From: an uncultured Granulosicoccaceae bacterium
GTDB lineage: Bacteria > Pseudomonadota > Gammaproteobacteria > Granulosicoccales > Granulosicoccaceae
Reading direction: 5' to 3'
NCBI GenBank assembly: GCA_938035525.1
Contig: CALHOI010000020.1
Span: 1-64,000, forward strand
DNA: 64,000 nt
Below are positions 1 through 64,000 of the stretch, piece by piece. A model generated the notes under the pieces. The model was not told the origin of the DNA, did no database searches, and worked only from the letters and a program-made list of their open reading frames with translations. Both the position numbers and the translations under genes were made by a program. Positions within the stretch are counted from its first letter, which is position 1. Every line of letters begins with the position of its first letter.

Positions 1-7008
<7,008 letters not shown>

Positions 7009-7275
7009 GCATCGGCTCTGGGCAACTGGCTTGCCCCACCACTGGGAAGCCCTGATTTGCTAATCCTTTAATACAACACACCGTCGTTCCCTTACCCCAT
7101 ACATATCGACTCAAGCCGATTATTCTGCACAGAAAAACGTGTTGCAGATCACTAAAAAGGGCCTAAATTGAGGACTGCCTTACAGTTGCTTGCAATTCGT
7201 ACGTGTCGCGGTCCACATTACCGCTCAGCACAGCTGGAATTGGGGTTCGAGTCAGTCGAATAGGCTGAAAAAGCC

Positions 7276-7734
7276 CTAGCTGCTGGCAACAAAAAACCAG
7301 ACAAATCCTGCGTTGTACACCGCGTGCAACAAGATGCTGGGCATCAAATTGATGTAGCGATCTCGCGCCCACCCAAAGACTAAAGAAGGAATGAATACTA
7401 ATGCCGCCCAAAGTGGCGGTTGAGAGATGAGGTGCATTGAGGCAAACAAGACCGAGGTGAATACGTTAGCCAGACTGATACCCACAATGTGCCGCTGAAA
7501 CAAAACGCGGCTGTGCAAACCCGCTTGCAGACCGCCACGAAAAACGATCTCTTCAAGCACTGGCATGAGTAAGGAGAGTTTTAACCACACCAGTAGTTCT
7601 GGTGGCCCGAGCACCGGCTGACCAATAAGCAACAAACACAGCCAACACACCGGCCCGGCCAGTAACGTTGCATAAAACGCAGCGTCACGCCAAAACAACC
7701 GAGGCATTAGTTCATTATTGACTGCCTTTTTCAA
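7276..7734 (-). CDS. CPBP-family (CAAX-protease-like) intramembrane glutamic protease, small MrtJ-like type
   Basis: A 152-residue, mostly hydrophobic protein with the hallmark motifs of the CPBP/ABI family: EEIVFRG (E61, E62, R66), a histidine at 101 in the next helix, and LLHAVYNAG near the C-terminus. The family cleaves within membranes; small members act in C-terminal protein-sorting systems such as the JDVT-CTERM type, and length and motif spacing are close to that group. The TTG at 7734 overlaps the end of the upstream OmpA gene (stop 7715-7717); the ATG at 7707 is an equally possible start. The overlap suggests translational coupling with the OmpA-family gene. Family assignment is firm; the role as a sorting protease is inference. 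Confidence 0.8.
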   Translation of the reverse strand: MKKAVNNELMPRLFWRDAAFYATLLAGPVCWLCLLLIGQPVLGPPELLVWLKLSLLMPVLEEIVFRGGLQAGLHSRVLFQRHIVGISLANVFTSVLFASMHLISQPPLWAALVFIPSLVFGWARDRYINLMPSILLHAVYNAGFVWFFVASS

Positions 7735-8875
7735 GAACCTCTATTCGGTTGTTGCCTGCCCTGCCTTCGCTGGTACTGTTATCGTAAAGCGGACGAGTAC
7801 CTCCAAACGAACGCAAAGTAAGCCGATTAGCTCTAACACCTCGACCGACAAGATACGTACCGATGGTGCGTAAACGACCGCGAGTCAAAATAGCCTGTTC
7901 GCGCACCGACCCTTGATCGTCGGTGTGTGAGTGCAGTTCAATACGAGCTTCGGGATACTGACTTAACACATTAGCCAGATAATCGAGCTGCGCTGTGGAT
8001 TCAGGCAGCAACAAAGACGATCGTGGAGAGAAGTTAACCCCGCTAAGCACGCCATCTAACAAGGCGCATCCGTTGGCTCGCACCGGAAACCCACTTGTTG
8101 AACCAGGGCACTGGTCGCTGGCATTTGGCACGCGATCACCGTCAGCATCTGCTATCCGATTTTGAGCCGGTGCACTTGGTACCTGAGGTACCTGAGGTGC
8201 TTGTGGCACCTGTGCCACTTGTGGTGCTTGTGGTACCGCCGGTGCTTGAGGCAAAGCAGGCGAATCAGGTATCGCGGATGGAGTTACTGGCGGACGTGTG
8301 CTAAGACGATTGGTACCGCCAAATCGAGCGACCAATTGTAAAGACCCCGACGCAGCATCGCGATCGTGATACATGCCTTCAACTCTTAGTGATAAGTTGC
8401 GCGTCAGAAAAAGCTCAGCACCACCGCCAGCGCCAAAATAAACAGCCGCATCATTATTCAATGGTATGTCGGTATCGCGCTCAATGTAACCCAAAGCAAA
8501 TCGACCATACAGAGCCAGCGACAATGTACTGGGTACCAGGCGTCTGTCGTTTGTATCGTACAAGCGATACAGCACTGAACCATCAACCGCATAAAACGGC
8601 ACGACCTCGTTATTATCGAGTTCAGCCTCACCCAGACCGTAAAGCGTTAGCTGAGCACTGGAGCGATCATCAATATCGACCCCGAAAAAAGCATTGCCAC
8701 CAAATCCCTGCCGCGCATCGAGGTCAATCGAACTATCCAGAGGATTGGGTTGCAACCAGGCAGCGCCGCCACCCACGCCGATATACCACTGATCACCCCG
8801 CGCAAAAGCGTGGTCGAATGGGATACACAGACAACCCATCAGAGTGACGAATACTGATTTTTTCAAGAATTTCAT
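7715..8875 (-). CDS. OmpA-family outer-membrane protein with TSP3-like calcium repeat
   Basis: 386 residues. A signal peptide (KKSVFVTLMGCLCIPF, cut near AFA-RG) precedes a beta-rich region (about 27-190) that looks like an 8-strand outer-membrane barrel, then a Pro/Ala/Val-rich linker built of short VPQAPQ-type repeats (about 196-240), a thrombospondin-type-3-like motif (DADGDRVPNASDQCPG) and a C-terminal OmpA domain with ELHSHTDDQGS and NRIEVL, which in this family binds peptidoglycan. It thus likely ties the outer membrane to the wall. It sits directly upstream of the CPBP protease gene and overlaps it by 20 bases, so the two are probably cotranscribed. Confidence 0.88.
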   Translation of the reverse strand: MKFLKKSVFVTLMGCLCIPFDHAFARGDQWYIGVGGGAAWLQPNPLDSSIDLDARQGFGGNAFFGVDIDDRSSAQLTLYGLGEAELDNNEVVPFYAVDGSVLYRLYDTNDRRLVPSTLSLALYGRFALGYIERDTDIPLNNDAAVYFGAGGGAELFLTRNLSLRVEGMYHDRDAASGSLQLVARFGGTNRLSTRPPVTPSAIPDSPALPQAPAVPQAPQVAQVPQAPQVPQVPSAPAQNRIADADGDRVPNASDQCPGSTSGFPVRANGCALLDGVLSGVNFSPRSSLLLPESTAQLDYLANVLSQYPEARIELHSHTDDQGSVREQAILTRGRLRTIGTYLVGRGVRANRLTLRSFGGTRPLYDNSTSEGRAGNNRIEVLEKGSQ

Positions 8876-8952
8876 TGCTACGTGTCAAGCCGATGACTAC
8901 ATCAATAATAGTTGGCTTTGACAGTTTTACGCTGTGTTGTTCTGCTTTTTCT

Positions 8953-10017
<1,065 letters not shown>

Positions 10018-10125
10018 TTAATTTAGAGGGGTAATCGCGGTGATTCCGACCAATACCCGCTATGATCCCAGTTTACCCAAATCGACCCGTCTGTACGGGC
10101 GCTTTCTGACGACACTACGGCATTT

Positions 10126-11070
10126 ATGAGCATCTACCTAAAAGTATTCCTGGTCGTGTTTGTCGGCACAGTGGGCGGATGGTTCGCCATTGACCACGCC
10201 ATTCATTCTACCGACCGCATGGCTGACACATTTACAACGTCAACCACGACCCATTTAAGCGGCAGGGAGGACGATAACAAAGTCGACAATATGGTCATCC
10301 TCAATTCCGCGGAAACCAAATCCTCGATACAAACGTCCTCTGCTCGGGATGCTATTGACGCCAGCTTAACTGTGGTAAACGGAAATAGTGCGCAAGGTGG
10401 CGCACGCGGTGGACTACAAAACAATCAGACTTCCGGCGCTGACATCATCATGCCCAATATCGATTCGAGTTTACTGGCCAGCAATGAGCCACTCGAGCTT
10501 GATTTTGAGAACTTGGAAAGAAATGAGCAAAAGGAAGAGGAAGAGGAAGAGGAAGTCATAATTGAAGAAGATGAAGAAGATGCGGAGGAAATTCGTGCAC
10601 AGGACGATGACGCCGAGTATGAAAGAGCAGACAGTGACAGCGACATGATTCAGCGCGGCGGCAACCGCACACTCAATCAAGACAATAAAACGAACAACAG
10701 CAACAAAGTTAACAGAAAAAAACCAACCCAGGTTACCAAAGTCACAAAGCCTGCCATTCAAGCGCTCGATATTGCCTATGCACTACCAGCTGAAACTACC
10801 TGTGTTTTACCCGACAATAAATATGTGCGCATTGGTATTAATTACCGCGAAGGCTCTTATGCTATTAAAGGCCAAAGCCTCAGTGGCATTGATCAGTTAA
10901 TCAAGATTCACAGACAATGCGGTGGTGGCAAAATGCTGATACTGCAAAACGATGCGGGCCTTGAGAACACAGATGACCGACTCATTCAATTACGCCAAGA
11001 CGAAATCAAGTACTATTTACTGCAGCGTAACATCCCTAAAAACGACATGATATTCCCGGACAGTTTGTGA
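10126..11070 (+). CDS. Membrane-anchored acidic protein of unknown function
   Basis: 314 residues; the family is not recognised. Residues 3-22 form one N-terminal membrane segment (YLKVFLVVFVGTVGGWF), so the rest is probably periplasmic. A low-complexity middle follows, with a run of Glu/Asp at about residues 131-155 (eight Glu in nine residues at its core) and Asn/Thr-rich stretches. The last ~100 residues (from LDIAYALPAETTC) look folded; the pattern YREGSYAIKG, IDQLIKIHRQCGGGKMLIL, RQDEIKYYLLQRNIP resembles the alpha/beta pattern of OmpA-like wall-binding domains, although the usual NR..R motif is not obvious. Its stop overlaps the GTG of aroE by four bases (GTGA), so the two are translationally coupled. 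Confidence 0.75.
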   Translation: MSIYLKVFLVVFVGTVGGWFAIDHAIHSTDRMADTFTTSTTTHLSGREDDNKVDNMVILNSAETKSSIQTSSARDAIDASLTVVNGNSAQGGARGGLQNNQTSGADIIMPNIDSSLLASNEPLELDFENLERNEQKEEEEEEEVIIEEDEEDAEEIRAQDDDAEYERADSDSDMIQRGGNRTLNQDNKTNNSNKVNRKKPTQVTKVTKPAIQALDIAYALPAETTCVLPDNKYVRIGINYREGSYAIKGQSLSGIDQLIKIHRQCGGGKMLILQNDAGLENTDDRLIQLRQDEIKYYLLQRNIPKNDMIFPDSL

Positions 11071-11912
11071 TTAACCGATACACCATCATTGGCCAGCCGG
11101 TCGCTCAAAGTGTCTCTCCTGCAATTCATCATTTGTTCGGTGAATTGACCCACCGCCGCGTTGAATACACTCGCACTGAAGCAACCGACACCACCTTTGA
11201 ACAAACTGTTAAAGAGTGGCAGGCATCAGGCGGTAAAGGGTGTAACGTAACAGCGCCGTTTAAAGAATTGGCAGTGAGCGTATGCGATAGGCTTAACGAC
11301 AGTGCCCGCCTGGCTCAAGCTGTAAACACCATCGAAATGCACAGAGACGGCAAACTGGTTGGGCACAATACCGACGGTATAGGGTTGCTGGCAGATATTG
11401 AAAAAAACAAGCATATCAACCTTGCCGACAAACGCATTTTACTGCTCGGCGCAGGCGGAGCTGCTCGCGGCGTTATTGCCCCACTGCTTTCGGCAACGCC
11501 CTCAGTACTACACATTGCTAACCGAACAACAGCAAAAGCGCAAACACTGGCCAAAACGTTCAGCAAGCTGGGGGCCACGTCATCAAGTGACTTCCAGTCG
11601 TTAGAAAATTTGGACAGCTTTGACGTAGTCATCAATGCAACCAGCATGGGATTTGACAACAGCGCCCCCCCGGTACCGCTCAACACGGTTAATCAGAGTA
11701 CCTTCGCATACGACATGATGTATAAATCCGGCCAAACACCGTTTCTGGCCTGGTGTGAAAGTGCCGGTGTTTCAGATTACGCTGACGGTTTTGGTATGCT
11801 GGTAGAGCAAGCTGCCGACGCATTCCTGATTTGGGAAGGCGTACGACCAAAAACGCGTAAAGTGTATTTGGCAACAGATGAAATTATCCATAGCGCATCG
11901 CCAAAAAATTAA
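11067..11912 (+). CDS. aroE: Shikimate dehydrogenase (NADP+)
   Basis: 281 residues, normal length. Reduces 3-dehydroshikimate to shikimate in aromatic amino-acid synthesis. Visible motifs: substrate site GQPVAQSVSPAIHH, NVTAPFKE with the catalytic lysine, HNTDGIG with the catalytic aspartate, nucleotide-binding GAGGAARGV followed by NRT (NADP preference), NATSMG, and C-terminal GFGMLVEQAADAF. The GTG start overlaps the previous stop. The following DUF192 reading frame overlaps its 3' end if its first ATG is used. Confidence 0.96.
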   Translation: MINRYTIIGQPVAQSVSPAIHHLFGELTHRRVEYTRTEATDTTFEQTVKEWQASGGKGCNVTAPFKELAVSVCDRLNDSARLAQAVNTIEMHRDGKLVGHNTDGIGLLADIEKNKHINLADKRILLLGAGGAARGVIAPLLSATPSVLHIANRTTAKAQTLAKTFSKLGATSSSDFQSLENLDSFDVVINATSMGFDNSAPPVPLNTVNQSTFAYDMMYKSGQTPFLAWCESAGVSDYADGFGMLVEQAADAFLIWEGVRPKTRKVYLATDEIIHSASPKN

Positions 11913-12417
11913 AAAGACGCTCATGAAACAATGCGATCACTCTATTAATAACATCGCCGTGACTAAGGTCACTGTCGCTAAGCTAGCTTCATTCATTCTT
12001 ATCGGGATGTGCCTTTTAACTTATGCCATCGCGATTCAGGCGCAAGAGCAAGCCCAGCCTAAACTTCAAACTGTTACATTAAAAATTGGTGCTAACTCTC
12101 TCGAAACCGAAATAGCCAACACACCTGATCAACGCTACATGGGATTGAGTTTTCGCAAAAGACTGAACGAAAACCAGGCAATGCTGTTTGTTTACAGTAA
12201 TGAACAAAATCTTGTGTTTACCATGCGCAACACCTTGTTGCCATTATCGATCGCGTACATATCCAAAGATTTTATAATCAACGAGATTCACCACATGCCA
12301 GTGGGTCCCGACCAGTATTTCCCGGCAAAAAAACCCGCTCAGTACGCGCTTGAAGTAAATCAAGGTTGGTTTGAGCGCAACAATGTTAAAGTCGGTGCTC
12401 AAATTAAAATGGAATAA
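11878..12417 (+). CDS. DUF192-family exported protein
   Basis: Up to 179 residues. A hydrophobic signal or anchor (LASFILIGMCLLTYAIAIQAQ) is followed by a DUF192 domain: NTPDQRYMGLSFRKRL, AMLFVY, FTMRNTLLPLSIAYI, IHHMPVGP, AQYALEVNQGWF. DUF192 proteins are small periplasmic or secreted proteins of unsettled function. The ATG at 11878 lies inside aroE; the ATG at 11923, just after the aroE stop, removes 15 residues, keeps the signal segment intact and is a good alternative. It lies between aroE and tas in one plus-strand run, with only five bases to tas. Confidence 0.85.
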   Translation: MKLSIAHRQKIKKTLMKQCDHSINNIAVTKVTVAKLASFILIGMCLLTYAIAIQAQEQAQPKLQTVTLKIGANSLETEIANTPDQRYMGLSFRKRLNENQAMLFVYSNEQNLVFTMRNTLLPLSIAYISKDFIINEIHHMPVGPDQYFPAKKPAQYALEVNQGWFERNNVKVGAQIKME

Positions 12418-12422
12418 CGCTT

Positions 12423-13466
12423 GTGCGGTACAAAAAGCTGGGCAACACCGATATACATATTAGTCAGCTCTGCTTGGGAAGCATGACATGGGGCACGCAA
12501 AACACGCTTAAGGATGCCATTGAGCAAATCGATTACTCGCTCGACCAGGGTGTCAACATTATCGATACCGCCGAAATGTATCCCACCACGCCACTCTCAG
12601 CCGACACCTACGGCAAAACCGAAGAGATCATCGGCCAGTGGCTAAATCAATCGGGCAAGCGCGATCAAGTGATCATAGCAAGCAAAGTTGCCGGTAACGG
12701 ACCAAAATGGATAGACAATGGGGCCGATATCAGTGGCGCAAAAATACGCAAATCCCTGGAAGGCAGTCTTAAACGCTTACAAACCGATTACATCGACTTA
12801 TACCAGCTGCATTGGCCTAATCGAGGGTCCTATCATTTTCGTCAGTCATGGACGTTTAATCCGGTTAAACAAGATAAGAAAGTATTTCTTGAGCACGTTG
12901 CCGAGGTGCTTGAAACATTACACGCATTGGTTTTAGAGGGAAAAATTCGACACATCGGACTCAGCAATGAATCGTGTTGGGGTACTTCGCAGTTTCTGTC
13001 TTATGCAGAGCAACACAATCTACCGCGTGTTGTAACGGTACAAAACGAATACAGTTTGCTGCAACGGCTTTTCGATCTCGATTTTGCCGAGCTTGCACAC
13101 AATGAGCAAGTGGGTTTGCTGGCATTTTCACCTTTAGCGTGTGGCATGCTAACGGGCAAGTACGACAACGATGCCCTACCCGAAGGCTCTCGCCGAAGTA
13201 TCTCGCACAACCTCACTGGTCGATACTCTGAAAAAAGCATCCCGGCCATGACTCGCTATATAGCGCTTGCACGCGAACACAACCTCGAGCCAGCACAAAT
13301 GGCATTAGCCTGGTGCATGACTCGCCCTTTTATGGCTTCGGTTATTTTTGGCGCGACGACAATGGAGCAGCTTAAAACCAACTTGGGTGCTGCAAAATTA
13401 ACATTGGGTGAAGACGTGCTAAGTGGTATCGCGCAGATACATCGTGACTTCCCTATCCCAATGTAA
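12423..13466 (+). CDS. tas: Aldo/keto reductase, Tas family
   Basis: 347 residues, the same size as E. coli Tas, with matching N-terminus (MRYKKLGNTDIHISQLCLGSM; GTG start). The aldo/keto reductase catalytic set is present: Asp and Tyr in NIIDTAEMYP, Lys in VIIASKVAG, His in LYQLHWP, plus the C-terminal NADPH region (SVIFGATTMEQL). Members reduce small aldehydes or ketones with NADPH; the natural substrate is not known. Its stop codon lies in the first unit of a 17 bp tandem repeat. Confidence 0.92.
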   Translation: MRYKKLGNTDIHISQLCLGSMTWGTQNTLKDAIEQIDYSLDQGVNIIDTAEMYPTTPLSADTYGKTEEIIGQWLNQSGKRDQVIIASKVAGNGPKWIDNGADISGAKIRKSLEGSLKRLQTDYIDLYQLHWPNRGSYHFRQSWTFNPVKQDKKVFLEHVAEVLETLHALVLEGKIRHIGLSNESCWGTSQFLSYAEQHNLPRVVTVQNEYSLLQRLFDLDFAELAHNEQVGLLAFSPLACGMLTGKYDNDALPEGSRRSISHNLTGRYSEKSIPAMTRYIALAREHNLEPAQMALAWCMTRPFMASVIFGATTMEQLKTNLGAAKLTLGEDVLSGIAQIHRDFPIPM

Positions 13467-13515
13467 TTTCCCTCCCAATGTAATTTCCCTCCCAGTGTAA
13501 CTCCCATCCCAATGG
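13457..13515. repeat. 17 bp tandem repeat at the 3' end of tas
   Basis: Two identical copies of CCCAATGTAATTTCCCT (13457-13473, 13474-13490), a degenerate third (13491-13507) and the start of a fourth. The first copy contains the tas stop codon. The rest of the 165-base gap to purH shows no clear terminator. Confidence 0.85.
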
Positions 13516-13631
13516 CAGTTTAACCACTGGCATGTAAGTGTTAGCCGGTGAGAAAAAGAGCTTAACGTGCAAACGTTTCAATGAAGCAATAACGCTAACG
13601 CAGGATACGACTAAACGCGATTGTTTAAACT

Positions 13632-15296
13632 TTAATGACGAAAATGTCTGATACCGGTAAAAACCATGGCCATACCGTGTTCATCAGCTGCAGCGATGAC
13701 TTCTGCATCGTTGCGTGAACCACCCGGCTGTATGACCGCTGAAATTCCAACCTCAGCCGCATGATCAATACCATCGCGGAACGGAAAAAAAGCGTCTGAG
13801 GCCATAACAGCACCTTTGACTTCAAGGCCACCATCCGATGCCTTTATAGCCGCAATTTTGGCTGAATAAACCCGGCTCATTTGTCCTGCCCCAACACCCA
13901 CTGTTGCCTGGTTACTGCAATACACAATGGCATTGGACTTAACAAACTTTGCGACATTCCAGGCGAATAACAAGTCTTGTAATTCTGCTTTGGTGGCTGC
14001 ACGTTGACTGACAAGCTGTACATCGGTGGCTTTAAGTGAATGCAAGTCTTCGTCTTGCACCAAAAGCCCACCGGAAACTGGCTTGAGCTGCAGTGTATTT
14101 TCCAACGGTGGCAACACACGACAATCCAGTAACCTGATATTGGGATAAGCGGCTAGCACCTGATTTACACCGGGCAATATTCCCGGAGCAATAATCACTT
14201 CCACAAATTGCCGGTCAACTATGGCTTTAGCCGTTTTCTCATCAAGCGCTCGATTAAAGGCGATAATGCCACCAAATGCTGATGTGGCATCAGTCAGGTA
14301 GGCTCTGTCGTAAGCTTCAAATAGATTGTTGGCGACACAGACTCCACAAGGGTTAGCGTGTTTAACAATAACGCACGCCGGTTCATCAAACTGCCGCACG
14401 CACGCCAAGGCAGCATCGGCATCCATCACGTTGTTGTATGACAGTGCCTTACCCTGCAGCAATACGGCTGCGGCCAGCGAGCCCTCGGGCGGATTGTGTT
14501 CGTGGTAAAGCGCAGCTTGTTGATGCGGATTTTCGCCGTAGCGTAGCGTATTGGCTAACAAATACTGTTTATTGAGTGTGCGAGGAAACGGATTAACGTC
14601 AGACTCATTATTATCCGACCCATTATTATCCGACCCATTATTATCAGACCCATTATTATCAGACCCATTACCACTTGGATTAATGCGACCAAGATAGTTG
14701 GCGATCATGCCATCGTAATGAGCGGTGTGCTCAAAAGCTTTGACTGCCAAATCGAAGCGCAGTTGGGCTAGTTGGGTTTCACTGATGCCTGGTTTGAGTG
14801 CTTCAACAACTCGGGGGTAATCGGCAGGATCCGTGACCACCGACACTGACGCGTGGTTTTTGGCCGCAGCACGCACCATGGCTGGTCCACCGATGTCGAT
14901 ATTTTCAATGGCCTCGTCAAAGGTGACATCGCTACGAGCCACGGTCTGGGCAAACGGGTACAAATTAACGACAACGAAATCAATCGGCGCAATATTGCGC
15001 TCCTGCATGACGTTATCGTCAGGGCCACGACGGCCAAGAATACCGCCATGAACCGTCGGGTGCAGGGTTTTCACCCTGCCAGCCATCATTTCCGCAGCGC
15101 CAGTGTGTGCAGCCACATCAGTTACCGATAAGCCTTCATCGCGAAGAAGCGATGCCGTGCCACCCGTGGATAACAAGGTAAACCCTGCCTCATGCAGAGC
15201 CTTTGCTATTGAAACGATATTGGTTTTATCAGATACGCTTAGCAGAGCGCAACGCTGCACCATTTGCACCTCAGGGTCAGACATCTCGCTGGACAT
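13632..15296 (-). CDS. purH: Bifunctional AICAR formyltransferase / IMP cyclohydrolase
   Basis: 554 residues, somewhat longer than the usual ~525-530. Catalyses the last two steps of de novo purine synthesis. The N-terminal cyclohydrolase domain begins with [12 protein letters not shown] and holds [26 protein letters not shown] and [10 protein letters not shown]; the C-terminal formyltransferase domain holds [25 protein letters not shown] and [11 protein letters not shown]. The extra length comes largely from a Gly-Ser-Asp-Asn-Asn repeat of about 25 residues at the domain border (about residues 207-232), coded by a 15 bp tandem repeat. It is the last gene of the accB-to-purH block and converges with tas. 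Confidence 0.96.
14606..14665 (-). repeat. 15 bp tandem repeat inside purH
   Basis: Four 15-base units CATTATTATCCGACC / CATTATTATCAGACC, with degenerate part-copies on both sides, encode (Gly-Ser-Asp-Asn-Asn) repeats in a region between the two catalytic domains. Being a multiple of three, the repeat keeps the frame open. Confidence 0.9.
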
Positions 15297-15371
15297 TGCT
15301 CTGGTGGCTTTAAATTTGATTAACTGTAGCGTCGAATTACCGAAGCTTCCAACAGGTTATCGCCTCAGGGA

Positions 15372-15695
15372 TCAACTCTGTTGTTGTTTTCTGCTGTCTG
15401 CTAACTTACCGCGCAGCGTACCTCGGCTAATGCCGAGCCATTGCGCTGCCTTACTTTGATTGCCACGGCACTCGTCTAGTACGTAGTCGATTAATGCGGT
15501 TTCAACTTGTCGCATTACCATGCGATGCAAGTCATGAGGCACTTCACCGTCAAGCATTTCAAAATAGCGTTCAAGCTCGCTATTCACGCAGCGTTGCAAC
15601 GCTGTTTCTTCTTTGATGTCTGCGGTCGGATTTGTTATTGAAGTATCTGTCACTTTTAATTTACTCAAGCAGCGGCCTCGAATGATTCGGGGCAA
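15372..15695 (-). CDS. fis: Fis-family nucleoid-associated DNA-binding protein
   Basis: Up to 107 residues; the last ~50 (RQVETALIDYVLDECRGNQSKAAQWLGISRGTLRGKL) are a clear Fis helix-turn-helix. Fis bends DNA and controls rRNA and growth-phase genes. The ATG at 15695 lies inside dusB and gives a longer N-terminus than usual; TTG at 15668 or GTG at 15653 would give 98 or 93 residues, closer to the 98 of E. coli, so a start near 15653-15668 is likely. dusB-fis is the classical operon order. The 75-base gap to purH contains nothing obvious. Confidence 0.9.
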   Translation of the reverse strand: MPRIIRGRCLSKLKVTDTSITNPTADIKEETALQRCVNSELERYFEMLDGEVPHDLHRMVMRQVETALIDYVLDECRGNQSKAAQWLGISRGTLRGKLADSRKQQQS

Positions 15696-16654
15696 GAAAA
15701 AAATTGTTCGATGATCGCAAGTTGTTCGTCGCTTGTTTCTAACGCGTAAGCTTGCGATCTGAATTCAGTCGCGTTACGCATACCTTTGCAATACCAGGCA
15801 ATGTGTTTGCGTGCGACTCTTACGCCTGTGTACTCGCCATACAATGAATACAGGCCCTTTAAATGTGTCGTTACTGTTTCAAAAATTTGCTGCATTGTTG
15901 GTTCTTCAGGTGCAGCTCTACCTGCCAATTGTTCAGTGATGGACCGAAACACCCAAGGATTGCCTTGAGCGGCCCTGCCTATCATAACGCCATCTGCGCC
16001 TGTTAAATCAAGCACTCTTTTTGCATCTTTGGCATTGACAATATCGCCGTTTGCGATTACGGGAATACAGACTGCACGTTTTATTTTTGCAATAGTGTGG
16101 TATTCGGCTTGACCTTTAAAACGCTCTTCTCGTGTACGTCCGTGCACGGCAAGACAAGCGATACCTTCTTGTTCAGCAATTTTCGCAATGTCAACCCCGT
16201 TACGATTACCTACCGTGGGGCCTGTACGAATTTTCAATGTAACCGGTACATCTACCCTGGCCACTACCGATCGCAAAATAGATTTCACCAGCGACGGATG
16301 CTCAAGCAATGCAGAACCAGCCGCTTTGTTACACACTTTTTTCGCAGGACAACCCATGTTGATATCAATAACTTGAGCACCGTTTTTAACATTAAGCTCA
16401 GCAACATCAGCTAATGCGTCAGGACAACTACCCGCGATTTGAACCGCATGCGGCAAACCGTTATCCGCAGGTGCAACTCGGTGTTTGGTTTTGTCACTAG
16501 CAAACAAAAGTGCATCAGACGATATCATTTCTGATGCAGCATACGCAGCACCCTCACGTGCACACAGGTCACGAAACGGTGCATCCGTTATTCCTGCCAT
16601 GGGTGCAAGAAAAACGTTGTTTCGAAGCGTATGCGAACCGATTTGAAGCATCAA
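15665..16654 (-). CDS. dusB: tRNA-dihydrouridine synthase B
   Basis: 329 residues. A flavin enzyme that reduces specific uridines in tRNA to dihydrouridine. Seen: FLAPMAGITDAPFR at the N-terminus, the catalytic cysteine in DINMGCPAKKVC, LKIRTG, LAVHGRTREERF, VIANGDI and GADGVMIGRAAQGNPW, all typical of the Dus TIM barrel. It is followed by fis with overlap, the standard gammaproteobacterial arrangement. The ~100 bases upstream (16655-16756) hold long A/T runs but no strong GC-rich hairpin. Confidence 0.96.
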   Translation of the reverse strand: MMLQIGSHTLRNNVFLAPMAGITDAPFRDLCAREGAAYAASEMISSDALLFASDKTKHRVAPADNGLPHAVQIAGSCPDALADVAELNVKNGAQVIDINMGCPAKKVCNKAAGSALLEHPSLVKSILRSVVARVDVPVTLKIRTGPTVGNRNGVDIAKIAEQEGIACLAVHGRTREERFKGQAEYHTIAKIKRAVCIPVIANGDIVNAKDAKRVLDLTGADGVMIGRAAQGNPWVFRSITEQLAGRAAPEEPTMQQIFETVTTHLKGLYSLYGEYTGVRVARKHIAWYCKGMRNATEFRSQAYALETSDEQLAIIEQFFSCPESFEAAA

Positions 16655-16756
16655 ATAATTTGACTAAAGACAACCGGGACACATCGTAATACAGATTGAA
16701 GAAGAAAAAAACCAGATGCACTAACAAAAAAAAAATGCAATTACTTTATGAAGATT

Positions 16757-18013
16757 TTACGATTTAAATTCGCGAAAATAGAACTCAAAAGACTGCGCAT
16801 CACGACCAGGGTCAGTCACTTCCAAGGTCACATCTAGCTGTTGTTTTGCTTTAATCACATCACCTTGTTGCCAGCCGGGTAAATAAACGTCCGGACTAAA
16901 GTCTTTTTGCGCAACGGTTCGTCCAACCCGGTTGCTCAGTACCATATGTAACAGCGGTAATTGCTGATCAAAATCGGCATCGTTTCGGAACGACACGTTA
17001 ATGACCAGCGCATTAGGAGTACTCGGGTGCGAATACACATTACGTTTGACCATAGTCAGCGCATCCAGATCGACACGTGCAGGCAATGTGCAAGTCAACA
17101 ACTTACAGCCTGCTTCTAGCATTGGCCTTAGCGTCGGGTTGTTATATAACGCAGGACGCGCCCGGTGGGCGAACAAAGCCCCCAGCAACACGGCCAATAA
17201 CAGCAGCATACCCACACGAAACAACCAAGGATTGCCGCGCGATGGCTCTTCAAGCTCAGGCAACTGCGCTGTTGCAGCAGTGTTGCCTGTTGTGTCGTCG
17301 GTGAGCACGTCAGCGGTAAGCTGAGACGCGCCGGTGGAAGCAGTACTTGACGACTCAGCTGTTTGTGCAGGCGTAGCGACTACATCCGTGGTATTTGTCT
17401 CACCCGGTTGGCTCAGTGGGTGCTCCGCATCGCGATAATTAAATATCAGTGGTTCGCGTGGCTGAGCATCTGCGACAAAGTCTATGTCGGCATAGGCACT
17501 TTCGGTGGTCTCTTTTTGCACAGGCTTGGCGCGCAGCGTGGTCGCATCGGCGTCAATCGTGACGTCATGAACAAACAACGTATCACTAAACGTTTCATCG
17601 CTTCCCAGTTCTACAGAATCAAAATCAAAGTCAGGCGTGTCACGAGTTTGATCAAAATAGGCAATTTCGGGTAAGTCTGCTTCTTCTGAAAACAGATCGA
17701 AATCTGAGTAGGTAACGTCCAATGCTTCCTTGCTGGCGGCACTCGCCTGGGCGCTGAGAATAGCGGTGGTGTTCGCAGCAGAAGCAACGGTTGGCGGAAC
17801 CATGTGACTGCCCAGCTTTGCCGCGTCATCCTTTAGATCACTGGCGGAACGCAGCTCCTCAAGTGCATCAAAAATGCTGAGGCATTCCCCACAACGCACC
17901 CGCGTATCGCTCGAGGACAAAAGTTCTCGAGATACCTCAAATACCGTCTGGCAATTCGAGCATCTGGTTTGTGGATTTTTTGCAGCGTCCACTTGTGAAC
18001 TGGGGTAGGCCAT
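16757..18013 (-). CDS. Zinc-ribbon DUF3426 membrane protein
   Basis: 418 residues. The N-terminus has an MJ0042-type zinc ribbon (TRCSNCQTVFEV ... RVRCGECLSIFDAL) with two CxxC pairs. A long acidic, low-complexity middle follows, then one membrane segment (WLFRVGMLLLLAVLLGALFA, about residue 265-285), then a C-terminal DUF3426 domain (LVINVSFRNDADFDQQLPLL, YLPGWQQGDVI). Function unknown; proteins of this build are often found next to prmA and dusB-fis in this block. Three bases separate it from prmA, so they are cotranscribed. Confidence 0.9.
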   Translation of the reverse strand: MAYPSSQVDAAKNPQTRCSNCQTVFEVSRELLSSSDTRVRCGECLSIFDALEELRSASDLKDDAAKLGSHMVPPTVASAANTTAILSAQASAASKEALDVTYSDFDLFSEEADLPEIAYFDQTRDTPDFDFDSVELGSDETFSDTLFVHDVTIDADATTLRAKPVQKETTESAYADIDFVADAQPREPLIFNYRDAEHPLSQPGETNTTDVVATPAQTAESSSTASTGASQLTADVLTDDTTGNTAATAQLPELEEPSRGNPWLFRVGMLLLLAVLLGALFAHRARPALYNNPTLRPMLEAGCKLLTCTLPARVDLDALTMVKRNVYSHPSTPNALVINVSFRNDADFDQQLPLLHMVLSNRVGRTVAQKDFSPDVYLPGWQQGDVIKAKQQLDVTLEVTDPGRDAQSFEFYFREFKS

Positions 18014-18016
18014 TCG

Positions 18017-18934
18017 TCATTTGGGTAGACGCGACGCTGTAATTAGCGCCCATCCATTGCTTGCCGTCGCAGGCTCGATATCGAACCATTTATTGTAGCG
18101 CATGCCGAGCTCGGCAACCTGATCTTCAAGGATACCCGACATTAACAATATTCCACCAGTGCCCAGCATGCCTGCAAAGCGTTCTGAAAGAGTTGTTAAC
18201 GGTTCAAACAAAATATTGGCAATGATGACATCCGCATCAGTCAGATTCAGTGTGTCGGGATGGCTAATCTGTAACTTATCTAATACGCCATTATCGGCAG
18301 CATTTTGACGAGTCGCCATCAGCGCCTGGTCATCGATATCGACCGCCAATACCGATTTTGCTCCAAGCTTGGCCGCCGCAATGGCCAACACGCCAGAACC
18401 ACAGCCATAGTCCACAACCACAGCATCGTTGAGTGGGGCCCGGTTGGTTTGAGTTTCACGGCCCAACCAATTAAGACACTGTGCTGTTGTGGGGTGTGTG
18501 CCGGTACCAAATGCCAGGCCCGGGTCGAGCCGAACGATAACAGCATCGGCATCGGGAGGCTCTCTGTGAGACGGACAAACCCACAGTTTGGGTCCGAACT
18601 GCATGGGCCGGTAATCTTCCATCCAGGCACGCTCCCAAACCGCATCAGCAAGCACTCTAATAGTGTATTCGGGTACTGGCATTGAGCTGGCCTGAGCCGA
18701 CAGATGCAAGGCTGTGATTAATGAATCGGTATCTTGGGCCTGCGCAAACAGTCCGACCAACGTGATGTTGTCCCACAGCCGCAGCTCGCCTGGAGCGGGC
18801 TCTAAAATCGGTTGGTCGTCTTTATCTTGGTAGGTAACAGACACAGCGCCGGCGGTAAACAACCACGCTTCGAGCTCGTCGACTGTTTCAGGGGTGGCAC
18901 TCAGCGCGACTTCAGGCCAGTCCGCGGTGCTCAC
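18017..18934 (-). CDS. prmA: Ribosomal protein L11 methyltransferase
   Basis: 305 residues. Methylates lysines and the N-terminus of ribosomal protein L11 using S-adenosylmethionine. Seen: N-terminal substrate-recognition domain, LDPGLAFGTGTHPTT, the SAM-binding VVDYGCGSGVLAIAAAKLGA, and DVIIANILFEPL. The ATG overlaps the last base of accC's stop, consistent with an accB-accC-prmA operon. Confidence 0.96.
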   Translation of the reverse strand: MSTADWPEVALSATPETVDELEAWLFTAGAVSVTYQDKDDQPILEPAPGELRLWDNITLVGLFAQAQDTDSLITALHLSAQASSMPVPEYTIRVLADAVWERAWMEDYRPMQFGPKLWVCPSHREPPDADAVIVRLDPGLAFGTGTHPTTAQCLNWLGRETQTNRAPLNDAVVVDYGCGSGVLAIAAAKLGAKSVLAVDIDDQALMATRQNAADNGVLDKLQISHPDTLNLTDADVIIANILFEPLTTLSERFAGMLGTGGILLMSGILEDQVAELGMRYNKWFDIEPATASNGWALITASRLPK

Positions 18935-20286
18935 TAACTCTGTTCGAGTTTGTGTTCGAGATAGTGGATATCGATACCACCTTTTATAAATCCTTCATCG
19001 CTGAATATGTCATTGTGCAAAGGGATATTGGTGGTTATACCATCGATAAAAACTTCGCTCAGTGCACCGCGCATTCGAGCCATGGCGGTGTCTCGAGTCA
19101 GCCCCCTGACAATAAGCTTGGCGATCATCGAGTCATAGTTAGGTGGCACTTTGTAACCATTGTAGATATGGGTGTCCATCCGTACACCCAAACCACCGGG
19201 CGCATGGTACTGGGAAATAGTGCCGGGTGAGGGCATAAACGTTTTGGGGTCTTCTGCGTTTATGCGGCATTCAAACGCATGACCACTGACCACGATATCT
19301 TCCTGTTTGAAGGCCAGCTCGCGCCCTTCCGCAACCAGTATCTGATGCTTGATGATATCCACCCCGGTGATCATTTCAGTAACCGGGTGTTCAACCTGCA
19401 CGCGGGTGTTCATTTCGATGAAGTAAAATTCACCGTTCTCGTACAAAAACTCGAAGGTGCCAGCACCACGGTAGCCGATGCGCTTACAAGCATCAGTGCA
19501 ACGCTTACCCATATCCTGCCGTGTTGCTTCGTCTATACCCGGCGCTGGTGCTTCTTCGACAACTTTTTGATGACGACGCTGCAGCGAACAATCCCGCTCG
19601 GCCAAATGGATAGCATTGCCGTGGGTGTCAGCGATAACTTGAAATTCGATGTGCCGGGGCGTGGTCAGAAATTTTTCCATGTAAACAACCGGATTGTTAA
19701 ATGCCACAGAGGCCTCGCTGCGGGTCATCTCGATTGATTGTTGTAATTCTTCGCTGTTGTGTACGACGCGCATTCCCCGACCGCCACCGCCACCAGATGC
19801 CTTTATGATAATGGGATAACCAATCTGCTCAGCCAACCGTCGGTTCTCGTTGGCATCATCGCCAAGCGGACCGTCGGAGCCCGGCACACAAGGAACTCCC
19901 GCGGCTTTCATTTCGCGAATGGCACTGACCTTGTCACCCATAATGCGAATAGTGTCGGCGGTGGGACCGATAAAAATAAATCCGCTGGATTCGACCCGTT
20001 CAGCGAAGTCGGCGTTTTCAGCCAGAAAACCGTAGCCTGGGTGGATAGCGGTTGCCCTGGTAATTTCTGCCGCTGCAATAATGGCTGGAATGTTCAGATA
20101 ACTTTCCAGCGAAGAAGCCGGCCCGATACACACCGCTTCGTCGGCCAAACGAACATGCTTAAGGTCACGATCGGCAGTGGAATACACGGCGACCGTTTGA
20201 ATGCCTAAATCGCGGCAACAGCGCATAATGCGAAGCGCGATTTCGCCGCGGTTGGCGATCAGAACTTTTTTAATAGCTTGTGGCAT
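18934..20286 (-). CDS. accC: Acetyl-CoA carboxylase, biotin carboxylase subunit
   Basis: 450 residues, full length. ATP-grasp enzyme that carboxylates the biotin on AccB in the first step of fatty-acid synthesis. Seen: [16 protein letters not shown] at the N-terminus, [14 protein letters not shown], the glycine-rich ATP loop [47 protein letters not shown], and ECRINAEDP. Lies eight bases downstream of accB. Confidence 0.97.
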
Positions 20287-20294
20287 GGGAGCGC

Positions 20295-20765
20295 TCAGTC
20301 GATAACAATCAACGGCTCGCCAAACTCCACAGGCTGCCCTTCCTCAACGACAATCGCACGAACCGTTCCGCTGGTTTCAGCGACGATCTGATTCATGATT
20401 TTCATCGCCTCGATAATGCACAAGGTATCGCCTTTGGAAACTGACTGGCCAATCTCGATGAAGGGTTTTGCACCCGGTGATGGGGACCGGTAAAACGTGC
20501 CTACCATCGGCGATTCGACGATCGTGCCTGGTGGCAATAAATCGTCTACATCCCCGCCTGGGGCCGAGTCTGCGGGGCTGATCGGTGTTGGTGGTGCGGC
20601 CATTGCCGGGGCCGCAAACTGTGGTGGCTGAGCGACCATTGGCGTGCCTGCCACATTGCTACCACGAGCAATACGAACTGACTCCTCACCTTCAACTATT
20701 TCTATTTCTGCCACATCAGAGTCTTCCAATAACTCTATCAATTTCTTGATTTTTCGAATGTCCAT
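20295..20765 (-). CDS. accB: Acetyl-CoA carboxylase, biotin carboxyl carrier protein
   Basis: 156 residues. N-terminal dimer region ([20 protein letters not shown]), a Pro/Ala-rich flexible linker, and a C-terminal biotinyl domain with the biotinylation motif EAMKIMN (K122) and the thumb-containing [13 protein letters not shown]. First gene of the accB-accC-prmA run; the 94-base gap to the divergent srkA holds both promoters. In this genome biotin supply may depend on the BioMNY transporter about 4 kb away. Confidence 0.97.
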
Positions 20766-20859
20766 GCTGCCCTATCTTGTCTGTGCCACGCTTGTCTGAG
20801 CCCAAGCCTTACGCAATCACGGCGTCGTTTTTCAACAAAGCGTAATAAGTTCGGAGAAT

Positions 20860-21930
20860 GTGCGAAGATACCATCAAATTGCGGTGGGTTACAGACATTT
20901 AGCAACAAATTCCACCAAACCAAGGGATATCACTATTTCCGCCATTGACCCCACACTGGCCTTCGCCCAACTTGACCCACATCAGATACTCGACGCGATT
21001 GACGCCTACGGCTGGAAAACCGATGGTCGGGTATCAGCGCTAAACAGTTACGAGAATCGCGTGTACAGCATCGGCCTCGAAGACGACACAAAAGTCGTTG
21101 CCAAATTCTATCGGCCGGAACGCTGGACAGACGAGGCCATACTGGAGGAACATCGATTTTGCGACGCCTTGCTGGAAAATGATATACCCGTCGTCGCGCC
21201 ACTTAAATCGAAAGATGGACAATCGCTGCTAACGCACGGGGCATTTCGCTTCTGTGTATTCCCAATCGCCGGTGGCCGCCCCCCCGAACTGGACAACGAT
21301 GATCAATTACAAGTTATTGGTCGCACCCTGGGCCGGTTACACCTGAGTAGCGATACCCTTGAATTTAAACATCGACCCACAATCGATGCAGCCAGACTCG
21401 GCGATGCATCCGTTGGTTTTTTAGAGCAATCTGAATTGCTGCCAAAGGACGTCAGGACAGCCTATCTGTCTCTGGTACACGAAATTCTTCCGCTTGTGCA
21501 CCAACGTTTTACTGAACAATCGGCAGTACACAAATTTTGCATACATGGCGATTTTCATCCGGGTAACATTTTATGGGGTGCAAACGATACGCCGCATCTT
21601 CTGGACTTTGATGACGCTGGAATCGGCCCGGCTATTCAGGACCTGTGGATGTTTATTTCGGGTGATCGACAATACGCGCAAGCCAGACTGGGCTGTCTGC
21701 TTGACGGCTACCACGAATTTCGCGAATTCGACGAAAATGAACTAGCGTTGATTGAGCCGTTACGCGCTTTGCGCATCATCCATTATGCAGCATGGATAGC
21801 ACGGCGATGGGAAGACCCGGCTTTTCAACGAGCCTTTCCGTTCTTTGCCAGTAATCGTTTTTGGGATGAGCACATTCTTTCTTTAAAAGAACAACGCTCA
21901 GCGCTTGATGAAGCGCCTTTGATTTACTAA
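20860..21930 (+). CDS. srkA: Stress response kinase A (YihE/SrkA family)
   Basis: Up to 356 residues; E. coli SrkA is 328. A Ser/Thr kinase-like protein of the APH fold, linked in E. coli to Cpx envelope stress and survival. Seen: LNSYENRVYSIG, VAKFYRPERWT, catalytic loop CIHGDFHPGNIL, and LLDFDDAGIGPA. The GTG at 20860 adds ~30 residues before the conserved region (which starts near AFAQLDPHQI), so the true start may be the GTG at 20884 or a rarer codon further on. Divergent from accB. Confidence 0.92.
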   Translation: MRRYHQIAVGYRHLATNSTKPRDITISAIDPTLAFAQLDPHQILDAIDAYGWKTDGRVSALNSYENRVYSIGLEDDTKVVAKFYRPERWTDEAILEEHRFCDALLENDIPVVAPLKSKDGQSLLTHGAFRFCVFPIAGGRPPELDNDDQLQVIGRTLGRLHLSSDTLEFKHRPTIDAARLGDASVGFLEQSELLPKDVRTAYLSLVHEILPLVHQRFTEQSAVHKFCIHGDFHPGNILWGANDTPHLLDFDDAGIGPAIQDLWMFISGDRQYAQARLGCLLDGYHEFREFDENELALIEPLRALRIIHYAAWIARRWEDPAFQRAFPFFASNRFWDEHILSLKEQRSALDEAPLIY

Positions 21931-21966
21931 AAAAGCCAATGCACGACGCCTTGACTTTGCTTTTTT
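21929..21966. terminator. Possible shared terminator between srkA and fabB
   Basis: The short gap between the two convergent stops starts with AAAAAAGC and ends with GCTTTTTT, an imperfect inverted repeat that would form an A/T-rich stem read from either side. The stem is weak, so this is tentative. Confidence 0.3.
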
Positions 21967-23176
21967 AAACGCGGCGAAAAACCAGCGAGGCGTTGGTACC
22001 GCCAAACCCAAAGCTGTTGGACATAACGGTGTTAAGCCCGGCATTGTCTCGGCGGGTGGTTGCGATATTCATGTTGGCTGCTGCATCATCCAGTGTATCG
22101 ATGTTGGCAGAGGCCGCAATAAAATCGGCTTCCTGCATCAACAAAGTGTAAATGGCTTCCTGTACACCTGCTGCACCCAATGAATGACCAGACAAGGATT
22201 TGGTTGAACTGATTGCCGGACAATTGTTACCGAAGACACCATTGACTGCTTTGAGTTCGGCAATATCACCAACTGGGGTGCTGGTACCGTGAGCATTGAT
22301 GTAGTCGATAGGCGAGTCAACTGTCGCCTTGGCCATTTGCATGCAGCGCTGTGCGCCCTCACCTGATGGCGCAACCATGTCATGACCGTCCGAGGTGGCA
22401 CCATAGCCCACAACTTCGGCGTATATTTTTGCACCACGGGCCTTTGCAGTTTCTAATTCCTCAACAACGACCATACCGCCACCGCCAGCAATAACAAAAC
22501 CATCGCGTTCCGCATCGTATGCGCGTGACGCCATTGCCGGAGTGTCGTTATATTTTGTGGACAATGCACCCATGGCATCAAACAAACAACTGAGCGACCA
22601 GTGCTCTTCTTCTCCACCACCAGCAAACACACGATCTTGCTTGCCCAGTTGAATCAGCTCTAATGCGTTACCAATACAATGGGCACTGGTTGAGCACGCT
22701 GACGAGATCGAATAGTTAGTGCCACGAATTTTATAGGGCGTTGCCAAACAAGCTGACACGGTTGATCCCATCGTTTGCGTTACGCGGTAAGGACCCACCC
22801 GGCGCAAACCACGATCGCGCAGGATATCGGCCGCTTCCACTTGACTGAATGTAGAGCCACCGCCAGAACCTGCAATAATGCCGGTTCGTTCATTAGAGAC
22901 TTCTTCATCGCTAAGACCTGCGTCGCTGATGGCGTCGCGCATAGCGATGTAGGCGTAGGCTGCAGCCTCGCCCATAAAACGCAGCTGCTTTCGATCAATG
23001 TTTTCTTTTAGATCTATTTCGGGCCTGGCAGCAACGTGGCTGCGCATGCCCATTTCTTTGTATATTTCGCGCGCTGTGATACCAGATTTGCTTTCACGCA
23101 AAGATGTTGTGACCGATTGCTTGTCATTTCCCAAACAGGAAACAATACCAATACCAGTTATGACTGCTCGACGCAT
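21965..23176 (-). CDS. fabB: 3-oxoacyl-[ACP] synthase I
   Basis: About 404 residues from the ATG at 23176, where the conserved [16 protein letters not shown] begins; an upstream in-frame start at 23221 only adds sequence overlapping fabA. Elongating condensing enzyme needed for unsaturated fatty acids. The catalytic triad is visible: C161 in [10 protein letters not shown], His in [12 protein letters not shown], His in [11 protein letters not shown]. Directly downstream of fabA, the classic fabA-fabB pair. It converges with srkA across a 34-base gap. Confidence 0.97.
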
Positions 23177-23189
23177 AGTGTTGTTTTGC

Positions 23190-23705
23190 CTAGAAATCTT
23201 TAGTGGAAGTAAACAAGCCAACTTTCAAATCGTTTGCTGTATAGATTTCACGATCATCAACCAGCATCCGGCCATCGGCGATACCCATGACGAGCTTGCG
23301 CTCGATCAATCGTTTCATGTGGAGTTCGTAGGTTACCAATTTGGCCTCTGGCAACACTTGACCAAAGAACTTGACCTCACCTGCACCCAGCGCACGACCT
23401 CGACCTGGATTACCTTTCCATCCCAGGAAGAAACCAACCAGTTGCCACATGGCGTCGAGGCCAAGGCAGCCTGGCATGACAGGGTCTCCGACGAAATGAC
23501 AGCCGAAAAACCATAAGTCGGGGTTGATATCAAGCTCGGCTTTTATGTAGCCTTTATCGTGATCGCCGCCATCGGCCGTGATGGTGGTAATACGGTCCAT
23601 CATCAGCATGTTGGGTATCGGCAATCTGGCGTTGCCTTCACCGAACAAATCGCCCTGGCCGCAGCCCAGCAATTCTTCGCGGTTAAACGAATTTTTATCT
23701 ATCAC
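23190..23705 (-). CDS. fabA: 3-hydroxydecanoyl-[ACP] dehydratase/isomerase
   Basis: 171 residues, exactly the usual size. Introduces the double bond in anaerobic-type unsaturated fatty-acid synthesis. Seen: the active-site histidine in [31 protein letters not shown], and the N-terminal [16 protein letters not shown]. The GTG start at 23705 is supported by AAGGAA nine bases upstream. Followed by fabB 13 bases downstream. Confidence 0.97.
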
Positions 23706-23837
23706 TTAAATTGGTTTCCTTCGTGGCTGCGCTTATTCTACTGCTTTGATCACATCACTGCCACGCGGGTGCCACGTTAAATTCGGCCACAAAATCAATA
23801 AACGCCGACAAACCAGTGGTTTCATGTGGTAATTGCG

Positions 23838-24575
23838 CTATTGGCTACCAAACACACGTTGCAGCAGCTCGCTGGTGCGTTTTACCGGGTTGGTTCTGAT
23901 CGCTTTTTCCTCTTCTGCAAGATAGTAAAAAATGCCATCTGAGCCTTTATCGACAACATGGCCGGTAAGATCAGCATCCACTTTGGGTGCTAAAGGAATG
24001 GCTCGATATTGCTTTAACAAGCTATTAAATGCATTCACGGCACCGACCTGCCCAAGGGCATCATCGACCAGCGGTCGCATGGCAGATTCGATCGAGTTAC
24101 CGGTTTTACCTCGGAAGTAAGTCGTTGCTGCATCGTCAGGGCCTTGCAAAATGCCTTTGGCATCCTGCACGCTCATGTCGCGAATGGCTCCTACAAACAA
24201 CTGTTTGGCTTTCGGAGTGGCTAGTTCGGCTGCTCGGTTTAATCGTAATTCCAGGTCATCAAAGGATTTTTCAAGACCCACCTTAGCGGCAAAATCACGC
24301 GCCTTTACAAGGGTTTTAGGCAAAGGAATGCGAATGGCCGAATCACCGGCGAAACCGTCTGTGGCGCCTAGTTGCCCTACCACAGCACCAGAACCCTTTG
24401 TCAGCGCTTCTTTTAGTCCGGCAGTGATATCAGCCGTACTCAACAGCCCGCCATTCGTTCCGCCCAATACAGCATCAGCGGCTTTACTGATGTCGTCAAT
24501 GCTAGGACCACTGCCAGCACAACCGCCAAGCAGTGACAACCCAATGACCAACGGACCTAGTTTGATTAAACGCAT
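23838..24575 (-). CDS. DUF4197-family lipoprotein
   Basis: 245 residues with a lipoprotein signal (LVIGLSLLGGC, lipobox LGGC). The body matches DUF4197: LSTADITAGLKEALTKGSGAVVGQL, IRIPLPKTL, AAELATPKAKQLF, GPDDAATTYFRGKT, and KGSDGIFYYLAEEEKAIR. Predicted periplasmic, lipid-anchored; function unknown. About 130 bases separate it from fabA, so a separate transcript is possible. Confidence 0.88.
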   Translation of the reverse strand: MRLIKLGPLVIGLSLLGGCAGSGPSIDDISKAADAVLGGTNGGLLSTADITAGLKEALTKGSGAVVGQLGATDGFAGDSAIRIPLPKTLVKARDFAAKVGLEKSFDDLELRLNRAAELATPKAKQLFVGAIRDMSVQDAKGILQGPDDAATTYFRGKTGNSIESAMRPLVDDALGQVGAVNAFNSLLKQYRAIPLAPKVDADLTGHVVDKGSDGIFYYLAEEEKAIRTNPVKRTSELLQRVFGSQ

Positions 24576-24759
24576 AATGTCATTCCAGCTAATTGTTTGA
24601 AAACGATAGAAGAAGCGTAGGTTGTTTCGACAGAATTATGCACATTTTCTGAGCTTCGCATTCTTACGAAACGTTGCACATCTGAGATCCAATCGGGGAT
24701 CCAGCCGGCCCGCACGGCAAACCGGCTTTCTTTTAAAAACCAAAGCTGTAAAAGCCAAA

Positions 24760-24774
24760 CTGGTTAAACCAGTG
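24760..24774 (-). terminator. Candidate terminator after bioY
   Basis: Perfect inverted repeat ACTGGTT-T-AACCAGT about a dozen bases past the bioY stop, followed on the minus strand by a T-rich but interrupted stretch (TTGGCTTTTA). The rest of the 210-base gap (24576-24785) holds another hairpin near 24710-24735 but no gene. Confidence 0.4.
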
Positions 24775-24785
24775 TGGCATTCGCG

Positions 24786-25349
24786 CTAAGCCTGCTGATT
24801 CAGGCTTCTGGATAAGACACTTTGTGGTCGTGCTTTCAACAGTGCACCGGAGATGAGTCCCGCGATGACAGCTTTAACGATATCACCGGGAATAAAAGCC
24901 AAAACAGACGCTGCGGCTTTATCTATACCGATGTTAGCTTTAATGGCAATACCAGCAATACCAAAAATATAGAGCACCAGGATACATCCGATAACGGCAG
25001 CCACCGATGCCAGAATAGTAAACGGTATGGACCGCACTCGCTCAGCAATTAGACCGGTCACAAATGCCGCGATTGGCCAGGCCAGCAAAAAACCGGCGGC
25101 AGGTGATGCCAGTGATGCAAGGCCTGTTCGACCACCTGAAAGCAAAGGCATGGGTAACACAATGGCCAAAACAACAAACAATAGCACCGCAAGCCCACCC
25201 CGCTTTGCACCAAGAATGGTTCCACATAACATGACCCCTAAACTTTGCGCAGTGATCGGTACACCAATAGGCAATGTGATTGGTGGTATCAAACCCAGTA
25301 CGGCAATCAGGGCTGCAAACAAAGCGATAAAAACAACATTACGTTCCAT
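24786..25349 (-). CDS. bioY: Biotin transporter BioY (ECF substrate-binding subunit)
   Basis: 187 residues, six predicted membrane segments. The N-terminus (FIALFAALIAVLGLIPPI) and LPIGVPITAQSLGVMLCGTILGAKRGGLAVLLFV are typical of BioY, as is the late FIPGDIVKAVIAGL. BioY binds biotin and imports it, better with the BioMN energy module, which is encoded directly upstream. Last gene of a bioM-bioN-bioY run. Confidence 0.95.
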   Translation of the reverse strand: MERNVVFIALFAALIAVLGLIPPITLPIGVPITAQSLGVMLCGTILGAKRGGLAVLLFVVLAIVLPMPLLSGGRTGLASLASPAAGFLLAWPIAAFVTGLIAERVRSIPFTILASVAAVIGCILVLYIFGIAGIAIKANIGIDKAAASVLAFIPGDIVKAVIAGLISGALLKARPQSVLSRSLNQQA

Positions 25350-25380
25350 GAATCAATAACCTTTTAAATGATGTGTAATT

Positions 25381-26049
25381 TCAAGTTTGTGAATCTTTGG
25401 TAGAGCTAACAACAGACATTGCGTGAGGCTTTTTACCGGTACCACCACGCGCCTTCAATGCCAGGGCAACTTGCTCGGCGTCGTCGATGGCAACCAGGCA
25501 CATTGGAAAAACGATACGCCAGCTCGGTTTTTTTCTGGAGCGCAGACGCCAGGCGTCGCGTAGTAAAGCTGTTTTTCCAATGAGCACCGGCGTGAACCTC
25601 AGCACCAGCGCAATGGCTATTTCAAGTGGGCGTGTGTTAATACCAAATTTACGCAAAGGCGACATGGCTCGTTCCAACAATGCCACTAAATCCGACAAGC
25701 GACTGGTCATCGTAACCAAGTTGGACAAACCAACAATGGTCAATAACCTGATGGCGACAACCCATCCTGTTTGGCTTGTGTTGGAATACCAGTGCCATGC
25801 CATTATCAACAGCAGCATTGGCCACAAAAATACAACCCGCTGTATGCCGTTGCGTAAAAATGTTTTTCCACCAACGCAATACAGAGACAGACAAGCAATC
25901 AGGCCTGTCAGCTGTATTTCAATGGCATTTGTAAAAACCAGAAACACAGCACAAACAAATAAAACAAAAAATTTCCATATCACTGGCACTGCGTGCCATG
26001 GGGTGCGAACCGGTGATTCAAATGAGAGCATCGCGTTCTCCGATGTCAT
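25381..26049 (-). CDS. bioN: ECF transporter transmembrane subunit BioN (CbiQ/EcfT-like)
   Basis: 222 residues. Membrane segments in the first half (FFVLFVCAVFLVFTNAI, VVFLWPMLLLIMAWHW), then the family's cytoplasmic coupling region with ARG-type signatures (ALLRDAWRLRSRKK; LALKARGGTG near the end). Couples ATP hydrolysis by BioM to BioY. Overlaps bioM by 32 bases and sits 31 bases before bioY, so the three form one operon. Confidence 0.9.
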   Translation of the reverse strand: MTSENAMLSFESPVRTPWHAVPVIWKFFVLFVCAVFLVFTNAIEIQLTGLIACLSLYCVGGKTFLRNGIQRVVFLWPMLLLIMAWHWYSNTSQTGWVVAIRLLTIVGLSNLVTMTSRLSDLVALLERAMSPLRKFGINTRPLEIAIALVLRFTPVLIGKTALLRDAWRLRSRKKPSWRIVFPMCLVAIDDAEQVALALKARGGTGKKPHAMSVVSSTKDSQT

Positions 26050-26749
26050 TCATTTGTTGCGCAAATGTCGTTAGCACTTGTTGTGGATGGCCATCCATGT
26101 GCAGTTGCCCCGCGTCAATCCACAGAATCCGATCATAGTCTGCAAGCATGTCAACTTGGTGGCTTATGTGCACAATAGTGGCGCTAAGCGAATTCAAGTG
26201 TCGCTTGAGTTGCGCCGTGGTTGGTATGTCCAAGCCAGCGTAGGGCTCGTCAAGCACAATTAGGCTTGGATTCATTAATAGCACGGTCATTAGACACACC
26301 AGATGCCGTTGGCCTTGCGATAACACACTGACCGATTTTTGCGCCCAGGATTCGCAGTTAAAATCTGCCAGCATAGTGTGTGATGCGTTTCGAGCATCGC
26401 TACGATTCATACCAAGCTGCTCTAAACCAAAACTTAATTCTTCCTCGACACTTGGAAATAAAATTTGGTGATCTGGATTTTGAAATAACAGAGCAACTGT
26501 TTGGATGGCATTGACTCTATCGTTGACTACATCAACTCCATTAACAGTAACTTCGCCTTCGGTTGGCTCTACCAAACCACACAGCACCCGGGCAAGTGAA
26601 GATTTACCCGAGCCATTGCGCCCCACAACACCAATGCGTTTCTCGTTTGCTTCAATTGAAATGTTACGCAGTACGGATGAATCTCCAATGGATAGACTCA
26701 CGCCCTTGAGTGATATTGGGCACACCGAATTGGCCTGTGACTGACTCAT
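26018..26749 (-). CDS. bioM: ECF transporter ATPase BioM
   Basis: 243 residues, an ABC ATPase of the CbiO/EcfA type. Walker A GRNGSGKSS, Q-loop LLFQNPDHQILFPSVEEEL, signature LSQGQRH, Walker B LIVLDEPYAGLD, switch His in VHISHQ. The usual LSGGQ is LSQGQ here, a known variant. First gene of bioMNY, preceded by a good sigma70-type promoter. Confidence 0.94.
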   Translation of the reverse strand: MSQSQANSVCPISLKGVSLSIGDSSVLRNISIEANEKRIGVVGRNGSGKSSLARVLCGLVEPTEGEVTVNGVDVVNDRVNAIQTVALLFQNPDHQILFPSVEEELSFGLEQLGMNRSDARNASHTMLADFNCESWAQKSVSVLSQGQRHLVCLMTVLLMNPSLIVLDEPYAGLDIPTTAQLKRHLNSLSATIVHISHQVDMLADYDRILWIDAGQLHMDGHPQQVLTTFAQQMNDIGERDALI

Positions 26750-26778
26750 TATTTATTTTGCGTGTTTTATTGGCTTGC

Positions 26779-26807
26779 TTTATCAAAGCATATTATTAGC
26801 GTGTCAA
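26779..26807 (-). promoter_or_regulatory. Promoter of bioMNY
   Basis: On the minus strand a consensus -35 TTGACA (26807-26802), 17-base spacer and -10 GATAAA (26784-26779) lie about 30 bases before the bioM ATG. No BirA-type or BioR-type palindrome was found nearby. Confidence 0.55.
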
Positions 26808-26933
26808 ATCTGAGGACATCGAACAGACGCACTTGATTCGAACTTAAAGCCCGGCATCGGGATTGCCTTGAATAGCGTTTTCCCGAGGCTGCAATCTTGA
26901 CTGGGCTGCAATCATATCAAGTGCAGACCGGTG

Positions 26934-27695
26934 CTAGCGGCTATACAGTAAATTAACAAGACCTATGACCGAAACCAGAATTAATCCTGTACCAATCACG
27001 CGTTCAAACTGCGCTTTATTGCCACTTAGCAGATATTCATGAGCCCTAAGCCCCAGATAATGGCCAGTGGCGGCCAGCGGGAATGTGAGCAATGCAAGTC
27101 GCCACTGCAAGTTGACGTCAGCCACGACGAAGGTCCCCAGTTTGAATAACACCATGATTATCCATAAAACAAAAAAAGTATCGCGCAGCTTTTCTTTGGC
27201 CAGATAACGGCCACCGGCGGCCACGATCAGCGGCGCACCAATAAGCGAAACACCACTAACATATCCACCGAAACTCAAAAAAACGGCGTCTGCCCATTTA
27301 CTGTTACTGGAAAAAACATAATTAGCAACGTACCCAATGCCATACAGCAAAGTGAACCCATAAACCATTGCTGACAAAAGCGTCGGCGGAAAACTAAGCA
27401 ATCCGATCAAACCCACCAGAAAAGGGATGGCTAAAGCCGCCGATATTTTCGCAAGGTTTAGCCAATCAACATTGCTGATTCTGGTTACGACGGTTAACGA
27501 AGAAAAAAACAACAGGTGACACGCAATAGCTGGAAGAAACACCAGCGGGTTGTTTTCAAACATGAGCAACAAAGGTAATGTCAGAGCGGCACCACCAAAA
27601 CCAAGACCAGATCGAACAAAACCACTCCAGACAAAACACAATGCAATGAGCAACAGTTGCCAAAGTGGCAACGTATCAAGCACGGTGTGAGTCAT
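26934..27695 (-). CDS. TauE/SafE-family membrane permease
   Basis: 253 residues with about eight membrane segments. The N-terminal GFVRSGLGFGGAALTLPLLL and mid-protein FGGYVSGVSLIGAPLIVA are the two halves of the TauE/SafE (former DUF81) repeat. The family exports sulfite or small organosulfur anions; the substrate here is unknown. Five bases upstream of its start is the end of tag. The 184-base gap on its other side shows no gene. Confidence 0.88.
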   Translation of the reverse strand: MTHTVLDTLPLWQLLLIALCFVWSGFVRSGLGFGGAALTLPLLLMFENNPLVFLPAIACHLLFFSSLTVVTRISNVDWLNLAKISAALAIPFLVGLIGLLSFPPTLLSAMVYGFTLLYGIGYVANYVFSSNSKWADAVFLSFGGYVSGVSLIGAPLIVAAGGRYLAKEKLRDTFFVLWIIMVLFKLGTFVVADVNLQWRLALLTFPLAATGHYLGLRAHEYLLSGNKAQFERVIGTGLILVSVIGLVNLLYSR

Positions 27696-27699
27696 GGCG

Positions 27700-28317
27700 T
27701 TATTTGGGCCAGTGTTTGGGGCGTTTGGTTTTAGCAGCCTTGGCCTGCACCGCTTTGTATTGCGGGCACGAAACCATATGATCGTTTACCATGCCACTGG
27801 CCTGCATAAACGCGTAACACGTGGTGCTGCCAACAAACTTGAAACCCTTTTTCTTTAACGATTTACTCATTAACGCTGACACATCGGTGCTTGATTGAAC
27901 CGTGGCCATTGTTTTGTGTTTGTTCTGGATAATGTTGTAGTCAACAAACGACCACAGGTAATCGACGAAAGATTCGCCCTCTTTTTCCATGGCAACAACC
28001 ACTTTGGCGTTATTGATCAGCGCTTCAATTTTTTGTCTGTGCCGAACAATGCCAGGATCCAGTACCAGCTTGTCTATCTTGGTTTTATTGAATCTGGCTA
28101 CCTTAGCGGCATCAAAATCAGCAAACAAGCGTCGGTAGTTTTCACGTTTATTGAGAATGGTTATCCAGCTTAACCCAGCCTGTGCGCCTTCCAGGTTGAT
28201 CATTTCGAAAAGCGATCTGGCGTCGTAGCACGGCACACCCCACTCAGTGTCGTGGTAGTCGATATAGAGTTCGCTGCTCAGACACCACCCGCAGCGCTTG
28301 TCTTTTTTATTGGCCAT
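27700..28317 (-). CDS. tag: DNA-3-methyladenine glycosylase I
   Basis: About 205 residues from the ATG at 28317 (MANKKDKRCGWC); an in-frame start at 28338 adds seven residues. Removes 3-methyladenine from alkylated DNA. Seen: zinc-site cysteines near the N-terminus (RCGWC) with YHDTEWGVP, FEMINLEGAQAGLSWITILNKR, FVGSTTCYAFMQASGMVNDH with the C-terminal zinc ligands. Length and motifs fit the Tag family. Confidence 0.96.
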   Translation of the reverse strand: MANKKDKRCGWCLSSELYIDYHDTEWGVPCYDARSLFEMINLEGAQAGLSWITILNKRENYRRLFADFDAAKVARFNKTKIDKLVLDPGIVRHRQKIEALINNAKVVVAMEKEGESFVDYLWSFVDYNIIQNKHKTMATVQSSTDVSALMSKSLKKKGFKFVGSTTCYAFMQASGMVNDHMVSCPQYKAVQAKAAKTKRPKHWPK

Positions 28318-28453
28318 GCTGCAATTGTGCACGTTCAATCACGACAGCACAATCACCTCAGAATACATTCTGAACCGAGAATAAGACTTAATATTACAGT
28401 GGAAATGTTTTTGGCCAGATGGGGAACCTGACCAGCTGACCAGTGCTAGACAA

Positions 28454-30601
28454 TCAAGTGCCGAACTTTTTTTGCTCAGCGTTATGCAAACTGACCACAT
28501 TTTCGGGGTCGTCAACGCCTTGAACGCCTTGTGGCCATTTGCGCAGCCACGCAAGGTACATAGCAACTGGCATCGGTTTACTGATGAAATAACCCTGGGC
28601 AATGTCGCAGCCTTGAGATTGCAGGAATTCAAGCTGATCTTCATCCTCAACGCCTTCGGCAACCACCTTCATATTAAAGTGCTTACCCAGGCCCAATACC
28701 GCTTCAACAATGGCAACATCATCGTTATCACTTGATATGTCAGTGATAAATGCTCGGTCAATTTTCAGTGTGTGAACCGGAAATCGTTTCAGGTAAGCCA
28801 ACGAAGAATAACCGGTACCAAAATCATCTATCGCCAAACCCAGACCAAAACGACTGAGTTCGTGAAGGGAGTTGATCACCTCTTCGGGGTCATGCATAAC
28901 CGCACTTTCGGTTATTTCGAGCTCTAGAAATTCGGGTGGCAATTTAGTATCTGTCAGCGCTTTGCTGACCATGGGTAACAAGTTACCATCAGTGAACTGC
29001 ACCGTTGATATATTCACTGCAATGTTCAGGGTGCTGAATCCCAATTGCTGCAACTTTCTGGTCTCTTTACAGGCCGTTCGTAAAATCCATTCACCCAGCT
29101 CAATGATCAGACCGGCCTCTTCAGCCACAGGTACAAACACCTCAGGAGAAATAAACCCTTTGGTTGGGTGTTTCCATCGCACCAAAGCCTCAGCGCCGGT
29201 AACCTGTCGTGTATTTATGTTTACTTTGGGCTGATAGTAAACTTCAAACTGCCCTTCTTGCAGAGCAACTTTCAGGTCGGTCTCAAGGCGGATTCGCGCG
29301 GTAAGGCGAGAGCGCATCTTTTCGTTAAACAGTTGATATTGATTCTTACCGTTACTCTTTGCTTCCTGCAAGGCCACGGCAGCGTTGTTGACGATTTCCT
29401 CGCCCATCATTTCCTCATCATGCCCGGTATGAACATCATTAGGAAAACATGATATCCCCACAGACACGGCCGCTTTCAATGTGAAGCCGCGATATTCGTA
29501 TGGTGCTGTCGCAATATTCATGACCCGTCGGGCTATCTCTTCCGCTGATTCGCGGTCGGCAATACTCTTTTGTATGACAACAAATTCGTCACCATCGAGT
29601 CGAGCAACCAGGTCAATATCGCGCATCATGGTGTGCAAACGATTACCGATTTCGGCCACCATTTTGTCACCAACCAAGTGCCCGTATTGATCATTAAAGA
29701 ATTTGAAGTTATCCAGATCGACAAGAAAAACCACAAACGGCTCATTATTCTCAACCGCATCAGCCACGGTGCGCTTCAGCTTGTCCTCAAACATCAGACG
29801 ATTGGGCAGATGAGTGAGCGGATCGTGATGAGCCGCAAACTCTAAGTACTGCTGCTTTACCTTAACCTGACGGGCGGCGCGCTGTTGCGCTTCTATGAGG
29901 TTATTGAATTCATCAGCCAAACCGTTCAAGTCTTCTGTGTCAGTGTACTCAATGGTTTCCGGCACTCTTCCCTGACTGGTTTCGCGACTTTCACGCAGGC
30001 TGTCAGTCAAATTTGCAACCGGATAAATGTAAGCCCTATTGGTACCCCTCAAAGTCACAAATCCGGCAATAACACTGATGATCAGTGATGCCAGTACGGT
30101 TAGCAGTGAAAAATACAACGATTTTGAAGACAATTCGGATGTGTCGATTCGCGCAGTGGCCAGTACGCGCCCTCTGTTGCTTTCCAGAAACCACAACACA
30201 TCGATAGAACCGCGACGATTTTTGCTTTTCTGGTCCGCAGCACTTGCCAGGCTTTCAAATTCAGGCAGTTCACCTTGGGTTATAACTGGGTTACCGCCAG
30301 TATCTGTCAGCAGCAAACCCACCATCGCAGAGTTAATCAGGCTTTGCGTATTGTCCAGTGTATCCTGATCACTGTAGCGAACAAATCTTTGCAGGTTGGA
30401 GCGCTCTTGATCTATCAGCGCATTAACGTTTTGATGATATCGGGTGTACAGCAAAGGCAGTAGCGTTAGCAGTTGGGCAATAAACACCGTGCACAAAACA
30501 ACGACAGCCAGCTTTCTGGCTGGTCGTGAACTTGATAGCTTGTCAAGTACGTTGTTTATCATTAAAAAAGTTGCTTCTACACCATCAATTAGCCGGACCA
30601 A
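28454..30601 (-). CDS. Membrane-bound GGDEF-EAL cyclic-di-GMP enzyme
   Basis: 715 residues. Two membrane segments (about 30-52 and 162-185) flank a ~110-residue periplasmic sensor; a HAMP-like segment (190-250) leads to GGDEF (about 265-430) and EAL (445-690). The EAL domain has all usual motifs (EALVRW, NIS, LEITES, DDFGTGYSS, KIDRAFI, AEGVE) and should hydrolyse c-di-GMP. The GGDEF motif reads ARLDGDEF, with Asp in place of the first Gly, so cyclase activity is less certain; the inhibitory RxxD site (RDID) is kept. The alternative start at Met14 is possible. Downstream of groEL but behind a strong terminator, so transcribed separately. Confidence 0.94.
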   Translation of the reverse strand: MVRLIDGVEATFLMINNVLDKLSSSRPARKLAVVVLCTVFIAQLLTLLPLLYTRYHQNVNALIDQERSNLQRFVRYSDQDTLDNTQSLINSAMVGLLLTDTGGNPVITQGELPEFESLASAADQKSKNRRGSIDVLWFLESNRGRVLATARIDTSELSSKSLYFSLLTVLASLIISVIAGFVTLRGTNRAYIYPVANLTDSLRESRETSQGRVPETIEYTDTEDLNGLADEFNNLIEAQQRAARQVKVKQQYLEFAAHHDPLTHLPNRLMFEDKLKRTVADAVENNEPFVVFLVDLDNFKFFNDQYGHLVGDKMVAEIGNRLHTMMRDIDLVARLDGDEFVVIQKSIADRESAEEIARRVMNIATAPYEYRGFTLKAAVSVGISCFPNDVHTGHDEEMMGEEIVNNAAVALQEAKSNGKNQYQLFNEKMRSRLTARIRLETDLKVALQEGQFEVYYQPKVNINTRQVTGAEALVRWKHPTKGFISPEVFVPVAEEAGLIIELGEWILRTACKETRKLQQLGFSTLNIAVNISTVQFTDGNLLPMVSKALTDTKLPPEFLELEITESAVMHDPEEVINSLHELSRFGLGLAIDDFGTGYSSLAYLKRFPVHTLKIDRAFITDISSDNDDVAIVEAVLGLGKHFNMKVVAEGVEDEDQLEFLQSQGCDIAQGYFISKPMPVAMYLAWLRKWPQGVQGVDDPENVVSLHNAEQKKFGT

Positions 30602-30837
30602 TAGCTGATGACAGGCCCAACATCATCACCTTTGCCTCGATCAGGCACACAAGAGTCTTCTCCCTCCACTAGAATATCGGCACCTGATACCGGCTCTGTA
30701 GCTCATTTGATCGATGGTAAGTAAAAGAAAATGCTGGAAAATCGGGTGAGCAATCCAAGTGTCCTGATTTGGACTCAAATCAACGATTTTGGGGGTTAAA
30801 GCGTTAACCGGTTCACATAAATCTGGTTTTTGCGAAC

Positions 30838-30862
30838 AAAAAAAACCCCGCTAAAAGCGGGG
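30838..30862 (-). terminator. Rho-independent terminator of groES-groEL
   Basis: On the minus strand, stem GCCCCGC/GCGGGG-type (CCCCGC at 30846-30851 pairs with GCGGGG at 30857-30862) with a five-base loop, followed by eight T. It lies about 35 bases past the groEL stop. The rest of the 295-base gap to the GGDEF/EAL gene (30602-30837) holds no gene. Confidence 0.9.
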
Positions 30863-30896
30863 CTCTTTTTCGATCATTTGCGCTATGTGCGCTGGG

Positions 30897-32573
<1,677 letters not shown>

Positions 32574-32593
32574 TCAGATGGCTGCTCTTCCAA

Positions 32594-32625
32594 GGCAATC
32601 CGCGGCAATGGCAATCCGCCGCAAA
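32594..32625. repeat. 16 bp direct tandem repeat between groES and groEL
   Basis: GGCAATCCGCGGCAAT (32594-32609) is followed at once by GGCAATCCGCCGCAAA (32610-32625). It sits in the 109-base gap between groES and groEL. Confidence 0.75.
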
Positions 32626-32664
32626 GACAATTGGCCGTGGAGATCAGCACAAAAAAGGGGAAAC

Positions 32665-32955
32665 TTAGCCTTCGAAAACGCCCATGATGTCGTCTTCACG
32701 CATCACCAGCAGATCTTCACCGTCAATTTTGATTTCGGTACCGGAATACTTACCAAACATCACTTGATCACCGGCTTTCACGTCCAAAGGACGGACATCA
32801 CCGTTCTCAGCAATTTTGCCTTTTCCGACTGAAATAACTTCGCCGCGAACCGGCTTTTCAGTAGCGGAATCAGGGATCACGATGCCACCAGCACTGGTGC
32901 GTTCCTCTTCCATGCGCTTGATGACCACGCGGTCATGCAAAGGACGAATATTCAT
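32665..32955 (-). CDS. groES: Co-chaperonin GroES (10 kDa)
   Basis: 96 residues, standard size. The lid of the GroEL chamber. Seen: [21 protein letters not shown] at the start, the mobile loop ([12 protein letters not shown]), [30 protein letters not shown] and the C-terminal [12 protein letters not shown]. First gene of the operon. Confidence 0.98.
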
Positions 32956-33005
32956 ATGTTCAAACTCCAGAACAGGTTGTTAAAGGGGTCGCGATGAGGC
33001 AATTA

Positions 33006-33032
33006 TTAGCACTCACCATTAGCGAGTGCTAA
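33006..33032. promoter_or_regulatory. CIRCE operator (HrcA site) upstream of groES
   Basis: TTAGCACTC (33006-33014), nine-base spacer, GAGTGCTAA (33024-33032): a perfect match to the CIRCE inverted repeat that the repressor HrcA binds. It overlaps the last base of the -10 element of the groES promoter, so bound HrcA would block transcription. No hrcA gene is in the window. Confidence 0.95.
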
Positions 33033-33059
33033 TTCTAATGATGGTTGAAACTAAATCAA
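33032..33059 (-). promoter_or_regulatory. sigma70-type promoter of groES-groEL
   Basis: Minus-strand -35 TTGATT (33059-33054), 16-base spacer, -10 TAGAAT (33037-33032), next to CIRCE. No clear sigma32 promoter was recognised here, which fits HrcA-type rather than sigma32-type heat control. Confidence 0.65.
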
Positions 33060-33091
33060 GTGGTAGAGAAAAAAAATGTCGACCAAGCGGC

Positions 33092-33595
33092 CTAATCAAC
33101 GCGCCGATAATCACCCTCAATAACATCCGGGTCTTTTTTGCCCGAACCGGCAGCCTGTGCAGGCCCGCTACCCGCCTGTGATGGCCTCGCTCCAGGGTTG
33201 CCGCCGGTACCGCCAACCGACGCACCACCGACAAATACGTTCATATTGGACAAAGAGTTGTTCGCCAGCTTCTTCGCCAAAAAGCGACGGGTAACAGGCA
33301 CTAAAGTGCAGAAACCTATGGCATCAGTGATAAAACCTGGTGTCAGCAGCAAAACACCACCAATGAGCAGCAGCAGACCTTCCAACATTTGTAACGCGGG
33401 CATCTCACCTTGTTGCATCCGCAACTGGGCCTTATTCAGGGTCGCCATCCCCTGTTGTCTGAGCATAAAAGTGCCGACAAACGCCGTCAAAATCACGATA
33501 CCAATCGTTGTCCAGCCGCCAATTGCCCCGCCCACCTTGATCAAAACGGCGATCTCGACTATTGGCATAATAATAAACAGTAAAAACAGGTAGGG
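33092..33595 (-). CDS. fxsA: FxsA-family membrane protein
   Basis: About 167 residues from the ATG at 33595 (MPYLFLLFIIMPIVEIAV); an upstream in-frame codon at 33616 adds seven. The N-terminal FxsA domain has four hydrophobic segments with the family's IMPIVEIAVLIKVG, MLRQQGMATL, and LLTPGFITDAIGF. In E. coli FxsA (suppressor of F exclusion) affects phage T7 exclusion by the F plasmid. The C-terminus is a Gly/Pro-rich tail. Often found beside groES-groEL, as here. Confidence 0.92.
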   Translation of the reverse strand, partial: PYLFLLFIIMPIVEIAVLIKVGGAIGGWTTIGIVILTAFVGTFMLRQQGMATLNKAQLRMQQGEMPALQMLEGLLLLIGGVLLLTPGFITDAIGFCTLVPVTRRFLAKKLANNSLSNMNVFVGGASVGGTGGNPGARPSQAGSGPAQAAGSGKKDPDVIEGDYRRVD

Positions 33596-33839
33596 CATAA
33601 TTGCGCTCCAGCACACGATAATGGATGAACCTATCGATTCGTCGGGGTTCTTACAAGGGCTTGGTGCAGATTACGTTAGTCCTGACGATAGTTCCCAGGG
33701 CAGCCCCAAGCGTAGTCTCGGGTAGTCCCGACGATAATCGCAAAGGGCAATAATCTGTCACCCCCAAGCGTTTAATACTAACACCAGGCACAAAACCGGA
33801 TTGACCTGCAGCTGTGCTGCTAAAATTTGATATGTACAT

Positions 33840-36446
33840 ATGAAGGCTAACCCGTCAGCAACAATCAAAGCTACTCAACGCCGAGCGTCGCTGCGCCCGC
33901 TGGCGATGATGAGGTCTGTGCGTCAATCTCCACGACTCGGTTTTGGGCAGCTGAGTTTTCTGCTGCCCAAAAGGCTGTTGTCGAACGTACTGTTACCGGT
34001 ATTACTATTACTCACTGTTCCGGCGCATGCGCTCGAATCACTGTTTGGTAGCAGCGCCGAACCACTGCAGGTAGAAGAAGCCTTCGCACCTGAACTACTG
34101 TCATCGTCTGCTAACGACATTACCGTTCGGTTCAATGTGGCAGACGAGTATTTCCTGTATCAAAAGAAATTCAACTTCGAGTTGGACGATCCTTCGGTTG
34201 AACTACAAACGCCAAGCTATCCACCTTCCATCGTTCAGGAAGATGAGTTTTTTGGCAAAAGCCACGTCCATCGTGGTCAAACCGACGTCACCATACCGGT
34301 TGCACACACAGGTGAAGCAAAATCACTTGAGTTAACGGTCGGTTATCAAGGCTGTGCCGACATGGGCTTGTGCTACCCACCCACTAAAGTGCAATTTAAC
34401 GTTGACTTGCCAGCCAACAATAACAGCACCAATATTGCTGTTGCACAAGCAGATGCGGCGCAAAGCGATATCGCTCCTGCAAAAACCAGCATCAACGATT
34501 TACTAAAACCCAAACTTGACTTCGGCGGTGAGGAAGCACCTTTACTGTCTCCCGATGTGGCATTCGTGCCTTCTATTCTAAAAGCTGCCGATGGTGAAAT
34601 AGAGCTAAGGTGGTTTATTGAACCTGGGTATTATTTGTATCGCGATAAAATCAACTTTACGTTGGCCGATACAAATGGCGCAGAGGTTGCCAGCTTTGAT
34701 GTTGATCGCGGCATCATGGAAAACGATGCCTACTTTGGCAACGTTGAAATATTACGGGAGGTTGCAGGCGCAAGAATCAAACTGGCGCAAGCACAAAGCC
34801 TGACAACAGCCACGCTTAACATTCACTCCCAAGGCTGTGCCGACATTGGCGTGTGTTTTCCACCGCAGACGACTTCGCTACCAATCAGTTTTACCAATTC
34901 AGCGAGCAACGCGATCGGCGCAATCGCGAAAGCCGGAGCTGGTGATACCGGCGGTGGTATGAGCGCGATTGCCGACACAAGTTCTGCCCAAGCCAATTCA
35001 AACATCAGCGCTGTCACGACTGTTAGTAACGCTAGCGGCAACAGCACAACGGCTAACACCACACCCGTCAGCGCTAACACATCGAGCAGCGGCACCACTG
35101 TCTCAAATGTTGTTGAGAAACCCGTAAGCGAGCAAGACAAACTGACGCAGCTGCTTGAGGCCGGTAACTTGGGTTTTATTGCTCTGGCATTTTACGGTGC
35201 CGGGCTTCTTCTGGCCTTCACAGCCTGCATGTACCCCATGATTCCAATACTGTCGAGCCTGATAGCCGGACAAGGAACAAAGCTGAGCACCACTAAAGCT
35301 TTTGGCTTGTCTGCGGTTTACGTTTTATCAATGGCATCGGTGTTTGCTGTAGTGGGCGTTCTGGTCGGCCTGTCCGGGTTCAACATTCAACCGCTGTTCC
35401 AAAACCCCTGGGTATTAAGTGCGTTTGCGGCTTTGTTTGTGTTGCTGGCCCTATCAATGTTCGGTGTATTCCAATTACAAATGCCAAGCGCCATTCAAAC
35501 CAAAGTATCAGAGCTATCCAACAAACAATCTGGCGGCACCTGGTCTGGTGTTGCGTTAATGGGCATGTTGTCGGCGTTAATCGTTGGACCATGCGTCACA
35601 CCACCTCTGGTTGCCGCATTAGCCTACATAGCCAACACTGGCGACGCTGCTATTGGTGGTATAGCACTGTTTGCAATCGGTATTGGCATGGGGACACCGT
35701 TGCTGCTTATCGGTACATCACTCGGACGCTTTTTACCTAAGGCCGGCGGCTGGATGGATACCACACAACGCGTATTCGGCATCATTTTGTTAATCGTGGC
35801 CATCTACATGTTGTCAAGATTTTTACCCGGCAACGTCATCATGCTGATGTTTGCCGTACTCGCCATATTCACGGGTGTGTATTTCGGCGCAACCGATCGA
35901 CTTGATAACACCAGCCGCGGCATCCATCGTTTCGGTAAAAGCGTGGGCCTGGTGTCTCTGGTTTACGGCTTTGTATTAATGGTTGGCGCATTAGCCGGTG
36001 GTACCAGCATGCTCTCGCCATTACAAAGTCTGGTCGGTAACAGCGGAGGCAATGGCGTCAACGGCAACGCAGTGGCCGAGCATCTTACTTTTCAGCGCGT
36101 TAAAAATGAAGCCGAATTAGATTCGGTTCTGGCCAATGCAAAGGCACAAGGACGACCCGTCATGTTCGACTTTTACGCCGACTGGTGTATCAGCTGTAAA
36201 GAAATGGAAGCATTCACCTTTACCGACCCAAGGGTTCAAGAACAACTGCGCGATGCAGTGTTGATTCAGGCTGATGTCACCGAAAACAACGATGATGACA
36301 AAGCCCTGTTAAAAAGATTCAGCTTGTTCGGGCCTCCGGCTATTATGCTGTACGACCGTTCAGGCACTGAGCTGACAGCTGGCCGTGTTGTGGGATTTAT
36401 GAAGGCTGATAAATTCAATACGCATTTACAAGCCTATTTAAACTGA
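33840..36446 (+). CDS. dsbD: Thiol:disulfide interchange protein DsbD with duplicated N-terminal domain
   Basis: 868 residues, about 300 longer than E. coli DsbD. It passes electrons from cytoplasmic thioredoxin across the inner membrane to periplasmic disulfide partners. After the signal segment (LLSNVLLPVLLLLTVPAHA) come two nDsbD domains in tandem: the first with C172/C178 in GCADMGLCYPP, the second with C333/C339 in GCADIGVCFPP. A Ser/Thr/Asn-rich linker leads to the eight-helix membrane domain (C463 in FTACMYPM, C585 in VGPCVTPP) and a thioredoxin-like domain (C783/C786 in DWCISCK). All cysteines needed for relay are kept, and the extra domain has its own pair. The 223-base gap upstream holds an imperfect long direct repeat but no gene. 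Confidence 0.95.
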   Translation: MKANPSATIKATQRRASLRPLAMMRSVRQSPRLGFGQLSFLLPKRLLSNVLLPVLLLLTVPAHALESLFGSSAEPLQVEEAFAPELLSSSANDITVRFNVADEYFLYQKKFNFELDDPSVELQTPSYPPSIVQEDEFFGKSHVHRGQTDVTIPVAHTGEAKSLELTVGYQGCADMGLCYPPTKVQFNVDLPANNNSTNIAVAQADAAQSDIAPAKTSINDLLKPKLDFGGEEAPLLSPDVAFVPSILKAADGEIELRWFIEPGYYLYRDKINFTLADTNGAEVASFDVDRGIMENDAYFGNVEILREVAGARIKLAQAQSLTTATLNIHSQGCADIGVCFPPQTTSLPISFTNSASNAIGAIAKAGAGDTGGGMSAIADTSSAQANSNISAVTTVSNASGNSTTANTTPVSANTSSSGTTVSNVVEKPVSEQDKLTQLLEAGNLGFIALAFYGAGLLLAFTACMYPMIPILSSLIAGQGTKLSTTKAFGLSAVYVLSMASVFAVVGVLVGLSGFNIQPLFQNPWVLSAFAALFVLLALSMFGVFQLQMPSAIQTKVSELSNKQSGGTWSGVALMGMLSALIVGPCVTPPLVAALAYIANTGDAAIGGIALFAIGIGMGTPLLLIGTSLGRFLPKAGGWMDTTQRVFGIILLIVAIYMLSRFLPGNVIMLMFAVLAIFTGVYFGATDRLDNTSRGIHRFGKSVGLVSLVYGFVLMVGALAGGTSMLSPLQSLVGNSGGNGVNGNAVAEHLTFQRVKNEAELDSVLANAKAQGRPVMFDFYADWCISCKEMEAFTFTDPRVQEQLRDAVLIQADVTENNDDDKALLKRFSLFGPPAIMLYDRSGTELTAGRVVGFMKADKFNTHLQAYLN

Positions 36447-36491
36447 TCAAATTGCGTCGCTCGTTAAATCGCAACCGAAGGCGGCGTCGCT

Positions 36492-37682
36492 CTATATTTT
36501 CAACCAGCGGGCAAAGTATGCGCCAGCCAGCCCCACAGCCAGGCAAATCAAACCGCCCGAGTACCAGTGACCGCTAAATTCGACCATACGTGTTACAAGC
36601 ACTGGCCCCATCGTCTGACCGATTCCGGCTCCCGAGAGCATAAAACCAATCACAACACCTGTCCCGGCAGCAGATGATGCAATGAGTCCGGCAGTGCTAA
36701 ACAAGGTGCCGGGTATAACGCCGCTAATGCTGGTCATCAGCAGTGCAAAAATGATTGACCAAGTGGGGTCTTGAATAGCGAAGGTTAGCATGGCAAAAAA
36801 ACCAGCCAGCAAGGATGCGTAAACCAATATATGCGTGCGTTTTAACCCAAAGTTGATTAACCAACCGGCGGAGAAGTTGCCGATACCATTGGCAAAAACA
36901 ATCAACGCAACCCAGTAGGATGCCATCGACAGCGCTACACCCGATTCACTAACCAGCATGGTGGGAAAGTATGCCGTTAAAGCGACATACTGAAATGAGT
37001 AACACATAAAACACAATACAGCTGCAATTGAATTTCGCTTTTTCAAGTCGTGCTTATTCACCGACATGGTTTGAATTTGCTGCTTTATTTTGATACCTAA
37101 ACTGTGTTGGTGTCGAATACACACAATGGTGGCAGCAATCACTCCAAGCAGAGACAGCACGCCCGATACAACCCAAGGCAACCGCCAACCACCTATCTCG
37201 TGCAGTGTTGGCGCAAGTAACAACATGGTGCCAGTACCAACAGACATAAACGAGCCCCATAAGCCAAGCACCACGGGGGTGTCTTTGGTGGTGGATAGGT
37301 GACCCATAAGAACCGGCAGTGCAACGACTGCCATTATCCAACCAAGCCCTTCCAGCATACGAGTCAACATTAAAACGGCAACACTGGATGTCAACAGGCC
37401 AAGGAAGCTGCCTAGCATGCCAAGACAAATACCGGTTATTGCGAACGCTACGTAACCTAACCGCGCGACCACAATGCCAATGGGTAATCCACAAAGGGCG
37501 ATTAACACTGCATAGATTGCAACCAGGTTGCCTGATTGCGCCAACGACATATTAAATTCGGCCGATAACAGTGGCAGAGCCACCGGCAACTTGCCTATAT
37601 GCAGAGCCACCGTGCACCCGCACAAGTAGAGCGTAATGACAGCCGGCCAATTCGTGCTGGATTGTTGATCATGTTGAACCAT
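36492..37682 (-). CDS. MFS transporter (CynX/NimT-like)
   Basis: 396 residues, twelve predicted membrane segments. The family signatures are GLPIGIVVARLGYVAF after helix 2 and a matching central break near KQQIQTMSVNKHDLKKR. Closest in style to the CynX/NimT anion-porter branch; substrate unknown. It converges with dsbD across 45 bases and stands apart from the sugar locus. Confidence 0.85.
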   Translation of the reverse strand: MVQHDQQSSTNWPAVITLYLCGCTVALHIGKLPVALPLLSAEFNMSLAQSGNLVAIYAVLIALCGLPIGIVVARLGYVAFAITGICLGMLGSFLGLLTSSVAVLMLTRMLEGLGWIMAVVALPVLMGHLSTTKDTPVVLGLWGSFMSVGTGTMLLLAPTLHEIGGWRLPWVVSGVLSLLGVIAATIVCIRHQHSLGIKIKQQIQTMSVNKHDLKKRNSIAAVLCFMCYSFQYVALTAYFPTMLVSESGVALSMASYWVALIVFANGIGNFSAGWLINFGLKRTHILVYASLLAGFFAMLTFAIQDPTWSIIFALLMTSISGVIPGTLFSTAGLIASSAAGTGVVIGFMLSGAGIGQTMGPVLVTRMVEFSGHWYSGGLICLAVGLAGAYFARWLKI

Positions 37683-37843
37683 CGAAGCAGCCTACACCAA
37701 AGCACAGTGATTGGCTTAATACACTGGGATACGCTTGAACAAAACAACCAAGTCCTTACTGACAGTTGGAATGCGCCCCAACCGCCAGCAATTGATCAAC
37801 AACCAGACTTTGTGTAAAACTGTCGCCTTAACTCTAATAAGGT

Positions 37844-38167
37844 GTGCACACGTTGGCGGCGAAAAATAAATTTGGTCACTGCGAACTTTGCAACCGCACA
37901 ACCCACCTGACCTTTCACCACCTTATTCCTCGCAAACTGCACAGGCGCAAGCACTTTAAAAAGCGCTACGATAAGTCATCGCTAGATGCTGGCATTGACT
38001 TGTGCAGAGACTGTCACAAGGGCATTCACAAATTGTTTGACGAAATGACGCTTGGCAAAGAGCTCAACACAAAAGCCCAGTTGTTAGCTCACCCAAGTGT
38101 TTCTCGGCACTGCGAATGGGTGGCTCGTCAAAAGCTGTTGAAGACGGGTAGCAGCACACAAAAATAA
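37844..38167 (+). CDS. Small HNH-type nuclease-like protein
   Basis: 107 residues, GTG start. A compact zinc-binding HNH-like motif: GHCELC, FHHLIPRKLHRRKHF, and LCRDCHKGIHKLF, with two CxxC pairs and the HH of the beta-beta-alpha-metal fold. Such small proteins are found chromosomally in many marine gammaproteobacteria; no partner gene is beside it. It lies alone between two minus-strand genes. Nuclease activity is inferred from the motif only. Confidence 0.75.
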   Translation: MHTLAAKNKFGHCELCNRTTHLTFHHLIPRKLHRRKHFKKRYDKSSLDAGIDLCRDCHKGIHKLFDEMTLGKELNTKAQLLAHPSVSRHCEWVARQKLLKTGSSTQK

Positions 38168-38229
38168 ACTATTGGTGACCACAGTGCCAAGCCAATTGAC
38201 ATTCAAAACAGCGTGCCAAACAACGGCCA

Positions 38230-40773
38230 CTACAAATGCTGAATGTGTAATTCGCTAATACGCGGAACACGCTGGTTAGCAAGCTCTCTGTTAACCACAA
38301 CTTGCTTAAGCTCACCAGGCAACAGCGTAAAACCATTGTCTGAAAATATCTGATGCCCACCTAAATTCAAGGTCACGTAAAAAGCAGGTTTATCGGTTTG
38401 CAGTTCGATAACGTGCTGACCGTCTATCGTTTTAGCGGTGTGCTGGATTGTTGGTTGAGGCAAGGTGAAGTTTTTATAGGCTTTTAGCCAGTATTCATTC
38501 TCGCCGCTTATCGTATAGTTCTGGGTTCCTGCAGACGCACTGTCAGCTGTGGCACTCCAAACCCAACGATAAAACGCGATTTCTTCATCAGCATCGGGGC
38601 CAAAGTCGCACAGTTTTAGCGTTGAATTTGCCGGTGCATTAACAGTGTGGGTTAGCGTTTGCAGCGCATTGCCATGAATATCATGGGCCGTGATGTTCAC
38701 TTGTATATTCAATGCAGACATATAATCGTTAACCACCTTAAGCAGCAGCTGCCCAGTATTGTGTGATGCCCTCGTGGCATCAGAGCCGAACTTTTTGTTT
38801 TCGGGCACCATTACCACCAGCATTGGCTGATAGAACCGACGCGCTGCGTAGTGCAATAGCTTCCACGCACCCGCGTACTCTAAAGATGACCACGAGGCCA
38901 CTGGCCAGGTATCGTTTAGCTGCCAATACAAGGTGCCCATACAATGTGGCTTTAAACTACGCCAATACTCAACCGCCGTTTTGATGGCCATCGCTTGCTG
39001 GCATTGAGACAGAAAAACCATGCGCTCGAAACTGTCTGGAAATTCAAAATACCTGACAAGCGTTTCTACAATACGTGCGTTTCCACCCACATTACGCTGA
39101 TGGGTTTCCATAACCTGACTGGATACGTTCCTGTCGGCATGTTCAGTGAAGGTTTCCATCATGGGCATGGAGGGAAAAGACTGGAAGCCAAATTCGGAAC
39201 AGAAGCGTGGATGAATATCCTGATAGGCGCTAAACGGTTGTGCTTCATGCCAAACGTCCCAGAAGTGCATATCGCCGGCAGCATCATTTTTCCACCCATC
39301 GCCAAAATCCATATAACCAACCGAAGGCGAACTCGGCCAAAATTCAGTGTCACTTAACTCTGTTCGTGTAGCGGTTTCTACGGTGTGGTTTAAGCGCGAG
39401 TAATTAGCCAGATATCGATCACGGTTATCGCGTGTGATCTCCCACCATTTCAAAGCGCCAACAAGCTCGTTGTCGCCACACCACAGCGCTACGCAGGGGT
39501 GTTTCGATAAACGGCGTACCTGTTGCTGTGCTTCGGTTTTTACCTGCGACAGCCAATGTGAGTCGGCAGCCGGATAGTGGCCACAAGAAAACATAAAATC
39601 CTGCCACACAAGAATTCCAAGCTCATCGCATAAATCATAAAACCAATCTGATTCGTACTGACCACCACCCCACACGCGCAGCATGTTCATGTTGGCATCC
39701 ACTGCCGAAAGCAATAGCTCGCGAACCGTCTCGAGATCGATACGTTGCGGCAATGCATCGGCTGGAATCCAATTAGCACCGCGCATAAAAATAGCTTGCC
39801 GATTAACAACAAATTGAAATCCCGAGCCTTTGTCGTCTGGGGTTCTAACAATGTTTATATCCCGAAAACCGATTTGATACTCAACAGACTGGTCCGCACA
39901 ATGCAATGTAAACGTATAGCGTTTTTGACCGCCGCTACCAGCTGGCCACCATTTATCGGGATGTTGAATGTCCAATTGCCATTGAAGCTGTTGTACGCCC
40001 TCTTTCAGTGTTTCAGTCGACTCTACTATGACGCCGGCAACCTCCAGGCGACACGGGGCATTGATCGCCTGATAGGCGTGCACTCCAGCACTGACCATCA
40101 ACGTAACATTGTCAGCGTTCCAGACTTGCTCAAACTTGACGTCTTCAATAAAGTGCGTTTGAAAAAACTTAAGCGCAACTTCGCCATAAACGCCCACCGG
40201 CATAAGGCATATATTCCAGTCCCAACCAGCATGACACGGCGTTTTTCTGAGCATATTTGAATGAGGCACGCGGCAATTGTCACTGGCGGGTAGCACGAAC
40301 GGGAAATCTTTTGCTTTTTGTCTGGCAACCACACTGGCACTATCAAATACTATTCGTATAGCGTTTTCGCCAGGCTCCAGAACATCGCTGATATTAAACG
40401 TGTACCGAATAAACTGGCTTGATGTGGTGCCAACCAAAGTGTCATTGACATATATCGACGCAAGACAATCAACTTGGTCGAGCATCAAAACGCCGGTGTG
40501 GCTTTCAAGGGAGTCTACATTGAACTTGCGTTCAATTTGCCACTGGCATTGATGCACCCAATCAACAACCAGTTCATTATTACGATAGTAGGGATCGTCA
40601 ATGTGGCCAGCAGCCAACAGCGCTGAATGAACATCGCCAGGTATGCTGAATGCGGTTGGCGCTACCGAATCAGGCTCTGAAAATTGCGATGGCCCACGTT
40701 CAGGGTTATTGCCGTTTCTGTTCACCTTACTGACTTTCGTCAGTCGCCAATCACTATCCAGCAGTAGTTTCAT
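38230..40773 (-). CDS. Glycoside hydrolase family 2 beta-mannosidase
   Basis: 847 residues, full length for bacterial beta-mannosidases. No signal peptide, so it acts in the cytoplasm on imported oligosaccharides. The sugar-binding N-terminal domain (IPGDVHSALLAAGHIDDPYYRNNE) precedes an immunoglobulin-like and a TIM-barrel domain; acid/base Glu lies in LWCGDNEL and the nucleophile Glu in FCSEFGFQSFPS. FMRGANWIPADALP and MLRVWGGGQYESDWFYDLCDELGILVWQDFMF are typical of the family (each read as shorter blocks). Last gene of the locus; nine bases after GH43. Confidence 0.93.
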   Translation of the reverse strand: MKLLLDSDWRLTKVSKVNRNGNNPERGPSQFSEPDSVAPTAFSIPGDVHSALLAAGHIDDPYYRNNELVVDWVHQCQWQIERKFNVDSLESHTGVLMLDQVDCLASIYVNDTLVGTTSSQFIRYTFNISDVLEPGENAIRIVFDSASVVARQKAKDFPFVLPASDNCRVPHSNMLRKTPCHAGWDWNICLMPVGVYGEVALKFFQTHFIEDVKFEQVWNADNVTLMVSAGVHAYQAINAPCRLEVAGVIVESTETLKEGVQQLQWQLDIQHPDKWWPAGSGGQKRYTFTLHCADQSVEYQIGFRDINIVRTPDDKGSGFQFVVNRQAIFMRGANWIPADALPQRIDLETVRELLLSAVDANMNMLRVWGGGQYESDWFYDLCDELGILVWQDFMFSCGHYPAADSHWLSQVKTEAQQQVRRLSKHPCVALWCGDNELVGALKWWEITRDNRDRYLANYSRLNHTVETATRTELSDTEFWPSSPSVGYMDFGDGWKNDAAGDMHFWDVWHEAQPFSAYQDIHPRFCSEFGFQSFPSMPMMETFTEHADRNVSSQVMETHQRNVGGNARIVETLVRYFEFPDSFERMVFLSQCQQAMAIKTAVEYWRSLKPHCMGTLYWQLNDTWPVASWSSLEYAGAWKLLHYAARRFYQPMLVVMVPENKKFGSDATRASHNTGQLLLKVVNDYMSALNIQVNITAHDIHGNALQTLTHTVNAPANSTLKLCDFGPDADEEIAFYRWVWSATADSASAGTQNYTISGENEYWLKAYKNFTLPQPTIQHTAKTIDGQHVIELQTDKPAFYVTLNLGGHQIFSDNGFTLLPGELKQVVVNRELANQRVPRISELHIQHL

Positions 40774-40782
40774 CAGTTTGTG

Positions 40783-42414
40783 TTATTTGTTCGGGCAATA
40801 TTCAAAAGAGGAAAAATCGGCCGGCAGCCCCCTTCCGGTTGTATCAAACGCCAACATGCCAACAAACGCACCAGTAAACGATGCGTGCTCCCCTCGGCCG
40901 GCTTCATCGGACAACACCGAGGCATCCAGCGTGGGTCCCACTTGTTGCCAGTTAATTTCTTTGGCATCTGTCCAGTAAAATCGTAATTCGTGATCTTGAA
41001 CATTGACATGCAAACCAAGCTCCCCCTCAGCTGATACGCCCACCACATTGGCAGGAGCAAAACTCAATGCGCCATCCGGATAATCGCCGTTGCATGACAT
41101 CACGCTAACAATACGCCCAAGCGTTTCATCGTGAGAGATTTGCAGGTAGTGAAACTTGAACCGGTTGTAGTAGGCAACCAGGCCAGCACTATGCGTAAAA
41201 CTTTGCGGGTTGACATCAACGAAGGTGGTAGCTGTATATCGAAAATGTTGTTGACGGCGAGCAACTAGAGACTGCTCGTACCAACTACCAATGGACTCAC
41301 GCCCAAACAGGCGCAAATACCCCGGACGTTGGGTCAATGAGAACAAGCGCTCTGGAAAAGGTGTGCGTAGCCACTGAAAATCCATTGGTAGCTCTGGCGA
41401 GTCAAACTGGTAATTTTTTGGCTTGCTATGGTTTGCCACCGCTGATTCTGAAGCATCGCTGCCAACTGGTGGATTAACTTCTACACGCGGCTGCGGCCCA
41501 CCGTCAACTGAGCGCAACCAACCATCGTCACCCCATTCGCATTGCTCAATGCCTGTTTCTCTGCCCAAAGGAGAACGCTGCAATCCGGGTAGTGGACGCG
41601 AACAAAGATAAGTGTGATAGATTTCGCCGCCAGGTGTTTCAACATACTGACCATGGCCAACACGCTGTAACTGTTTGTCCGCAGTGTCTGTGCAGGTTAA
41701 AGGATGCGTGTCAGGATGCAGCTCGAACGGCCCTCTTACCGATGTACCGCGCGCATGAGTTACCGCGTGGTCATACCCCGTTCCACCTTCAGCGGTGATC
41801 AAGTAGTAATACCCATTACGCTTAAATACATGCGGCGCTTCGGTAATACCCAATTTAGAACCCGTGAATACCAGCTCCGATTGACCGACCAACTTTTGCA
41901 GGGACGCATCGTATTCCTGCATAACGATGCCACCAAACGGACTGTGCAACGGGCTGTCGCCAAGCGATGTTGCTCGATGATTCCACTGTAAATTATAAAA
42001 CCACTTACGACCATCATCGTCATGAAACAGTGTTGGGTCAAAGCCACCAGAATTGACGTAGATAGCATCAGACCACGTGCCAGTAACATCGCTTGATGTC
42101 ACTATGTAGTTGTGAGCATCTTTAAAATTGCCGTCATATCGTTTTACATCGGTGTAAACCAACCAGAATTTATCGTCTGCATAGCTTAAACAAGGGGCCC
42201 ATACACCGCACGAGTCGGGATTGCCCCGCATATCGAGCTGTTGTGCTCGCTGTAGTGGGCGCGCCACCAGTTCCCAGTCGGCAAGGTTTTTAGAATGGTA
42301 TATCTGCACACCGGGATACCACTCAAAAGTGGAGGTGGCGATGTAATAGTCGCCCCCTACCCGACAAATGGAGGGGTCAGGGTTAAAACCGGTGAGTATC
42401 GGATTTACAATCAT
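40783..42414 (-). CDS. Glycoside hydrolase family 43 beta-xylosidase-like enzyme
   Basis: 543 residues. The five-blade propeller domain starts with FNPDPSICRVGGDYYIATS (nucleophile-side Asp), then VWAPCLSYADDKFWLVYTDV, GGFDPTLFHDDDGRKWFYN and GITEAPHVFKRNGYYYL (acid Glu). The last ~200 residues form the concanavalin-like domain of long GH43 beta-xylosidases. No signal peptide. Probable activity: beta-xyloside or alpha-arabinoside hydrolysis in the cytoplasm; with the neighbouring GH2 enzyme it suggests a mixed hemicellulose oligosaccharide. Confidence 0.9.
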   Translation of the reverse strand: MIVNPILTGFNPDPSICRVGGDYYIATSTFEWYPGVQIYHSKNLADWELVARPLQRAQQLDMRGNPDSCGVWAPCLSYADDKFWLVYTDVKRYDGNFKDAHNYIVTSSDVTGTWSDAIYVNSGGFDPTLFHDDDGRKWFYNLQWNHRATSLGDSPLHSPFGGIVMQEYDASLQKLVGQSELVFTGSKLGITEAPHVFKRNGYYYLITAEGGTGYDHAVTHARGTSVRGPFELHPDTHPLTCTDTADKQLQRVGHGQYVETPGGEIYHTYLCSRPLPGLQRSPLGRETGIEQCEWGDDGWLRSVDGGPQPRVEVNPPVGSDASESAVANHSKPKNYQFDSPELPMDFQWLRTPFPERLFSLTQRPGYLRLFGRESIGSWYEQSLVARRQQHFRYTATTFVDVNPQSFTHSAGLVAYYNRFKFHYLQISHDETLGRIVSVMSCNGDYPDGALSFAPANVVGVSAEGELGLHVNVQDHELRFYWTDAKEINWQQVGPTLDASVLSDEAGRGEHASFTGAFVGMLAFDTTGRGLPADFSSFEYCPNK

Positions 42415-42497
42415 GGACGTAACATCACGAGGGTATCTCTATGGACGTAAACTTATGTGCGTAATCTCATTTACTGAAACTTGTTGGCTTCATCATA

Positions 42498-43625
42498 TTA
42501 GCGTAACAACCGTTGCGCGGCAGCATCTGGCAATGCCTCGGGCCTGACACAACGTGTTGAGATAGTTTCAGACTGCCCCGACTCTGCAGACGCTAAAATA
42601 CGCAACATAACCTCGATGACGTGTAGCGCCAGATCTCCACTGCATCGGTGATCACGGCCCTGAGATATGGCAACAGCCATATCAGCCAAGCCTATGCCTC
42701 GGTAATTTGATTTAAGTACGCCTGATGCGTCTTCCAGGTTGGGTGTACTGAGCACTTTAAATGGTGGTAACACTTTCTCAGTTTCGCCGTCACTGAGCTT
42801 AACGTTACCACCAAAGTGATTAGGATCAGGAATTACCATGGATTGCTTGGTACCATGCAACTCTATCAGGTTATTTTCACTTGACCACACATCCCAACTG
42901 CTGCCAAAGGTTATCTGCGCCCCTTGTTCAAATTCCATGATGGCATTGACTGTGGTTTGAACATTCACTTCAATAACCTCACCAGCTCTCGGTTCACTGC
43001 TAATAGTGCGTTGAGACTGGGGCTTTGATGACATCGCCATTACGCGCTTAACAGGACCAATCAACTGCACCAGGTTACTGATGTAGTAAGCGCCCATATC
43101 CAACACCGGGCCGCCACCAGGCTGGTAGAAAAAATCTGGTTGAGGATGCCAGTCTTCCATACCATGAGAGTAAAAAAAGCAACTGCCGCCAACAATGTCC
43201 CCAACATCACCTGCATCGATGATGCTGCGCGCAGTTTGATGCGAACCGCCTAAAAAAGTGTCTGGCGCAGAGCCGATACGCAGCTTTTTTGCATCTGCCA
43301 AATCACGCAGTTCGATACCTTGCTCAAAACTCAGCACGTAAGGCTTTTCTGAATAGACATGTTTGCCCGCATTTAATGCCGCTTTTGTTACTTCGTAGTG
43401 CGCCGCTGGTATGGTTAGATTAACCACTAAATCAATGTCGGGGTCGCTCAGCAAGTCTTCGACACTGGCGCTGCGACAACCGAACGCCGATGCCTGTTGT
43501 TGGGCTAAGGCGCTGTTTATATCTGCACATGCCACTATCGTGTAGCCAGCAAACTGAGAGGCCAAAGTTAAATACGCTGTTGAAATATTTCCACAACCAA
43601 CTATGCCAACCTTCAGCTCACTCAT
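42498..43625 (-). CDS. Gfo/Idh/MocA-family oxidoreductase
   Basis: About 375 residues from the ATG at 43625 (MSELKVGIVGCGNIS), which overlaps the stop of the preceding isomerase gene as ATGA. Rossmann NAD(P) site GIVGCGNIS, the family's EKPY motif (VYSEKPYVLS) with catalytic Lys, and GGGPVLDMGAYYI in the substrate domain. Probably oxidises a sugar or sugar acid released by the locus; the exact substrate is not predictable. Confidence 0.9.
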   Translation of the reverse strand: MSELKVGIVGCGNISTAYLTLASQFAGYTIVACADINSALAQQQASAFGCRSASVEDLLSDPDIDLVVNLTIPAAHYEVTKAALNAGKHVYSEKPYVLSFEQGIELRDLADAKKLRIGSAPDTFLGGSHQTARSIIDAGDVGDIVGGSCFFYSHGMEDWHPQPDFFYQPGGGPVLDMGAYYISNLVQLIGPVKRVMAMSSKPQSQRTISSEPRAGEVIEVNVQTTVNAIMEFEQGAQITFGSSWDVWSSENNLIELHGTKQSMVIPDPNHFGGNVKLSDGETEKVLPPFKVLSTPNLEDASGVLKSNYRGIGLADMAVAISQGRDHRCSGDLALHVIEVMLRILASAESGQSETISTRCVRPEALPDAAAQRLLR

Positions 43626-44374
43626 GAAAGCTTCCACGCATTGACGGTATTGATTGAATTTTCAGCAAAGCGTTTAAGATCTGCAGGATTATCGTGTTCC
43701 ACGATGTACCGGTTTGTGTTCACCGATTTAATGTCATCCAGTAAGTTGTTCCAGCCAACTATCCCGTAACCAACATCGGCCCAATCGTCCTCAGCCGAAT
43801 TTTCACCTGCGGCTACCAGGTCTTTAAAATGAAAGGCGCTTACCCGAGCCCCATACTGCTTTATCCACGACGCAGGATCGGCACCGACGCGAACCACCCA
43901 ACCTATGTCTAACTCCCAGGAGATGCCTGGTGCTTGCTCCAATAAAATTTGCATGGGCACGCTACCGTCTTCATGTGCAACAAATTCAAAATCGTGGTTA
44001 TGCCAGGCAAAAGTGTAACCAAGGGCGTGTAGCTTATCGTTTATCTGTTGGAGCTGGGACGCAAGCGCTGTCCAGCCTTGCTGGTCAGTCGGGCGGTTTT
44101 CCGGCAATAAATAAGGACACACAATATGTTTACAGCCAAAACTTGCCAGCCGATCAACATTCGCCGCCAGATTATTTTCCAGCTCATCCAAACTAACGTG
44201 TGCTGAGCTTAGGGTTAAACCTTCGTTATTTAATGCGGTTCGAAAGCGTTCCACATCACTAAAATTATCGCCGTATGCCTCAACAGACTTATATCCGGCT
44301 TTGGCAATCACACCCAACGCTTCGGATAAATCGGTATTACGGGCGCTAAACAATTGAAAAGCAATGTTGGTCAA
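43622..44374 (-). CDS. Sugar isomerase/epimerase, xylose-isomerase-like TIM barrel
   Basis: 250 residues, AP-endonuclease-2/IolE-type fold. Seen: GYKSVEAYGD, LSSAHVSLDEL, WHNHDFEF, WELDIGWVVRVGADP with metal Glu/Asp, and FHFKDL. The TTG start at 44374 is backed by AAGGAG at 44385-44380. Coupled by ATGA to the oxidoreductase; together they likely convert an unusual sugar into central metabolism. Confidence 0.87.
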   Translation of the reverse strand: MTNIAFQLFSARNTDLSEALGVIAKAGYKSVEAYGDNFSDVERFRTALNNEGLTLSSAHVSLDELENNLAANVDRLASFGCKHIVCPYLLPENRPTDQQGWTALASQLQQINDKLHALGYTFAWHNHDFEFVAHEDGSVPMQILLEQAPGISWELDIGWVVRVGADPASWIKQYGARVSAFHFKDLVAAGENSAEDDWADVGYGIVGWNNLLDDIKSVNTNRYIVEHDNPADLKRFAENSINTVNAWKLS

Positions 44375-44448
44375 AATAGCTCCTTAATGAGTGATGCGCT
44401 TGGCCAATAAAAAAATGGTGCCAAAGCCGTTTAAACAAGTACGACCGC

Positions 44449-45534
44449 TTAAACGCGTTCGCCATTTTCCGAGAATATAGACACTCTTGCAGTATTAAAG
44501 CCTATATTTATGTTATCCCCAGTTTTAACATTGGATTCGGAATCGGTGCGAATCGTTAAAGCGTGACCAGCAACATTAGTCCATAAAACCGTATCTGCAC
44601 CCATGGGCTCCACCAACTCGGTATCAACTTGCATTGTAACGGGCTGCGTTGTCGATGCATCACCAACAACAATATGCTCTGGCCTCAAACCAAACTCAAC
44701 AGCTTGTCCCTCTTGTGGAGGATGAACAAACCGGTAATCGCTTAGCGGTACGCGCAAACCTTCAGCATTAAAAAACCACTGTCCGGCTTCGCTGACCAAA
44801 GCGCCCTGAAGAAAGTTCATGCCCGGCGAGCCGATAAATCCCGCCACAAACCGGTTGTGCGGATTATTGTAGATGTTTGATGGCGAATCAAACTGCTGTA
44901 TCAGGCCATCCTTCATTATCGCAATGCGATCGGCAAGTGTTAGCGCTTCAATCTGATCATGAGTCACATAGATCATGGTATTGCCAAGGCGTTGATGTAA
45001 CCGTTTAAGCTCAACCCGTAAATCGGTTCGTAATTTTGCATCAAGGTTAGACAAAGGTTCATCGAACAAAAACACATTAACGTCTCGTACCAATGCACGG
45101 CCAATAGCAACTCGCTGTCGCTGACCACCGGATAACGCACCAGGTTTTCGTTTTAGCAGTGGCTCTATTTGGAGTATTTCCGCCGCTCTACTAACCCGCT
45201 CTATAATTTCATTTTTAGGTAAGCCGGCAACCCGAAGGCCAAACGAAAGATTTTTCTCGACGCTCATTTGAGGGTATAGCGCATAAGACTGAAACACCAT
45301 GCCGATACCTCGGTCTTTTGGCTCTTCCCAGGTGACATTTTTTCCATCAATAAATATCTGCCCAGCTGTCACGTCCAGCAACCCTGCAATGCAATTGAGT
45401 AATGTCGATTTTCCACAACCTGAAGGCCCTAAAAGCACAACAAACTCGCCCTCTTCGACCTCCAAATTTAAAGACTTCAGCACCTCCACCGGGCCAAAGC
45501 TTAAAGACAGATCTGAAATCGCAACACTGGTCAT
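44449..45534 (-). CDS. Sugar ABC transporter ATP-binding subunit (MsmK/UgpC/MalK type)
   Basis: 361 residues. ATPase domain with Walker A LGPSGCGKST, Q-loop MVFQSYALYPQMSV, signature LSGGQRQRVAIGRAL and Walker B VFLFDEPLSNLDA, switch VTHDQ; the C-terminal ~120 residues are the TOBE/MalK-type regulatory domain (EFGLRPEHIVVG). Energises the importer encoded by the next three genes. Five bases after the permease. Confidence 0.95.
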   Translation of the reverse strand: MTSVAISDLSLSFGPVEVLKSLNLEVEEGEFVVLLGPSGCGKSTLLNCIAGLLDVTAGQIFIDGKNVTWEEPKDRGIGMVFQSYALYPQMSVEKNLSFGLRVAGLPKNEIIERVSRAAEILQIEPLLKRKPGALSGGQRQRVAIGRALVRDVNVFLFDEPLSNLDAKLRTDLRVELKRLHQRLGNTMIYVTHDQIEALTLADRIAIMKDGLIQQFDSPSNIYNNPHNRFVAGFIGSPGMNFLQGALVSEAGQWFFNAEGLRVPLSDYRFVHPPQEGQAVEFGLRPEHIVVGDASTTQPVTMQVDTELVEPMGADTVLWTNVAGHALTIRTDSESNVKTGDNINIGFNTARVSIFSENGERV

Positions 45535-45539
45535 GCCAT

Positions 45540-46448
45540 TTACCCTTTTACTGCACCTGCGGCTATGCCGCGGACAAAAAGCTTGCCCGAAATAAAATAA
45601 ACAATCAGCGGGAGCAATCCCGTTAGTAGGGTTGCCGCCATATTCACGTTGTACTCTTTCACACCTTGCGTTGAGTTAACAATATTGTTGAGCTGCACCG
45701 TCATGGGAAAATTGTGCGTACCCGCATAAATGATCCCAAACAGAAAGTCATTCCATATACCAGTGACCTGTAAAATAATGGCAACCACAAATATGGGTAA
45801 AGACATGGGCAGCATGATTTGTAAAAAGATTCGCCAGAAACCAGCACCGTCAACACGAGCGGCCTTAAACAGTTCTTCGGGAACACTGGCAAAGTAATTA
45901 CGAAACAACAGGGTCAAAATAGGCATACCAAAAATGGTGTGAATGAGCACAACCCCACCCAGCGAAGAGAATAAATGCAACTCTCTTAAAATGATCACCA
46001 GCGGATACAACATAACCTGGTAAGGAATAAACGCGCCAAACAACAATATCGTAAAGAATATCTCAGAGCCTTTAAAACGCCAGAAAGACAAAGCATAACC
46101 ATTGACTGAGGCAATGGTGATAGAAATGATGGTGCTGGGTATCAGGATTTTCACACTGTTCCAGAAGCCAACTTTCAAGCCCTCGCAATACAGGCCAGTG
46201 CAAGCTGAATCCCAAGCTTTGGCCCAAGGAGCAAAGGTTATTTCAACCGGCGGCGAAAAAACGTTACCCATACGGATTTCAGGCAAGCCCTTTAAGGACG
46301 TGATGATCATCACATACAAAGGCAGCAGCCAATACAACGCGGCAACAATAAGAAACCCGTAAAGAACAATATTTCGGGTGGAAATTAGTCGTTTTGGCCT
46401 GGGACCATGCGGTTCAGTTAATGCCGTGTTACTCAGCGTATTATCCAT
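45540..46448 (-). CDS. Sugar ABC transporter permease (MalG type)
   Basis: About 302 residues from the ATG at 46448 (MDNTLSNTAL); longer starts lie in the upstream gene. Six membrane segments and the EAA loop near PEELFKAARVDGAGFWRIFLQI, which contacts the ATPase. The N-terminal LYGFLIVAALYWLLPLYVMI is typical of CUT1 permeases. Overlaps the first permease gene by eight bases. Confidence 0.93.
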   Translation of the reverse strand: MDNTLSNTALTEPHGPRPKRLISTRNIVLYGFLIVAALYWLLPLYVMIITSLKGLPEIRMGNVFSPPVEITFAPWAKAWDSACTGLYCEGLKVGFWNSVKILIPSTIISITIASVNGYALSFWRFKGSEIFFTILLFGAFIPYQVMLYPLVIILRELHLFSSLGGVVLIHTIFGMPILTLLFRNYFASVPEELFKAARVDGAGFWRIFLQIMLPMSLPIFVVAIILQVTGIWNDFLFGIIYAGTHNFPMTVQLNNIVNSTQGVKEYNVNMAATLLTGLLPLIVYFISGKLFVRGIAAGAVKG

Positions 46449-47385
46449 GAGTCGCATCCTTTTTCTGGCTGTACTCAAGGTAGGCCCACGGTATCAGTAT
46501 AATAAGTACCGTAGAAAGCATCACCGTTGATGCAGCCAGCGCTTGCCCAAGATTGCCACGGCCAAACATCCAGTCATACACGTATTTGGCTGGCAACTCA
46601 GAAGACACACCCGGTCCACCGTCAGTTAAGGCCACCACCAAATCGAACACTTTAACAATCCCCGAAGCTATGATCACAAGGGTTGTAATGAAAACCGGTT
46701 TCATCATGGGGATGACAATGAACAAGTAGGTGCGCCATGCTGGTATGCCATCGACCCGTGCGGCTTTCCAGATATCCTGATCTATACCTCGCAACCCGGC
46801 CAACATTAAAGCCATAACAAAGCCTGTGCCTTGCCATAAACCGGCAATGACAATGGCATATATTGAGTACTCCCGATCGGAAAGAATATTAAATTCGAAG
46901 TTGGTAAAACCAATATCCCGGATAACTTGAGCTATTCCGAAGTCACCATTTAACAACCATTGCCACACCAGGCCGGTGACAATAAAACTTAGGGCGAAAG
47001 GATATAAAAAAATGGTTCGAAAGGTATTTTCGAAGCGAATTTTCTGATCCATTGCAACGGCTAATAAAAAACCGACACCCAGAGAGAACACCAGGGAACA
47101 AACCCCATAGATGGCCACGTTTTCTACTGAGGCCTGCCATCGTGACGAATCAAACAAACGATCGTACTGTTTCAGTCCGACAAATGTTTCGCGAGGTAAA
47201 GACTTTGATGATGTAAACGAGTAAACAATTGACCAAACTGAGCAACCCACAAACCCGACAAGCGTGACAAGCACCATGGGAATAGCGGCTATTTTTGCTG
47301 ATAAATTGCGCAGCAAAGGGTGGCGACGTTGTCGGCCTGTCGCCTCACTGGCTGGTGCTTGTTGGTTGGTCAGATTATTCGACAT
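46441..47385 (-). CDS. Sugar ABC transporter permease (MalF type)
   Basis: 314 residues, six membrane segments, EAA loop around DIWKAARVDGIPAWRTYLFI. The first helix region VLVTLVGFVGCSVWSIVYSFT and GLKQYDRLFDSSRW are typical of CUT1 permeases. Together with the MalG-type partner and the MsmK-type ATPase it forms the channel. Confidence 0.93.
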   Translation of the reverse strand: MSNNLTNQQAPASEATGRQRRHPLLRNLSAKIAAIPMVLVTLVGFVGCSVWSIVYSFTSSKSLPRETFVGLKQYDRLFDSSRWQASVENVAIYGVCSLVFSLGVGFLLAVAMDQKIRFENTFRTIFLYPFALSFIVTGLVWQWLLNGDFGIAQVIRDIGFTNFEFNILSDREYSIYAIVIAGLWQGTGFVMALMLAGLRGIDQDIWKAARVDGIPAWRTYLFIVIPMMKPVFITTLVIIASGIVKVFDLVVALTDGGPGVSSELPAKYVYDWMFGRGNLGQALAASTVMLSTVLIILIPWAYLEYSQKKDATHG

Positions 47386-47493
47386 AGCATAAACTCATCC
47401 CGCGCTTTCGCGCAAAGCGAGTTACATTAAATTAAATATGAATGAGAGTCGCACCCAGAATCAGGCGCGACCCATTAAGAACCCAGGAAGCTG

Positions 47494-48750
47494 TTAATCA
47501 GCTTCCTCGTACAACGTTGCCCAGGCATCGTGAGCATCTTCTGGCGTCATATCAGGGTTAGTCCAGAATTCGGCGAGCAAGTCTTCCAATTGCCCCAAGG
47601 TGTCCTGACTGAACAGTTGGTCGCCACCAGGGACGATGTTCGCTGGATCTTTTAAGATTTCCAGACCTTTTTTCATGCACTCATTAGCTGCAGCCAAATC
47701 AACATCACCGCGAACCGGCAATGAACCTTTCTTAAGATTAAAATCAACCTGCACAGGCTTGCTTATCATCATGGATGCCATGCGCAGTTGCGCTGCTGTT
47801 TTTTCAGGGTCGTCCTGAACAGGGAAGTAGAACGCATCACCACCGGTATCCAGCGCAGGTGCTATACCCAAACCTGGCAGGCAATCGTATTCGACGCCAG
47901 CGGTTTGCCCGGCAACCTGGAATTCGCCCTGCGCCCAGTCGCCCATAATTTGAGCGCCGTGCGTTCCGTTAATAACCTGACTGGTTGCGTCGTTCCAGTT
48001 CTGAATACTGTTGTTTTCATCATCTAAAGACCGGGCTTCACCGAAAGCTTTGAAAATGGACGCCATGGTTTCGCCTCGAATAGCTTCAGGGTCACGTTCA
48101 ACATCCGTTTTACGAAACAAGTCTATACCGCCAAGTCCCATGCGGATAACACCGAACATACCGTTGGTCTGCCAGGTTTGCGCGCCTACTGCCAATGGGG
48201 TTATACCGGCTTCACGTAACTTGGGCGCTGAAGCTACAAATTCGTTCCAGTCTGCTGGTGCATCGACGCCTGCTTTCTTGTAAGCATCCAGACTTGTCCA
48301 CATCCATTGAAAACTGTGGATGTTAACGGGCACGCAATACACCTTTCCGTCGAGTGTGCATGCGTCCAGTAAGGATGACGGCCGTACAAGGTCTTTCCAA
48401 CCTTCTTTCTCAGCCAGTTCTGTCAGGTCGAGCATGAGGCCTTCTTCAACCAGTTCTTCTGCCTGACGACCATGATTCAACTGAGTCGCACCCATGGGGT
48501 CACCACCAATGATTCGACTGATAATAACCGGACGAGCTGTTCCTCCAGAACCGGCAATCGCGCCATCTTTCCATGTGTCACCACCAGCGTTGAAAGCATC
48601 CGCAAAGACTTTTACCGCTGCGGCTTCACCACCGGATGTCCACCAGTGCGTTACCTCAAGTTCGGTCGCATTAGCCGAACTTGCAAGCCCGCCAAGGCTG
48701 GCAGTAGCAGCAGCAATCGCTGACACTATTAACTTTCGATTTAACTTCAT
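47494..48750 (-). CDS. Sugar ABC transporter periplasmic binding protein (family 1)
   Basis: About 418 residues from the ATG at 48750 with GGAGAG six bases upstream; the TTG before it is also in frame. Signal peptide KLIVSAIAAATASLGGLASSANA. The mature protein starts TELEVTHWWTSGGEAAAVKVFADAF, as in GtsA-like glucose/mannose-type binding proteins, and carries GDWAQGEF and a C-terminal DAHDAWATLY. First gene of the locus; captures the imported oligosaccharide. Confidence 0.93.
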   Translation of the reverse strand: MKLNRKLIVSAIAAATASLGGLASSANATELEVTHWWTSGGEAAAVKVFADAFNAGGDTWKDGAIAGSGGTARPVIISRIIGGDPMGATQLNHGRQAEELVEEGLMLDLTELAEKEGWKDLVRPSSLLDACTLDGKVYCVPVNIHSFQWMWTSLDAYKKAGVDAPADWNEFVASAPKLREAGITPLAVGAQTWQTNGMFGVIRMGLGGIDLFRKTDVERDPEAIRGETMASIFKAFGEARSLDDENNSIQNWNDATSQVINGTHGAQIMGDWAQGEFQVAGQTAGVEYDCLPGLGIAPALDTGGDAFYFPVQDDPEKTAAQLRMASMMISKPVQVDFNLKKGSLPVRGDVDLAAANECMKKGLEILKDPANIVPGGDQLFSQDTLGQLEDLLAEFWTNPDMTPEDAHDAWATLYEEAD

Positions 48751-48856
48751 CAACTCTCTCCAATTAGGTATATATTTTTCATTAATAACAAAAGATAGCG
48801 ACTATTGCGCTTTTTCGGGCACAAGCATACCTTGGTGCTCGAGTGATCTTTCCCAT

Positions 48857-48885
48857 ACTTTACTACGGTCGATTTTCTTACTCAA
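48857..48885 (-). promoter_or_regulatory. Possible promoter of the sugar-import locus
   Basis: In the 233-base gap before the binding-protein gene, minus-strand TTGAGT (48885-48880) and TAAAGT (48862-48857) are 17 bases apart, a moderate sigma70 match. No clear regulator palindrome or CRP site was seen, and no regulator gene lies in the locus. Confidence 0.3.
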
Positions 48886-48983
48886 AGCAAAATAAATAGT
48901 TTCCGGTGGAAATACTAGGTAAAGAGCTAATGGCATTACTGGCATTTGAAAATGAATATGCCAACCGCAACGCATACGTCAAT

Positions 48984-50837
48984 TTACTGTGTCTGTGGCA
49001 GGAACCCGCCGGATTGGCGTTGCCAAAGCTGCGCGTACAGAGAACCCTGGGCGACGAGTTCGCTGTGTGTACCTTGTTCGATAATTCGCCCATCGTCCAT
49101 GACCACTAAATTATCCATCATGGCGATCGTCGATAAACGATGCGCAATGGCAATCACTGTTTTACCTTGCATCAGTGCAGACAAGTTATCTTGTATTGCC
49201 GCTTCCACTTCGCTGTCCAAAGCTGACGTGGCCTCGTCCAGCACAAGGATGGGTGCGTTTTTTAAAAACATTCTGGCAATAGCAATGCGCTGCCTTTGCC
49301 CTCCAGAGAGCTTGACCCCACGCTCACCAACCTGGGCGTCGTATGCTTTGCGACCCTTGGCATCAACAAGACTGGTAATAAACTCATGCGCGTTAGCACG
49401 AGTTGCGGCGCTAATAACTTGCTCAATGCTGGCATCGGGTTGGCCATAGGCAATGTTGTCGAATACAGAGCGATGCAGCAAGGAGGTATCTTGGGTGACA
49501 ACACCTATCTGCTGACGTAGGGACTCCTGTTTTACCGACGCTATGTCAGTGCCATCGATACGCACCACACCCTCTTCAACATCGTACAATCGCATCAACA
49601 AATTAGTTAAGGTCGTTTTTCCCGCACCACTGCGGCCAACAAGACCGATTTTCTGACCACCGTCGATTTTTAAAGAAATGTTTTCAATAGCGCCAGTTTC
49701 TTTGCCGTAGTGAAAACGCACTCTGTCAAATTCGATGGACCCTTGTGGCACTGCCAGTTCTCCCGAATCCTCGATATCTTTGATTTCGTTATCTTGTGAA
49801 ATCATATTCATGCCATCGTAGGCAACGCCAATACTTTCAAACAAATGCGAAAGCTCCCACATTATCCAGTGCGACATACTTTGAAATCTAAGCACCAGAC
49901 CCACTGCCACAGCAACGGCACCTACGCTAATACTGCCGTTCAACCATAAGGAAATAGAGACCCAGCCAACACTGAATAACAAAGCACCGTTAAGCAGTAG
50001 TAGCGATGATATAAACCCGGTAGACAGGCGCATTTGTGGATGAACGGTATCGAGAAACAGCTGCATGCTATCTTTTGCATAACGTGCTTCGCGGCCACTA
50101 TGCGCAAATAGCTTTACCGTCATGATATTGGTGTAACTGTCAACCACTCGCCCTGTCATTTCAGAACGTGCATCAGCTTGCTTTCTGGCTATCGCCTTTA
50201 GACGAGGTAAAAAGAACTTAAGCAGTAGCACATAAACAAACACCCAAACAACAAAGGGTACTAATAACCAGCCATCAAAGCTGGCTACCAACACCATGGC
50301 CGATAAGAAGGTCATGAACACGTACACCATGGTGTCGAGCATTTTCATGACTGTTTCGCGTATCGCCAAAGATGTTTGCATGACTTTGGTCGCCACTCGC
50401 CCGGCAAATTCATCCTGAAAAAACGAGTAGCTTTGTCCCAATATATAACGATGCACTTGCCAGCGAATCGCCATTGGATAATTACCGATGATGGTTTGAT
50501 GGACAACCAGGGAATGCACAAAACCAACCGATGGCAGCAACACCAAAATAATCAGCCCAATCCAGATGAGCGTGCCTGACTCTCGTTGCAAAAAGGTATC
50601 GCGACTGGATTCGCTGAGCCAGTCCACTAAGTTACCAAGATAGTTGAATAAACTGACTTCAAGAATGGAAAGCAGCGCCGTAAGCAAAGCCATGACCAGC
50701 AGCCACGGCCAGATATCACGCGAGTAATGCCAGATAAAAGGCATGAGCTTGCCAGGCGGTCGCGTTGCAGGTGCCTGCGGAAACGGCGCTACAAACGATT
50801 CAAAAAACGTAAAAATGCGCTCAATAAGGCTAGTCAT
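48984..50837 (-). CDS. ABC exporter (fused membrane and ATPase domains)
   Basis: 617 residues. Type-I exporter membrane domain with six segments (about 30-350), then ATPase: Walker A GRSGAGKTT, signature LSGGQRQRIAIARMFL, Walker B ILVLDEATSALDS, switch IAHRLSTI. Works as a homodimer or with a partner; substrate unknown (lipid or drug). No accessory membrane-fusion gene is adjacent. Same strand as the sugar locus but a distinct gene type. Confidence 0.92.
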   Translation of the reverse strand: MTSLIERIFTFFESFVAPFPQAPATRPPGKLMPFIWHYSRDIWPWLLVMALLTALLSILEVSLFNYLGNLVDWLSESSRDTFLQRESGTLIWIGLIILVLLPSVGFVHSLVVHQTIIGNYPMAIRWQVHRYILGQSYSFFQDEFAGRVATKVMQTSLAIRETVMKMLDTMVYVFMTFLSAMVLVASFDGWLLVPFVVWVFVYVLLLKFFLPRLKAIARKQADARSEMTGRVVDSYTNIMTVKLFAHSGREARYAKDSMQLFLDTVHPQMRLSTGFISSLLLLNGALLFSVGWVSISLWLNGSISVGAVAVAVGLVLRFQSMSHWIMWELSHLFESIGVAYDGMNMISQDNEIKDIEDSGELAVPQGSIEFDRVRFHYGKETGAIENISLKIDGGQKIGLVGRSGAGKTTLTNLLMRLYDVEEGVVRIDGTDIASVKQESLRQQIGVVTQDTSLLHRSVFDNIAYGQPDASIEQVISAATRANAHEFITSLVDAKGRKAYDAQVGERGVKLSGGQRQRIAIARMFLKNAPILVLDEATSALDSEVEAAIQDNLSALMQGKTVIAIAHRLSTIAMMDNLVVMDDGRIIEQGTHSELVAQGSLYAQLWQRQSGGFLPQTQ

Positions 50838-50914
50838 TTAACCAATGCCAACAATGTTACTCGTCGTCTTTTTAACAAATGGGCTGGTGTCCAATACCAA
50901 GTCGAATCACTTAA

Positions 50915-51490
50915 CTATAAATCCGGTGCTGCCGGTAGAGGCGACGTCGACTGATTAATATGATTGGTTATGTTAGTGAAAAAAATGGTGCTCATTGCCA
51001 TGCATAAGTCGACAAGATTTTCGTCGCTGAGCCCGGCGCTACGAGCCTCGTCCAGCAAGTGTTGATCAAGCGTGCCGGGCTGCTGAAACAATGCATTCAC
51101 AAGTTGAACCAGGCTATCAGTGCGTTCGTCGCCCGTTGGCCTGGCCTGCCGAATTAACAGTTGGTCGTCTTTGGTGATGCCGGCCTTGCCCGCTTTAAAT
51201 GTGTGTATTGACAGGCAATATTCACACTGTGTCAACTCGCTGACAAGCAATTTTATGCTCTCTAAGTCTTTTGCATCCAGGGAACCAGCCTGCAAAGCGG
51301 CTTCCATCAGCAGGTAAGTACGCAGCGCAGGCTCGCTGTTAGCAAATTGAAGATACACCTCGGCGAGCCGGCCATCCGTACGCACTGGCTCTAACGCCGA
51401 CAAAGTGGCATCAGAAAGGGCAGATTCCTTGCAGGTTGACAGACGAGGCACGATAGCTTTCACTCTGGTTTGGTTTTCTCCATTATGCAT
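50915..51490 (-). CDS. Carboxymuconolactone decarboxylase/AhpD-family protein
   Basis: About 191 residues from the ATG at 51490. The redox motif CEYCLSIH (CxxC plus His) is that of AhpD-like peroxidase partners; MEAALQAGSLDAKDLESIKLLVSELTQ before it fits the family. May reduce peroxides or serve as a thiol partner. Its start overlaps head-to-head with plsB; the GTG at 51463 would avoid that. Confidence 0.85.
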   Translation of the reverse strand: MHNGENQTRVKAIVPRLSTCKESALSDATLSALEPVRTDGRLAEVYLQFANSEPALRTYLLMEAALQAGSLDAKDLESIKLLVSELTQCEYCLSIHTFKAGKAGITKDDQLLIRQARPTGDERTDSLVQLVNALFQQPGTLDQHLLDEARSAGLSDENLVDLCMAMSTIFFTNITNHINQSTSPLPAAPDL

Positions 51491-54028
51491 CAAGGTTTGT
51501 ACAAGCTAATTGAAAATAGTATTACCAAGACTTTGTCCGCCTGGGTAAAGCCTGATGTATTGCCCCTGCAACCAATGGGGCTATTAAACCCTGACTTACC
51601 CGTTCTTTACGTGCTTGAATCGGGCGGGCTTGCTGATCGTGCTGCTCTGGACATCATCTGCCAGCAGCACGGCTTGCCAGCGCCATCCAATACACTACAC
51701 TACGGTTCAGCCACCGAATCCAGTTCGGTCGACGTACTTAAGCACCGACGTGGATTAATTTTTAGAAGACACCGCTTGGTTAAGTCACAACGACTAAGCC
51801 GGTTAATCGCCACCCGAGTCTCTGACGAACCAGGTGAACTTCAGATCGTACCCGTCGCAGTTTACTGGGGGCGCGCTCCTGGCAAGGAGCAATCTGTCTG
51901 GACATTATTTTTCAGTGAGAACTGGCAAATTGGTAGCCGTACCCGCAAGTTGATTACCACACTGCTTTACGGTCGAGACACCCTGCTGGCCATCAGCGAA
52001 CCCCTGTCTTTAGATGCACTGATCAACAGCGAGAACGAATCAAACAAAGCACCCGACGCACAATCCGACAAGGCGTTAAATTCTGAATTATTGCAGCGAA
52101 AGCTATCCAGAATTTTACGCGTGCATTTCCGGCAAAGACGCATAGCAAGCCTGGGACCTGATCAATCTCATCGTCGCATGCTTGTTGGCCACGTGCTAAC
52201 TGACCCAGGCGTTCGTCAATCAATTTTAGATACCAGCGAAAAGGAAAACAAAAAATTTGAGCGAGTAGAACAACGCGCGCACAAGTACGCTATGGAAATT
52301 GCCGCTGATGTTTCCTACCCAACTGTACGAGTATTACACCGTGTTATGAATCGGCTGTGGACCGAACTCTATGATGGTGTAAAACTGCACGGCATACATC
52401 GCTTAAAGTCGGTTGCCGATGGGCGAGAACTGGTGTACGTGCCCTGCCACCGTAGTCATATAGATTATTTGCTGTTGTCTTACATTCTGTATATCAATGG
52501 CTTCTCCTTGCCACATATTGCTGCGGGTATTAACTTGAATCTGCCTGTGGTCGGTGGTTTGCTGCGCCGCGGTGGAGCGTTTTTCTTAAGGCGCAGCTTC
52601 GCGGGCAATCCGCTCTATGCCGCCGTGTTTAATGCTTACTTGAAAGAAATACTGCAGCGAGGACACGCACTGGAGTATTTTGTGGAAGGCGGACGCAGTC
52701 GAACCGGCCGTTCGCTACCACCAAAGGGTGGCATGCTGGCCATGACAGCACACGCCTATTTACGCAATCCGCGAACACCCGTTGTGTTTATTCCCGTGTA
52801 TTTTGGTTATGAGCGTTTGCTTGAAGGTCGCGCCTTCACCAGCGAACTGGCAGGAGGCAAAAAACAAAAAGAAACGGTATTCGCCTTATTAAAGTCTCTG
52901 AAAACCTTACGCGAAGAATATGGCAACGTGCACGTCAATTTTGGCACTCCCATCGAACTCAATCATTTACTGGACCAACATAATGCACAATGGCGAGACG
53001 AGGACATCGAGCTAACCAGACCTGACTGGTTAAAGACAGTGGTAGATGAACTTGGCAACACTATTATGCAAAACATCAATGATGCCGTTTGCGTTACCCC
53101 TATTAGCTTGCTGGCTATGGGCTTGTTGTCGACCCGCAATGGTAAGCTGGGCAAGCCAGAGCTGATTGAGCAAATGCGTCTTTACCACAACTTATTCACA
53201 GCAGCGGCCGCTGATACAACCGCCGTTATACCGCCTATTGATTTCGAACAGGCTATTGATCACGGCATTAAACTTGGCTTCATTGAAACCAGTGATGACC
53301 CATTGGGCGCACTGGTATCCATTAGAACTGGCATGGCAGCACCGTTAACTTACTTTAGTAACAACGTACAACACCTTATAACCGTACCGTCCTTGCTGGC
53401 ATGTTGCTTTACAGGCGCGGCCAATCAATCCAAGAGTGATTTGCTTAAATTGGTAGAGTACGCACTACCGTTTCTGAAAAACGAATTATATCTACCTAAC
53501 GAAAAGTCCGAGCAAGCTTTAGATGATGCGCTCGAAACCTTAATGCACTGCAGGCTCATTAAGTGTGAGCAATCCGTTGAAGATGGGCAAAGCTATCGTC
53601 GTGCCAGTGCCGGGTCAAGTGAGGCAGTGGCCCTGATGCAACTGGCCGAGTCTGTTATGCCCGCACTGGAAAGGTATTTTTTGGCTGCTGCAGTGTTGGT
53701 ACAACACGGTGAAAAAGGGTTACTGCTAAGTGAATTAGAGGAGCGTTGTCGTGTCTGCGCCGAACGCTTGGGTTTAACGCACGGCCGAAACGCTCAAGAC
53801 CTGTTCGACAAGCACTTGCATCGCGCCATGGTCGACACATTGGGTCAATCGAACTACGCCATAGTTGACGAGCAACCCAATGGCGATAAAACAATCGCGC
53901 CAACGCCAACATTGTTGAAATTGGCCCAGGACACACGGAACCTGGTTTCAGAAAACATGCGCCACGCTATTTTGCATGCGGCCAGCCGTTTCACTGAAGA
54001 TTCGCCTGCGGCTGTTGCTACTCGGTAA
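51485..54028 (+). CDS. plsB: Glycerol-3-phosphate 1-O-acyltransferase
   Basis: About 847 residues from the ATG at 51485 (MHQGLYKL); a TTG at 51470 adds five. E. coli PlsB is 807. Inner-membrane enzyme making lysophosphatidate, the first step of phospholipid synthesis. Motifs in order: catalytic HRSHIDYLLLS (HX4D), GAFFLRRSF, FVEGGRSRTGR, and VFIPVYFGYE. The N-terminal MGLLNPDLPVLYVLESGGLADRAAL is also PlsB-like. Divergent from the CMD gene with overlapping starts and no clear ribosome-binding site. Confidence 0.96.
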   Translation: MHQGLYKLIENSITKTLSAWVKPDVLPLQPMGLLNPDLPVLYVLESGGLADRAALDIICQQHGLPAPSNTLHYGSATESSSVDVLKHRRGLIFRRHRLVKSQRLSRLIATRVSDEPGELQIVPVAVYWGRAPGKEQSVWTLFFSENWQIGSRTRKLITTLLYGRDTLLAISEPLSLDALINSENESNKAPDAQSDKALNSELLQRKLSRILRVHFRQRRIASLGPDQSHRRMLVGHVLTDPGVRQSILDTSEKENKKFERVEQRAHKYAMEIAADVSYPTVRVLHRVMNRLWTELYDGVKLHGIHRLKSVADGRELVYVPCHRSHIDYLLLSYILYINGFSLPHIAAGINLNLPVVGGLLRRGGAFFLRRSFAGNPLYAAVFNAYLKEILQRGHALEYFVEGGRSRTGRSLPPKGGMLAMTAHAYLRNPRTPVVFIPVYFGYERLLEGRAFTSELAGGKKQKETVFALLKSLKTLREEYGNVHVNFGTPIELNHLLDQHNAQWRDEDIELTRPDWLKTVVDELGNTIMQNINDAVCVTPISLLAMGLLSTRNGKLGKPELIEQMRLYHNLFTAAAADTTAVIPPIDFEQAIDHGIKLGFIETSDDPLGALVSIRTGMAAPLTYFSNNVQHLITVPSLLACCFTGAANQSKSDLLKLVEYALPFLKNELYLPNEKSEQALDDALETLMHCRLIKCEQSVEDGQSYRRASAGSSEAVALMQLAESVMPALERYFLAAAVLVQHGEKGLLLSELEERCRVCAERLGLTHGRNAQDLFDKHLHRAMVDTLGQSNYAIVDEQPNGDKTIAPTPTLLKLAQDTRNLVSENMRHAILHAASRFTEDSPAAVATR

Positions 54029-54058
54029 CCTATTCGGGTACTGGCGGCGGTACATTTA

Positions 54059-55417
54059 GTGCACTATCAGAACTCTACCTTCCGCAATACGCTGCTAAAT
54101 ACTGTTATGCATAGACTCCCAGCCATTTTCATTTGTTCATTATTCAGCACATTAATAAGCGCACCAGCACTAGCGGTTGATGCACGCTCTGCAGCCTTAG
54201 GCGGGTCTGCCATAGCCAACGGCAAGGGCGTGCACGGCGCACTGGAAAATCCGTCTTCATTGATGAAGATGCAACGCGAGCAACAGCGCATGCATTTTCA
54301 TCTGGGTGTCAGCACAGATCTTCAGGATGACGGTGGGTATATCAGTGCGGCATTGGATAACGAATCACTACCCGGCGATCTGGATAGTGAAATAGACAAC
54401 TTAAGCAACAGCACCCTCTCCTGCGACGAGAACAGCAGTCTGGATAGTGTCTGTGTATCAGACACGCAACGTTTATCTGAACTTTCAACCAAGGTGCTGG
54501 CGATATTAAATGATGTTGACGGTAAACCCTTTAGGGCCACGGCCGCAGCCGATTTCGGCGTAGCGTACACGCAATCCAGCATACCCATTGCCATTCATTA
54601 TCGACAAACTGTGACAGGTGCCGCCACCACAAACGTGTCTGCTAACGACCTTGCCTACATTGAAACGTTCGCCACCGTGCTGGCCGATGATGTTATTACC
54701 GTTCAGGAAATTGCCACTAGCGCGCCACTGGCTTTATCGGATGACGGCCAAACACTTGTTGTCCAACAACCCGAGGATGTACTTGATTCCGAGGGGCAAA
54801 CCAGTGCACTTATTAGAGAACAATTGGGACTGAGTATCGCAGGCGGTGTGAACATAGCCGGGTTCAATATCGATTTAGGCCTCACGCCAAAGTTCTCAGA
54901 GTTGCGGGCCGCGAGCCTGAGTGCGGCAATCGGCGATCGCTTCGACGACGAAACCGATACGTTTGAATCCCGCTTTGAAGAAAACGAAGTCGTCGATACG
55001 GCTTTTAATATGGACATGGGTGCCAGCATGAACCTGACATCGATTCCAGTAAGGGTTTCTTTGGTTGCGCGTAACATGATCACTGAATCTATAACAACCA
55101 GAGAGAACTTTACTTTTGAAACCACACCGCAGCTGATCGTCGGTGGCGCACTATCACTGCCAGCGGTAACGGTTTCCGCTGACCTCGCCTTAAACGAGGC
55201 AAAACTGGACAACCTGGATACTCAAATACTGGCTGTTGGCGTAGAAATGGGAGGTCGATTACTTGGACTACGTGCTGGTATTAGCCACGATACCGCTCGA
55301 ACCGCCGATGCAACTGCCCTTAGCTTGGGTTTTAGCCTGGGACCAGTGCATATCGGTGGTCGCCTTACTGAAAGAGAATCAGCGCAAGCGGGTGCACAGA
55401 TCGCATTTAGCTTTTAG
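54059..55417 (+). CDS. TraF_2-like outer-membrane protein
   Basis: 452 residues. An N-terminal signal peptide (LPAIFICSLFSTLISAPALAV) is followed by DARSAALGGSAIANGKGVHGALENPSSL, the start typical of the 'conjugal transfer TraF-like' family (PF13729), which is widespread outside plasmids. The rest is alternating beta strands, ending in Phe as many outer-membrane barrels do (QIAFSF). Function unknown. Thirty bases after plsB on the same strand; a role in conjugation is not implied. Confidence 0.85.
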   Translation: MHYQNSTFRNTLLNTVMHRLPAIFICSLFSTLISAPALAVDARSAALGGSAIANGKGVHGALENPSSLMKMQREQQRMHFHLGVSTDLQDDGGYISAALDNESLPGDLDSEIDNLSNSTLSCDENSSLDSVCVSDTQRLSELSTKVLAILNDVDGKPFRATAAADFGVAYTQSSIPIAIHYRQTVTGAATTNVSANDLAYIETFATVLADDVITVQEIATSAPLALSDDGQTLVVQQPEDVLDSEGQTSALIREQLGLSIAGGVNIAGFNIDLGLTPKFSELRAASLSAAIGDRFDDETDTFESRFEENEVVDTAFNMDMGASMNLTSIPVRVSLVARNMITESITTRENFTFETTPQLIVGGALSLPAVTVSADLALNEAKLDNLDTQILAVGVEMGGRLLGLRAGISHDTARTADATALSLGFSLGPVHIGGRLTERESAQAGAQIAFSF

Positions 55418-55425
55418 GGTGTCAA

Positions 55426-55478
55426 GTCTTTTAAATTAAAGACAAATTTCTCATCATTGGTTTTAATTAAAAACCAAT
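55426..55478. terminator. Candidate bidirectional terminator between convergent genes
   Basis: Two A/T-rich inverted repeats lie between the TraF_2-like and spermidine-synthase-like genes: GTCTTT(TAAATT)AAAGAC at 55426-55443 and a nine-base perfect stem ATTGGTTTT/AAAACCAAT at 55456-55478, the latter overlapping the end of the minus-strand gene. Confidence 0.4.
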
Positions 55479-56206
55479 GCTCTTCTGACAACCCATCTGG
55501 CTGCCTGTTTCATTGCCGGTGACAGGTTGCTTTCGTTTAAGTGGGTTAACCATTGACTGGATAACACCGGTCGCTTAAAAAACACACCAATGGTGTTTTC
55601 ATACTCCGGTGAACTCCAGCGGTAGCCTTGTACAAATCCTGAAGCGGCAAACGCAGGTACTGCTGCCAACAGTTCTCCACGGGTAATACAGTTGGCAACG
55701 AGAATTCCCTCGGGGTCTAATATATTGTTTAGATGCTCTAGCCATGGTGCATCCAATGCCTGTATACGCATCGGTTCATTGTTCGAATGACCAAAAAGAT
55801 CATCAATGATCAGATCAAAACGCGCACCTGAATACTGCTTCACCCAACTAATAGCGTCTGCATGTTCAATCTGTACATTGGCTTGTGTCACACCAAACCA
55901 TTTTCTCGCAATGTGTATATGCATGGAGTCTATTTCCACTGCAACGAGAGAATCAAAGTTCAGTAGCGTTTGAAGCTGACGGACACCAGCACCACCACCT
56001 AAACCTAACACCAGAACACGTCGGCATTGAGCTGGTGGCCTGTACAAACATGGCAAGCTCAAACAATCCCAGATGGCACCGGCAAACGGCCTGTCGGGAT
56101 TCCATTGAGAATGAAATACACCATTACTGTACAAACGAATAGACTGGCCGGCATTACGCACAGAATAAAGCGTACCTTTTACCGATTTCTCCCACAGCAC
56201 GCCCAT
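55463..56206 (-). CDS. Spermidine-synthase-like methyltransferase-fold protein
   Basis: 247 residues. Rossmann fold with VLVLGLGGGAGVRQL (cofactor loop), VAVEIDSMHIHIARKWFG and FDLIIDDLFGHSNNEP, the order of the spermidine/spermine synthase family. The usual N-terminal domain is reduced to ~70 residues. True polyamine synthesis is uncertain because many such proteins act on other substrates. Stands alone between convergent and divergent plus-strand genes. Confidence 0.8.
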   Translation of the reverse strand: MGVLWEKSVKGTLYSVRNAGQSIRLYSNGVFHSQWNPDRPFAGAIWDCLSLPCLYRPPAQCRRVLVLGLGGGAGVRQLQTLLNFDSLVAVEIDSMHIHIARKWFGVTQANVQIEHADAISWVKQYSGARFDLIIDDLFGHSNNEPMRIQALDAPWLEHLNNILDPEGILVANCITRGELLAAVPAFAASGFVQGYRWSSPEYENTIGVFFKRPVLSSQWLTHLNESNLSPAMKQAARWVVRRALVFN

Positions 56207-56318
56207 TTACAGATTTTCTCTTGTCGGTAACTATAAGCATTGTAAATCAACCACCAAAAAGCGCACGAATTCAAGCCTAAACCTGTCGTGATCGCACAGT
56301 CTATGGCAGACTTCGTAC

Positions 56319-57818
56319 ATGAGATCGCAGTCCCCACACCGTGCCATCGGCACGCTACTGTTTGCCAGCTTGCTCGCTATGGCTTGCACCGAAAAAGCAC
56401 CGGAGCATAGTCAATTATCCAAGCCGCCACCACCGGCAACACAAATGGCGTCAAACACCCAGATTCACCAAAGCAGGCTTAGCACCAGAGCGCGAATAGC
56501 CTATAGCGACCTAACTGAGCTGGCCCAAGAAGCTGTTCCGGCCGAGCACACCGATACCGGCAAACAGAAAATCTGTAAAAAAGTACTGGGCTTAAAACTA
56601 TGTGGTAACGCGCGATGGAACTACACCGTATTAAGAGAGGGTGACATTCAGATTAGCGGTAACAACGACTTTATTGCCATTAATTTGCCAATGCGGTTTT
56701 TCGGTGATGCGGGCATTGGCGGTGACGTGGCAAAAGTGCTTAATATCAATGCCATGAAATTTGATGGCGCGATGCAAGCGCAAGTGCTACTGAAACTGGA
56801 TTTACAGGAAAACTGGTGCCCGACGATTACATCTGACGTTAGCTACCAGTGGACCAGCGCACCCAAACTGGAGTGGGCTGCCGGTATCGACATCAACCTT
56901 GAAGACAGATTAGACAAAGCGATTAAAAAACAGCTGGCCAATTTGCAAGCCAAAGCAACTGAGGCAATCGATTGCGAACAGGTACGCCAGTCTATACAAG
57001 CCCAATGGACACAGCACAGCATTCCACTGGACCTGCCTGGCAATGAAACCATGTATTTGAATATCGAGCCCGAAGGGTTTTCATTCTCGGGTATCAGAAC
57101 TGAAGCCGACAAACTCGGGCTGGCGTTTTCACTTGATGCTAAAACCAGTGTACAGAATCAAGCTCTGCCTAAAGAGGCTCTGACCCTACCCGCTTTGGCC
57201 CGCTCTGAGTATCAGCCAGGGCATACGACTTTCAATATTTTAGTGCGAGCAGGCTATGACCAGCTTCAGTCAATTGCAGCAGAACAAATACAGGGTAAAA
57301 CGTTTTCAGAATCCAGCCCTGCCGGGGATGTTAGTGTCACCATTGATATGTTGCAGTTATCAGGCAACCCCGATGGGGTCACTGTCGAGCTTGGATTTCG
57401 AGCCAGGTTGCCAGGCAAGAAACTCGAAACACCGGGCAATGTTTACCTAACAGCCACTCCGGTGCTCGATGCATTTAGTCAAACCGTGAAATTAACTGAC
57501 ATCTCGTTATCCAATGTGCTGGACAGTAAGTTGTGGACAGCGTTAGCCAAAGTATTTGAAGGTCAGATTATTGAGCAGATTCAAGACAACGCGGTATTCG
57601 CACTTGGACCTAAATTAAGCCAAGTGGCATCGATGCTTGAGACTCAACTGGCTGACCCTGCACGCACAGGTGGTCTGCAAATTGATTCACCAAAGGTTGA
57701 AGTGGTTTTGCAAAGCTTGATTCCAGAGCAAGAAAATCTGGCCGCCTTACTCAAAGTAGAAACGCAGCTGGATGTAGACGTGCCAATTAAAACCCTGTAT
57801 CAATCCAGCCGCAAGTAA
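56319..57818 (+). CDS. DUF4403-family lipoprotein
   Basis: 499 residues. Lipoprotein signal (LLFASLLAMACTEKAPE, Cys in the lipobox). The body fits DUF4403: repeated beta-rich halves, FIAINLPMRFFGDAGIGG, KLDLQENWCPTITSDVSY, DIQLEDRLDKAIKKQL-type amphipathic helix, and IDSPKVEVVLQSLIPEQENL. The family resembles lipid-binding BPI/TULIP-like proteins in layout, which is a suggestion only. Function unknown. Confidence 0.82.
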   Translation: MRSQSPHRAIGTLLFASLLAMACTEKAPEHSQLSKPPPPATQMASNTQIHQSRLSTRARIAYSDLTELAQEAVPAEHTDTGKQKICKKVLGLKLCGNARWNYTVLREGDIQISGNNDFIAINLPMRFFGDAGIGGDVAKVLNINAMKFDGAMQAQVLLKLDLQENWCPTITSDVSYQWTSAPKLEWAAGIDINLEDRLDKAIKKQLANLQAKATEAIDCEQVRQSIQAQWTQHSIPLDLPGNETMYLNIEPEGFSFSGIRTEADKLGLAFSLDAKTSVQNQALPKEALTLPALARSEYQPGHTTFNILVRAGYDQLQSIAAEQIQGKTFSESSPAGDVSVTIDMLQLSGNPDGVTVELGFRARLPGKKLETPGNVYLTATPVLDAFSQTVKLTDISLSNVLDSKLWTALAKVFEGQIIEQIQDNAVFALGPKLSQVASMLETQLADPARTGGLQIDSPKVEVVLQSLIPEQENLAALLKVETQLDVDVPIKTLYQSSRK

Positions 57819-57830
57819 ACCAAGCCTCAG

Positions 57831-57872
57831 CTAAGTTAAGACCGGCTAAGTTAAGACCGGCTAAAAGTTAAG
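57831..57872. repeat. 15 bp tandem repeat after the DUF4403 gene
   Basis: CTAAGTTAAGACCGG at 57831-57845 and 57846-57860, then a degraded third copy (57861-57872) that contains the stop of the minus-strand gene at 57868. Confidence 0.85.
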
Positions 57873-58365
57873 TCGATGTATCGCTTGGTTTGCGATTAAT
57901 AATAACTAGCACTAAGCCAAGTATCAGCACAGACACCGCCGCCTTGAACAAGCTGCCGCCATCACTTTGCCCCTGGTGCAAAACCTCGATACCCAGCGGA
58001 GAAAACAGATGGAAAAACACAGCGCCTGACATAACCATGGCGGCCATAAGTCCACCGATTTGATGCCATCGCCGTCTAAGCGGTTCAAACAACTTGCCTG
58101 AAGAACGGTTTTTAATCCACAGCACGATGGGCGTTAGCAATATTAATGACGTGAGTAATTCGAACCCACCGACAACATAAGAACCCACATTGCTAAACAA
58201 GTTACCAACAGTGTCGCCCAAAAACGTACCCAGCCAACCACCGATGGTGCCAAAGATATGTTGCGTATCTGGGTGAAGGGTAAATTTATACGGCAATGAA
58301 CCCAGGAAGATGTAGCAAATCCAGAGCACAATCAACCAAGAAACAACGGGTATGACTTTATTCAT
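57868..58365 (-). CDS. Small four-segment membrane protein
   Basis: 165 residues with about four membrane segments (VIPVVSWLIVLWICYIFLG, YVVGGFELLTSLILLTPIVLWI, GLMAAMVMSGAVFFHLFSPL, AAVSVLILGLVLVII). The pattern recalls DoxX-like proteins, but a family is not certain. Its ATG overlaps the TerB-like gene's stop by four bases, so they are coupled. Confidence 0.75.
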   Translation of the reverse strand: MNKVIPVVSWLIVLWICYIFLGSLPYKFTLHPDTQHIFGTIGGWLGTFLGDTVGNLFSNVGSYVVGGFELLTSLILLTPIVLWIKNRSSGKLFEPLRRRWHQIGGLMAAMVMSGAVFFHLFSPLGIEVLHQGQSDGGSLFKAAVSVLILGLVLVIINRKPSDTST

Positions 58366-58808
58366 GATTCTATTACTCTTAGTTTTGCCTGAATAAATGC
58401 GCTGTGGCGCACATGGAGTAAGTCGCTTAGCTTACGGATAGTGTAATCTTCATAGTGATCAATGTCACCATCGGCAGCCGCAACCCGCCACATTTGTTCG
58501 ATTAGTACGACTTTTTGTTCCTGTTCAAACTGTTCATTGATTAAGCGAACATGCTCATGCAAAGACACAGCGTTGTCCGCTTCAGCAATCGCCGTATCAA
58601 CCAACGTTTTAATCTCTTCGTCTGGCAAAGTGGAAGAGCGCTGCAACGCGGTGACAATTGATTCTATCTCGACAGGCTCCAGTTGATGGTCGCTGCGCGC
58701 AATTTCAACTAAAAGAGATGCGCTGACTCTCTCGATATCAGCCTGCATGGTTTCAGCATCCGGCGATTGTGAAGTGGATGCGAGTCTATTTATCCAATTG
58801 CTAAACAT
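58362..58808 (-). CDS. TerB-like tellurite-resistance-fold protein
   Basis: About 148 residues from the ATG at 58808 (MFSNWINRL); a longer start at 58838 would translate a tandem repeat. All-helical TerB fold with repeated acidic metal-site motifs: LLVEIARSDHQLEPVEIESI and MWRVAAADGDIDHYEDYTIRKLSDLLHV. Many chromosomal TerB-like proteins have no link to tellurite; function unknown. Coupled to the membrane-protein gene downstream. Confidence 0.82.
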   Translation of the reverse strand: MFSNWINRLASTSQSPDAETMQADIERVSASLLVEIARSDHQLEPVEIESIVTALQRSSTLPDEEIKTLVDTAIAEADNAVSLHEHVRLINEQFEQEQKVVLIEQMWRVAAADGDIDHYEDYTIRKLSDLLHVRHSAFIQAKLRVIES

Positions 58809-58844
58809 AATAATTAAACACAATAATATTAAACACAATAATAC
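58803..58844. repeat. 15 bp A/T-rich tandem repeat at the TerB-like gene start
   Basis: About 2.8 copies of AAACACAATAATATT (58816-58830 best) run across the start codon at 58808. The position suggests it could set spacing of upstream signals for this gene. Confidence 0.8.
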
Positions 58845-58858
58845 GTTGCGACCCGCGG

Positions 58859-59896
58859 CTACGGCAGCACGTTAATATGCTCGTCCCAGGTTCTTCGCAC
58901 AATTGCTCGCATGCGATCTGTGTTGATTTCTAACGGCAGTTGCTGGCTCTGTTGTGGTTCAAAACCTGACTCACCTAAATGTCCAACACTAAAACGAAAC
59001 ACATAGCTCGATTCAATTCCCATCCTCAAGTCATTGATTATCAATTGCTCGTTAACCTGGCTTGCTGAAATCTTACCGCCAGTAAACCAGTCCATTCTGG
59101 CAATAGGCCAGTGGTCTGAGTACTGATCTATCATATCGCTGTTACGGTTGTACTGTACAAATTCAACGTGCTGATCTTCATCTAACAGCGAGTAAAAACC
59201 CTCGTAATAGGTGCCTTTATCGATAGACACCAGTCGCCACAGCAACGAAAAAGGCGTGGGTGCAACCAGAACGTTCTCGGTACTCATATTCTGCTGCTGC
59301 AATGATGCGTGAGTTATTGCACTCACGCTACTTTGTAAGACCAGCGTTAAAACCAAATAGGCCGTACTCACTACCAGCCCAGCAATCACAGCCCCCTGCG
59401 CTCGGTGACGGGATCGGAACGCAACCAGCAATGCAATGAGCAAAGGTACTGTGTACAACGGGTCAATAATAAATATCGACCCGATAGCCGTCGGTTCGAT
59501 ATTCAGTGGCCAGAATAGTTGCGTACCATAAATGGTGAAGCCATCTAATACAGCGTGGGTAATCAACACCAGAAACACGCACAGCAACCACTGTGCATAA
59601 GATGGCGCAGACGAGCGCAAATTGTCCACGGCGCTTGCGCTTAACCACCTATCGGGATAGCACCGTTTAAATAACCAAGCAATGGGAATGCTTGCCAAAC
59701 TCAACACAAAAAGGGAGTGGCTCCAGCTTCTGTGGAAAGTGAAGCTGGCTACCGCATCGCTGTAATGCACCAGCACATCCATGTCGGGCAAGGTTCCCAA
59801 CAGTCCTCCAACCAGCATGGCACGCGGACCAAGCTTGCTTCCAAGCGTTGCCTGCGCAACGGCAGCACCCAACGCAAATTGTGACAGCGAATCCAC
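58859..59896 (-). CDS. Inner-membrane metal-dependent hydrolase (YdjM/LexA-regulated type)
   Basis: 345 residues. N-terminal MDSLSQFALGAAVAQATLG, then LLGTLPDMDVLVHY and FHRSWSHSLFVLSL with the His/Asp metal ligands, and several membrane segments (LLCVFLVLITHAVLDGFTIYGTQ). The C-terminal ~130 residues are soluble. This matches the DUF457 membrane hydrolase family; the substrate is unknown. No LexA box was seen upstream. Confidence 0.85.
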   Translation of the reverse strand: MDSLSQFALGAAVAQATLGSKLGPRAMLVGGLLGTLPDMDVLVHYSDAVASFTFHRSWSHSLFVLSLASIPIAWLFKRCYPDRWLSASAVDNLRSSAPSYAQWLLCVFLVLITHAVLDGFTIYGTQLFWPLNIEPTAIGSIFIIDPLYTVPLLIALLVAFRSRHRAQGAVIAGLVVSTAYLVLTLVLQSSVSAITHASLQQQNMSTENVLVAPTPFSLLWRLVSIDKGTYYEGFYSLLDEDQHVEFVQYNRNSDMIDQYSDHWPIARMDWFTGGKISASQVNEQLIINDLRMGIESSYVFRFSVGHLGESGFEPQQSQQLPLEINTDRMRAIVRRTWDEHINVLP

Positions 59897-59973
59897 TGCA
59901 GAATTTATAGTTTATTCAAGAAAAAGGAACACCTAGTGTCCACAGTATACGGCACAAATGTCATTGCACCGAT

Positions 59974-60040
59974 GAACTAGCGCTGAACTAGTAGCGCTGA
60001 ACTAGTAGCGCTGAACTACCAGCGCTGAACTACTAGCGCC
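59974..60040. repeat. 14 bp tandem repeat between the membrane hydrolase and the zincin lipoprotein
   Basis: One short (11 bp) and four 14 bp copies of GAACTAGTAGCGCT, with the palindromes ACTAGT and AGCGCT in each unit, end 11 bases before the stop of the next gene (60052). Confidence 0.9.
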
Positions 60041-60051
60041 AATAACAGTAA

Positions 60052-61446
60052 CTATTTTGGGCTTTGCGGGTGAACCGGCGACTCCACACGAATTTTTTCT
60101 CTGAACAACTCTGCAGACTCAGTTGAACGAGTGCTGTCGACGGAACGCGTATCGGGTTGTGACGCAGCAATAGATACCGGTGTCTGATTGTCGCACCAAT
60201 GAACACCAGGATTCATGGGTTCGGCATCACTTAGCGTATTGTCAAGATAACTGACCATACCCGCACTCATGTTCACGACCAAATCGGTTGCCAATCGAGC
60301 ACGTGGATTAACCAGCGGGTCGGCCAGGCGGTTGCGTTGCCCCCAGCCCACCAGTAAATCGTTACAAGTGTAGTTAGTGTCATCAACGGGTTTATTGGTA
60401 AAACCGACATTAACAATAGAGTCATAGTAGTAGGCCATAACCACACCTTCTACCAATTGCGCCAAGTCTTCTCGCGGTGTGGAGTAGCTATACATCTGAA
60501 TGGCGCCATCGGTTGACATAAACTGACCCAACTGCGCAGGGGTTGCCGCATTTTGAGCATCTGTCGCAGTCTCTCCCTGATACATCACCTGACCAAAGCT
60601 TTGGAGCTCTGTACCGGTTAGCGGAAACTGTGCATACAATGCTGGGGATAACCAATGATCAGAGATGCTTCTTACCGCGTCCCAAGCCGACAAACTGGTA
60701 TCCAACGTCGCTATTTGTGGACGAGGCATAAAGTCGGTTGCATGCGCAAGCTCATGAAACAACAAGCGCATTAGCGGTAGTCGCAAGTCTTCGAATGGAC
60801 GCACTGACGCGTCTTCCAAGCTGTAGTAAGGCCACAGCGATTGACCATCAGCGCCAGCAATGCGGCGTAAGAACCAAAACTGTAAATCAGCACCGAAATC
60901 GGAGCGAAAATCTTCCTGCAAGGAAACACTGCCTTTTTCATCGACTGATGACCAAAGATAAATTGGGTCGATTTGAATAGCGCCGGTTAATGCTGTGTAA
61001 AAGGACGGGCGCACCTCACTGCCAATTAAAATGGCAGTGGTAGAAGAGAACATGTTTAATAAGTCATCAGGCGCTGTGCGCACAACAGCTTCAAAACGTT
61101 CTCCCATCCAATCATGGGTAACAAGCACCCGATCCATGATTTGATCGATGGTGGGCTGATTAACACCATCACCAATAAACGGAAGCGTTGTTAGTGCGCA
61201 TGATTCAGCGGCTGTACTAATGAGAATACATTGCTTGAGGACCGAACCATGGGGACTGTTGGCCCGATAAGGATATACGAATTCGGTACCGCGGACTTCA
61301 AACGTGTCGCCACCTGTACCGGGATCAATCGCAATACCGCCAGTACCACCACCAACGATTGCCTGATCGTCGTCGCGCTCACTGCAGGCACCCAATACAA
61401 GTGTCAGTACAACCGTTGATACAACTTTGCCGACAGAGAACTTCAT
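60052..61446 (-). CDS. Lipoprotein with zinc-metallopeptidase (HExxH) motif
   Basis: About 464 residues from the ATG at 61446; a longer frame to 61512 runs into the OmpA gene. Lipobox VLTLVLGAC. The zincin motif FHELAHATDF is near residue 232, and PREDLAQLVEGVVM near residue 325 is a good third-ligand Glu site as in gluzincins. Cys residues near both ends may pair. The family is not recognised. It is probably a secreted or outer-membrane-anchored protease of the cell surface, cotranscribed with the OmpA-like gene 28 bases upstream; activity is inference. Confidence 0.8.
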   Translation of the reverse strand: MKFSVGKVVSTVVLTLVLGACSERDDDQAIVGGGTGGIAIDPGTGGDTFEVRGTEFVYPYRANSPHGSVLKQCILISTAAESCALTTLPFIGDGVNQPTIDQIMDRVLVTHDWMGERFEAVVRTAPDDLLNMFSSTTAILIGSEVRPSFYTALTGAIQIDPIYLWSSVDEKGSVSLQEDFRSDFGADLQFWFLRRIAGADGQSLWPYYSLEDASVRPFEDLRLPLMRLLFHELAHATDFMPRPQIATLDTSLSAWDAVRSISDHWLSPALYAQFPLTGTELQSFGQVMYQGETATDAQNAATPAQLGQFMSTDGAIQMYSYSTPREDLAQLVEGVVMAYYYDSIVNVGFTNKPVDDTNYTCNDLLVGWGQRNRLADPLVNPRARLATDLVVNMSAGMVSYLDNTLSDAEPMNPGVHWCDNQTPVSIAASQPDTRSVDSTRSTESAELFREKIRVESPVHPQSPK

Positions 61447-61474
61447 TCGCAACCCTTCACTTGCAATCCAAGCG

Positions 61475-62578
61475 TTATTTAATGCGAATGTCTGCCCTTC
61501 TGTTGCTGGCACGACCTTCGACTGTGTTATTCGAAGCTACCGGTCTTGTCTCACCGAATCCTCGCACGCTTAAGCGTGTTCTGCTAATGCCTTTGGATTC
61601 CAGGTATCGCCGAACACTTTCAGCACGCCTCAAAGACAACGCCTGATTATAACGTTCCGATGCTATCCAGTCTGTATGTCCTTCCAAACTGACAGAAACA
61701 TCCGATTCGGCCAATGCAGTAGCAAGCTTATCAAGCTTACTAGCGGCTAGAGGCGTGATTTCTGAGCGGTCGAAGTCAAAATTGACCGTAGTCACACTCG
61801 CTAAATCAGCGCTTTTTGGCGTTACAGTTTTAACTGGTTCAACTTTTTCGGTCTCTGGCACGCTCGCACCGCGTGTGCTGGCAGCGATAGGCGCGGCACT
61901 GCGAACCTTGCCAAACCGCTTCAGCACACTGATAGATGCATAGTGCATATCTGTGTCAAGGGCTCGGTATTCGCCACGCAAAGCAAAGCCATTACTAAAA
62001 CCGTATTCAGCCCCAAGCCCCAAAGCCAGATGGACTTTATTTTTTACGGTGTGATCTAACTCTGAGTCAGCGAAAACGGTACCCAGACCCACACGAGTGA
62101 ACAGCGATAAACCTTCTCGCGTACCCATTCCAGAGCCCGTTTTGTTCGCAGTCAGCCGGCTACGACTATTGAACAAATAAGCGATGCCACTAAGGCCAAA
62201 TACCTGATAGTCAACGGTGCCAACGTCCTCGCCTAAAAATGAAATGCCGGCTGACCCAAAGTCACCATAGTAAGCTTCTGCCGATAATCGACTGGTAAAA
62301 TCATAACCGGCAGTTATGTGGAAACCGCTATCACTGTCGTCGCTGACTGCAAGACTCTCGTTAGGGACTTTCGGTTCAAGCTGTGTTGCACCCACGCCCA
62401 CACCCACATACGCTCGAGGGGTAAATTCAAGTGATCTATCGTCGGCTCTGGCAGCCATTAACAAAGCCGCACAACACAAAGCGCTTAAACTGAAAATTGC
62501 CAGGGCTCGCCCGGAACGCTTGCTTTTATGCTTTGTTTGGCAACGGAGCGTTTGACTGCGGTTAAATAGTGTCATCAC
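61475..62578 (-). CDS. OmpA-family outer-membrane protein
   Basis: 367 residues (start GTG 62578 or ATG 62575). Signal segment ALAIFSLSALCCAALLMAARA; an eight-strand barrel (about 50-225) with YVGVGVGATQLEP, GFHITAGYDF and EYRALDTDMHYASISVLKRFG; a Pro/Val/Lys linker; and the OmpA wall-binding domain (VTTVNFDFDRSEI, SLEGHTDWIAS, NRRADIRIK). The start overlaps the stop of the repeat protein upstream (TGATG), so they are coupled. Confidence 0.93.
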   Translation of the reverse strand: MMTLFNRSQTLRCQTKHKSKRSGRALAIFSLSALCCAALLMAARADDRSLEFTPRAYVGVGVGATQLEPKVPNESLAVSDDSDSGFHITAGYDFTSRLSAEAYYGDFGSAGISFLGEDVGTVDYQVFGLSGIAYLFNSRSRLTANKTGSGMGTREGLSLFTRVGLGTVFADSELDHTVKNKVHLALGLGAEYGFSNGFALRGEYRALDTDMHYASISVLKRFGKVRSAAPIAASTRGASVPETEKVEPVKTVTPKSADLASVTTVNFDFDRSEITPLAASKLDKLATALAESDVSVSLEGHTDWIASERYNQALSLRRAESVRRYLESKGISRTRLSVRGFGETRPVASNNTVEGRASNRRADIRIK

Positions 62579-64000
62579 GCAACTCCACCTTTTTGGTTTC
62601 GTCGGTAGCGGGCAAGTTGTCTAAAACCGTACAACCAACTCAACAACAAAAATGACAGTAGAGAAGCGCTACCTAATGCAGAGCCTTCAACACCGACTTC
62701 TATTGTCAGGTTGTCGCAATTACATTCTTCGAAATCGTTGACTCCGTTGTCATTGATATCACTGAAGCGCAGTACATCAACAGCGACGGTACCGGTGCTT
62801 TGATTGCCAGCCGTGTCTTCGATAACGTAAAGGAATGTATCCATGCCGATAAATTCATCAATCGGCTTATAGCTGATTTGCTGGCCTTGAATCTCGATCG
62901 TCGCGTTTGGAGATTCGGATACGCTGATTATTGTCAAACCCCCGCCCGGTGAATCCGCGTCGTTTGCCAGAACGTCGATCAGCGTCATGGTGCCTTGAGT
63001 CACGCTGGCCATGTCAGGATTTGCAACGGTTTCGTTGACGCCATCGCTAATAGGCACGAAGTTGTCGCCAGCATCAGCACCACTGGTGTCACTACCGCCG
63101 GCATCCGCACCTGCATCACTGCCGCCCGCATCCGCACCTGCATCACTACCGCCCGCATCCGCACCTGCATCACTGCCGCCCGCATCTGCGCCCGCGTCAC
63201 TACCACCAGCATCCGCACCTGCATCACTGCCACCAGCATCTGCACCTGCGTCATTGCCGCCAGCATCTGAGCCGGCATCACTACCGCCAGCATCCGCACC
63301 CGCATCACTGCCGCCAGCATCCGCACCCGCATCACTGCCACCAGCATCCGCACCCGCATCACTGCCACCAGCGTCTGCACCGGCATCGCTTCCACCCGCA
63401 TCTGATCCGCCAGCGGTGCTACCGCCCGAGTTTCCATCAAACTCAATATCATCAACAAAGGCGAAGTTAACGCCTTCGGCATCCTCGCCGTTAATGAGAA
63501 TCATGACAGGATTTGTGCCTGGAGCAACGCTTATACCTGGTGGTAAATCGGGGTCGTTCTCGTTGAGCAATAAAAAGTAGATACCATCGTCGACACCGGG
63601 TATCACGAACTCGCCTGAAATGTCGGTGTTGATCGACGAACCAAGCTGTTGATCTATACCTGGGTCGTAAACACCGTTACCGTTTGAGTCTGTGAACAAC
63701 GTAAGCTCAATATCACTGATACCAGCTTCATCATCATTCACTGAACCGTCATTGTTTTCATCTTTGAACACAGTGCCGGTGATGACATTTAAACTGTCGG
63801 CTAAAAAATACCCTGATACGCCACCGTAAATATCGGCACCATCACCGAAAACAATTTTTTCGTCGTTGGTGTCTTGCGGAAAACTGGCAACATCAAACAA
63901 GTTGTGAACGCCATCGACAACATCGTTGGCAAAATAAGAAAATCCATAATAGACCTGACCCGCTGTCAAGCCCATTCTTTCATGAGACACAAAAGCCATA
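62575..64000 (-). CDS. SdrD_B-type repeat surface protein with C-terminal membrane tail (partial, N-terminus beyond right edge)
   Basis: 474+ residues; the frame runs to the right edge, where an ATG at 63999 is probably internal. Order: a Ca-binding-like YYGFSYFANDV domain; an SdrD_B domain (GTVFKDENNDGSVNDDEAGI); Gly-Ser-Asp-Ala-Gly repeats (about 27 bp units); a cadherin-like/bacterial Ig-like domain (TLIDVLANDADSPGGGL); then a tail DINDNGVNDFEECNCD, hydrophobic segment SLLSFLLLSWLYGF and a basic end RQLARYRRN. The tail resembles prokaryotic C-terminal sorting signals. A surface role is inference. Confidence 0.85.
   Translation of the reverse strand, partial: MAFVSHERMGLTAGQVYYGFSYFANDVVDGVHNLFDVASFPQDTNDEKIVFGDGADIYGGVSGYFLADSLNVITGTVFKDENNDGSVNDDEAGISDIELTLFTDSNGNGVYDPGIDQQLGSSINTDISGEFVIPGVDDGIYFLLLNENDPDLPPGISVAPGTNPVMILINGEDAEGVNFAFVDDIEFDGNSGGSTAGGSDAGGSDAGADAGGSDAGADAGGSDAGADAGGSDAGADAGGSDAGSDAGGNDAGADAGGSDAGADAGGSDAGADAGGSDAGADAGGSDAGADAGGSDAGADAGGSDTSGADAGDNFVPISDGVNETVANPDMASVTQGTMTLIDVLANDADSPGGGLTIISVSESPNATIEIQGQQISYKPIDEFIGMDTFLYVIEDTAGNQSTGTVAVDVLRFSDINDNGVNDFEECNCDNLTIEVGVEGSALGSASLLSFLLLSWLYGFRQLARYRRNQKGGVA
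63091..63414 (-). repeat. 27 bp tandem repeat coding Gly-Ser-Asp-Ala-Gly linker
   Basis: About twelve copies of a 27-base unit (consensus, plus strand, CATCACTGCCGCCCGCATCCGCACC) encode a repeated GGSDAGADA motif in the right-end protein. Other frames across the array also stay open, but only this frame continues into recognised domains. Confidence 0.9.

Follow-up and report, generated by a model that had tools for sequence, protein, structure and literature searches.

The window, i.e. the whole stretch of 64,000 nucleotides analysed here from an uncultured Granulosicoccaceae bacterium, contains an open reading frame of 868 codons whose product is a complete DsbD bearing two DsbD_N domains. 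The neighbouring genes and the parts of its product are arranged as follows.

30897..32955, minus strand: putative groEL and groES genes, adjacent to the dsbD locus
33092..33616, minus strand: putative FxsA-like gene, divergent neighbour of dsbD
33840..36446, plus strand: dsbD, 868 codons, comprising putative signal peptide, D1, D2, DsbD_TM and a thioredoxin-like C-terminal domain
33978..34031, plus strand: signal-peptide-like hydrophobic stretch with AHA at its end, residues about 47-64, read from the sequence
34056..34412, plus strand: D1, the membrane-distal nDsbD domain, residues 73-191
34413..34535, plus strand: D1-D2 linker, 41 aa, of low complexity and predicted to be disordered
34536..34895, plus strand: D2, the membrane-proximal nDsbD domain, residues 233-352
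34896..35138, plus strand: long linker that joins D2 to the membrane domain, rich in Ser, Thr, Asn and Ala, predicted to be disordered
35178..35825, plus strand: DsbD_TM, the electron-carrying membrane domain (Pfam, 296 bits), with Cys463 and Cys585
36078..36431, plus strand: cDsbD, the thioredoxin-like domain, with WCISC (Cys783, Cys786)

The product scored 696 bits against the NCBIfam model NF001419 (PRK00293, protein-disulfide reductase DsbD; cut-off 330), and Pfam resolved it into two DsbD_N domains, DsbD_TM and Thioredoxin_7. Its eight cysteines, at residues 172, 178, 333, 339, 463, 585, 783 and 786, make up four redox pairs. The order of its domains (nDsbD, membrane, thioredoxin-like) is that of DsbD, and each has a cysteine pair. 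The columns of Cys463 and Cys585 were invariant among 57 aligned proteins, and E. coli cDsbD (1uc7) matched the C-terminal domain with an E-value of 1.2e-32. All residue numbers depend on the annotated start, the first ATG, which lies about 46 residues ahead of the signal-peptide-like stretch. By eye, no clear ribosome-binding site was seen for this start (window positions 33840-34035), and later starts at residues 23, 24, 27 or 47 are possible.

The genes adjoining dsbD are presumably groEL-, groES- and FxsA-like, together with an MFS-like gene. We take the groESL/fxsA neighbourhood to be that of dsbD in E. coli as well. GroES and/or FxsA matches were found at 58 of the best 80 related loci (out of at least 584), many of these loci being short. 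This recurrence of the neighbours seen in the window indicates a single, shared chromosomal locus.

An initial annotation had described two N-terminal redox domains that both keep a GCADxGxCxPP cysteine pair (C172/C178 and C333/C339), and the positions and motifs proved correct. D1 carries GCADMGLCYPP from residue 171 (Cys172 and Cys178 at 34353-34373) and D2 carries GCADIGVCFPP from residue 332 (Cys333 and Cys339 at 34836-34856). In the genome search PF11412 (DsbD_N; cut-off 25) matched D1 with 96.9 bits (34056-34403) and D2 with 83.6 bits (34536-34877). Over 115 aa the two domains of the window protein share 31% identity (E 1e-20), so their resemblance is not due to chance.

D1 and D2 are each predicted to adopt the immunoglobulin-like nDsbD fold. 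In an AlphaFold2 model of the tandem, built from an alignment of 70 proteins, pLDDT values of ten-residue blocks were 87-98 in both domains and about 50-60 in the linker; the pTM of 0.52 leaves the mutual orientation of D1 and D2 undefined. D1 (model residues 9-126) superimposed on nDsbD of N. meningitidis (6dps) with Z 17.5 and an rmsd of 1.5 A, and D2 (model residues 170-287) on nDsbD 2k0r with Z 13.2 and an rmsd of 2.3 A. The initial annotation had named a domain unable to fold as nDsbD as a possible objection; in the models both domains appear well folded. Its suggestion that the periplasmic output side is doubled is a fair inference, since two intact output-type domains are real. A full-length model was consistent with the tandem model of D1 and D2 and gave pLDDT values below 50 at model residues 131-167, in the D1-D2 linker, and at 290-343 and 345-358, between D2 and the membrane domain. 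The D1-D2 linker spans 23-78 aa across 30 tandem proteins. By alignment, the candidate cap-loop site reads DEFFG in D1 and DAYFG in D2. F or Y occupies the aromatic position, a candidate equivalent of F70 of E. coli, in 62 of 80 D1 and 32 of 80 D2 domains.

The tandem form was found in 23 of the 27 genomes of the host genus, that of the window included. The remaining 4 genomes contain one weak DsbD_N match apiece (39-44 bits), and in none of these four was a single-domain DsbD found. In nine further genomes of the family, all from other genera, the form was tandem in 4, single in 3 and neither in 2. In a sample of the class comprising 143 genomes, one per family, 128 had any DsbD_N match and 49, again including that of the window, had the tandem form, i.e. 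49 of the 128 with a match; most of the class-wide matches beyond those listed were settled by separate searches of 17 and 20 genomes. The DsbD region was obtained from 125 of the 127 other matching genomes (all except G049 and G120), for 11 of them from shorter loci. Rescanning the genes of these 125 genomes and the window with a purpose-built profile altered no tandem or single call. Hence, the rarity implied by the initial annotation did not hold: two N-terminal domains are a frequent and fixed trait of a DsbD subfamily, an objection that the annotation itself had raised.

A scan of named genomes yielded at least 584 relatives. Of the best 80 of these, 79 loci encode the tandem in one frame, and in the eightieth (L152) the frame is broken next to an N of the assembly. 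L152 had also been considered as a separate D1 gene, which was dropped because the in-frame stop directly adjoins this N. Named carriers of the tandem include Thiocystis, Rhabdochromatium, Halochromatium, Thiomicrospira, Lysobacter, Luteimonas, Methylomonas and Guyparkeria. On a tree of the DsbD membrane domain, tandem and single forms interchange about 20 times, at least 5 times on supported branches, and heads thus seem to have been gained or lost fairly often. The tandem is widespread and old in the class, an ordinary variant of a known protein; the gene in the window is an orthologous dsbD of this form. The DsbD family and its parts are already known, and Pfam presumably already lists the tandem DsbD_N architecture. 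In a partial coverage of the literature, no title or abstract opening among the matches listed had tandem nDsbD in DsbD as its topic.

The cysteine pair was kept in 97 of 97 profile-found tandem domains of the class sample, a count from which one truncated domain (D1 of G158) was dropped, and in 160 of 160 domains of the motif-found set with the window. The 80 best loci had been selected by their cysteine-motif pattern, and the count in the class sample is therefore the less biased one. If one head were redundant, its pair should have been lost in some protein; none was, which argues that both heads are used. It is extremely improbable that the second head reflects an assembly duplication or a decaying, degenerate extra domain: we found no evidence in support of this, and the low identity of D1 and D2, the presence of the tandem in independent genomes (most of the genus) and the retention of the cysteine pair in every tandem domain counted all speak against it.

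D1 and D2 represent old and distinct types, as judged from trees and profiles. In a tree of 70 domains the D1 and D2 position labels required 7 and 13 changes, respectively, compared to 22.9 after shuffling, and in a tree of 170 domains 8 and 16 compared to about 57; deep forks were poorly resolved in both. Single domains as a group were not clustered in the 70-domain tree, where 45 of 500 shuffles gave values as low, and only weakly in the 170-domain tree (6 of 500). Profiles were trained on 75 D1 and 75 D2 domains from which rows named Granulosicoccaceae were excluded, although unnamed relatives may remain. In cross-validation they assigned 75 of 75 held-out D1 and 71 of 75 held-out D2 rows correctly. 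Applied to the class sample, in which some genomes were also among the training rows, they classified 45 of 48 first domains as D1-like and 41 of 49 second domains as D2-like. The domains of 72 single-domain DsbDs from the sample were D2-like in 49 cases, D1-like in 11 and between the two in 12. Thus, it is the membrane-proximal head that most resembles the usual nDsbD of single-domain proteins, whereas the distal one is mostly of a second type.

This separation bears on the idea of equivalent heads whose doubling would just increase throughput or make it likelier that a reduced head is near a client. Motif and fold are common to both heads, and in the 70-domain tree the two heads of the L053 protein pair as sisters, suggestive of a more recent re-duplication or conversion, and this would fit such a dosage effect. 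Under plain redundancy, however, D1 and D2 would not be expected to stay separate types across many families, and we consider this explanation rather unlikely.

Tandem proteins of other Gammaproteobacteria (Thiocystis, Lysobacter, Methylomonas etc.) share the architecture and both cysteine pairs with the window protein, but relative to these the second domain of the host genus has drifted away from the usual D2 type. D1 of the window is of the D1 type (+18.5 bits), as are most in the genus (12 of 14 proteins above +10). D2 of the window is neither clearly of the D1 nor of the D2 type (-1.3 bits), and values in the genus range from -4.6 to +6.7 (14 proteins). In the 170-domain tree the D2 domains of the genus were grouped with the D1 domains of two relatives (SH-aLRT 95). 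The D2 of the genus may be a copy of D1, which the larger tree favours, whereas the profiles assign it to neither type. Among 14 proteins of the genus, D2 shows slightly stronger conservation than D1 (median identity 46.7% vs 42.4%).

Textbook DsbD carries reducing power across the inner membrane and has one output head. The proteins of E. coli and Neisseria (NF001419; nDsbD 1jpe, 1vrs, 6dps) likewise combine an nDsbD Cys-x5-Cys pair, a two-cysteine DsbD_TM and a thioredoxin-like C-terminus, whereas the window protein has two nDsbD domains and longer linkers. Judging from homology with DsbD of E. coli, cytoplasmic thioredoxin would reduce the membrane pair C463/C585, which in turn would reduce cDsbD (C783/C786). 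cDsbD would then reduce either nDsbD head, both being held on long flexible linkers, and from each head electrons would go on to thioredoxin-fold proteins of the periplasm that are of CcmG, TlpA or DsbC type. The heads probably operate in parallel rather than in series, and the clients of D1 and D2 would overlap but differ. Overall, we find it fairly likely that two flexibly tethered heads are fed in parallel by one cDsbD and serve overlapping, non-identical clients.

The alternative of a series, in which electrons would pass from cDsbD to D2 and on to D1, the latter reaching further into the periplasm, would agree with the fixed order of two DsbD_N domains ahead of the membrane domain and with the predominance of D2-like domains among the single ones (49 of 72). 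We know of no exchange from nDsbD to nDsbD, which counts against such a relay, as do the long linkers with their predicted flexibility. In E. coli, the chain runs from thioredoxin via tmDsbD, cDsbD and nDsbD to DsbC, CcmG or DsbG (PMC7347389). There, oxidised nDsbD has no legitimate partner other than cDsbD, and on reduced nDsbD the cap loop stays closed (PMC7347389), both of which argue against a series. Parallel feeding is favoured over a series because the linkers are predicted to be disordered and oxidised nDsbD of E. coli has this sole partner; a relay through both heads is thus quite improbable.

Every match to TIGR00385, a CcmG-type profile, at an E-value of up to 0.001 was counted as a measure of potential clients; it includes other thioredoxin-like proteins and was also matched in 12 of 14 control genomes. 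Tandem genomes had a median of 10 such matches and single genomes 5 (p 2.5e-12; 49 vs 79 genomes), the single group including G049, G120 and a few fragments as well as G060, G066, G073, G121 and G142, whose fetched regions were without DsbD_N by the purpose-built profile. Corrected for genome size and phylogeny, the effect was 0.32 +/- 0.08 log units, about 1.4-fold (t 3.8), in 115 genomes (48 tandem and 67 single; tandem G047 was below the membrane-domain score limit), with a DsbD gene tree containing several long branches used in place of a species tree. A stricter test on independent pairs had five supported pairs, too few for significance. The host genome has 5 matches at 88% completeness, equal to the median of single-head genomes. 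Full-score CcmG did not differ between tandem (41 of 49) and single genomes (58 of 79; p 0.20). DsbC was considered as a special client of the second head and rejected: the raw association (47 of 49 tandem vs 57 of 79 single genomes at E up to 0.001, tandem G156 being counted solely through a match under the family cut-off) was gone after phylogenetic correction (t 0.01, lambda 0.84).

Client load is thus a plausible, though unproved, driver of the second head. More CcmG/TlpA-type matches in tandem genomes would also be in line with interchangeable heads that raise throughput. The initial annotation had left open whether the second domain serves other partners or adds capacity. Specialisation is favoured over plain capacity because D1 and D2 stayed two types and, weakly, because of the CcmG/TlpA-type link. 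Tentatively, D1 and D2 could even be ancient, functionally distinct electron outlets of one transporter, D2 being the ordinary nDsbD and D1 serving an enlarged set of CcmG/TlpA-type reductases, with D2 of the host genus reshaped or replaced by a D1-like copy.

The nearest relative found with an enlarged N-terminal periplasmic part is ScsB. This part (6c29) we take to be a tandem Ig fold; that of P. mirabilis ScsB aligns across both domains of the window protein (196 residues, Z 11.4, rmsd 11.6 A, 12% identity), and by sequence no match to ScsB was found at E up to 10. ScsB has been likened to DsbD as a membrane reductant protein and keeps ScsC reduced (PMC8900818). Taken alone, the tandem DsbD of the window is ordinary. 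Since roughly one in three families sampled from the class has a double head, models of DsbD derived from E. coli are incomplete. The tandem form offers a natural system for studying how one shuttle shares reductant among competing periplasmic clients.

A third DsbD_N match in the host genome lies outside the window (C20:75822-76244, minus strand; locus L090). It sits at the C-terminus of a non-DsbD frame of 846 aa and has a C-x4-C-x-AP motif. Pfam found DsbD_N and a GH76 match just below the cut-off, and nothing else, in the 563 aa of this protein that were scanned; its N-terminal part presumably is YyaL/DUF255-like. The match was rejected as a candidate ScsB, being the C-terminal domain of a different protein. 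Many members of the genus have weak DsbD_N matches within frames of comparable length, and those of its four non-tandem genomes resemble the match in L090.

A second DsbD gene may be present in two members of the host genus. G005 (contigs C137 and C97) has two strong DsbD_N places, one of them tandem and the other consisting of one strong domain with a weak match nearby, and in G016 (contigs C194 and C92) both places are tandem. Short frames (176-234 aa) with a strong DsbD_N match were found in G013 (C25), G087 (C41), G120 (C97), G121 (C1) and G146 (C15). These may be separate nDsbD proteins, gene fragments or frameshifts; the frame in G146 is without a membrane domain. In the single-domain DsbDs of G105 (C220, L222) and G131 (C47, L252), with frames of 810 and 849 aa, about 200-250 residues precede the sole DsbD_N found by the profile.

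Follow-up and report, generated by a model that had tools for sequence, protein, structure and literature searches.

A putatively sorted surface protein paired with an OmpA-domain partner and accompanied by a zincin-like lipoprotein in Granulosicoccus

The DNA considered here, a stretch of 64,000 nucleotides from the draft genome of a marine Granulosicoccus bacterium (the window), carries three genes, all on the minus strand and in the transcription order SDR, OmpA and ZNC, which encode an Ig-like repeat protein with a sorting-type tail, an OmpA-domain protein and a zincin-like lipoprotein, respectively. The best explanation for this arrangement, to which we give about an even chance, would be a two-protein surface module, i.e., SDR and OmpA, with an added protease that cuts SDR. 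As ZNC was not found at many SDR-OmpA loci, the unit appears from comparative genomics to be a two-gene SDR-OmpA core, the older part of the trio, complemented by a lineage-restricted protease.

Organisation of the locus

In the preliminary description of this DNA, three tightly packed genes had been reported on one strand, and all parts are indeed present, with an overlap at the first junction and a gap of 28 bases between OmpA and ZNC. The SDR gene enters the window at 62575..64000 (minus strand) with its C-terminal 474 codons and is cut by the window end; in full, it extends over G000:C20 62575-64890, including 890 bases beyond the window. As such, what had been described of the first gene was its window part, the whole product being a protein of 771 aa with a 310-aa N-terminal domain mostly outside the window. 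The gene of the OmpA partner (61475..62578, minus strand) begins with a GTG start whose GTGA makes a four-base overlap with the SDR stop, an alternative ATG lying one base into the stop (TGATG). For ZNC (60055..61446, minus strand; 464 aa), position 60052 is the end of the stop, as first described, and the start is the ATG at 61446, not the upstream GTG of the mechanical open reading frame. Further downstream, a YdjM-family membrane protein gene (58859..59896, minus strand) is a conserved neighbour outside the unit; in one ZNC-less Granulosicoccus, a YdjM-family gene comes directly after OmpA. Scanning for promoters and terminators gave sites no more numerous than in shuffles.

The SDR protein and its sorting tail

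SDR is composed of a signal peptide, the 310-aa N-terminal domain, an SdrD_B-like domain, a linker, a Big_9 domain and a sorting tail. The N-terminal domain matches no known family and its structure model is poor (pLDDT 48, nine similar sequences). Considering the Ig-like and SdrD_B domains initially proposed, Big_9 is well matched (9e-14) but SdrD_B reaches only 19.2 bits in the window protein, under the cut-off of 29.7 bits, which is exceeded in SDR homologues. The linker is an acidic Gly/Ser/Asp/Ala repeat (DAGGSDAGA), encoded by a 27-bp repeat array of 11.6 copies (63089..63402, minus strand); a long acidic linker was considered as a marker of ZNC-bearing species and rejected because linker lengths overlap.

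The sorting-like tail noticed earlier was confirmed as a tripartite structure (62596..62778, minus strand), namely ECNCDNLTIEVGVEGSALGS, a hydrophobic stretch and a basic cluster, kept in 10 homologues and with a conserved Gly/Ser motif immediately ahead of the hydrophobic stretch. Against the GlyGly-CTERM model (TIGR03501, cut-off 15.5 bits), the window tail scores 8.1-12.6 bits (12.6 in the genome scan), i.e., under the cut-off, which three of ten distant SDR tails exceed (16.1, 16.8, and 19.9 bits). With the rhombosortase model (TIGR03902, cut-off 84 bits), the window's genome contains a match of 152.9 bits (G000:C33:70498-70950), and all 20 same-genus genomes tested likewise score over the cut-off. 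In a class-wide sample of 369 genomes, 127 of them with a rhombosortase, the enzyme occurs in 13/13 SDR-positive vs 114/356 SDR-negative genomes (Fisher p 6e-7, genomes being treated as independent despite their relatedness). The secretin GspD of the type II secretion system (T2SS) is over its cut-off in all 13 SDR-positive genomes of the class as well as in G023. Since distant homologues pass the cut-off and a rhombosortase is present in every SDR-positive genome of the class, the tail is very probably a rhombosortase signal, i.e., a divergent GlyGly-CTERM.

The OmpA partner and its pairing with SDR

The second protein comprises a signal peptide, an OmpA-type barrel and a peptidoglycan-binding OmpA domain, the barrel already recognised at the outset being borne out by profile matches (PF13505, E 8.8e-14; PF01389, 2.6e-8; PF00691, 1.2e-23). 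SDR is present in 25/27 Granulosicoccus genomes (completeness is 68% and 74% for the two without a match) and also in four other gammaproteobacterial families, where OmpA usually adjoins. Outside the genus, a four-base NTGA overlap between SDR and OmpA is common and is preceded, inside the SDR tail, by a purine run resembling a ribosome-binding site. In three genomes from three families (G086, G110, and G197), the two proteins are fused in frame in the order (i) SDR domains, (ii) Gly-rich motif, hydrophobic stretch and basic cluster, (iii) a second hydrophobic segment, which reads as the OmpA signal peptide, and (iv) OmpA. Such fusions provide a Rosetta-stone link, and it is highly likely that the two proteins function together as a pair. 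A fourth candidate fusion, in G002 (L192), was rejected because the scaffold sequence there is interrupted by a stretch of N. In a phylum-wide sample, the window's own genome was the sole match to SDR and the pair thus appears restricted and patchy. OmpA had been designated a dedicated anchor; as a covalent anchor is expected from rhombosortase, it is better called a partner.

The ZNC family

As previously proposed, ZNC has the features of a lipoprotein (lipobox LGAC, C21) with HELAH (231-235) and ED (326-327), and these are kept in 46 divergent relatives, which argues against chance motifs. From sequence and alignment, the motifs are H231-E232-x-x-H235, Y319 and E326-D327: E232, H235, D238, Y319, E326, and D327 are invariant in 46/46 alignment rows, H231 is found in 45/46, and the Tyr-Glu spacing is 7 residues in 44/46. 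No Pfam or NCBIfam model is over its cut-off with ZNC and its profile gives no credible match to PDB sequences; Pfam candidates, e.g., Peptidase_M91 (E 0.016-0.02, below its cut-off), were discarded as chance-level. By these comparisons, ZNC represents an unnamed family, widespread in Proteobacteria and Campylobacterota. The predicted structure is confident (pLDDT 89, pTM 0.86), with pLDDT ~97 at each of the two motifs, and gluzincins make up nearly all of its closest structural matches (Z up to 7.6), consistent with the single zinc site put forward earlier. Among the matches are PPEP-3 (Z 5.6-5.8) and 4l7a, a putative zinc metallopeptidase of Bacteroides caccae, which aligns over 190 residues with Z 6.7 and 9% identity and for which no relation was detected at the sequence level. 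As all Z are < 8 and Foldseek E > 1, the model supports the zincin class and no particular family. There is strong reason to consider ZNC an active zinc peptidase, and with Ser at lipoprotein residue +2, it would be expected at the outer membrane.

Conservation of the gene order holds in part. OmpA and ZNC are adjacent in 15 Granulosicoccus genomes, with SDR in front in 14/14 whose contigs allow, and the trio is thus together in 14 genomes of the genus. In 11/25 SDR-bearing Granulosicoccus genomes, where some contigs break at the repeat, no ZNC was detected at the locus, nor was one detected in the SDR-OmpA loci of the other families examined. Relatives of ZNC in Shewanella, Massilia, Inhella, and Campylobacterota have neither SDR nor a paired OmpA nearby, and 12 Alteromonadales loci share a fixed other neighbourhood (BepA-like, ArsC-like, DUF2069-like, and Hda-like genes); as these relatives stand alone, the general job of the family would be independent of SDR and OmpA. 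The grouping of operon-linked ZNCs as one clade was rejected by the AU test, two unlinked copies (one at a contig end) nesting inside. With such copies nested among the operon-linked ones, this result is not clean evidence of separate captures, and since the latter form no single clean clade, the linkage could reflect inheritance of position.

Comparison with known systems

That the combination matched no described system was half right, since a sorted surface protein paired with an overlapping OmpA-domain partner has been described in Myxococcus xanthus, namely TraA/TraB, the outer-membrane-exchange pair, and MXAN_5598 (PMC3325183, PMC11980579). Like TraA/TraB, a sorted receptor or adhesin is followed by an OmpA-domain outer-membrane partner with a four-base overlap of the reading frames (GTGA/ATGA for SDR-OmpA), and like MXAN_5598, natural fusions with an internal sorting tag exist. 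Unlike TraA, which belongs to the MYXO-CTERM/myxosortase type, the SDR tail is of the GlyGly-CTERM/rhombosortase type by our reading, and in ten SDRs, no Pfam or NCBIfam match was obtained for PA14, Cys-rich repeats or MYXO-CTERM. Unlike TraB, the OmpA partner scores 67.9 bits, in the OmpA domain only, vs the NF033763 cut-off of 700, and unlike TraA/TraB, the pair can carry a third gene, ZNC. With VesB of Vibrio cholerae (PMC3237569, PMC6219818), SDR shares a tripartite tail, and in both cases the genome encodes a rhombosortase as well as a T2SS secretin; unlike VesB, SDR is no protease and is joined, by overlap or fusion, to an OmpA partner of its own. In the 2011 GlyGly-CTERM/rhombosortase paper, “OmpA” is absent from the text. 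In the proteobacterial dedicated sortase system, PdsO (TIGR03789) is likewise a member of the OmpA family linked to a protein with C-terminal sorting, but the OmpA partner scores 75.8 vs a cut-off of 152.2 bits and no LPXTG-type signal is present; a literature search for PdsO returned only unrelated papers.

Respective to ZNC, the Pro-Pro endopeptidases PPEP-1, -2, and -3 are of the MEROPS M34 type. PPEP-3 uses His153, His157 and Glu197 with Tyr190, while the substrates of PPEP-1 and -2 are encoded by adjoining genes (PMC12828418). Like PPEP-3, ZNC has the zincin residues HExxH and Glu, including Y-x6-E with the catalytic-type Tyr seven residues ahead of Glu, and like those of PPEP-1 and -2, its gene lies near a surface-protein gene. 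Unlike the PPEPs, ZNC is a Gram-negative lipoprotein, the first His and the Glu are ~95 vs 44 residues apart, and the sequences do not match.

Proposed mechanism and alternatives

In the mechanism proposed, OmpA would be translated from the SDR message through the stop/start overlap and, bound to peptidoglycan in the outer membrane, would contact SDR as its docking or presentation partner, as TraB does for TraA. The third gene would have been added in two Granulosicoccus lineages and, by analogy with PPEP-1 and PPEP-2 cutting surface proteins of neighbouring genes, ZNC would most likely cut SDR; our best guess is that it trims or releases SDR, thereby maturing or shedding it. That the substrate is one of the two partners, SDR or OmpA, has a probability near one half, if not somewhat lower. 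Against SDR as substrate, no cleavage site was predicted and linker length does not track ZNC.

The strongest competitor, for which the chances are appreciable though short of even, keeps SDR-OmpA as a functional pair and makes ZNC a co-transcribed passenger, i.e., a general envelope protease inserted between OmpA and ydjM. The breadth of a normally stand-alone family, its fixed different neighbourhood in the 12 Alteromonadales loci and the many SDR-OmpA loci without ZNC speak for it, whereas the linkage is kept across SDRs only ~46-67% identical to that of the window, occurs in two separate SDR clades and comes with short OmpA-ZNC spacing in most loci. Rather improbably, ZNC could act on OmpA itself, processing it or aiding barrel or surface assembly as a BepA-like quality-control protease instead of cutting SDR; znc does lie directly behind ompA and elsewhere the family adjoins a bepA-like gene, but the OmpA of ZNC-less loci fits the same profile, needing no such enzyme, and no special OmpA feature was found. 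It is slightly less probable still that the SDR tail is a plain membrane anchor keeping SDR in the inner membrane and facing the periplasm, for although the window tail is under the GlyGly-CTERM cut-off, homologous tails are over it, co-occurrence with rhombosortase is complete, the Gly/Ser motif ahead of the hydrophobic stretch is conserved and the fusions retain the tail, then a fresh signal peptide. Genes for OmpA, Ig-repeat proteins and lipoproteins are each common, and three unrelated envelope genes might be neighbours by chance, but order, strand and four-base overlap are kept over many divergent genomes and fusions occur in three families, which leaves this explanation a negligible probability for the trio, and for SDR-OmpA, genome comparison already refutes it.

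Going beyond the preferred two-protein module with an added protease, a more ambitious and rather doubtful reading would see a gammaproteobacterial, rhombosortase-based counterpart of TraA/TraB, with an outer-membrane zincin of an undescribed family as the built-in release switch of the receptor. There, the contact or adhesion receptor and OmpA would sometimes be made as a single self-separating polyprotein, with rhombosortase and signal peptidase making the cuts.

Biological significance

The findings suggest that the pairing of a sorted surface protein with OmpA, known from kin recognition in myxobacteria, occurs again with another sorting enzyme, a recurrence that helps to ask about the general role of the OmpA partner. 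The fusions offer a direct test case of whether an internal sorting tag splits one chain into two proteins. As for ZNC, naming this widespread zincin family with its clear active-site signature would annotate many hypothetical lipoproteins. Since Granulosicoccus lives on kelp blades (PMC9238374), an adhesin equipped with a release protease, should SDR and ZNC fulfil these roles, may matter ecologically on such surfaces.

Locus organisation and conservation within the genus

On the minus strand of contig G000:C20 (118.6 kb, within a 3.6 Mb draft genome; the window covers positions 1-64000), the genes encoding the sorted surface protein (SDR), its outer-membrane partner (OmpA) and the HExxH zincin-like lipoprotein (ZNC) follow one another in this order. 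The tight packing reported in the preliminary description was borne out, i.e., the OmpA start overlaps the SDR TGA (GTGA; TGATG with the next ATG) and 28 bases separate the OmpA stop from the ZNC ATG. SDR, interrupted at the window end, is complete at 771 aa and exhibits an N-terminal domain of 310 aa without a Pfam or NCBIfam match, followed by a weak SdrD_B-like domain, an acidic low-complexity linker encoded by a 27-bp repeat, a Big_9 domain and a tripartite tail; OmpA comprises a signal peptide, a barrel and a peptidoglycan-binding domain. ZNC is separated from ydjM, the downstream gene for a YdjM-family membrane protein, by a short stretch that harbours a 14-bp tandem repeat, ACTAGCGCTGAACT (59976-60039, 4.6 copies), and a perfect AGGCTC hexamer array (1-123, 20.5 copies) starts at the first base of the contig, where the assembly may have broken at a repeat. 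Upstream of SDR is frequently found a lipoprotein with solute-binding-like and VWA-like segments (locus L002:5622-7325, contig 65621-67324), whose 79-88% identity across Granulosicoccus is far above the conservation of the trio.

By ZNC search and neighbourhood reading over 26 same-genus relatives, OmpA and ZNC were adjacent in 15 genomes, that of the window included, with SDR ahead in 14 and its position falling off the contig in the fifteenth; three of these 14 SDRs are truncated at contig ends and one is split into two frames within the repeat. Sought alone, SDR is present in 25/27 genus genomes, of which 11 lack ZNC at the locus, ZNC occurring there in two SDR subclades. Since OmpA still stands behind SDR wherever the contig of a ZNC-less locus continues (genomes G017, G003, G021 and G016, as well as G002, where a run of N intervenes; in G017, ydjM directly follows), the three-gene unit initially proposed is real as a trio in 14 genomes, but its core is the SDR-OmpA pair, from which ZNC has been either gained or lost. 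G016 and G005 encode second, much longer SDR-domain proteins (G016:C59:43929-44873, in a 1517-aa open frame, and G005:C114:74108-74902, in one of 1399 aa) and have an unlinked ZNC.

The SDR-OmpA pair beyond the genus

In a class sample of 369 genomes, the SDR N domain was found in 13, from five families, two being weak partial matches. At most loci outside Granulosicoccus, an OmpA of the same subfamily comes next, often through a 4-base NTGA overlap often accompanied by a GGAG-like site inside the SDR tail, together the usual layout of translational coupling. In G086, G110 and G197 (three families), SDR and OmpA form one open frame, whose junction presents successively a Gly-rich motif, a hydrophobic stretch, an Arg/Lys cluster, a second hydrophobic stretch that terminates in an Ala-type signal peptidase site, and OmpA; as both processing signals are retained, rhombosortase and signal peptidase could separate the fused chain. 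In another genus of the family (G031), a 2249-aa protein (L182:6532-13281) shows split SDR N-domain matches and a mid-protein OmpA domain.

The SDR tail and rhombosortase

The genus tail consensus, ECxCDNLTxETGVxGSGxGSxS followed by a hydrophobic stretch and RR, is positionally equivalent to distant SDR tails, e.g., IETGLQGHGAGSLGWLLAPLALVGLRRHR, three of which score above the GlyGly-CTERM cut-off, while the window's own tail scores below it. Rhombosortase exceeded its cut-off in all SDR-positive genomes versus 114/356 others of the class sample, a co-occurrence whose p-value (Fisher 6e-7) is inflated by genome relatedness, the SDR signal lying in five families. GspD was over cut-off in every SDR-positive genome tested. 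In Vibrio cholerae, rhombosortase cleaves GlyGly-CTERM tails, the new C-terminus gains a glycerophosphoethanolamine moiety and the T2SS conveys the proteins to the surface (PMC6219818). Elsewhere in the window's genome, a serine-protease-like protein bears a canonical, over-cut-off GlyGly-CTERM tail (G000:C28:1693-1758) and is likely a second rhombosortase target.

The ZNC family

ZNC relatives (n = 163) occur in Gamma- and Betaproteobacteria, Campylobacterota and one Thermodesulfobacteriota MAG, either as lipoproteins of ~420-500 aa or in a form that carries PKD-like domains at its N-terminus; over the catalytic part, no Pfam or NCBIfam model reached cut-off. Across 46 sequences, no substitution occurs at E232, H235, D238, Y319, Y321, E326, D327 or W368, and 45 also keep H231, the exception (L047) being a second ZNC copy at a contig end (L047/L027, G022:C313), which reads YELTH, i.e., with the first zinc His replaced by Tyr, and is possibly inactive.

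AlphaFold2 yielded a confident model (mean pLDDT 89, ~97 around both motifs). Foldseek alone gave no significant match; in a second-look alignment, the list was nearly all gluzincins, PPEP-3 and a Bacteroides metallopeptidase among them, and the best hit was a gluzincin catalytic domain at Z 7.6, which supports the zincin class and, being below 8, allows assignment to class only. The 7-residue Y319-E326 spacing, identical to Tyr190-Glu197 of PPEP-3, adds weight to this class; the first His lies 95 residues from the Glu versus 44 in PPEP-3 (PMC12828418), leaving room for a helical insert (residues ~242-311). As modelled, ZNC is an unnamed zincin family attached to the SDR-OmpA pair.

Relatives from Shewanella and other Alteromonadales (L068, L087, L091, L095-L097, L102, L104, L107, L112, L113 and L119) carry an N-terminal extension and have fixed neighbours, named by inspection perM-like, bepA-like, arsC-like, DUF2069-like, then hda-like; this neighbourhood may hint at a role in envelope quality control.

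Proposed mechanism and relation to known systems

SDR would be exported by Sec, cut by rhombosortase with addition of a lipid tether, and delivered by the T2SS; OmpA, located in the outer membrane and bound to peptidoglycan, would serve as its partner. Sec export and rhombosortase processing are supported by sequence and co-occurrence, and the partnership by gene overlap and fusion. ZNC, at the outer membrane, would cut SDR, or less likely OmpA, as suggested by the linkage of the genes and by the precedent of PPEP-1 and PPEP-2, whose substrates are encoded by neighbouring genes (PMC12828418). Nearly as likely is the main alternative, in which ZNC would be a passenger that serves a separate function in the envelope.

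The pair was likened to TraA, a MYXO-CTERM receptor, and TraB, with an OmpA domain, whose genes share a four-base overlap (PMC3325183), and to MXAN_5598, a fusion that unites an adhesin region with an OmpA barrel and has a MYXO-CTERM internally (PMC11980579). It resembles these in layout, but sequence-level tests place it outside them, and no description of a GlyGly-CTERM/OmpA pair was found in the literature searched. SDR-OmpA is hence, as read from its sequences, a known kind of system, namely a sorted protein with an OmpA partner, in a new form.
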